From assembly GCA_003223215.1 (NCBI GenBank), contig QHYH01000148.1, positions 1 to 33,324 on the forward strand: a DNA stretch of 33,324 nucleotides, in the 5' to 3' direction. A program made the translations under genes and the position numbers. Positions within the stretch are counted from its first letter, which is position 1. Each line of letters starts with the position of its first letter. Of this stretch, positions 1 through 33,324 are shown piece by piece. This DNA is from Acidobacteriota bacterium (GTDB taxonomy: Bacteria; Acidobacteriota; Terriglobia; Acidiferrales; UBA7541). The notes under the pieces are model-generated. The model saw nothing but the letters and a program-made list of their open reading frames with translations, did no database searches and had not been told where the DNA came from.

Positions 1-55
1 CCGGAAGTCGCTGGGCGAGCCGATCGCGGGAATCGAGGATGTTCTTCTGTTTCAT
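1..55 (-). CDS. 5' end of an unidentified gene, cut by the window edge
   Basis: An ATG at 55-53 opens a minus-strand frame that stays open to the window edge, giving 18 codons beginning MKQKNILDSRDRLA. The fragment is too short to identify. The start codon lies in the left arm of an 8+8 bp inverted repeat (48-71), the arrangement expected of a self-repressing regulator gene, so a transcription factor is the best guess. That is inference only. Confidence 0.4.
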   Translation of the reverse strand, partial: MKQKNILDSRDRLAQRLP

Positions 56-71
56 TCTATTGTATGAAACA
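48..71. promoter_or_regulatory. 8-bp-arm inverted repeat over a start codon (operator candidate)
   Basis: TGTTTCAT at 48-55 and its exact reverse complement ATGAAACA at 64-71 are separated by 8 bp. The left arm holds the start codon of the minus-strand gene at the window edge. A 24-bp dyad at a start codon is typical of an autorepressor site, for example of MarR or TetR proteins. The protein that binds it is not known. Confidence 0.5.
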
Positions 72-375
72 CAATAGCGACCTTTGTGTCAACACATTTT
101 TACATTTTTTCTCTTTGCGGGTACTCAGAAACTGGGGGAGGGCAAGTAACAATTTTGTCGGTTTGTTGGGGAACTCTGGTCCGCCTCGGCGAATTCGTCA
201 GAGACAACCCTTTTCCTGCCTGTGCTTTTTCGACATTGAATGCAGTTAATCGCTCAGGCCGGCAAAAACGGCACAAGAGGGACATCAGATGTGCCGAGCC
301 CTGTCGCGCAATAACTCTTGGTGAGCTCATCGAACCGCCGGCACGGGCAAGTGCCATCGCTTTAAACACACCACA
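72..375. other. Intergenic stretch, no gene seen
   Basis: About 300 bp between the edge gene and the end of the TetR gene. The small open frames here overlap one another on both strands and show no recognisable protein. No tRNA, repeat or clear terminator was seen. Confidence 0.5.
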
Positions 376-1137
376 CTAGATTCCAGGGCTCGATCTGTGC
401 GGCTCTGCATCGTCGAAGAGTGCTTGTCGGAACAACTTGTCTCCGGCGACCACGAATGCACAAGCTCGCGGGAGCCGAAGCGTCAGTGCACAAGCGGGGA
501 GCGCACGTCTCACCAAGGACATGAGTGAGGTCGTCGCCCACTGCCGCGGGCTTTTGTCTAATAGCCACCACAGAATAATCGCCAGGTGTACTAGATAAAG
601 GAGTCGACCCAATGCTGCCGCAACCTCTGGCCGAGGCGCGTCGGTCGCGCCGACCACGGCATCGTGGAAGACCTTGTGCACTCGCTGTCGTGAGAACGCT
701 GTGGCCGGCGTAAACAGCCCCTCATTCGCGTCACCGATCAGCACCGGAACCAGGGCGGCGAGGGTGCTCCGATGAGGACTCAGAACCTGCAAACTCGTGG
801 TGAGTGCGAACATGAGCCGGTCGCGCCACTTGCCAATCTTCATTTCTGCCGCCCGAGAGGCGTATTTGGCGGAGAGTTCGTCGTATAGCGCAAGGATCAC
901 CGCACGCTTGCTCGGAAAGTAGCGGTAGAGAAGGCCGACGCTGACGCCCGCTCGGTCCGCCACGTCTCGTAGTGTCGTCGCCTCGTAGCCACGCTCGGCA
1001 ATCAGTGCGATGGCCGTGTTGTAAAGGCTGAGCCTTGCCGCAACACCCTGCGGTGTTCGCCCTCGCGGCCGGCCCCGGCCACGCCGATTCGGGGTTGCTT
1101 CCGAGCTATATGGCTCCTTGCTATTTTCAGTAAACAT
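376..1137 (-). CDS. TetR/AcrR family transcriptional regulator
   Basis: A 253-residue DNA-binding repressor. A basic N-terminal stretch (RGRGRPRGR, about residues 19-27) precedes a classic TetR helix-turn-helix at about 35-85, with GYEATTLRDVADRAGVSVG and the LLYRYFPSKRAVILALY recognition segment. The remaining 165 residues form the variable ligand and dimer domain, so the effector cannot be predicted. The frame is open further upstream, but ATG 1137 is preferred because it removes a tail that overlaps the divergent gene and because it sits in a 16-bp perfect palindrome (1129-1144). A TTGCCA/TTTAAT promoter (1175-1147) would give an almost leaderless mRNA. The gene diverges from the DCC/DUF4166/DUF2071 operon and probably represses both it and itself. 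Confidence 0.85.
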   Translation of the reverse strand: MFTENSKEPYSSEATPNRRGRGRPRGRTPQGVAARLSLYNTAIALIAERGYEATTLRDVADRAGVSVGLLYRYFPSKRAVILALYDELSAKYASRAAEMKIGKWRDRLMFALTTSLQVLSPHRSTLAALVPVLIGDANEGLFTPATAFSRQRVHKVFHDAVVGATDAPRPEVAAALGRLLYLVHLAIILWWLLDKSPRQWATTSLMSLVRRALPACALTLRLPRACAFVVAGDKLFRQALFDDAEPHRSSPGI

Positions 1138-1146
1138 GTTTACTAT
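1118..1146 (+). promoter_or_regulatory. Possible promoter of the DCC/DUF4166/DUF2071 operon
   Basis: TTGCTA (1118-1123) and TACTAT (1141-1146) are 17 bp apart and flank the 16-bp palindrome. The -10 box is only 4/6 to consensus; TATATT at 1144-1149 is an alternative. Either choice places the transcription start within a few bases of the ATG at 1155, and there is no Shine-Dalgarno sequence. Confidence 0.35.
1129..1144. promoter_or_regulatory. 16-bp perfect palindromic operator between divergent genes
   Basis: AGTAAACATGTTTACT is identical to its reverse complement. It contains the TetR start codon (1137-1135) and ends 10 bp before the start of the divergent DCC gene (1155). A TetR dimer bound here would block both directions. 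The size and symmetry fit known TetR operators. Binding itself is inferred. Confidence 0.7.
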
Positions 1147-1175
1147 ATTAAAGCATGTCTGAGTCAGCTTGGCAA
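1147..1175 (-). promoter_or_regulatory. Promoter of the TetR gene, leaderless geometry
   Basis: On the minus strand TTGCCA (1175-1170) and TTTAAT (1152-1147) are separated by 17 bp, each 5/6 to the sigma70 consensus. The -10 box ends 9 bp before the ATG at 1137, so transcription should begin about 3 nt from the start codon. The promoter lies inside the 5' end of the divergent DCC gene. Confidence 0.5.
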
Positions 1176-1607
1176 ACGTCGATCTCACCCGGAGGCGAAC
1201 ACTTGGTTCTTTACGATGGGGTGTTCGGACTGTGCAATCGTCTGAATAATTTCGTTCTGGCGCGCGACACCCGAGCCGTCTTCGATTTCGCATCTCTCCA
1301 GAGTACGGTTGGTCGGTCTACTTTGGCACGCTTCGGGAGAAATCCGGAGGATCTGAACACCTTTTATCTCGTGACGAACTACCGGTCCGAATCACCGGCA
1401 CTCCTCTCCAAGGCCAGCGCGGCGCTGTTCGTGACGAAGAAGCTTGGCGACCCGTGGCGTTGGTTGAGGCTCTTCGGAGTCTTTCCAAGTGCGTTACTGG
1501 ATCGGGCCTACGACCTGACTGCTCGATACCGCTATCGGCTCTTCGGGCGATACGAGAGCTGTTTGATGCCGAGTGCGGAATACAAGAAGCGTTTCATCGA
1601 CCCATGA
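1155..1607 (+). CDS. DUF393 (DCC / YuxK-like) thiol-oxidoreductase family protein, first Cys replaced
   Basis: A 150-residue protein of the DCC family, thioredoxin-like proteins named for a conserved Asp-Cys-Cys signature. The family core is seen in order: LVLYDGVFGLCNR (18-29), a middle segment ending SKASAALFVTKKLG, and a C-terminal RYRLFGRYESCLMP. The usual YDGxCGxC motif reads YDGVFGLC, so the first cysteine is Phe24 and only Cys27 remains; CxxC-type redox chemistry is therefore unlikely unless Cys137 substitutes. It is the first gene of an operon and overlaps the next gene by 4 bp (ATGA at 1604-1607). The precise role of the family is unknown; in other genomes it often travels with DoxX and DUF4166 proteins. 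Confidence 0.8.
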   Translation: MSESAWQTSISPGGEHLVLYDGVFGLCNRLNNFVLARDTRAVFDFASLQSTVGRSTLARFGRNPEDLNTFYLVTNYRSESPALLSKASAALFVTKKLGDPWRWLRLFGVFPSALLDRAYDLTARYRYRLFGRYESCLMPSAEYKKRFIDP

Positions 1608-3370
1608 AGCTCACCGCTGAAACTCTCATCAAGTCGGATCGAGAAACCGTTTGGCGTCTATCGCAGACGCCGCTCCTTCACGCGAGATGGGATCTCCGAT
1701 TCACCGACATCGAGTACCTACCTCGTGAGTCGGCCGCCGAACCCCAACGCTTTCGTTACGCAACCCGCATCGGCTTTGGCCTTGCAGTGAAGGGATGGGG
1801 TGAAACGATCGGTGATCCAGAGCGCTCGACATCAGCACTCAGGTTCGGTTCAACTGACGCCAAGTCCATCATCCGGGAAGGCACGGGGTCATGGACATAC
1901 AGTGAGCAAGCCGGGACGGTTCGCTTCAGCACTGTCTACGACTACACAATCCGCCACGGTTGGTTCGGGCGTGTGCTCGATCTGCTGTTTCGTCCACTCA
2001 TGATTTGGGCGACCCGATGGAGCTTCGATCGACTACGCATCTGGATCGAAGATGGCGTTCAACCCGAGACATCTTTTCGGCTATGGCTCCTCAAGGTCGT
2101 CGCGCGCTGCGCGCTGGCGCTCAGTTGGATCTACGAAGGGCTGATTCCGAAAATCCTGATTCAGCGAGCGAACGAGCTTGCTCTCGTTCAGCAGGCGGGT
2201 CTGTATTGGCGCACACCTGGTCGTACGCTCGCCGCGTTGGGCCTTACAGAAATCGCGTTTGGACTCTGGCTTCTCTTGGGCCGCTTCGAAAAACTTGCCG
2301 CCATCCTCTCCACTATCGGCATCGTTTCGCTCGCCACTCTCGTGACATCGCTGCACCCGGCAGTTCTAGCCGATCCGCTTGGTGGAATTTCGAAGAATCT
2401 GGGGCTTCTAGCTTGCGGGCTAATCGTCTGGGGCCTGTCTGATCTTTCGCCCTTGGCTTCCCGCGCGAAACCTCGCCAGCGTCACGAGACGGGGGATGGA
2501 GTGCGGTCGCCTTTTGCCGAAGCCCTGCGCGAAGATCTTCATCTCGCGGCGCCGCTTGTGCGCGCACATCTGACGCCAGAGCTGGGAGTCTGCACGTTCC
2601 AAGGCACTATGAAAAGCGTGTGGCGCATCGAAGGGCTCCGCCGATGGCTCAGCGCTCCGTTTCTATGGGTGGGGAGCTGGATGCACACGCTGTTTCCCGA
2701 GACTGGAGACGGAATCCCATTCCAGGTCGTGAATCGGTTCTTCATCGGAACAGACGGTATCGCTCGCATGACGTTCGAACGCAGGTTTCATTTTCCGGGC
2801 GTTGACCGGCGCTTTGAAGCGACAATGCGATATGACGAAAAAGCTGATGTGATCCTGGACGCTCTCGGCCACAGACGTCACCTTCTGGTCGAGCTCGTTC
2901 CGACTATCGAAGATGGCGCCATCACGCTCCGATCGCGTCGCCAGTGGCTCACGCCGTTCGGGTTGCCAATTCGAATCCGCTTACCGCGATTCCTCGCCGG
3001 TGAAGCCGCGATTGAAGAGTGGCAGGAGAGCGAGACATCGTTGGGCATCCGCGTGACCATTTCTAATCGGCTGTTCGGGGCATTCTTCGGCTACGAAGGA
3101 GCATTCGAACGAACCGATGGAGTGGCCGACAACGTTCAACGAGTAGTCCCCGCTTCGACCGTAGATCGGCATCTTTCAGGCGCGGCGCGAGTCGGGCTGG
3201 TTCTGGCTGGTTCTGGCTGCGGTCATTGGAACAGCAGCCTACGGGGCAAGCTTTGGGGTTGGTTCCATTTCGAATTGGGCAAGGGTCTGGGGCACCCGTG
3301 TCGCCTTAGCCGCTGGACTTTCGTGGCCCATGTTCGGGCTTGCGTTGCTTTTAGCGCGTCGAGCTGGTAG
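1604..3370 (+). CDS. SRPBCC / DoxX-like / DUF4166 membrane protein, frameshifted near its C-terminus
   Basis: The start at 1604 overlaps the stop of the DCC gene (ATGA); a longer upstream frame is rejected as lying inside that gene. Three modules are visible: a START/SRPBCC-like region (about 1-150), a DoxX-like four-helix membrane unit (about 165-285, with WRTPGRTLAALGLTEIAFG and LHPAVLADPLGG), and a DUF4166 domain (about 325-505, from LGVCTFQGTMKSVWR to FFGYEGAFER). After about residue 520 the frame drifts into low-quality sequence and stops at 3370. Removing one 10-bp unit of a tandem repeat at 3195-3214 joins it to the frame ending at 3653, giving about 679 residues with further membrane helices. 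The function is unknown; a lipid or small-molecule handling role is only a guess. Confidence 0.8.
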   Translation: MKLTAETLIKSDRETVWRLSQTPLLHARWDLRFTDIEYLPRESAAEPQRFRYATRIGFGLAVKGWGETIGDPERSTSALRFGSTDAKSIIREGTGSWTYSEQAGTVRFSTVYDYTIRHGWFGRVLDLLFRPLMIWATRWSFDRLRIWIEDGVQPETSFRLWLLKVVARCALALSWIYEGLIPKILIQRANELALVQQAGLYWRTPGRTLAALGLTEIAFGLWLLLGRFEKLAAILSTIGIVSLATLVTSLHPAVLADPLGGISKNLGLLACGLIVWGLSDLSPLASRAKPRQRHETGDGVRSPFAEALREDLHLAAPLVRAHLTPELGVCTFQGTMKSVWRIEGLRRWLSAPFLWVGSWMHTLFPETGDGIPFQVVNRFFIGTDGIARMTFERRFHFPGVDRRFEATMRYDEKADVILDALGHRRHLLVELVPTIEDGAITLRSRRQWLTPFGLPIRIRLPRFLAGEAAIEEWQESETSLGIRVTISNRLFGAFFGYEGAFERTDGVADNVQRVVPASTVDRHLSGAARVGLVLAGSGCGHWNSSLRGKLWGWFHFELGKGLGHPCRLSRWTFVAHVRACVAFSASSW

Positions 3371-3653
3371 CGCCTGGGAGTGGTTTGATACCTGTCTGCG
3401 CACGATGGCTCTAGGGATCGCGCTGTTGAGTTTTGCGAGTGTAGTCAACCTAGCCGTGGCCACTACCGCGTCGCGTAGGGGAAGCACCGCTTTCGTCGCT
3501 GTGCATCTCGCGCTCCTGCTGGTAGCGGATGTATCGATGGCGGTCTACTTCACGCGCAAGGCGCTCCGCCTGGGGATGCCACTGAGCATAGCGGTGATTC
3601 TGTGGGTTGGAGTATTGAATGGCACGTTTGCGCTTTTGTTGGTCCTGCCATGA
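3165..3653 (+). pseudogene. Displaced C-terminal membrane segment of the DUF4166 protein
   Basis: This frame opens after a stop at 3162-3164 and has no ATG until 3330, yet it reads as good membrane protein well before that: GWFWLVLAAVIGTAAYGASF, then ALAAGLSWPMFGLALLLARR, and two more hydrophobic segments to LNGTFALLLVLP. About four helices are predicted. It is therefore best read as the 3' end of the gene at 1604, cut off by the 10-bp duplication at 3195-3214. An alternative is a separate 107-residue gene starting at 3330. Its stop overlaps the start of the DUF2071 gene (ATGA at 3650-3653), so the original operon was fully coupled. Confidence 0.7.
3195..3219 (+). repeat. 10-bp tandem repeat, 2.5 copies, at the frameshift
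   Basis: GGCTGGTTCT occurs at 3195-3204 and 3205-3214, followed by GGCTG at 3215-3219. Two units put the downstream membrane segment out of frame; one unit would restore a single reading frame. It is a likely replication-slippage site. Confidence 0.85.
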
Positions 3654-4387
3654 AATTAGAGATGGTCGGTAGGCTCGACGAGTGCTTTCTCTTGTCGTAC
3701 GGAATTGATCCCGCGCAGGCAGCCGGGCTTGTGCCAGCGGGGCTCGAGCTGATTACCTGTCGCGGGGCGGCGTTCTTCAACATCGTCATCTGTCACGTGG
3801 ATCGGATGAGGGCGCGTTTCACGCCACGCGCGCTCGGCGTGACGTACTGGCACATCGCGTATCGAGTTCAGGTTCGAGCAACCCTCGCCGATGATCGGCC
3901 GATTGAAGGGCTATATTTTCTGCGCAGCGATATTGATCGTCCGGTGTTCGGTGTCATTGGGAACAGGCTCACCGACTTTCACTTCCACGCCGCGAGGGTT
4001 CGATTCTCGAACAGCGACGAAGCGGCTTGGAGGCTCCGCGTGGAGCCAACAGCGGGCGACGCACTGGCGTCCCTCGCGGTTCGTCGCGCAGCGAGCAATT
4101 CGTTAGCGCCAGGTTCACCGTTTGCGTCATTGGAAGAGCGCGAGCGAGTGCTGAAGTACGCGCCGTTTGGACTATCGGTTTCCAAGTCGGGGCAATGCCT
4201 GCGTGTTGCTGAGGTGATTCGCGACGAGGCTCGGTGGAGAGAAGAGCCTGTCGAGGTGGAAGCTGCAGACTGGTCCTACCCTCGCAGCTTGGGCTTGCGC
4301 GACCTGCGGCTCGTGCGGGCGACCCGCGTGGCGCCGATTGATTACCGATGGCGAATCGGACGAACCGAACGGCTCGGGTCCATGTGA
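3650..4387 (+). CDS. DUF2071 (YqjF-like) family protein
   Basis: 245 residues with features of the DUF2071/COG3361 family, which has an acetoacetate-decarboxylase-like fold: a VTYWHIAYRVQV segment, GLYFLRSDIDRPVFGVIGNRLTDFHFHAARV, and a C-terminal strand series ending LVRATRVAPIDYRWR. The start at 3650 overlaps the previous stop by 4 bp and removes a 16-residue extension that would lie in the upstream gene. It is the last gene of the TetR-controlled operon. The family's substrate is unknown. The length is normal and nothing in it looks broken. Confidence 0.8.
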   Translation: MKLEMVGRLDECFLLSYGIDPAQAAGLVPAGLELITCRGAAFFNIVICHVDRMRARFTPRALGVTYWHIAYRVQVRATLADDRPIEGLYFLRSDIDRPVFGVIGNRLTDFHFHAARVRFSNSDEAAWRLRVEPTAGDALASLAVRRAASNSLAPGSPFASLEERERVLKYAPFGLSVSKSGQCLRVAEVIRDEARWREEPVEVEAADWSYPRSLGLRDLRLVRATRVAPIDYRWRIGRTERLGSM

Positions 4388-4743
4388 GATCGATTCACAT
4401 CTAATTGGGTCGCGCCGTTCAGCTTGTCCGGATTCGAAGATTTTCGTTCATGCGCTTGTGTAGTTCGGTTTGGTTAAAGATGCGTGTCTCTATCGCACGA
4501 TGCGAAAACTGACCCGACAATTGGCGCGAGATAAACTCATAGTTTCTTCGCCGTTTCTGTTCTGACTATGCGGAGAAGGGCGACTTCGAACCCCCAGATG
4601 CAAGATTCGGAAGTCCTTTTTTCTAACATATTTAGCAATTAAACTTATTCGACATAATAGTAATAGTTGGCGGGGGAAATTCCACGAATGAGTAACACGG
4701 AAAACCGTTGAGAAAAAGGTCCGTATTTTCAACCACTTTAATT
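4388..4743. other. Intergenic, partly AT-rich, no gene seen
   Basis: About 355 bp between the DUF2071 gene and the tRNA-Ser fragment. The part from 4615 to 4680 is clearly more AT-rich than its surroundings. No convincing ORF or terminator was found. The small open frames here are not protein-like. Confidence 0.5.
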
Positions 4744-4809
<66 letters not shown>

Positions 4810-5157
4810 GGGTGATTGCGCTCTGGCTCGCTGGTAAGTTGGTGAAAAGTAAAGACGCCGTTCGGCTCGCTCCGGATGGTTTGGGCACGGTTGGCAGGTT
4901 ATTGGGATAAATTGGGATAAAGGCTGCGAGCCGGACAAACAAACATTGACCCGCCGCCTTCCGGGACCGCCTGATGCTTGAATGGACTCCGGCTCGCGAG
5001 CGGGAGAAACACAAAGATGCGAGAGGTTTGCTTTCCGTGGCCGAAAATTCCAAGCAGCCTGAGAAAAACTGGTGCTCGATTCCGTCGCGCGCTAGGTACT
5101 GATTCTTCAGGAACCTGATGGTCGCCCGCGCCGCCGTCGCTCGACACGTGGACGCCA
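4810..5157. other. Island edge without a recognised gene
   Basis: About 350 bp between the tRNA fragment and the end of the TonB receptor gene. A 124-codon minus-strand frame crosses it but runs into the tRNA fragment and has no recognisable domain. A tandem direct repeat lies at 4901-4920. Confidence 0.5.
4901..4920 (+). repeat. Tandem ATTGGGATAA x2 near the left tRNA fragment
   Basis: Two exact adjacent 10-bp copies starting 92 bp inside the left repeat. The core TTGGGATA occurs again twice in tandem at 17090-17106, about 80 bp inside the other end. Paired short repeats near att sites can be integrase arm-binding sites; this is only a suggestion. Confidence 0.4.
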
Positions 5158-8100
5158 TCAGAAGTATAGCTTCAGCGCGAACTGCACTTCGCGCGGATCA
5201 CCCGGCCCGCCGGAACCCGTCCCCAGAATCGGCGAAAGCGTATTGGAGACCTTGCCGAACGATCCCGGAGAATTCAGGCTGGCGTTGGGATTCGCGAAGT
5301 TTGGATGGTTGAAGGCGTTGAAAAATTCGGCGCGGAACTGTAGCCGGTAGCGCTCCGTAAACCGGAATTGCTTGAACAGGCTCAGGTCGGTAGCGGCAAT
5401 TCCTGGCCCGTGGAATTTTCTCGGCGCACAAGACCCGAAAGTCCCATTCACCGGAACCGAAAACGCCGCTGGGTTGATGAAGAACCCAGTTGTTGTGTAC
5501 TTCTCGTGAGAGTCCGATGCCCCGGCAAACGGATCACCTGTGCAGTCGGCGTAAGCGGAGTGATTCGATCCGGTGAAGCTCCGATCCGCTGCGGTTACGC
5601 TGAACGGGCTGCCCGTCTGCAGGCTCACGATGCCATTCACTTGCCATCCACCCAGCGCTTTGCTCGCAAAACTGTCGCTCGAGAGATACCGCCTTCCGTG
5701 ACCGAACGGCAGGTCATAAATGAAGTTGCCCACGAAGCGATGGAGGATATCGAGGATGGAGTTGCTCATTTCTGCGCTGTAGTCATAGGCGTTCTGCGGC
5801 AGCGGCCCCGCTGTCAGGTTGTCCCCAAAATTAGCGAGTCCGTGGCTGTAGGTATAGTTCAACGCATAGGAAAGGCCCTTGGACATGCGCCGGCGCAACG
5901 AGAGCTCTAGGCTGTTGTAGTCGGTGTTCCCGTCGTTCGTGGCGTATTCCAGGAAGGCATGCTGTCCAGTGACGGCGCACTTCCCAGCGCTGACGAACGT
6001 GTCGATGTGTGACACCGTATTCAGATTTGCGTAGGGGAAGTCGATGATCGGGCAGCCGTTGTCCATGCCGCTGAACACCGCCTGATTGTAATTCCGCAAA
6101 CGGTTCATCTTGCGGCCCCAGTTCCCCACGTAGGTAGCGACGACGACGGTGTTGTCGGTCACTGCGATTTCCGGACCGAGGCTAACCTGTTCCACATAGC
6201 TGGAACGCTGGTTCGGATCCTGCGCACGGAACTGGATCTTCGTGAGATCGAACCCGACACCCGTTATTGTGCTTAACGGAAAGCCGTTCTGGAGCTGGAA
6301 GAGCGGCGTTGTGCTTCCCACTCCCTGGTTCAGCTGCACGTCGAGCAAAAATGGCGGGTTAAGCTGAATCAAGCTTTCTGAGCCGATGCGGTTGTAGTGC
6401 TGATAGAAAACGCCATAACCGCCGCGCCATACCAGTCTCGTCGTCATCTGATAGGCCAAACCTAGCCGCGGAGCGAAGTCGTTCTTGTCCGGGTTGATAA
6501 GCGCTCGATCTCCCCAGCCGGAGGCATCTTTCGCCGTCGTGATAACCCCGCCGCCATTGGCGGGATTAAAGTTGGACGTGTTGTTTTCCCGGCTCATGAT
6601 GGGAGAAAAGAGTTCGTATCGCAGACCGTAGGTGAGGGTGAGCTTCGGCGTGGTCCTCCACGTATCCATCGCATAAAAAGAATGGCCCGGCTGGAAGTAG
6701 TGCACGACGAGCGGCGTCGTGAAGTGTGTAGCGTCTACGTCGCCGAGCAGGAAGTCCGCGATTCCGAACGTCCCGCCCGCCGTGTACACTCCGTTGATCT
6801 GCAGTTCACCCTGCGGAGCGCGGATGTCCACGAAGTTGTCGCTGCGCCGCAGGTATTGATACCCAAACTTGAAGCTGTGGCTGCCCTTCAGCCAGCTCAG
6901 GTTGTCGATCAGATTCCACGCCTGCGAAATTTGATACTGCGGACGCCAGGGTGAGGTTCCCAGGCGCGTAAGGCCGTTGATTTCGATGGGTGGAAGCCCG
7001 GCGGTATTCGGCGTTTGGGGAATTCCGTTCAATCCATAGTCGGGTGCCAAGGACTTGCCCAAGGTTACGCCGATCGGATCGCTGTGCGCGTAGTCCCGGT
7101 TGAAGCCGAACCGTGCATCGTTGACCAGCGTCCCGGAAAGAGTTCTAGTCCACCCGAGAGAAACTAGTTGCGTGTGGGTACGGTACTGAGTTGCGAAATT
7201 CCCGTTTCCCACCACGGCGTTGCTCGTCCAGGGAGGATCCTGACGGCTCACGTGGTAGTAACTATAGCTCCCGAAGAGGTGGTTGTTGTGGTTGATGGCG
7301 TGGTCCACGCGGCCGTCGAGCGAGTAGACATCATTAGGCACTGTAGGTGAAAAAACATAGTTGGGCCCGCCTGTCCAGCCCCCCGCCACGTTGGGATCCG
7401 GAAAGAGCGCCAACAGCTTCGACGCAACTGGGTCAATACACGTTTGCCCGGTGGTGCTGGTGACCTGAATGATGTTGTTCTTGACGCAGCCGGTCTGGCC
7501 CGCCACGGGAGAATCGCTCAAGACCTTAGGGGTCGGTAGGCTCAAAAGCTCCGTAAAATTGCCCTGCTTCATCAGCGGCGTGGGAACAATGCTCTGGATC
7601 GTCGTGGACCGCCGGCTGCTGAAACGCTGGAAGTCGCCAAAGAAGAACGTCTTGTCCTTGATAATCGGCCCGCCGAACGTGCCGCCGAACTGGTTCTGAA
7701 CAAAACGGCCGCGCTTCTGGTTCGTTTTGTTGTTGATCCAGGAGTTTGCATCCAGCACGTTGTTTCGGATGTATTCGAAAACGTTTCCGTGGTACTCGTT
7801 CGTGCCGGACTTGATTGTGGCGTTGATCACCGCCCCGGCCGAATTGCCGAATTCGGAAGAATACGTCCGCGTCTGCACGCGAAATTCCTGCACCGCGTCC
7901 GGAGGCGGCTGCACCACCTGCACCGAGAATTCCTGCAGGTTTTCCGACCAGGAGTTGTTGTCGATGCCGTTCAGCAGAAAATTGTTTTGCAGCTCAAGAT
8001 TGCCATTCACGCTAAAGCGGTCCGGCGCTGGATTGTTCGCCGCATAGAACTTGTTCACTCCGGGTTCGAGCAGCGCCAAGTCTGCGTACCGGCGTCCATT

Positions 8101-8562
8101 CAAGGGCAGATCGTTCACCAGCCGCGTATCCACAACGTTTCCTACATCAGCCGTTTGCGTCTGCAGCAGCGGCTCCCCGGCCGTTACCACGACCTGCTGA
8201 TTCACCGAGCCGACCTTCAGCGTGAACTCGATCGAGAGGCGGTCCTGCACGTGCAGTATGATGTCGTCGCGCAGCACGCTCTCGAAGCCGTCGGCGCTCG
8301 CCTTGACGGAATACGTCCCCGGAATCAGCGCCAGCACCTGATATTCCCCCGCGTCATTCACGGGAACAGTCATAACGACTCCGGTGGCCTTGTTCGTCAC
8401 GGTGATCGTTGCCTTCGGAACCACGCCGCCGGACGTGTCCATGACCCTTCCCACAATCGCGCCGCGATCGATTTGCCCAAACCCCGGCAAAGCGCACAAA
8501 GCCAGAATCGCGAACAGTAAAACAGGTCCCCGCAGAATTCGAGCCCCCACGCCTCGATTCAT
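5158..8562 (-). CDS. Oar-like TonB-dependent outer-membrane receptor with carboxypeptidase-regulatory domain
   Basis: 1134 residues. A signal peptide (about 1-29, ending PGFGQ) leads into a carboxypeptidase-D regulatory-like beta-sandwich (about 35-125: GRVMDTSGGVVPKATITVTN, then GTYSVKASADGFES). A plug domain follows (NDLPLNGRRYADLALLEPGV, FLLNGIDNNSW) and then a long beta-barrel ending in aromatic Phe (VQFALKLYF), as outer-membrane barrels do. This layout is characteristic of the many Oar-like receptors of Acidobacteriota, thought to import oligosaccharides or other large substrates with TonB/ExbBD energy. A strong AGGAGG (8568-8573) lies 5 bp before ATG 8562. The gene diverges from the PIG-L gene. 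The substrate cannot be told from the sequence. Confidence 0.93.
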   Translation of the reverse strand: MNRGVGARILRGPVLLFAILALCALPGFGQIDRGAIVGRVMDTSGGVVPKATITVTNKATGVVMTVPVNDAGEYQVLALIPGTYSVKASADGFESVLRDDIILHVQDRLSIEFTLKVGSVNQQVVVTAGEPLLQTQTADVGNVVDTRLVNDLPLNGRRYADLALLEPGVNKFYAANNPAPDRFSVNGNLELQNNFLLNGIDNNSWSENLQEFSVQVVQPPPDAVQEFRVQTRTYSSEFGNSAGAVINATIKSGTNEYHGNVFEYIRNNVLDANSWINNKTNQKRGRFVQNQFGGTFGGPIIKDKTFFFGDFQRFSSRRSTTIQSIVPTPLMKQGNFTELLSLPTPKVLSDSPVAGQTGCVKNNIIQVTSTTGQTCIDPVASKLLALFPDPNVAGGWTGGPNYVFSPTVPNDVYSLDGRVDHAINHNNHLFGSYSYYHVSRQDPPWTSNAVVGNGNFATQYRTHTQLVSLGWTRTLSGTLVNDARFGFNRDYAHSDPIGVTLGKSLAPDYGLNGIPQTPNTAGLPPIEINGLTRLGTSPWRPQYQISQAWNLIDNLSWLKGSHSFKFGYQYLRRSDNFVDIRAPQGELQINGVYTAGGTFGIADFLLGDVDATHFTTPLVVHYFQPGHSFYAMDTWRTTPKLTLTYGLRYELFSPIMSRENNTSNFNPANGGGVITTAKDASGWGDRALINPDKNDFAPRLGLAYQMTTRLVWRGGYGVFYQHYNRIGSESLIQLNPPFLLDVQLNQGVGSTTPLFQLQNGFPLSTITGVGFDLTKIQFRAQDPNQRSSYVEQVSLGPEIAVTDNTVVVATYVGNWGRKMNRLRNYNQAVFSGMDNGCPIIDFPYANLNTVSHIDTFVSAGKCAVTGQHAFLEYATNDGNTDYNSLELSLRRRMSKGLSYALNYTYSHGLANFGDNLTAGPLPQNAYDYSAEMSNSILDILHRFVGNFIYDLPFGHGRRYLSSDSFASKALGGWQVNGIVSLQTGSPFSVTAADRSFTGSNHSAYADCTGDPFAGASDSHEKYTTTGFFINPAAFSVPVNGTFGSCAPRKFHGPGIAATDLSLFKQFRFTERYRLQFRAEFFNAFNHPNFANPNASLNSPGSFGKVSNTLSPILGTGSGGPGDPREVQFALKLYF

Positions 8563-9066
8563 CGAAACCTCCTCAAGTTGCGATGAGCGCTTCGTCTCTA
8601 CTGTCGCTATTGCCGCCCTGCCCGCGTTCCAAGGCGTTCACCCCAGAAACCAGGATTCTGGGGACGAAACAAATTTGACACGTCTCTGACGGCGAGCTCT
8701 TCGGCAAGCCCATCGCCGAGCACGCATCCCAAATCGCATCGCTGCCAAAGGACAGGGAATCCAGCATTACACGAACGAAGATATAGCCGATCGATCCGCC
8801 CCCTTGGAGCTACCGAAACGATTCGGTTTCGAATGCGGCCATGTAACACCCGGCCAAGAATCGTGTCAAGTTGATTCTCGGAATTCGAGCGTTCCGTCTG
8901 TCAGTCTTCACACAAGCGTAAACACCAAGACGTTTTGGGATTCTTATTGACAACGCCCCTTGCAAACGTACAATCCCCTTGCTTCCTGAAAGCCTGGAGG
9001 TTTTTGTCGCTGGCCGTTCGCAGTTCTGCTGCAGTGGCCTCTCTTGAACCGAGCCGAGGAGGCAGA
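8563..9066. other. Divergent promoter region, TonB receptor / PIG-L
   Basis: About 500 bp between two outward-facing genes. It should hold both promoters, but no convincing -35/-10 pair was fixed by eye. It contains a perfect 8-bp-arm inverted repeat at 8641-8663. No additional gene is supported. Confidence 0.5.
8641..8663. promoter_or_regulatory. Inverted repeat in the TonB receptor 5' region
   Basis: CCCCAGAA (8641-8648) and TTCTGGGG (8656-8663) are perfect complements around a 7-bp loop. The dyad lies about 80 bp upstream of the receptor start. It could be an operator or a leader hairpin; no U-tract follows on either strand, so a terminator is less likely. Confidence 0.4.
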
Positions 9067-11937
9067 ATGCGATTCCGCTCTAGAAGCCTAGTCCCGTCGG
9101 TCTTTCTTGCTTTGCTCTGTACGTCGCCTTTCTTGATCCAGTCTTTCTCAGTGCGCGCTCAATCTCCCACAGCCACAGGTTCCGATTCCGAGGCGGCGGC
9201 GCAGGCTCTTCCTTTCGACCGCGGAGCGGCGGCGCTGTGGCAGAGCCTCCAGAAGCTTCGTACGCGAGCGAGCCTGCTCATGGTCACGGCGCATCCTGAC
9301 GACGAAGACGGCGGAATGCTCACCTACGAATCGCGCGGCCAGGGAGTACGCGCCACGCTGCTCACACTGAACCGCGGCGAGGGCGGCGCCAACGTCATGT
9401 CCTCAGACTACTTCGATGCCCTTGGCCTCGTGCGCACGGAAGAGCTCCTCGCTGCGGATCGCTACTATGGTACGCAACAGTTCTGGACACGCGTCTGCGA
9501 CTACGGTTTTTCCAAAACAAAAGAAGAGGCCCTGGATAAGTGGGGCCACGATCGCGTTTTGGGTGATGTTGTCCGTGTCGTCCGCATGATGCGGCCTCTC
9601 GCCATCACTTCCGTGTTTGTCGGCGGGCGCACGGACGGCCACGGAAATCACCAGGTCGCCGGGCAAATGGCGCAGGAAGCGTTCAAGGAGGCGGGCGATC
9701 CCGCGATGTTTCCCGAGCAGATCAAAGAAGGCCTGCGGCCGTGGAAGCCCCTGAAGGACTATGCACGCGTCCCGTTCGCGCGGATCACGGATAAGGGAAT
9801 CTACGACTACGCGGACGGCAAGTATTATCCCGCCGAATTTCAGAACTACACGAACGGAACAGTTATCAAGGGCGAGCTCTCCGCTTCGGTCGAGATTCCC
9901 GAAGGCGACTACAACCCGCTTCTCGGCCTCACTTACGCGCAGGTTTCTCGCCTGGGTCTCGGTCATCAAAAATCGCAGAATGGCGGCACCGGCCTGCCTC
10001 CCGCCGAAGAAGAAATGGCGTCGTATCATCGTTTTGCATCATTGGTTTCGGTCCCGGAAAAGGAATCGTCGTTCTTCGAGGGCATCGTCGTTTCCCTTGC
10101 TGGCATCGCCGATCTTGCCCAAGGCGGCGACGTCGCCTTTCTGAAGGAAGGCCTCTCGAATATCAATTCGCTCGTCGAGAGAGCAATCAGTGGTTTCTCC
10201 GCGCAACATCCCGAAGCTATCGCTTCAACCCTTGCGGACGGCCTGAAGGCAACGAGAGCGCTGATCGAGAAAGTCAACGCGAGTAATCTTTCAGCGGACG
10301 CCAAGTACGAGGTCACTCACGAACTGAAAATCAAGCAGGCGCAATTCGAGAACGCTCTGGCCGAGTCGCTAGGGATCTCGGTGCTCGCCACCGTCGCGCC
10401 GGAAAATGAACCTAGCGGTCCGTTTGCGCGCTTCTTCAGAAATCAGCCGACGTTCCAGGTGGCTATTCCCGGGCAGGAGTTCCGGGTAAAGGTCCACGCC
10501 ACGAATCCAGCGGACGAACCCGTGAAACTCGAGGCTGTGGCACTGCAGGGTCCTCACGGCGCGCCGTGGGGCGTGGAGCCGGCCACGCAATCCGGAGGCA
10601 CGCTCAAAGGAAATCAGTCAGCCGACTTGCGGTTCACGGTTCGCGTTCCGGAAAACGCCGCGTTCACGCGTCCCTATTTCACGCGACCGAATATCGAACG
10701 GCCTTATTACGATATCAACCTGCCCGGCTACCTCAATTTGCCCACTGAGCCGTACCCGCTCTCGGCGGTATTGCGTTTTTCGCTCGACGGCGTTCCTTTC
10801 GAGATTTCTCAGGTGGTGCAGTCCGTCAAACGCGTAACTGGCCCGGGTACCGTGCTCGAACCTCTCATTACTGGCCCGGCTATTTCCGTTTCCATTGCTC
10901 CACAGGCGGGAATCGTTCCTCTCGGCGCAAAGTCCTTCGATCTGACCGTGACCGTTCACAGCAACGTCAAAGGCGCCGCCGAAGGAACGGTCGATCTCGA
11001 TCTGCCGCAAGGTTGGACCGCCGCGACAGAAAAGTTTTCCACTGCAAAGGATGGTGACGACGAAACCCTGAACTTCCGTATCACTCCCGCCCGCCTTGAA
11101 GAAAAGCCCTACACCATAACTGCGGTGGCCTCCTACAACGGCCACGAATACAAAGAGGGCTATCACTCCGTCGGCTATCCGGGCCTGCGTCCCTACAATC
11201 TTTACCGCGCGTCGGCCTACCGAACGACTGGGGTCGACGTGAAGGTCGCACCCGGTCTCAACGTCAGCTACATCGTCGGTGCCGGCGACGAAATGCCGCA
11301 ATCTCTCGTCAATCTCGGCATTAACGTGCACTTCCTCACCGCGGAAGACTTGGCCGCCGGGAATCTCTCCAAATTTGACGCGATCGTGCTGGGTGTTCGC
11401 ACCTATGCGGTCCGCGAAGACCTCAAGACCTACAACGGCCGGCTGCTCGACTATGTGAAGAACGGCGGCGTCGTCATCGTCCAATACAACACGCCGGAAT
11501 ACGACCACAATTACGGCCCATACCCATACAAGATGGGCTCGAATCCTGAGGAAGTGACCGACGAAAGTTCCCAGGTCGAGATTCTCGATCCCTCCAATCC
11601 GGTGTTTACCTGGCCCAACAAGATCACCGCCAAGGACTTCGAGAATTGGGTCGAAGAACGTGGCTCAAAGTTTCTAGAAAGCTGGGATGCCGCGTATGAG
11701 CCCCTCCTTGAAACCCATGATCCCGGCCAGGCTCCACAAAAGGGAGGCTTGGTCTACGCGAAGTACGGAAAAGGCGTGTACATCTATAACGCGTACGCTT
11801 TCTATCGCCAGATGCCCGAAGGCGTACCCGGCGCCTACCGCTTTTTTGCCAACATGATCAGCCTCGGCAAAAACCCGCGGCGAACGAGTTCCCCCTCGAG
11901 AACACCCCACACCCCGACGAAGAAGTCCAGTGATTGA
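9067..11937 (+). CDS. Secreted PIG-L family deacetylase-like protein with C-terminal amidotransferase-like domain
   Basis: 956 residues from ATG 9067, chosen because AGGAGG (9057-9062) precedes it and a signal peptide follows (about 1-32, ending VRAQS); the upstream TTG-started extension is not signal-like. The N-terminal PIG-L/LmbE domain shows the zinc motif AHPDDE (75-80) and the second metal motif HGNHQ (192-196), as in N-acetylglucosaminyl deacetylases. A middle region (about 450-650) resembles NEW3-type beta-sandwich modules. The C-terminal part (about 740-945, with FDAIVLGVRTYAVREDL and YVKNGGVVIVQYN) resembles a class I glutamine-amidotransferase-like fold. The target is probably an N-acetylated sugar in the periplasm or outside the cell. 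It converges on the TPR gene with only 40 bp between stops. Confidence 0.88.
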   Translation: MRFRSRSLVPSVFLALLCTSPFLIQSFSVRAQSPTATGSDSEAAAQALPFDRGAAALWQSLQKLRTRASLLMVTAHPDDEDGGMLTYESRGQGVRATLLTLNRGEGGANVMSSDYFDALGLVRTEELLAADRYYGTQQFWTRVCDYGFSKTKEEALDKWGHDRVLGDVVRVVRMMRPLAITSVFVGGRTDGHGNHQVAGQMAQEAFKEAGDPAMFPEQIKEGLRPWKPLKDYARVPFARITDKGIYDYADGKYYPAEFQNYTNGTVIKGELSASVEIPEGDYNPLLGLTYAQVSRLGLGHQKSQNGGTGLPPAEEEMASYHRFASLVSVPEKESSFFEGIVVSLAGIADLAQGGDVAFLKEGLSNINSLVERAISGFSAQHPEAIASTLADGLKATRALIEKVNASNLSADAKYEVTHELKIKQAQFENALAESLGISVLATVAPENEPSGPFARFFRNQPTFQVAIPGQEFRVKVHATNPADEPVKLEAVALQGPHGAPWGVEPATQSGGTLKGNQSADLRFTVRVPENAAFTRPYFTRPNIERPYYDINLPGYLNLPTEPYPLSAVLRFSLDGVPFEISQVVQSVKRVTGPGTVLEPLITGPAISVSIAPQAGIVPLGAKSFDLTVTVHSNVKGAAEGTVDLDLPQGWTAATEKFSTAKDGDDETLNFRITPARLEEKPYTITAVASYNGHEYKEGYHSVGYPGLRPYNLYRASAYRTTGVDVKVAPGLNVSYIVGAGDEMPQSLVNLGINVHFLTAEDLAAGNLSKFDAIVLGVRTYAVREDLKTYNGRLLDYVKNGGVVIVQYNTPEYDHNYGPYPYKMGSNPEEVTDESSQVEILDPSNPVFTWPNKITAKDFENWVEERGSKFLESWDAAYEPLLETHDPGQAPQKGGLVYAKYGKGVYIYNAYAFYRQMPEGVPGAYRFFANMISLGKNPRRTSSPSRTPHTPTKKSSD

Positions 11938-11977
11938 TCGGGAGAGAGAAGTGGACGATAGGACGCCAGACTGCATT

Positions 11978-13858
11978 TCAGTTGCGGTCCGGCGCTTCCT
12001 TCCGAATCGTATAAAGAAACGTCTTGATGGTCTCGTCGCGCCGCGCGTTTTCGTCCGCCACCTTCTTGGAAGCCGCTTCGTACAGCTTCATTTCCTCTTC
12101 GGACTGCGCCTGCTGCCCAGCATGCTGGTAGATCTGTGCCAGCCGATAATGTCCCTCGGCGGAGTCCGGATCCATCTGAACGCATGTTCTTGACTCGCTC
12201 AGCGCCTCCTGCCAACGGCCCATCCGACGGTAAGCCTTGCCGAGTTGGCAGTGTGGCGCGGCGTTGGCCGGGAGCAAGCGGCCGGCCGCCTGAAGGCGGC
12301 GTAGGATTTCCTCCGCACCAGTTTTTTCACCCGAGGCATAGTCCCGGCGGAATAGCAGCGCTCCGCAGTAAAGTTGCATGTTGCCTTCGGACGGATGCGC
12401 GTCCGCGTATTGGCACAGCTTGGCCAGCGCGACGGGATCGGGTGGCGAAGCCTGATCCATCTGTATCTCTCCGAGGTATTTCAGTGCGATGAGCGGGTCC
12501 GATACAAGATTCGCGGCGCGAAGCAAAATCTGCGACGCCGCCTCATCCGTTCCAGCGAAATGTTCGACCATACCCAGCGCCAGCTGAATCCGCCAGGACT
12601 CCGGCCGTAATCCCTCCGCCTGCTCCAGCACCGCTTTGGCGGCGTCGAAGCTTTTGTGCTGGATCAGCTCCAACGCCAGCGAGAGGCGATACTTCTCTTC
12701 ACCAGGCGCCAGCGAGACGGCTGCCTGGTAGCTTCGCACCGCGGCAAGATTATCGCCGCGGGCTTCCTGAATATCGCCCAGCAGGTCCTCAACCTCCGCG
12801 CTGTCGCCGAGCGTTTTGCATCTTTCGGCACTTGCGATCGCGTCGTCCAGCAGACCGGCACGATACCGCGCGAGCGCCAAGTTGAAGATCACGTTCGCCC
12901 GATCTGGGTGAAGCTCTGCTGCCTTTGTCAATTCTTGCACTGCTTCGGCGGTCTTGCCGTGGTCGATCAATACCTGAGCGAGGCGCTCTCGAAACTCGCC
13001 GTCCTGTTCTGGAGGCAAAGATGCTGAGCGCAACTTACCGAGTGTCGAATGATAATCCGCGCTCATTCCCAGCTGCGCTTCCAACAAAACAAGCCCGGCG
13101 CCGGGATCATCCGAACGGGAAAATACAGGCTCCGCGAGCTCAGCCGCTCGCGCCCAGTTCTTGTTTTGCAGTTCAGCTGCCGCGGTCGCCATCGCGAGTC
13201 CAGCGTCGTCCGGCTTCAGCGCGAGGGCCTTTTCCATTTGCACGGCAGCTTCCGCCGAACCACCCAAACCTGCTTCGATCGACGCTTTCAACCGGTGGTA
13301 CGCTATTCCATCTTCCGCGCCCTTCGGCACCGGCACGCCGACAAGCGCGTTCTTCGCTTCCTTATAACGATGCAATCGCGCGAGGACGATCGCCCACTCC
13401 ATTCGAATCTGCGGTGTGCCCTGACTTAGCTTCGCCGCTCGTGCCAGCAGAGGTTCGGCTCTTTCGAGTTGGTTGGCCCGGTAGTAGATCTCTCCGAGCG
13501 CCGCCAGCGCAACGTAGTTCGTCGGTGCTTCCCGTAGCACAGTCTCGAATTCATCGGTGGCGCGATCATTTCTGCCCGCCATTGCGTACGCTTGGCCGAG
13601 CGTCAGCCGCGCGGACGAATCCTTGGAGTGAGCTTGCAAATAATGTGAAAGAAGGTTGATCACCTGTTCTGTGTTGCCTTGCTGGAGCAGCGCCCGCGCC
13701 TTGCTGACCGTTGCGGAAGCTTCCGTGCGGCTCTGCGTCTGCGGCAGGCTGCTCGCTGATGATGCGAGCGCAAGGCAAAACGATAGCAGCAGCGCCAACT
13801 TGAGATGCCACCCGCGATGCGAACCGCAACAAGCGTCCGCTCTGGCCGGAATCCTCAT
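11978..13858 (-). CDS. Exported TPR-repeat protein
   Basis: About 626 residues if the ATG at 13858 is used; the frame extends 17 codons further but that part overlaps a decayed permease reading. A hydrophobic segment (LKLALLLSFCLALASSASSL) acts as signal peptide or anchor. The rest is mostly tandem tetratricopeptide repeats, for example ARLTLGQAYAMAGRNDRATDEFE, ALAALGEIYYRANQLERAEP, VIFNLALARYRAGLLDDAI and CQLGKAYRRMGRWQEALSE. TPR arrays mediate protein-protein contacts; no catalytic domain is seen. It lies directly downstream of the ADOP fragments on the same strand. No good Shine-Dalgarno sequence is visible, so the exact start is uncertain. Confidence 0.82.
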   Translation of the reverse strand: MRIPARADACCGSHRGWHLKLALLLSFCLALASSASSLPQTQSRTEASATVSKARALLQQGNTEQVINLLSHYLQAHSKDSSARLTLGQAYAMAGRNDRATDEFETVLREAPTNYVALAALGEIYYRANQLERAEPLLARAAKLSQGTPQIRMEWAIVLARLHRYKEAKNALVGVPVPKGAEDGIAYHRLKASIEAGLGGSAEAAVQMEKALALKPDDAGLAMATAAAELQNKNWARAAELAEPVFSRSDDPGAGLVLLEAQLGMSADYHSTLGKLRSASLPPEQDGEFRERLAQVLIDHGKTAEAVQELTKAAELHPDRANVIFNLALARYRAGLLDDAIASAERCKTLGDSAEVEDLLGDIQEARGDNLAAVRSYQAAVSLAPGEEKYRLSLALELIQHKSFDAAKAVLEQAEGLRPESWRIQLALGMVEHFAGTDEAASQILLRAANLVSDPLIALKYLGEIQMDQASPPDPVALAKLCQYADAHPSEGNMQLYCGALLFRRDYASGEKTGAEEILRRLQAAGRLLPANAAPHCQLGKAYRRMGRWQEALSESRTCVQMDPDSAEGHYRLAQIYQHAGQQAQSEEEMKLYEAASKKVADENARRDETIKTFLYTIRKEAPDRN

Positions 13859-13899
13859 GCCAGCGGCGCAAGCCGACCTGTGTTCCACGCGAAACAATT

Positions 13900-14057
13900 C
13901 CTTCGGCAATCCCCTCTTCCTGGTTCATCCCGATGGCAATGTTTTCCGCAATCTGCTGTTCGAGATGGAATTGAATCTCATCGTCGAGTCGCTGAGCGGC
14001 CCGCTGCCGACGCAAAAGACTCTGCAACCGGAGCCACAATCGCTGAACCCACAACAT
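13900..14057 (-). pseudogene. N-terminal fragment of an ADOP-type permease (copy c)
   Basis: On the minus strand from ATG 14057 the frame reads MLWVQRLWLRLQSLLRR followed by RLDDEIQFHLEQQIAENIAIGMN. This is the characteristic cytoplasmic N-terminus of acidobacterial duplicated orphan permeases (FtsX/MacB family). Homology fades after about 50 residues, and no transmembrane or MacB periplasmic domain follows before the TPR gene. It is a truncated remnant. Confidence 0.7.
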
Positions 14058-14068
14058 TACATCGCACC

Positions 14069-14452
14069 CTAAGTTGTTTGCACCACAACGTTGATCGCTG
14101 CGGATAGCCGATTCCAATTTTCGGCTTCTAGGCCGAGAGTGAGTGTGAGGAGCGCGATTAAGGTAAAGGCGGGACTTTTGCGGAGCACACGCAACCCGTA
14201 GCGGAAATCTCGCCAGCACGTCTCCACGAAGGTTTCCCAGTTGCCAGAGCGAACGACTTCCTTCGTAATTTCGAGAGTGCCCTGCTCAAGCCGAACCGCG
14301 CGAAGGGCATCCTTGCGACTCATGCCCTGTTTCATCTTTTCAGTCGCTTCCATCTCCAAGTAGGTGCCCAGCTCCTCATTCAACTCCCGGTCGACCTGCT
14401 CCTTTCGGAACAGCGATCGGAAGCCGCTTGTAATGTTCCGTAAGAAGGACAT
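14069..14452 (-). pseudogene. N-terminal fragment of an ADOP-type permease (copy b)
   Basis: From ATG 14452 the minus strand encodes MSFLRNITSGFRSLFRKEQ, then VDRELNEELGTYLEMEATEKM and the first transmembrane segment SPAFTLIALLTLTLG, the normal start of an ADOP permease. The conserved continuation after TLTLG (usually an IGANTAIF-like motif) is replaced by unrelated residues and a stop after 127 codons. An intact relative would be about 800 residues. It follows the ADOP C-terminal piece by about 100 bp, as if two tandem permease genes had each been cut. Confidence 0.75.
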
Positions 14453-14538
14453 GCGTAGCCTCCTACTCCTATGAAAATAGCTGCCTATCGCGTTGAAAAC
14501 AAAGCATAGGTGCCTGGGTCCATTTTCATCCTTCGTTG

Positions 14539-14555
14539 TGGCTCTCCGAGAGCCA
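14539..14555 (-). terminator. Stem-loop just after the chimeric toxin-permease gene
   Basis: TGGCTCT and AGAGCCA form a perfect 7-bp stem with a 3-nt loop, starting 4 nt after the stop at 14560. No T-run follows on the minus strand, so intrinsic termination is uncertain. Confidence 0.35.
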
Positions 14556-14559
14556 TGAG

Positions 14560-15438
14560 TTACTCGTAACGCAAGGCGACCATAGGATCGACGCGCGTAG
14601 CACGCCGCGCCGGAAGTGATGCCGCAAAGATGGCACAGACGGCAAGAACGAGGGCAGCAATCGCAATGATCATTGGATCGTAGCTCTTGACGCCCCAGAG
14701 CTGGCTCGCCAGCACGCGGCTTCCTGCCAGTGCGGCCGGTACACCGATCACCAAACCGAGTCCGATTTGTGTCAGTGCAGCGCGCAGCACCAGGGAAAGG
14801 ACATTCCTGCGGTCGGCACCGAGCGCCATGCGGATTCCGATCTCGTTGGTTCGTCGCTCGACGGAATAAGCCGTTACCCCGTAAACTCCAACGCAAGCCA
14901 GGACGAGCGCGAGTCCGCCAAAGAGCTCCGTAAGCCGCGCGATCTGCACTTTCCGCTTCGGCGAGAATGGATATCCGTTCTCTCTGCCCAATTGCACCTT
15001 CCACGGAGAAATCATCAGGATCTCGATGTAGCGAAGCAATTGAGACGAAATACCGCCTACTTCCTGCGTTGCCTTGCGCTTCCCCCTGCGGTCGTATTCA
15101 CTTCCTACGAGCGGTGATAGAAATTCCGCGTAGAACCCGCCCCCTTTTCCATAGTGGTAGTGCGTTGCCGGTGGCCAATCCTCGCCCACAAACTCTTCCA
15201 CGAAACCGGCGTCCAACAAACGTTTCCGAACACTCAACTCCCGCGCCTTGAGTTTCGGAGGCACGGCGACGTCTCCGTCGAGCGTGATTAGCGGAAGATA
15301 GGCGAGTCTTCGGGCGAGAGGATGACGCCGGTACAGCCGGTGGGCCCACCCACCGATAAGCACGACCTCACACAGCCACGGCTCAAGCGCACCGATAAAT
15401 TTCGAAAATGCCTCGAGTTCTCGATCTCGTTCATTCAT
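14560..15438 (-). CDS. Chimera: AbiEii-like nucleotidyltransferase N-part fused to an ADOP/FtsX permease C-terminus
   Basis: 292 residues. Residues 1-165 look like a nucleotidyltransferase-fold toxin of the AbiEii/GSU2403 type: VVLIGGWAHRLYRR (26-38) holds the GG signature and ITLDGDVAVP (51-60) the paired acidic metal ligands (D54, D56). After KVQIA (163-167) the sequence switches to the C-terminal FtsX module of an ADOP permease: ELFGGLALVLACVGVYG, RTNEIGIRMALGADR, three hydrophobic helices and the terminal LPARRATRVDPMVALRYE. The toxin C-terminus is lost. The junction maps to about 14938-14946. The start overlaps the stop of the nuclease/antitoxin gene (ATGA, 15435-15438), so they form an operon. 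Whether the chimera is expressed or active is unknown. Confidence 0.8.
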   Translation of the reverse strand: MNERDRELEAFSKFIGALEPWLCEVVLIGGWAHRLYRRHPLARRLAYLPLITLDGDVAVPPKLKARELSVRKRLLDAGFVEEFVGEDWPPATHYHYGKGGGFYAEFLSPLVGSEYDRRGKRKATQEVGGISSQLLRYIEILMISPWKVQLGRENGYPFSPKRKVQIARLTELFGGLALVLACVGVYGVTAYSVERRTNEIGIRMALGADRRNVLSLVLRAALTQIGLGLVIGVPAALAGSRVLASQLWGVKSYDPMIIAIAALVLAVCAIFAASLPARRATRVDPMVALRYE

Positions 15439-16649
15439 CGCTCAGGCGACTCAAATGTTGGGGCAAGTATCTTTCGCCAGATGATGTCCGCCTGCTCCTT
15501 GCCTCGCGCCGGGTGTTGTCCGACATCGAGCCACACCTGAATAATATCGCTGACCGGCAGGCCGCTCTTCTCCACAACTCCGCGGAATACACTTTCGCGG
15601 TTGCCCGGAAGACGCACGTAGATGTCCGCGTCTTGTTCCTCCGCGTTTTCCGAAAGACCTAGGTCTTTTAGAACGTCCCCGTTCAAACGCTCTACATATA
15701 TATAAGGTTTCGCGCCGCGCACGAACCCGACGCCCAGGGCCTCGGCGGCTTCAAACAATGCAAGGCATATTCGCGGTCTCGGCGAAGGAGGGTGCTCGTT
15801 TGAATCTCGCGAGGGTTTCGATTCCTTTGACAGGTAGGAACGCAGCGCGCTCCGGAGGGCCTTTTCCCCTTTGTGAAGGACCCACTGCATCGGAACTTCC
15901 ACGACGCGGCGCTGACTCGCAGCCCGCCACCGGTTCATCAGTTCTCTCCATCGAACCAGTCGAAGCGGACCTTGCCCGGACTCGAGAAAGCCTTCTTTCG
16001 AGAATTCTTCGATGAAACGAAACCCACTCATAACCGAAACGCCGGCCGCGGCCGCGAGCTGGGACGCTCCTTGATACTGACCTCTCGGAGCGGATAAATA
16101 CGACTCGGGAATTCGCGGCGCGAGCAGAATCTTGAGCATCCATTGGTTCAAATCCGAAAAGAGCTGTGGCGCTCCCGCACGCAGTTTGGGCGAACAAATC
16201 TGCTTTTCCGATCGTCTTGCAGAGTTAAGTGATTCGAGCCCATGGCCTGCGAACGACCGAAACCCTTCCATGTCCATGAGACCCACAGCCACTTCGGGAA
16301 CCCGTTCTTGCAGAAATCGTTTCGCCTCCTCGGCAACCGACTCTGGCATGTGATTTGCGCCCACAATCGCTACGGGGAGTGGATGATCGGAGAGGCTTCG
16401 GGAATAGTAGGACGCTTCGAGAGCCGCCTGAGACAGCAGCGGAATCACACGATCTTTCCGGCCTTCGGAAGCCCGCTTGATTTCCACTACCAACTTCTTG
16501 CCGGGGCGCGAAGCAATCAAATCGGGGGCCGCTCCGCGCTCGCGAGGCTGCTTGACTACTTTCCAGCCTTCCTCGCGAAAGAGATTGGCTACGACCAGCC
16601 CGAGTTGGGCTTCGTGGTCTGGCGACGGGTTTGGATAATGGCCTAGCAT
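15435..16649 (-). CDS. PD-(D/E)XK nuclease domain fused to an AbiEi-like winged-helix antitoxin
   Basis: 404 residues. The N-terminal about 130 residues resemble a restriction-endonuclease-like fold: Glu13 in the first helix, APDLIASRPG with Asp43, and VVEIKRA giving Glu56-x-Lys58, followed by LLSQAALEASYYS, a Q..xxxY-type helix seen in Mrr-like nucleases. A middle winged helix (about 190-250: GASQLAAAAGVSVMSGFRFIEEFSKEGFLE) and the C-terminal part (DADIYVRLPGN, SVFRGVV, SDIIQVWLDVGQHPARGKEQA) match AbiEi-family antitoxins of type IV toxin-antitoxin systems. It is first in the operon, behind a promoter with three spaced operator-like sites, and overlaps the nucleotidyltransferase gene by 4 bp. 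Antitoxin and autorepressor is the likely core role; the nuclease domain suggests an added defence activity. Confidence 0.78.
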   Translation of the reverse strand: MLGHYPNPSPDHEAQLGLVVANLFREEGWKVVKQPRERGAAPDLIASRPGKKLVVEIKRASEGRKDRVIPLLSQAALEASYYSRSLSDHPLPVAIVGANHMPESVAEEAKRFLQERVPEVAVGLMDMEGFRSFAGHGLESLNSARRSEKQICSPKLRAGAPQLFSDLNQWMLKILLAPRIPESYLSAPRGQYQGASQLAAAAGVSVMSGFRFIEEFSKEGFLESGQGPLRLVRWRELMNRWRAASQRRVVEVPMQWVLHKGEKALRSALRSYLSKESKPSRDSNEHPPSPRPRICLALFEAAEALGVGFVRGAKPYIYVERLNGDVLKDLGLSENAEEQDADIYVRLPGNRESVFRGVVEKSGLPVSDIIQVWLDVGQHPARGKEQADIIWRKILAPTFESPER

Positions 16650-16654
16650 CGGCT

Positions 16655-16706
16655 TACCACGGCCATGGTATTCATCATGGCCACGTTAATTATCATGGCC
16701 ATGATA
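16655..16706. promoter_or_regulatory. Three GGCC-centred operator-like sites at 18-bp spacing
   Basis: TATCATGGCCATGATA (16691-16706) is a perfect 16-bp palindrome. TACCACGGCCATGGTA (16655-16670) is the same type with one mismatched pair. A third, weaker CATCATGGCCAC site lies between them. Their GGCC centres start at 16661, 16679 and 16697, exactly 18 bp apart. They lie between the promoter -10 box and the start codon at 16649. This is what cooperative autorepression by the winged-helix antitoxin would look like. Confidence 0.7.
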
Positions 16707-16729
16707 TAAGCATCCAGCCCCGTCGTCAA
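16701..16729 (-). promoter_or_regulatory. Promoter of the AbiE-like operon
   Basis: On the minus strand TTGACG (16729-16724) and TATCAT (16706-16701), each 5/6 to consensus, are 17 bp apart. The -10 box lies inside the perfect palindromic operator, so repressor binding would block RNA polymerase. The leader to ATG 16649 is about 45 nt. Confidence 0.6.
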
Positions 16730-16733
16730 GACT

Positions 16734-17184
16734 CAAGAACAAATTCGGTTACCGGTCCTCTTCCTCTCACACCGATAGCGCCGCTTTCGGGCAGGAAATA
16801 AGATAGTTCCATGCCGGCACGCAAAATCGTCGATATCGACATGGACGCCCAAAAACCGTATGCGAAACTTGGACAGGTTTTTCATCTTGGCTTTCTCTCG
16901 CTGACCTGCGCCTCGTTTCGTGTGCTCAGAGTAGCTGCAACGGTTTCGCGGACCGCTGCACCGATGAAACAGCGTATAGCACTGGAACCGAGTCTGTCGC
17001 AAGAGCTCTGGAAGTTCTTGTAAATCAGTACGATTGGCTACCAGGTCCGCTGACCTTTCGGGTTGTGAAACGGCTCAAATTTTCAACAGTTGGGATAGTT
17101 GGGATAACAAAGGGATAAGAGAGCCGCCCAATTGCTCGCCTGTACCGACAAGCGGATTCTTCCTAACTCCAATGCTGGCAAGAA
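16734..17184. other. Island edge next to tRNA-Ser, no gene seen
   Basis: About 450 bp between the AbiE-like promoter and the tRNA. Short open frames on both strands are not protein-like. It contains the short repeats at 17089-17106. Confidence 0.5.
17089..17106 (+). repeat. Tandem GTTGGGATA x2 near tRNA-Ser
   Basis: Two exact 9-bp copies (17089-17097, 17098-17106), followed by a further GGGATA at 17112-17117. They share the core TTGGGATA with the tandem repeat at 4901-4920 near the opposite end of the tRNA-flanked segment. Confidence 0.4.
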
Positions 17185-17186
17185 TC

Positions 17187-17259
<73 letters not shown>

Positions 17260-17280
<21 letters not shown>

Positions 17281-17600
17281 GCGGTTTGGTTTCAACAGCT
17301 TACCACACTGCCCTAATTTATTTGGTGCACTTTTGGTGCACTCTGACTCATGGCGTCCAAAGAACTCTCTAGTTCTCATCGCTGCACGCACCGCAGGATC
17401 GAATGCTTTGATGTAGCGCTCTTTGGTCACGTGCGATTTTGCATGGCGCAAGACGCGTTGCACAACTTTCTCATCCGCACCAAGTTCATACAGGTTCGAC
17501 GCAATGCCACGCCGGAACCCATGCCAGCCATACCATTCCAACTCGATTCTTTACGAGTGGACGGATGACCTGCTGGGCCAGCTTGTCCAAGTCCATCGGC
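17260..17600 (-). pseudogene. C-terminal remnant of a tyrosine recombinase (phage-type integrase), frameshifted
   Basis: The minus-strand frame ending at 17242 contains WYGWHGFRRGIASNLYELGA, VQRVLRHAKSHVTKERYIK. This is the end of a tyrosine-integrase catalytic domain with the HxxR motif, the second His in LRH and the nucleophile Tyr in RYIK. Just upstream, MDLDKLAQQVIRPLVKNR in another frame is the expected preceding segment; one extra G near 17543 breaks the frame. The N-terminal arm-binding and core-binding domains are missing. The frame has no stop of its own and runs into the tRNA-Ser gene. It marks the integrase of a former element using this tRNA as its site. Confidence 0.75.
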
Positions 17601-17781
17601 CTTCCGTCTCCGGGGTGTCCGTAGCCGTTGCATCTCGGGGCCGTGCTCCCCCTTCCCTCCGGACCACGGGCCTTCGTTCACGGTCAATTTCGGGATTGAC
17701 TTTCCCCCGCCCCACGAGTACCAAATACCCTTGAGCACAAACTAAGCGACAACCGCAAGGTGGATTAGCTCCTAGACCGCA

Positions 17782-18675
17782 ATGCAAAACTTCTTGCCAA
17801 CCCGGCACAAAACCGTCGTCACCAGCTTCGCCGCGGCATTAAGCATCGTACTTCTTGCAATGTTCTGCATGGAAAAGCGACTGACCGCAGCCAGCGACCG
17901 CGACACACCTAATCCGGGTTTGGTTACCGAGCTCTCTGCGCCTGTAGATCACGTCCTGCAGGCTGTCGAGGAAGTGCTTCAAGATCAAACTATCCACGGG
18001 ACACTGATGTTCGACCGGGAACCGACGCTTACCGGGGCGATTGCTGTGGAGTCCACTCCGCTGTTTGGGCCCTGGAAAGGCGAGGGCCAGGTCTTCTACA
18101 AGATTCGCAAAGATGCCATAGCTCCCAGGCATTTCCGGGCGAGTGCGGACCGGGGAACGATCGCCGTTCGTTATGTGGTCACGAGTGTCAGCCCAGAACG
18201 CACGCGGTTGCGTATTGATGCAATTTTCGTTGAAACGGTCAGGCGCACAACCCACCCGTCGGACGGCACAGTTGAATCCAGTGAATCCAGGGCTATTCAG
18301 GACCATCTTCAGGTGATTCAAGCTGCGGAGCAGCAAGCCGTCGAGGCCGAGCGTCGTCGCGAGAGCGCAGACCTTGCCACACAGACCTTGATCCGCCAGC
18401 GCGAAGATGACACGGCTCTCCTCGCTGCAGCCGGGTCTTCCGTACACGATCTCGAGCAGCGCATCGACTCCTTGCAGCATGAAATAGAAAGACGGATTAA
18501 GGAGCCGGGTGCCAGTCTGAAAGCCTCGCCGTTTCGCTCCGCGGCAGACCTGGCCCATCTGCCCACGTATACCCAGGTTGTCATCTTGATCGTTACTCCC
18601 CACTGGTATGGCGTCGAAACGCCTAACGGCCAGCACGGATGGCTCCCGATAGACCAATTGGAACCTCTGCCGTGA
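17782..18675 (+). CDS. Membrane-anchored or secreted protein with C-terminal SH3-like domain
   Basis: 297 residues with no family recognised over the full length. An N-terminal hydrophobic segment (VVTSFAAALSIVLLAMFCM, about 12-30) is a signal anchor. The middle is mixed alpha/beta (about 45-160), then a charged helical, probably coiled-coil, segment (about 170-245: HLQVIQAAEQQAVEAERRR, SSVHDLEQRIDSLQHEIERR). The last 50 residues look like a bacterial SH3-like fold (TPHWYGVETPNGQHGWLPIDQLEPLP). The stop overlaps the next gene's GTG by 4 bp (GTGA at 18672-18675), and that gene has the same type of layout, so they probably work together in the envelope. Confidence 0.7.
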   Translation: MQNFLPTRHKTVVTSFAAALSIVLLAMFCMEKRLTAASDRDTPNPGLVTELSAPVDHVLQAVEEVLQDQTIHGTLMFDREPTLTGAIAVESTPLFGPWKGEGQVFYKIRKDAIAPRHFRASADRGTIAVRYVVTSVSPERTRLRIDAIFVETVRRTTHPSDGTVESSESRAIQDHLQVIQAAEQQAVEAERRRESADLATQTLIRQREDDTALLAAAGSSVHDLEQRIDSLQHEIERRIKEPGASLKASPFRSAADLAHLPTYTQVVILIVTPHWYGVETPNGQHGWLPIDQLEPLP

Positions 18676-19991
18676 GAAGACCTAAGTACGCCGCATGCAA
18701 GCTGCGACTCCGCGCGTTATGGATGCTTTCCGCCTTGGGGACTTCAATTCCCCGTCCCGCAACTGCCCAAGCTGTTCCTTATGCGCGGACCTATGCCAAA
18801 TCGAACGAAGAAGTGGACAAAGCACTGAAAGAAATGCAGGCCTACGCAGGTCAGAAACTGCCTACTGTTGAAGGTTTCGTGGCCAATGCAGAGCACCCCC
18901 TCGATCGCTATGAGCGTCCCTTCTACCAGTTCTCCATCGACCTTCTGCCGACCGCATCCGGGACCACTGTTGTTCGCGTCACCGCAAAGATAACGGCGTG
19001 GTACGCCGACCGCGATCCCTCGAAGTCGGCCTATGAGGCTCTGCCATCGAATGGTCGGTTAGAGTTAGACCTTCTTGACAGGCTCAACGAGAAGCTCGGC
19101 AACCAGCCTTCTGCTTCTGCATCAAGACCGGACGTGCAGCCTCCCAAGCCGAAGTTAGACCTCTCGAGCAGCTTGTCGGCGAATCCTCTCGCGTCAGGAA
19201 AAACCTCCGCACCAACCGCGAGTGTATCTGCAGGGACCGCGGCTGACGGACCAGGCAGCGAGGAAGTAACGGCCCTGCGAGGGAAGCGTGAAGCCGAAGA
19301 GAAGCGCATGCGGCAGCTCACGACGGAGCTCCAGAACTTGCAAGAGATCCAACGCAACCAAGCACATCCTCTGAATCTTGTCGTGGTGAAGAAGACAGGC
19401 ACGCCCGTCCGGGCGCGACCCACGGCAGGCTCCAGCGTTCTCTTCACGGCCACCGCCGATGACGAATTCGAGTTTCTGGATGCCGATGGGGAATGGATTC
19501 ACGTCCAGATTTCCCCTGCCTTGCGGGGATATATTCGCCGAGACAATCTGGATTTGCCCGAGTATGTTGCCGCGCGGCAAAAATCGCCGAATGGGGCGCC
19601 TGCAAATGCTAAGCCGGAGGCTTTCCGCGTAGAGCGCGAGGAAACCGGGGTTTTCCCTGGCAAATGGGAGGCATTGCGCGAAAAGCCGGTAAAGATATAC
19701 ACCGTTCAGCGGGTTTTACAGGATTCCCAGGAAACAGGCGGCACCGCGAAGCTTAATTTCGCATTTTCCCTCTTCCAGAAATTCTCAGCAGACGCAACCA
19801 GCTCTGCGCCGGAAGTCCACGGAATCGTGGTCATTTTCGATTCCGCCGATGGGGGCATCATTGCGGCGACGATCGCTATCATCGAGCAAGTGAGAGGCGG
19901 CTCACTCGCCCGAGATGACTTCTGGAAGTACTGTTATCTGGACCCAGCTGACGCCTTTCGGGCAGCACCAAAGCCGTCTGAGAAGCGATAA
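18672..19991 (+). CDS. Secreted protein with coiled coil and SH3-like domain
   Basis: About 439 residues from GTG 18672, chosen because the codon overlaps the upstream stop (GTGA) and gives a good signal peptide (RALWMLSALGTSIPRPATAQA); an ATG at 18639 is possible. After a folded N-terminal region comes a low-complexity Ser/Ala/Pro linker (about 155-195), a coiled coil (EEVTALRGKREAEEKRMRQL, about 205-235), an SH3-like domain (about 240-305: TGTPVRARPTAGSSVLFTA, then DADGEWIHVQI and GYIRRDNLDLP), and a C-terminal domain of unknown type. SH3-like domains often bind peptidoglycan or peptides. It is coupled to the upstream SH3-like gene. Confidence 0.7.
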   Translation: MRRPKYAACKLRLRALWMLSALGTSIPRPATAQAVPYARTYAKSNEEVDKALKEMQAYAGQKLPTVEGFVANAEHPLDRYERPFYQFSIDLLPTASGTTVVRVTAKITAWYADRDPSKSAYEALPSNGRLELDLLDRLNEKLGNQPSASASRPDVQPPKPKLDLSSSLSANPLASGKTSAPTASVSAGTAADGPGSEEVTALRGKREAEEKRMRQLTTELQNLQEIQRNQAHPLNLVVVKKTGTPVRARPTAGSSVLFTATADDEFEFLDADGEWIHVQISPALRGYIRRDNLDLPEYVAARQKSPNGAPANAKPEAFRVEREETGVFPGKWEALREKPVKIYTVQRVLQDSQETGGTAKLNFAFSLFQKFSADATSSAPEVHGIVVIFDSADGGIIAATIAIIEQVRGGSLARDDFWKYCYLDPADAFRAAPKPSEKR

Positions 19992-20429
19992 CGTCGGCCA
20001 AAACAGACCCTCGTTCATCGCGCGACCTGACTTAACTGCGGTGCCGCTGGAGATCTGGAAGCGGCTTGGCTTGAAGCCAGGCACAGCGTTATGTGCTGGA
20101 GCGCGCGTTGCAGTTCTACCTCTCAATGCGGTTCCATTTGGAGCGCCTGGCAGCTAGCGGCCGGGCAAGCTGTTAACTTCTGCGCTTTCAGCGAAATGCG
20201 GTTAAATCGGATATGGCGCCGATTTCGGATGTAAAGGCATCACCCGAGCCGCGATTGCCGTGTTTTACGGATTGCCAACTCGTTGAATCATTCGCTAGTA
20301 CTTGCGGGGTTTTCGGGGGATTGATCAACGCGGATGGCATTGTTTGGCGTGTGAGCGATCCGACTTGTGTCGCTCGGTTCTGACTCTCCTCTGCTGCTCC
20401 CAGAGTGAATGCAACGAAGGAGAAAGATT
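19992..20429. other. Intergenic with a possible gene remnant
   Basis: About 440 bp. The stretch 20028-20157 can be read as PDLTAVPLEIWKRLGLKPG followed by a hydrophobic strand, vaguely like the end of a TOBE/Mop-type domain, but it has no start codon of its own and cannot be assigned. Nothing else is seen. Confidence 0.35.
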
Positions 20430-20816
20430 ATGCCAGGTCTGAAAAGAATCAGGGCTGTCTACAGTTTTCCTGGTCAAACCGAAAACGTTAGTGTCCATCA
20501 CAAGAACGCTCCTCTGAAAATCTTCGATGCGAGAGTTGAAGTACGCAATCCGGTACCAGTCCCGGTCTACCTTGCGCCTCTGGACGAACCGCGCAATCGC
20601 GAACGGACGGTTACCGAAGACGTAAGCGGCCACGGCGCTCGCGTGGTTACCAAGCGGTATTGGCGACCCGGCGAAGTGCCACTGCTGACCCCCTTGATCG
20701 GCGAGTATCCGAAGTACGGCCGAGTCGTTTATTGCGATCCACAGTCGCAAGGGGGCTACTGCGTAGGGATAGAATTCTCGCGGCCTTTCTTTTGTTGGAC
20801 CGGCATAGCCCCGTGA
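20430..20816 (+). CDS. PilZ-like domain protein
   Basis: 128 residues. AAGGAG at 20417-20422 stands 7 bp before ATG 20430, better than the ATG at 20409. A PilZ-type signature is suggested by RNRER (about 67-71) followed by EDVSGHGARVV (about 75-85), matching the RxxxR and D/NxSxxG pair that binds cyclic di-GMP, and by a terminal GGYCVGIEF strand, common at the end of PilZ barrels. If correct, it is a stand-alone c-di-GMP receptor. The first 40 residues are unassigned. It has no operon partner. Confidence 0.55.
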   Translation: MPGLKRIRAVYSFPGQTENVSVHHKNAPLKIFDARVEVRNPVPVPVYLAPLDEPRNRERTVTEDVSGHGARVVTKRYWRPGEVPLLTPLIGEYPKYGRVVYCDPQSQGGYCVGIEFSRPFFCWTGIAP

Positions 20817-21215
20817 GCGGCGGCGGGACGCACAGGCAGTGAACAACTTGGCCTAGCCTCCCGGTTTCAAGTCCAGATGCTCACCGAATCGATGCGCCGC
20901 GCAGCCGCGTCGCTGAGCGCGAATTTCCAATGGCAGCCGGAAGCTCCGTGGCCTTTCTTACCCTCGGCCTCCTACCCTTGGAGCAGGCGACAACGCTTTG
21001 GCTCGAAGCTCTTAAGCCCTATAGCATGGGCTGAACATACGTCTCCGACTCCCCCCTCAGCCATCGTCGGGCCTCCAAAAGATTGTCTCCGAATACTTCG
21101 ATTCCGAAGGTTCCTAGGAAAGGACAACCTTCGCCTCCTCTGCCCGCCACTTGCTCAGAGACTCTAAATCGGGCCACTTATGTCTTGCGCCATGTCAGTG
21201 AACACGCGGCCGCTG
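20817..21215. other. Intergenic, no gene seen
   Basis: About 400 bp. A 96-codon open frame at 20877 has no recognisable features, no Shine-Dalgarno sequence and a Pro/Ser/Arg-rich composition typical of chance frames in GC-rich DNA. Confidence 0.45.
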
Positions 21216-21244
21216 TTGACATGGCCATCCTAGATGGCTATGAT
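21216..21244 (+). promoter_or_regulatory. Promoter and operator of the Phd/PIN toxin-antitoxin pair
   Basis: A perfect TTGACA (21216-21221) and TATGAT (21239-21244) are 17 bp apart. An inverted repeat CATGGCCATC / GATGGCTATG (21220-21229 and 21233-21242, one mismatched pair) fills the spacer. The -10 box ends only 8 bp before ATG 21253, so the mRNA should be leaderless or nearly so. Repression by the Phd-like antitoxin is the expected use of the dyad. Confidence 0.7.
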
Positions 21245-21252
21245 TTGATCCT

Positions 21253-21498
21253 ATGAAAGTAAGCGTGGCGCACGCCAAGAACAAGCTTCCCCAGCTGATA
21301 AGAGCTGCCGAGGACGGTGAACCTGTGACCATCTGTCGGCGTGGTGTACCCGTGGTGGATTTAGTTCGAACCACAACCGCCAGCAACGACAAGCCTAAAT
21401 TCGGGACGCTCAAGGGCAAGGTCATCGAAGTGGACCCTGATTGGTGGAAACCGATGAATGACGAAGAGGTTGATAAGTTTCTGAATGGTCGCTACTGA
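21253..21498 (+). CDS. Phd/YefM-family antitoxin
   Basis: 81 residues. The N-terminal DNA-binding part MKVSVAHAKNKLPQLIRAAEDG, followed by EPVTICRRGVPVVDLVR, is typical of Phd/YefM antitoxins. The C-terminus (WWKPMNDEEVDKFLNGRY) is the flexible toxin-neutralising tail. There is no Shine-Dalgarno sequence and the promoter lies immediately upstream, fitting leaderless translation. Its stop codon shares one base with the toxin start (TGATG, 21496-21500), so the two are co-translated. It should neutralise the PIN toxin and repress its own promoter. Confidence 0.88.
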   Translation: MKVSVAHAKNKLPQLIRAAEDGEPVTICRRGVPVVDLVRTTTASNDKPKFGTLKGKVIEVDPDWWKPMNDEEVDKFLNGRY

Positions 21499-21878
21499 TG
21501 CGTTTGCTCCTCGACACCGTCGCGTTTATCTGGGCCATGACTTCTGCAGACCGCATTTCTAACAAGGCAATGGCGGCCCTTCGATCAGAGGCGACACTTC
21601 GCGAAATCAGTGTGGTTTCACTCTCGGAAGTTGCCATCAAGCAATCGATAGGAAAGTTGAGAATCGGCAAAGACGAGGTACTCACGGGCATCGCCGACCT
21701 CCGGCTTCGAGTCCTGCCCTACACGGCTAATCATGCGTTGCATTTGTTCGATCTGCCGGCGCACCATGGCGACCCGTTCGACCGCCAGATCATTGCCCAG
21801 GCCCTGTGCGAAAAGATCGCGGTTCTGACTTCTGACCAGAAATTCAGTCTCTACAAGGGACTCAGGATCGTGTGGTGA
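21498..21878 (+). CDS. PIN-domain ribonuclease toxin (VapC-like)
   Basis: 126 residues with the complete set of PIN acidic residues: Asp6 in MRLLLDTVAFIW, Glu44 in SLSEVAIK, Asp92/Asp95 in HHGDPFDRQIIAQA and Asp113 in LTSDQKF. This is the PIN subclass usually paired with Phd antitoxins. VapC-type toxins cut RNA, often tRNA or rRNA, and slow growth when the antitoxin is lost. Length and motifs are normal, so it should be functional. The start overlaps the antitoxin stop by one base. The pair probably stabilises the tRNA-Ser island. Confidence 0.9.
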   Translation: MRLLLDTVAFIWAMTSADRISNKAMAALRSEATLREISVVSLSEVAIKQSIGKLRIGKDEVLTGIADLRLRVLPYTANHALHLFDLPAHHGDPFDRQIIAQALCEKIAVLTSDQKFSLYKGLRIVW

Positions 21879-22039
21879 CCCGTGACGGATTGGCTGGCGG
21901 AAATCAACCGTCGGACGCTCGCGGTCTTGGTGCACTCTTGGAGTACTTTAACCTGCCGACGAGGCGATCCGAGTGCAACTGAGACGAGCTTAAGTTATTG
22001 AAAATACTCGAAAATCGGTGAATGCCAACAGGGCAGGTA

Positions 22040-22086
22040 GGTTTAGCAAACCGCCGCATTCAGCCACTTTGCCACCCCTCCGCGGT
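22040..22086 (-). repeat. Mutated 5' half of tRNA-Ser(GCT)
   Basis: These 47 bp match 17239-17285 with two differences (22069 and 22077), covering the tRNA from its 5' end through the D arm and the anticodon loop. The match ends just past the anticodon loop, where the 3'-half copy at 4744-4809 also ends. The 12 bp GGTTTAGCAAAC are shared by all three copies. One difference weakens the acceptor stem. It is a second integration scar. Confidence 0.88.
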
Positions 22087-22556
22087 CGGTTGTCCTGGCG
22101 CCGAACAACGGCGCAACTTTGAAAGTATAACATCAAAACGCTGGGGCCAACGGAAGCGGCGCCGCGCGATCCTTAAATTCTCGGCTGACCATCGTCGCGC
22201 TCCCTGCGTCCAATGAAGTGGGTCGGATGCTGATGGCATTTGCTCGTGCCTGGGTACTTTCCATGACGCCCCCGTAACGATAGAATAGGTTGCTGGGTGG
22301 ATAAGCCTCGGCCTTCGGGGCGCTGGCCCGAATCGTGTCGTAGTAACTCTAAGGTTTCCTGTTGCGAATCCGAAACGGCGATCTTGGGTGAACGTCGGCG
22401 AAACATTTCGACCCGGCCGGGCGTATCTAAAAGAAGAAGAGCGGCTCGGGATGCTTCTGTCATCGTGGCTTTCAAACCCAAGGATTCCATGGAACGTCGC
22501 GGGGTGGCAGCGGCTTGCACGGGTGGCCCTAGGGCGGTGGGGCGAAAGGGAAGCGA
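22087..22556. other. Intergenic, no gene seen
   Basis: About 470 bp between the tRNA fragment and the adaptor gene. The open frames, including a long minus-strand one that continues through the next gene, lack protein features. The adaptor promoter should lie here but could not be fixed. Confidence 0.45.
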
Positions 22557-23966
22557 ATGAAGACCTGGCATAAAGTGGCGATTGGGTCGGGCGTCGTGGT
22601 GGTGCTTGGCGGCATTGTTCTTTTCAGCGTAAACCAGGCGAACAAGGGCATGGTTACTGTGCAAACGGCCAAGGTGACGAAGCAGGACAGCTTGGTGTCC
22701 CTGGTAACAGCATCGGGTGAAATCAAGCCAACGACCTACACAAACATAGCCGCGCAAGGATACGGCAGAATTACACAGATATTTGTTAAGGAAGGCGATC
22801 ACGTAAGAAAGGGTGACAAGCTGCTTACACAGGAAAATGTGCAAGCAAGCGCCGACGTGCAGGCCCAGGAGGCGGCGAGCAATTCCGCGGAGTCCGGAGT
22901 TCAGGCGGCCGAAGCCAGTTACAAAGCGGCGCAAGCGGACTTGATTTCGCAGCAAGCCAACCTCGAAAAAGCCAGGCTCGACTATGATCGCGGGCAAGGG
23001 CTTTATAAGGACGGATTGATCCCTAAGCAGGACTTCGATCAGAGAAAAACGACTTACGACGGAGCTGTGGCGAGCGTTGATTCGGCAAAGGCGCGTGTTT
23101 CGCTCCTGAAGGCGCAGATGGAACAGTCGCGCTCACAGCTGAATCAGAGCCGCGCCCAGCTCGTCCACACCCAGGACATTCTGCACAAGACCGTTTATAC
23201 CTCGCCGATCAATGGGATTGTTAGCTATCTGCCGGAACGCGTGGGCGACTACGTCGTTATGGGCATACAGAACCAGCCAGGCAGTTTCATCATGACACTG
23301 TCTGACATGTCGACTGTCACTGCCGAGGTCAAGGTGGATGAAACGGATATCGTCAGCGTGAAGCTGGGGCAAGATGGCGACGTAAACATCGACGCGATTC
23401 CAGGGAAAGTGTTCAAAGGCAAGGTAACGGAAGTGGGCTCGCAAGCTGTCCTGCGCAGTTCCGGCCTTACGACCACGCAGACCACCACCAGCACACAAGA
23501 AGCGAAAGACTTCAAGGTTGTCGTGACTCTGGAAAATCCACCTGACAACGTGCGGCCCGGCCTTTCTGCCACGGCAAAAATCAAGACGGCGGAGCGGAAA
23601 AATGTGATTGCCGTCCCCATCCAGGCTCTCGCGATGCGTACGCGCAAGGAATTGGAGGAAGCCGCCAAGAACGCAAAGGGTCAAGGCGGTTCCGGCGTAA
23701 CCCTCGCTGCGCCCCCGCCGGCTGCTCCTGGCGATATCAAAAAGGATGAAATTCAGGGCGTTTTTGTAGTGAATGGCAAGAAGGCAGTATTTCGGTCGGT
23801 GGAAACCGGCATCTCCGGCGTCACCGACATTGAGATTACCAAGGGCTTGCAGCCCGGCGACGAGATTGTCGTTGGCAGCTACAAAGCCTTGCGCACTTTG
23901 AAGCCGGAAGCTCAGGTCAAAGTGGACAACAGCGCGCCCAAGAGGCAAGACGATCAGCAAAGCTGA
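22557..23966 (+). CDS. MacA/HlyD-family periplasmic adaptor (membrane fusion protein)
   Basis: 469 residues. A transmembrane anchor (about 6-25, [19 protein letters not shown]) is followed by the first half of a biotinyl-lipoyl domain ([30 protein letters not shown]), a long coiled-coil hairpin (about 95-205, Gln/Ala/Ser-rich), the second lipoyl half ([21 protein letters not shown]), a beta-barrel ([19 protein letters not shown]) and a membrane-proximal domain. This is the layout of adaptors in MacAB-TolC-type ABC efflux. The gene lies 25 bp upstream of the matching ATPase gene. The substrate is unknown. Confidence 0.9.
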
Positions 23967-23991
23967 GCGCAAAGAAAACGAGGGAGATTGC

Positions 23992-24732
23992 ATGCCTGTC
24001 GAGACGCAAACCACAGATTCTTACCGGGAAGACCTGGTCAACTCGCGTGTCGTTATCAAGACAGAAGAGCTTGTCAAAGTCTATGAAATGGGCGCCGAGC
24101 AAGTGCATGCCTTGCGCGGAGTGAACCTGGAAATTCGCAAAGGCGAGTACGTTGCCATCATGGGGCCTTCCGGTTCGGGCAAGTCCACCCTTATGAATCT
24201 TATTGGTTGCCTCGACTCGCCCACCTCAGGGAAGTATTGGCTGGCGGGTCGGTTGGTCAGCGATCTCGACGACGATGAACTCGCTTACATCCGGAACAAA
24301 GAAATCGGATTCGTGTTTCAGACGTTCAACCTGCTCCCTCGCGCGACCGCTCTTCATAACGTCGAGCTGCCATTGATCTACAACGGTACCCCTGCGGAAG
24401 AGCGCATCGAAAAGTCGAGAAAAGCCCTTGAGCGCGTGGATCTCGCCGACCGCATGCACCACAAACCTAACGAGCTGTCCGGCGGTCAAAGACAGCGCGT
24501 GGCGATTGCGCGCGCACTGGTGAACAATCCATCGATTGTTCTGGCGGACGAGCCCACCGGAAATCTGGATTCCAAGACGGGCGAAGAAATCATGGCTCTT
24601 TTCGAGAATCTCTACCGCCAAGGAAACACCATTATCTTAGTTACGCACGAACACGACATCGCCCAGCACGCTCACCGCAGCATCCACATCCGGGACGGCA
24701 GAATCGCCTCCGACGAGGCCGTTAAGAAATAA
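23992..24732 (+). CDS. MacB/LolD-type ABC transporter ATP-binding protein
   Basis: 246 residues with all ABC ATPase motifs: Walker A GPSGSGKS (about 57-64), Q-loop VFQTFNLLP, signature LSGGQRQR, Walker B IVLADEP, D-loop SKTG and switch His in VTHEHD. The sequence resembles the MacB/LolD/FtsE subfamily, which drives MacB-like permeases. It lies 25 bp after the adaptor. The about 30-residue N-terminal tail is slightly longer than usual; an internal start is possible. No FtsX/MacB permease follows: the next gene is a PLP enzyme. The partner must therefore be encoded elsewhere, which is common for ADOP-rich acidobacteria. Confidence 0.92.
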
Positions 24733-24840
24733 CCGGACAATTCGGCTCTTTCCCTCCAACTGATAGCTGTTAAGTTTTCTTGACGGGTGAAACTCCGTCA
24801 ACAGTCCGCGTGTGTGCGGCTTAAAAAAGGATGGGGACCA

Positions 24841-26223
24841 ATGACTCTCTTGTCGGACGAGAGTACGAAATCACAATCCTACGAGTTGCTTTATCTCGCG
24901 GTGGAGAAAGCGATACGTTACGTCGATAGTGTTAGACAGCGCAGAGTGAGTCCGGCTTCTAGTGCCCTTGCCGCCCTCTCCAGGTTTCACGAACCCTTTC
25001 CGTCCGGATCATGCAACCCCACCGAGGTGCTCAAACAGTTAGATGCCCTGGGCTCTCCCGCAACGGCGGCCACGACGGGAGGTCGCTACTTTGGCTTCGT
25101 GAATGGAGGCATGGTTCCCGCTGCCCTGGCAGCAAGCTGGATGGCAGCCGCATGGAATCAAAACGCCGCTCTGCGCGTCATGTCTCCGGTCGCCGCCGAG
25201 CTTGAAGATGTAGTTCTTCAATGGATCTGCGAAGCCCTTGGATTGCCCGCCGATTGTGAAGGTGGCCTGGTGACCTGCGCCACCATGGCGAACTTCACTG
25301 CGCTGGTTGCTGCTCGGCACGCTCTCCTCGAGCGGGCAGGCTGGAACGTCAATGAGGATGGAATGTTTGGCGCGCCGCCCATCGACGTCGTCGTCGGCGC
25401 CGAAGTCCACGCGTCCATTCGGAAGGCCCTGAGCATGGCCGGCTTTGGAAGAAAGCGCGTAACGGTTGTTGACGCAGACAGCCAGGGAAGAATGCGGTCC
25501 GACCGGTTGCCACCCCTAACCGAGCGCACCATCGTTTGCATTCAGGCAGGCAACGTGAACACTGGCGCATTTGATCCGGCTGAGGAGATTTGCGCAGTGG
25601 CTAAGGAGCAAAGGGCCTGGATCCACGTAGACGGCGCATTCGGCCTGTGGGCGCGCGTGTCGCCGAAGTATGCGCCCCTGGCCCGCGGATTCGAAAATGC
25701 CGATTCTTGGGCCACCGATGCGCACAAATGGCCAAATGCAGGATACGACTGCGGTGTGGTCCTCGTGAGAAATGGCGATGCCCTGCGCGCCTCCCTCGGA
25801 GTGGCAGCGGCTTATCTCGAACCGGGCGCACGGCGGGAGCCGATGTATCACACACCCGAAGCATCGCGGAGAGCCCGCGGGGCGGAGTTGTGGGCGACGT
25901 TGAAATCCTTGGGCCGGGCCGGGCTCTGCGAATTAGTGGAAAGAAGCTGCGCTCACGCCCAACGGTTTGCCATCGGACTGCGAGATGCAGGTTTCGAAGT
26001 GTTGAACGACGTGGTTATCAATCAAGTGCTGGTCTCCTTCGGCTCACCGGAAGTGACTAGGGAGGTGATCCAGCGTGTTCAAGAAGAAGGCACCTGTTGG
26101 TGCGGGGGAACCAACTGGCAGGGAAAGACGGCCATGCGCGTCAGCGTTTCATCCTGGGCTACGACGGCAGCGGACGTGGAAAACAGTCTCGAGGCGATCG
26201 TCCGTATTGCTCGCGACTCCTGA
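24841..26223 (+). CDS. Group II PLP-dependent decarboxylase
   Basis: 460 residues from ATG 24841, preferred over GTG 24787 because AAGGATGGGG stands just before it. Fold-type I PLP enzyme of the aromatic-amino-acid/glutamate/diaminobutyrate decarboxylase family: TCATMANFTALVAAR (cofactor phosphate region), GAEVHASIRKAL with His190 stacking on PLP, IHVDGAFG with Asp264, and WATDAHKWPNAGYDCG carrying the Schiff-base Lys296. The substrate cannot be told from sequence; aromatic amino acids or related compounds are likely. It stands alone, converging on the RDD gene. Nothing appears missing. Confidence 0.88.
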   Translation: MTLLSDESTKSQSYELLYLAVEKAIRYVDSVRQRRVSPASSALAALSRFHEPFPSGSCNPTEVLKQLDALGSPATAATTGGRYFGFVNGGMVPAALAASWMAAAWNQNAALRVMSPVAAELEDVVLQWICEALGLPADCEGGLVTCATMANFTALVAARHALLERAGWNVNEDGMFGAPPIDVVVGAEVHASIRKALSMAGFGRKRVTVVDADSQGRMRSDRLPPLTERTIVCIQAGNVNTGAFDPAEEICAVAKEQRAWIHVDGAFGLWARVSPKYAPLARGFENADSWATDAHKWPNAGYDCGVVLVRNGDALRASLGVAAAYLEPGARREPMYHTPEASRRARGAELWATLKSLGRAGLCELVERSCAHAQRFAIGLRDAGFEVLNDVVINQVLVSFGSPEVTREVIQRVQEEGTCWCGGTNWQGKTAMRVSVSSWATTAADVENSLEAIVRIARDS

Positions 26224-26225
26224 GT

Positions 26226-26243
26226 CCCTGGCATCCTCCAGGG
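26226..26243. terminator. Hairpin between convergent genes
   Basis: CCCTGG (26226-26231) and CCAGGG (26238-26243) form a 6-bp stem around a 6-nt loop in the 27-bp gap between two stop codons. It could end transcription from both sides, but no T-run is present. Confidence 0.35.
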
Positions 26244-26250
26244 CAGAGCT

Positions 26251-27243
26251 TTAGCGGCTGCGGGAAGCGTTGGAAGGCTCCAGATCAGGCAACGTCTGTT
26301 CCATGCTCAAATACGTGCGTGATAACCGGTCATGCCAGGTCAGTTCGTCGGAGTCCCACATGGCCCACAGAAACCCAAGAAAAAATGTACCGGCGGAGAG
26401 CATATATCCCACGCTGCGCAAGAGCATTTGCTTTGCCGCGGGTGGTTCGCCGGAGAAACTGACCACTTGCAAGCCGCGCAACATCATGCCCGGCGTCGTT
26501 CCGCCAAAAATGGTGAAAAGCGCGAAGTACTGCAGATAGACGATCGCAAAAGTCGTCAAGCACAGTGCTGCGTTCAACTTGTTCAGCGTGAAGTGTCCTC
26601 CCAATGAACCAAAGATCCCCAGAAAACCTCCGTAAGCAAACAGCAGGCAGAAGAAGTCAATGAGTGCGGCCAGGCGGCGCTCATCGATGGAGGCGACGGG
26701 ATACAGACCCGGCGGAGAGTCAGATTCTGCGTGAAGGGTCTGCCGTGGAGGCCGCCCTTCCGGATGCGGCCGCGACGAGACGTCAATCTCGACCGGCAAT
26801 TGTTCGGAAGTTTTTGTCTTTGCCGATCGGCCAATCGCGACGGTGAAAGCAAACTCTTCGTTGTGGGGAGCAACTCGCTCTTCTTCGATTGCGATCGAGG
26901 CCTTGGTCGCGCCTTCAGCCGCCGATTCCTCAAAGGAAAACTGCGATTGTAAGTTGCTGGGGGATGGTTTTCCCGCGCGGGTGCGATAAGCCTTCAGCCG
27001 TTCGGCCAATTCCCCGCGCCAGGAGCCATCCTGCCTAGCCCCTTGAAAGGAGACCAACGGGGATGCCCACGTTTCTGACCTTAGGTTTGCAGTTCCCGCG
27101 TTTCGTGGGGGGATTCCGAGGGAAGGGAATTCCGCGGGTTCTTCAATCGCGGAAAACCCTATGGAAAAAGATGAATCACAGAACTGGCAGACGCGCGATC
27201 CTGCCGCTAATACCGCGCCACACTGCGAGCAAGTTTTTGTCAC
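26251..27243 (-). CDS. RDD-family membrane protein with N-terminal zinc ribbon
   Basis: 330 residues. The start codon is GTG at 27243. A zinc ribbon is formed by CSQC (5-8) and CQFC (19-22). A long disordered, charged linker (about 30-185) leads to an RDD domain (about 190-315): ERRLAALIDFFCLLFAYGG, further helices, TIFGGTTPGMMLRGLQVV and a final helix with WAMWDSDELTWHDRLSRTYL. RDD proteins have unclear roles, some in ion transport. It is not obviously part of an operon. The zinc ribbon plus RDD arrangement is seen elsewhere in Acidobacteriota (recalled, not checked). Confidence 0.85.
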   Translation of the reverse strand: MTKTCSQCGAVLAAGSRVCQFCDSSFSIGFSAIEEPAEFPSLGIPPRNAGTANLRSETWASPLVSFQGARQDGSWRGELAERLKAYRTRAGKPSPSNLQSQFSFEESAAEGATKASIAIEEERVAPHNEEFAFTVAIGRSAKTKTSEQLPVEIDVSSRPHPEGRPPRQTLHAESDSPPGLYPVASIDERRLAALIDFFCLLFAYGGFLGIFGSLGGHFTLNKLNAALCLTTFAIVYLQYFALFTIFGGTTPGMMLRGLQVVSFSGEPPAAKQMLLRSVGYMLSAGTFFLGFLWAMWDSDELTWHDRLSRTYLSMEQTLPDLEPSNASRSR

Positions 27244-27385
27244 CGAAAGTTTTGCGCTGCGGACGCATCCGCTCCGGTGAGGAGAGTGCCCCCATAGAAT
27301 ACCACGCTCTTAAAATGTCAGGCAGGAAATTGAGAAATGCCGTCACGAAAGAGGCACTAGCGCGAGGCAGGGAAGCGGACAGGGA

Positions 27386-27787
27386 TCAAGAGTCCATCTG
27401 CTGAGCTAGCATTTCGCGGCTAAAGGAGATACGCCGCTCGAGGGCGATAGCTGCGAAATAGGTACAATGGCCCCGCTCTGAGTCCGTCCAGGACTTCGTA
27501 GAAGGAATCCATCGAGCCACAGTTGAGGCTACAAGATTCAGCAATTGGAAATAAGCGCCAACTGCCTGAATCCCTTTGCGATCCTCGGGCCGCTCGGGGC
27601 AAAGATGCAGGAGCTGCATGACCCGTTTGAAATCGTCTCCCGAGGCAGCACGCTGTATGCCCGTAACCTCCTGCACCTCCGGGGACAGCGGCTGTTTCGC
27701 GGACACCGCGATCAGCGACCGGCAATAGAACACAAAGAATTGCAGGAAGATGACCACCGACACCACAAAAATGAAGGCGGCCATCAT
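27386..27787 (-). CDS. Small membrane-anchored protein, third gene of a coupled trio
   Basis: 133 residues from ATG 27787, which overlaps the stop of the upstream gene by 4 bp (ATGA). A single N-terminal transmembrane helix (AAFIFVVSVVIFLQFFVFYC) is followed by about 105 mostly helical cytoplasmic or periplasmic residues (HLCPERPEDRKGIQAVGAYF, then ALERRISFSREMLAQQMDS). No known domain is recognised. A longer frame reaching 28036 overlaps the upstream gene and is rejected. Its fixed position suggests it works with the polytopic protein. Confidence 0.68.
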   Translation of the reverse strand: MMAAFIFVVSVVIFLQFFVFYCRSLIAVSAKQPLSPEVQEVTGIQRAASGDDFKRVMQLLHLCPERPEDRKGIQAVGAYFQLLNLVASTVARWIPSTKSWTDSERGHCTYFAAIALERRISFSREMLAQQMDS

Positions 27788-28482
27788 CGCGACACCGTCG
27801 CAAGGCGGGCGGGCACCGTACGAGCATCCTCGGGAATGTACCAGAAGGTGTACGCCCAAGCCAGCGGCAGAAAACATCCTATGACTTGTTGAAGGGGAAT
27901 AGAGATTGAACGCATCGATGGATATAGATTGCGCAAGGCATAGTCCGCAGCAAACAGGCTGAAATATACTCCCAATGAAAGTACGACCTGTATGAGCTGG
28001 GTCCGGGTCTCTCGCATTTTCAGAATGGCGCCCCACAAAATGTAAGTGACCACCAGACCCACAAAGTAAAGGTTCTGAGATAGCTCGACCACAAAGCGGG
28101 AGATGAGTCTCGTCGATGCTTCGTGAACCACCCCGTAGGAAAATAGAGCAGTTGCTGCTAGAAGGAATAATGTCGCAAATCGGACATGGCGTTCCGCCTT
28201 CAACTCACTCAAAACTTGAGCATATAAGTTGGCAAGGGCAAAATAGAGGAAGATCGTGAGAAGGGCATCCGAATAATAGTAAACGTAAACATATTGAGAA
28301 GAGGTGTACCCGTAACCGGTCAGCACACGAAAACGGGCGAGCGACACCACTACAGAGGCCCCCATATATATGCTTAAGAGGGCATATCTACGGAACACAC
28401 CCTTCTTCAACGCACACACTATAACTGCGATCTCGAAGAGAGTGCACAGTAGCCAAACAAGAAGTTGTAATGTGCCAGGCAC
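27784..28482 (-). CDS. Polytopic membrane protein, second gene of a coupled trio
   Basis: About 232 residues if GTG 28482 is used (VPGTLQLLVWLLCTLFEIAV); GTG 28500 and ATG 28575 are alternatives, but the last overlaps the small upstream gene. About seven hydrophobic helices are seen, for example SDALLTIFLYFALANLYAQV, LFLLAATALFSYGVVHEAS, LYFVGLVVTYILWGAIL and LSLGVYFSLFAADYALR. No enzyme motif is recognised. The function is unknown. It is coupled to the 133-residue gene by an ATGA overlap and follows the 48-residue peptide gene by about 60 bp. Confidence 0.7.
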   Translation of the reverse strand: MPGTLQLLVWLLCTLFEIAVIVCALKKGVFRRYALLSIYMGASVVVSLARFRVLTGYGYTSSQYVYVYYYSDALLTIFLYFALANLYAQVLSELKAERHVRFATLFLLAATALFSYGVVHEASTRLISRFVVELSQNLYFVGLVVTYILWGAILKMRETRTQLIQVVLSLGVYFSLFAADYALRNLYPSMRSISIPLQQVIGCFLPLAWAYTFWYIPEDARTVPARLATVSR

Positions 28483-28512
28483 GCGTATCCGCCTATCCAC
28501 GCCCTGGCCACT

Positions 28513-28528
28513 CGCCCCTTCACAGGGG
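28513..28528. other. Stem-loop between the peptide and membrane-protein genes
   Basis: GCCCCT and AGGGGC form a perfect 6-bp stem with a 4-nt loop about 13 bp after the small gene's stop. It could attenuate expression of the two downstream genes or protect the short mRNA. It also argues against ATG 28575 as the start of the membrane protein. Confidence 0.35.
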
Positions 28529-28540
28529 CAGGATTTGGGC

Positions 28541-28687
28541 CTACTTCCAGGGCGTCGGTGGTGCCGGTGCGCCACCGTTTGCCATAATCACGGAGCCGTC
28601 ACTGTGCGTGGCGACCACCGTCTTCAAGCTCATTGCCCCAACCAAAACTAGCATCGAAAGGAATAGTACTATCAGTCTGCGCGACAT
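28541..28687 (-). CDS. 48-residue secreted or membrane peptide, first gene of the trio
   Basis: A short gene with GGAGG (28692-28696) 4 bp before ATG 28687. The peptide starts MSRRLIVLFLSMLVLVGAMS, a signal peptide or membrane helix, and ends GGAPAPPTPWK, giving a mature piece of only about 25 residues rich in Gly, Ala and Pro. The strong ribosome site, the signal-like start and the same orientation as the next two genes argue that it is real. No known family is recognised. Confidence 0.65.
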   Translation of the reverse strand: MSRRLIVLFLSMLVLVGAMSLKTVVATHSDGSVIMANGGAPAPPTPWK

Positions 28688-28690
28688 TGT

Positions 28691-29142
28691 GCCTCCGGTA
28701 AGAAACAACCCCGGAGGTATGCTAACTCTTTGCGCACCAATGTCAAGGTGCTCAGACTCTGAGCTTGTATTGTATCGGTCAACCTACCCTGCCCCCCTAC
28801 TTTCGCCAGGCTTTCGCCTGGCGCGGGGCTCGGGCAAGCGGGCTCGATCACGAATAGTATAGTTTTCGCACTTACCAAGAGCAACAGTACGGCAGTACCA
28901 AAAAACTTAGTACTCGCTCCTTACCGCCTAACACCGCGAGTCTACGCCGCTGACTGCGAGTCGGAGTGGCACCTGACATCAAAAACCTATGCCTTTCGCA
29001 TTTCTCGAAAATCTCGAGAGTATTCCAGTGCACTCCGGCTCTGAGTTGGCCCATTGTCGCACAACCGCACAACCGCACAACCGGCCACCGCTTGACACAC
29101 TTCGACGTGAATCCATAGCATTAAGGATTGCTATTAGCATAG
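28691..29142. other. Intergenic with repeats, no gene seen
   Basis: About 450 bp before tRNA-Met. It contains a strong stem-loop at 28804-28823 (CGCCAGG / CCTGGCG, 6-nt loop) and three tandem GCACAACC units at 29059-29082. Small open frames are not protein-like. Confidence 0.5.
29059..29082 (+). repeat. 8-bp tandem repeat, three copies
   Basis: GCACAACC occurs three times in a row (29059-29066, 29067-29074, 29075-29082), 60 bp upstream of tRNA-Met. It is a simple repeat of unknown meaning, probably a slippage product. Confidence 0.7.
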
Positions 29143-29217
29143 GCCGGCGTAGCTCAGTGGCAGAGCGAGGGTCTCATAATCCCTAGGCCGTGGGTTCGAT
29201 TCCCCCCGCCGGCACCA
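29143..29217 (+). tRNA. tRNA-Met(CAT), with encoded CCA
   Basis: Acceptor GCCGGCG (29143-29149) pairs perfectly with CGCCGGC; discriminator A at 29214 and CCA at 29215-29217. The D arm is AGCTCAGTGGCAGAGC, the anticodon loop CTCATAA carries CAT and the T arm holds GGTTCGATTCC. The anticodon stem has a T-T mismatch at its loop-closing pair (AGGGT / TCCCT). The body resembles elongator Met rather than initiator or lysidine-type Ile; that choice is moderately sure. Confidence 0.93.
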
Positions 29218-29289
29218 TTCTTTCGAAGGAGTTACACGCGCCGGTTCCTGCGTGTGCCCGCCGTGTGCCCTTCGCTGAGGTTCAGGAGT

Positions 29290-29490
29290 TTCCCAAGTCA
29301 CAGTAGCCAGGGACAAAGCGTTTTGGTGCACGTGGACATGGGACAAGCAGGAGAGAAACGCGTTGACCAGCGATTGGCTTACGTTGCCGTTTCGCGTGCC
29401 CGCTACGATGCCCCGGTCTACACAAACGACAAATTTCACCTCGCTCAAGGGCTCTCGCGCGATGTGTCGCTCCGCTCTGCGAGGGAAAGC
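29290..29490 (+). pseudogene. C-terminal remnant of a MobF-type conjugative relaxase/helicase
   Basis: The plus frame reads SHSSQGQSVLVHVDMGQAG, then QRLAYVAVSRARYDAPVYTN and LAQGLSRDVSLRSA. This is the end of the RecD-like helicase domain in TrwC/TraI relaxases, where SHSSQGQT-x-VLVNVD and YVAVSRxRYDAxIYT are conserved. Only about 65 residues of a protein usually near 900 remain, a few residues after SQGQ are deleted and no start is present. It begins about 75 bp after tRNA-Met, suggesting a conjugative element once inserted at that tRNA. Confidence 0.72.
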
Positions 29491-29672
29491 GAATCGCCAA
29501 ATCATGGCCATACCACAGCGAGTGCTCCTCCGGGCAAATCCGGGCCAAGAGCACGCGCAAGCTGTACGTCACAACATTAGCCGATGAACCATCCTTACAA
29601 CATGCGGCACAGGGATCGCAAATATCAAAATACGGATTCTGCATCGAATCGGAAGCGGCCAGCGACTTCGCT

Positions 29673-29912
29673 TTGGTGATGCCCCGAGTATCGGAAGGCG
29701 AAGAAGTCATCATCGAGCGAGATGGCAAGCCTGTAGCCGTGGTGCGTCCCGCCGATGTGGTATGTGGCCGTCCGATTTCCGAATCCATCGCCCTGGCGGA
29801 AGCCCACGCCAAAGAGCTTCGTTACGAACCCGCGATGGACCCAGACTTCGCTGCTGACCTCGAAGAAATCATCAAGAGCCGCAAGCCTCGCAACATCTCC
29901 ACCTGGGAGTAA
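29673..29912 (+). pseudogene. Antitoxin (Phd/VapB-like), probably missing its normal start
   Basis: The frame encodes MPRVSEGEEVIIERDGKPVAVVRPADVV, then RPISESIALAEAHAKELRYEP and DPDFAADLEEIIKSRKPRNISTWE, a full C-terminal two-thirds of a Phd/VapB-type antitoxin. The expected N-terminal segment is also present upstream in the same frame (IESEAASDFALVM), but no start codon precedes it within 100 bp. Only GTG 29670 or ATG 29673 could start it, giving a 79-residue protein without its first DNA-binding strand and helix. It is followed directly by a broken PIN gene. Confidence 0.6.
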
Positions 29913-30123
29913 TCCTCGACTCCAGCGTGCTCATCGTCGGGGAGCGCCGCAAGGAAAATGTGGGCGAAATCCTTGAGAGCGTGCGCGCCGCACATGAGGA
30001 TGTTGATTGCGCGCCCTCCGTTGTGGCTATCGTCGAACTAGCCCACGGCAGCTACGGGGCCAAAAAGCGACGCCGACCGCGAGTGGCGGCAAGCCTATTG
30101 CGCGCCGGCCATTTCGCCATAAC
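29912..30123 (+). pseudogene. PIN-domain toxin remnant, start lost and frameshifted
   Basis: The frame begins ILDSSVLIVGERRKENVGEI, then SVVAIVELAHGSYGAKK: the first PIN Asp and the Glu of VELAHG are present. There is no start codon: where GTG would be expected over the antitoxin stop, GTA is found. After the A5 run at 30062-30066 the expected continuation DADREWRQAY lies in the next frame and ends at a TAA about 50 bp later. The C-terminal half with the remaining acidic residues is gone. It is a dead toxin. Confidence 0.68.
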
Positions 30124-30570
30124 CGACATCGGCGGTGCGAAAAATCACTAGCCCGGGCGGTGTCGTCATGGAGGATCGCGTGCAAGGCATAATCTCCGCC
30201 GACCTTCCAGGCGCGAGAGTTGTGCCGGGCCTTCGCGGAGGATTTCGTCACGGCGGGCGCCGCGGAAGATGGCGAGAAATTCAAGGAGAGATCAGCTCCG
30301 GCAAGAAGAACCCAGAGTAAGGCCGAGAATTCGCCGTGCTTGGAAACGTCTCTCCGAATGGACCTGTGACGGCCGGCACGGAGAGTAGGCTCTACGCGTT
30401 GCCTATTGGCGCGGAGTTAGCAGATGTCATGTTAGGTGCAAGGCGGAGAAAGTCGACGCGCGTGCCGTACAATGGAGGAACCCGGAGCGGATTTAAGCCA
30501 CGGCAGCCCATTGGCGATGGAATGGAGCGGAGAAGGCCGGAGAAGCGCTCCCGCTCTCCAAAAGAGCCAA
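30124..30570. other. Intergenic, no intact gene seen
   Basis: About 450 bp between the toxin remnant and aspartate kinase. Open frames are short and shift, suggesting further decayed coding sequence. No promoter for the kinase was fixed. Confidence 0.4.
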
Positions 30571-31992
30571 ATGAAAAAGTCGTTACAAGTCATGAAGTTT
30601 GGGGGAACGTCGGTAGGCGACGCGTCCTGCATCACCCGGGCGGCGAAGATCATCGTGAATGCCGCCAAAGAGTTTCGTTGCGTAGCGGTAGTTTCCGCCA
30701 TGAGCGGGGTCACCAACCGCTTGATTGAGGCTGCTAACCATGCGCGGGCAGGAAACGCGAGGGAAGCGGCAGCGATTTTAGAATCGCTTTGTAAACAGCA
30801 CGAAACTGCCCTCAGCAGCTTGGTTCAGCACGAGGAAGAACGCCAGCCGATCCGCCAGAAATTGCAAGAAGTTCTCTCGGAGGGCCGCAGGCTTTGTGAA
30901 GGAACGGCCCTCTTGCGCGAACTGACAGCGCGCACGCTCGACGCGGTTTCGAGCCTCGGAGAACGGCTTTCCGCACCGCTGGTGGCGGCGGCTGTTAAAG
31001 GGGCAGGCGCCGCCAGTGAAGCGATCGAAGCCAGCGAGCTGATTGTGACCGACGCGTTTCATGGCGGGGCCGAGCCGCAGATGGAAGCAACACGGGGAAA
31101 ATCGCAAAAGCGATTGTGTCCGCTGCTCGAGAACGGGATTGTGCCGATCGTGACTGGGTTCATCGGTGCAACCGCCCAAGGACAGCTAACGACATTGGGC
31201 CGAGGCGGTTCTGATTTTTCTGCAACGATTCTTGGTGCCGCGCTTGATGCTGATGAAGTCATTATCTGGACTGACGTGGACGGCGTGCTGACGGCAGACC
31301 CACGGCTGGTGCAAGAGGCGCGCACGATTCCGGAGGTTTCCTACCGCGAGGCGGCAGAGCTCGCGTACTTTGGCGCGAAGGTCCTGCATCCGAAAACACT
31401 GAATCCCGTGGTGCAGGCGGCGATCCCGGTGTGGATCCGTAACAGCTTCGCGCCAGAGCGACGCGGCACAAAGATAACGCCGAAGGGGCGAAGCATCGGT
31501 GGCGGCGTGAAGGCTCTAACCGCCATTCGAGATGTAACGCTAATAAGCGTGGGTGGCCCAGGGATTGTGGGATTGCCGGATGTAGTCGGGCGAACGTTCT
31601 CGACGACGGCCGATCTGCGCGCCAACGTGTTGTTGATCTCCCAATCTTCTTCGCAAAACGACATCTGCTTCATCGTTGCGGCGGCCGACGCTCAGCGCAC
31701 CGTTGAAGCCTTGCGCAAGGAGTTCGCGCAAGATCTGGCACATCACAACGTGGAACATATTACCGTGGATCCGAACATTGCCATTGTGGCCGTGGTGGGA
31801 GAGAACATGCGCGGCATCCCGGGGATTGCCGGCAAAACCTTCAGCGCGCTGGGCCGCGAAGGCGTAAATCTGATTGCCATTGCGCAAGGCTCATCGGAAA
31901 GCAACATCTCCTTTGTCATCGAAGAGCAGGACGTGAAAACCGCCCTGATTACCGCGCATCGCGAATTTGGACTGGATTCTCCACAAAGCTAA
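30571..31992 (+). CDS. lysC: Aspartate kinase (aspartokinase)
   Basis: 473 residues from ATG 30571; the longer frame adds 45 non-conserved residues. The enzyme phosphorylates L-aspartate, the first step towards Lys, Thr, Met and diaminopimelate. The kinase domain shows KFGGTSVGDAS (9-19), SAMSGVTNRLIEAA, a helical insert typical of the ThrA/LysC-III type, GFIGATAQGQLTTLGRGGSDFSAT, DADEVIIWTDVDGVLTADPR and AAELAYFGAKVLHPKT. Two ACT domains follow (about 330-470: DVTLISVGGPGIVGLPDVV, IAIVAVVGENMRGIPGIAG, IAQGSSESNISFVIEE), the usual site of lysine/threonine feedback inhibition. The Shine-Dalgarno sequence is weak (AAAGAG). It appears intact and is the clearest core-metabolism gene here. Confidence 0.95.
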   Translation: MKKSLQVMKFGGTSVGDASCITRAAKIIVNAAKEFRCVAVVSAMSGVTNRLIEAANHARAGNAREAAAILESLCKQHETALSSLVQHEEERQPIRQKLQEVLSEGRRLCEGTALLRELTARTLDAVSSLGERLSAPLVAAAVKGAGAASEAIEASELIVTDAFHGGAEPQMEATRGKSQKRLCPLLENGIVPIVTGFIGATAQGQLTTLGRGGSDFSATILGAALDADEVIIWTDVDGVLTADPRLVQEARTIPEVSYREAAELAYFGAKVLHPKTLNPVVQAAIPVWIRNSFAPERRGTKITPKGRSIGGGVKALTAIRDVTLISVGGPGIVGLPDVVGRTFSTTADLRANVLLISQSSSQNDICFIVAAADAQRTVEALRKEFAQDLAHHNVEHITVDPNIAIVAVVGENMRGIPGIAGKTFSALGREGVNLIAIAQGSSESNISFVIEEQDVKTALITAHREFGLDSPQS

Positions 31993-32225
31993 ACATCCCC
32001 AATATGGACCGCCATGGGCTGGCTAGCTTCAATTATTTGAGGGGTACGCAATTCCAAATCGGGGACTCGGAAGCGAAGAAAATAGTCGGGAAGGCCGTGC
32101 CAAGGATGGAGCCGGGCGGCGGACTTGCGTCCTGAACCGCTTCCGCAAGCCCGGATCAACCACTGGTTGGTCGGCGGTTCGAACGCGCGCGGTGACTTGG
32201 CCATGGAGCCAAGAACATTATTGCT

Positions 32226-32245
32226 CTCACATAAAATAATGCAAT
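32226..32245 (+). repeat. IS630 left terminal inverted repeat
   Basis: 20 bp beginning CTCACATAAAAT, matching the reverse complement of 33303-33322 at 19 of 20 positions. One further outer base (32225/33323) also pairs. Confidence 0.85.
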
Positions 32246-32275
32246 AATAGGATCTCCGCATGACTGGAGGTCCCT

Positions 32276-32767
32276 GTGCGACCCAAGGGTTCGGCCGACT
32301 TGCTGTCCGACCGGCGCAGGCGTGCGCTGAAACTTCTTCGCGCGGAATTGTCCCTGAACGAAGTGGCTCGACGCATCAGGTGTGCGGCCAGTTCCGTGAT
32401 GCGGTGGCGGAATGCGTGGCTACGACACGGCGCCGATGCCCTCAAGGTGCGATTTTCTCCGGGCCGCCCGAGAAGACTCACCCGCCGGCAAGAGAAACGG
32501 CTGGTCCGCATCTTGCTCCGCGGAGCCCTAGCCAATGGCTACCGCACGGAAGTATGGACGACGAAGCGAGTCGCGGAAGTGATTGAAAAGACCTTCCACG
32601 TGCCCTGCCATTACAATACCGCTGGCAAACTCCTCCATCGGCTCGACTGGACACCACAAAAACCTGAAAGGCGCGCTTTAGAACGCGATGAGCAGGCCAT
32701 TCAGCGCTGGAAGAAAAAAGTCTGGCCCCGGGTAAAAAAAACGCCGCGCGGCTGGGTGCTCACATAG
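32276..32767 (+). CDS. IS630 transposase, first frame (DNA-binding part)
   Basis: 163 residues with an N-terminal helix-turn-helix (about 13-55: RRRALKLLRAELSLNEVARR, then CAASSVMRWRNAWLRHG) and a second helical region (RRLTRRQEKRLVRILLRGAL, then WTTKRVAEVIEKTFHV), as in IS630/Tc1-type transposases. It lacks the catalytic residues, which are in the second frame. The A8 run at 32734-32741 is a likely -1 slippage site joining the two. The start is GTG 32276. Confidence 0.82.
   Translation: MRPKGSADLLSDRRRRALKLLRAELSLNEVARRIRCAASSVMRWRNAWLRHGADALKVRFSPGRPRRLTRRQEKRLVRILLRGALANGYRTEVWTTKRVAEVIEKTFHVPCHYNTAGKLLHRLDWTPQKPERRALERDEQAIQRWKKKVWPRVKKTPRGWVLT
32734..32741 (+). other. Probable programmed -1 frameshift site (A8)
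   Basis: Eight A residues read GTA AAA AAA ACG in the first frame. Slipping one base back gives AAA AAA AAC GCC and enters the catalytic frame just before the FADESGF motif. IS630 members commonly use such A-runs. Confidence 0.7.
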
Positions 32768-33300
32768 TTTTTGCCGATGAAAGCGGCTTTCTATTGGCTC
32801 CCCTGGTGGTCCGGACTTGGGCGCCCCGGGGCTGCACTCCCGTTGTCCGCTGCCGCCAGGGGCGTCGGGATAAAATTTCCGTAATCGCGGGAATTTCTGT
32901 GAGCCCCGAGCGACACCGCCTGGGCCTCTACTACCTTCTTTTTTACGACAACATCGGACAGGAAGAAGTCTGTGCGTTTTTGCGCGCACTGCTACGGCAA
33001 CTCCGCGGTCCCCTCATCGTGCTTTTGGATAACTCCTCCACCCATCAAGGGGAGCCGATCGAGAAACTCCGCGCGCGACACCCACGCCTCTACGTCGAGC
33101 ACTTTCCTTCCTACAGTCCAGAACTCAACCCTGAGGAAGGTGTTTGGTCTTTGTCGAAGAAGGAACTGGCCAACGGCTGTCCCAAGGACATCGATGAACT
33201 CATGGAAAGCATCATCCGCGTGATCGATGGTATTCGCAGATCACCAGCGAAACTACGGTGGTCCATCTTGCAATCAGAGCTTCCTCTTTTTTTGCGCTAA
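32740..33300 (+). CDS. IS630 transposase, second frame (DDE catalytic part)
   Basis: Read from the -1 shift at the A-run, this frame starts NAARLGAHIVFADESGF and carries the IS630 catalytic DDE triad: Asp in FADESGF, Asp in GPLIVLLDNSSTHQG and Glu in SYSPELNPEEGVWS. It ends ELPLFLR at 33300. A stand-alone start at TTG 32794 would leave out the first catalytic Asp, so production as a frameshifted fusion is strongly favoured. No internal stop is present, so the element may be active. Confidence 0.85.
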   Translation, partial: NAARLGAHIVFADESGFLLAPLVVRTWAPRGCTPVVRCRQGRRDKISVIAGISVSPERHRLGLYYLLFYDNIGQEEVCAFLRALLRQLRGPLIVLLDNSSTHQGEPIEKLRARHPRLYVEHFPSYSPELNPEEGVWSLSKKELANGCPKDIDELMESIIRVIDGIRRSPAKLRWSILQSELPLFLR

Positions 33301-33302
33301 CC

Positions 33303-33322
33303 ATTGCATTATTTAATGTGAG
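33303..33322 (-). repeat. IS630 right terminal inverted repeat
   Basis: 20 bp that match the left repeat in inverted orientation with one mismatch, starting 2 bp after the transposase stop. Confidence 0.85.
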
Positions 33323-33324
33323 AT

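Follow-up and report, generated by a model that had tools for sequence, protein, structure and literature searches.

A short duplication at a frame break

We asked whether a short tandem duplication inside a DUF4166 membrane protein gene is a reversible genetic switch, as an initial annotation of the sequence had proposed, or an ordinary mutation. The window, meaning the whole stretch of DNA that was analysed, comprises the 33,324 nucleotides of contig QHYH01000148.1 from an Acidobacteriota bacterium (assembly GCA_003223215.1). The features that bear on the question are as follows.

376..1293, minus strand: divergent ORF of a TetR-family regulator (TetR_N match at residues 92-136)
1155..1607, plus strand: DCC1-like thiol-disulfide oxidoreductase gene (Pfam and ORF evidence; arranged likewise in the relative bog_174), its stop overlapping ATG 1604 as ATGA (1604/1607)
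1604..3370, plus strand: frame A, an ORF of 588 aa with an N-terminal part, DoxX_3, DUF4166 and an out-of-frame end (ORF and Pfam scan)
3165..3653, plus strand: frame B, 162 open codons holding the displaced hydrophobic tail (ORF reading)
3195..3219, plus strand: exact tandem duplication of the 10-bp unit GGCTGGTTCT, 2.5 copies (sequence inspection)
3650..4387, plus strand: DUF2071 gene, 245 aa from ATG 3650, 86% identical to the bog_174 copy (ORF and comparison)

The duplication proved to be as first described. Positions 3195-3219 read GGCTGGTTCT twice in tandem followed by GGCTG, and the two full copies are identical, as a young duplication would give. Beyond the array, the 10-mer occurs once more in the window, on the minus strand at 23269; none of 100 shuffles of the window reached these three occurrences or more. 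The unit lies within an ORF, its length is not divisible by three, and the frames split exactly at the repeat. With only two full copies, the array lacks the several copies of a hypermutable one.

Frame A encodes DoxX_3 (PF13781, residues 172-270; 65.1 bits against a Pfam gathering cut-off of 25) and DUF4166 (PF13761, residues 327-501; 119.5 bits against a cut-off of 23), preceded by an N-terminal part without a Pfam match. Past the repeat it reads about 50 out-of-frame residues up to a TAG at 3368-3370. Frame B overlaps it by about 200 nt, and its earliest ATG, GTG or TTG is the ATG at 3330, although the frame is open from 3165; this agrees with the earlier remark that the downstream frame is membrane-like well before any start codon. 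Positions 1604-3653 span 2050 bases, and taking away 10 leaves 680 codons, that is, 679 aa and a stop. The single 679-residue frame foreseen on removal of one copy is thus arithmetically correct, and bog_174 carries an intact ORF of this very length.

The frame B tail contains five hydrophobic segments (Kyte-Doolittle, 19-residue window, threshold 1.6), the same count as in the bog_174 tail, for which a low-confidence structure model (two sequences, mean pLDDT 50.9) gives five helices. We take the displaced tail to hold about five predicted membrane segments, so that the loss of a membrane tail claimed in the initial annotation stands while its count of four helices does not. The frame B tail gave no Pfam match at E 0.1 and no NCBIfam match at E 0.5, and the bog_174 tail gave a single weak NCBIfam match (12.9 bits against a cut-off of 408). 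When the bases of the tail's 148-codon stretch were shuffled, 17 of 2000 outcomes were free of stops. For annotation, one frameshifted gene should be called here rather than a 588-aa protein and a small ORF.

An intact one-frame relative

A pattern scan of genome contigs, which finds close relatives only, matched 19 stretches, one of them a true relative: PMXH01000042.1 (L003), from the MAG Acidobacteriaceae bacterium bog_174, the sole close relative confirmed. The corresponding scan of viral contigs matched two stretches and no relatives. In bog_174 the genes follow the same order as in the window, with a TetR-like ORF on the opposite strand (by eye), the DCC1-like gene, the counterpart gene and DUF2071, and both borders of the counterpart gene are 4-bp ATGA overlaps (1128/1131 and 3164/3167). 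The counterpart itself, which lacks the 10 bp, runs as one ORF without interruption for exactly 679 aa, and within the stretch that the window and bog_174 share, their DNA alignment is broken by a single gap of 10 columns, located at the repeat. The intact homologue, its lack of the 10 bp and the common gene order show that the join between the two frames is real, as had been claimed. They also mark the allele in the window as most likely derived, a polarity that rests on one relative and on the identity of the two copies. The initial annotation had also named copy number in close relatives as a check, and set against its own reading a picture in which all relatives carry two copies and a conserved, separate downstream gene. 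The single relative found, bog_174, lacks the duplication and has no such separate gene.

In this one relative the repeat is not kept at the site: the GGCTGGTTCT unit is absent even when one mismatch is allowed, and the sequence CGGTG-GTTCT-GGTCG has a lag-10 identity of 2/5, compared with 5/5 in the window. The slippage site is therefore not conserved in bog_174. At the corresponding place (2715-2735) bog_174 has a direct repeat of its own, GTCGCG, in frame and 15 bases apart.

We then used the substitutions separating the window from bog_174 to ask in which frame the tail has evolved. Read in frame B, the tail gave dN 0.138 and dS 0.405, a dN/dS of 0.34 (bootstrap 0.20-0.57); its remaining two frames gave 0.70 and 2.69, the latter value being that of frame A. 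Differences in frame B fell on codon positions 1, 2 and 3 in the proportion 29/11/39 (chi-square p = 0.0005). This substitution pattern and the open frame suggest that, for most of the period after the bog_174 lineage separated, the tail served as coding sequence. Its dN/dS is the highest among the regions compared (head 0.09-0.22), with an interval that overlaps those of DoxX (0.22, 0.10-0.44) and the DCC1-like gene (0.27, 0.15-0.45); the N-terminal 160 residues gave 0.09, DUF4166 0.15 and DUF2071 0.16. First positions account for 29 of 79 differences in the tail and 30 of 166 in the head, and the contrast between head and tail in synonymous and nonsynonymous changes gave a Fisher p of 0.07. 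These three features weigh against a very young event. The elevated divergence of the tail may reflect relaxed selection since the frameshift, or simply a tolerant or faster-evolving membrane tail. The window's out-of-frame end also matches the corresponding frame of bog_174 at 46%, a similarity that we set aside because it comes from reading the shared DNA out of frame (dN/dS 2.69).

Distribution of the gene and its tail

Homologues were sought in genus, family, order, class, phylum and bog_174-relative sets, which overlap one another. Within the genus the gene was present in one of 36 genomes, the window's own. Five of 89 family genomes matched, the other four in the DoxX part only, and so did five of 95 order genomes, where the full-length head was confined to the window's own genome and the others again matched in the DoxX part only. 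The class and phylum sets were sampled, with at most two candidate places scored per genome, so that tail homologues may be missed; 23 of 399 class genomes and 8 of 396 phylum genomes matched, the tail being found in no class genome besides the window's own and in no other genome of the phylum set. Among 150 genomes of bog_174 relatives four matched, bog_174 included, and the tail was found in bog_174 alone. Seven plasmid records covered query residues 1-512 at most, none of them reaching the tail. The locus therefore looks like a singleton frameshift, with an intact homologue in bog_174 and no other frameshifted homologue found.

Since none of the 35 other genus genomes yielded the gene, the window's genome may have gained it by transfer. 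That genome measures 8.8 Mb, and the 35 others (some incomplete) range from 3.3 to 8.1 Mb.

Elsewhere the parts of the protein occur in other arrangements. In two class genomes that we read, the DoxX part and DUF4166 lie in separate ORFs, with no tail-like ORF after them by eye. On a Bacillus velezensis plasmid the row is hypothetical protein, DUF4166 and YndJ, and two adjacent ORFs correspond, in the window's order, to the head and to the DUF4166 part, whereas here head and DUF4166 are fused in one protein and followed by a hydrophobic tail. The tail was tried as a piece of YndJ and rejected, as its best BLASTP piece against the B. velezensis YndJ (E = 0.30 over 10 residues) amounts to no similarity. 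Our literature search found no paper mentioning DUF4166 and none naming at least two of yndJ, yndH and yndG.

A probable recent frameshift by slipped-strand duplication

Taken at sequence level, the locus is quite probably a recent, lineage-specific frameshift caused by slipped-strand duplication, an ordinary mutation in which a domain is lost. The ancestor of the window lineage would have carried the intact one-frame form. In its one-copy state the site reads GGCTG-GTTCT-GGCTG (15 bp), a 5-bp direct repeat whose two GGCTG copies lie ten bases apart, so that a replication slip between them would yield exactly the duplicated 10-bp unit. The product would now be a 588-aa protein with DoxX_3 and DUF4166 intact and the C-terminal membrane domain missing. 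Such a truncation may be tolerable, given that tail-less DUF4166 proteins exist in class genomes and on the B. velezensis plasmid, and reversion by a like slippage is possible in principle.

The frameshift may also reach the next gene. In the window the ATGA overlap at 3650/3653, which joins the stop of the tail to the start of DUF2071, belongs to the displaced frame B, and 279 nt separate the frame A stop from ATG 3650. Through loss of this overlap the frameshift probably uncouples the translation of DUF2071, which would then be reduced. Judged from domain names, the operon-like row of DCC1-like, DoxX_3/DUF4166 and DUF2071 genes points to a membrane-linked unit concerned with redox or lipid handling. 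The true start of the divergent TetR-family ORF is probably internal to the longest ORF, since the TetR_N match begins at residue 92.

We next evaluated how common such duplications are, counting exact tandem duplications that span 20 bp or more and have periods of 5-60. The window and 40 further stretches of its genome contained 17 in 688,120 bases, about 25 per Mb, of which 12 had a period not divisible by three, and six genus relatives contained 12 in 385,134 bases, about 31 per Mb. The first 288,220 bases sampled held nine, four of them in the window, compared with none in each of five first-order Markov randomisations. The similar density in the sampled own genome and in the genus relatives indicates that short duplications are an ordinary class here. 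An automatic screen for repeats with overlapping frames returned seven candidates in the window's genome, the repeat at 3195 included, and five in the genus relatives. Eight frames scanned at four of those five gave no Pfam match, and two of these four, L092 near 5500 and L099 near 12790, were rejected as split genes because their repeats lie between genes by eye.

This interpretation is consistent with what the available excerpt of the GeneTack survey says of frameshifted genes that stand alone, which it puts down to probable indel mutations or errors in sequencing (PMC3711429). As with the singletons described in that excerpt, the frame transition here occurs in one genome, the homologue is intact and there is no cluster of frameshifted homologues; the difference is that a tandem repeat sits exactly at the transition (PMC3711429). 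Seen as an ordinary lesion, the locus has little significance beyond annotation.

Switching and other explanations

The claim that the duplication acts as a switch found no support in the comparison: there are two copies only, the unit does not occur in bog_174, where lag-10 identity is 2/5, and the repeat belongs to the ordinary background class. We consider it unlikely that the locus undergoes reversible phase variation, in which gain and loss of the 10-bp unit would toggle the C-terminal membrane domain together with the coupled DUF2071. A unit not divisible by three, identical copies and a tail frame without stops and with coding-like substitutions would all fit such toggling. Just two copies, a slippage-prone 5-bp repeat that is not kept in bog_174 and the lack of any frameshifted homologue in the genomes searched argue against it, as does a gene content that is presumably unlike that of a typical surface-variation gene.

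In Streptococcus pneumoniae, Waite et al. (2001, 2003) reportedly tied phase variation of the capsule to spontaneous sequence duplications within genes. The available part of a paper that cites them for phase variation by such duplications traces acapsular serotype 8 pneumococci to a tandem duplication within wchA (PMC4022640). By analogy with this precedent, in which short intragenic duplications would cause the capsule to vary in phase, the switch idea is not absurd (PMC4022640). As far as that excerpt goes, the likeness lies in a short tandem duplication that inactivates an ORF and may be lost again; the pneumococcal duplications reportedly control phase variation, whereas here we have one static sequence, from an acidobacterium, in a gene without a link to a capsule. 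Phase-variable promoter repeats in Mycobacterium tuberculosis are the subject of another source, also available in part (PMC12817950). In the GeneTack excerpt, phase variation is called from repeats combined with clustering and with a function already tied to variation (PMC3711429). A narrower form of the idea, in which the two-copy duplication would be a slow reversible switch that sets the membrane domain and, via the lost ATGA coupling, the dose of DUF2071, appears to us slightly less plausible again than phase variation at large. Should reads contain both lengths, the locus would offer a clean and testable example, from an environmental bacterium, of a minimal two-copy repeat that switches a reading frame.

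An assembly or consensus error, with a real genome that has one copy, is improbable, a little more so than either form of switching. The genome is a 279-contig draft, and the available portion of the GeneTack survey counts sequencing errors as one of the main sources of frameshifts that stand alone (PMC3711429). Slippage at a 5-bp direct repeat, however, produces just what is seen here, an exact 10-bp duplication that leaves a 5-bp overhang, and other genomes of the genus have duplications of a comparable kind at much the same density, several of them on contigs longer than 300 kb.

Gene fission is very unlikely; the cell would have to make two working products, the 588-aa protein and one of 107 aa started at ATG 3330. 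It would be in keeping with the class genomes in which DUF4166 lacks the tail and is encoded separately from the DoxX part. A protein begun at ATG 3330, though, would miss the whole of the first predicted membrane segment and some of the second. By eye, the sequence ahead of this ATG shows no obvious ribosome-binding site, and the roughly 50 out-of-frame residues that close frame A come from a stretch that, in this frame, evolves unlike protein (dN/dS 2.69). Programmed ribosomal or transcriptional frameshifting that joins both frames would have the overlap of about 200 nt to act in, but it would require a +1 or -2 shift and bog_174 encodes the protein in one frame with no need of recoding, which leaves it the least credible reading, with hardly any probability.

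Other repeats in the window

Three further duplications of the counted class lie at 4901-4921, 17321-17342 and 29058-29083, with periods of 10, 11 and 8, two of them close to the ends of copies of a tRNA-Ser repeat. This is a perfect 66-bp direct repeat (4744-4809 and 17185-17250): the tRNA-Ser(GCT) gene at 17187-17280 on the minus strand has a copy of its 3' part at 4744-4809. The copies resemble the ends of a tRNA-integrated element of about 12.4 kb, inside which lie a TonB-type barrel, PIG-L and TPR proteins; no integrase was recognised among six scanned ORFs between them. The repeat at 3195 is outside this flanked stretch. On the minus strand at 14563-15438, one frame matches both FtsX (the C-terminal permease part) and NTP_transf_8, an odd pairing.
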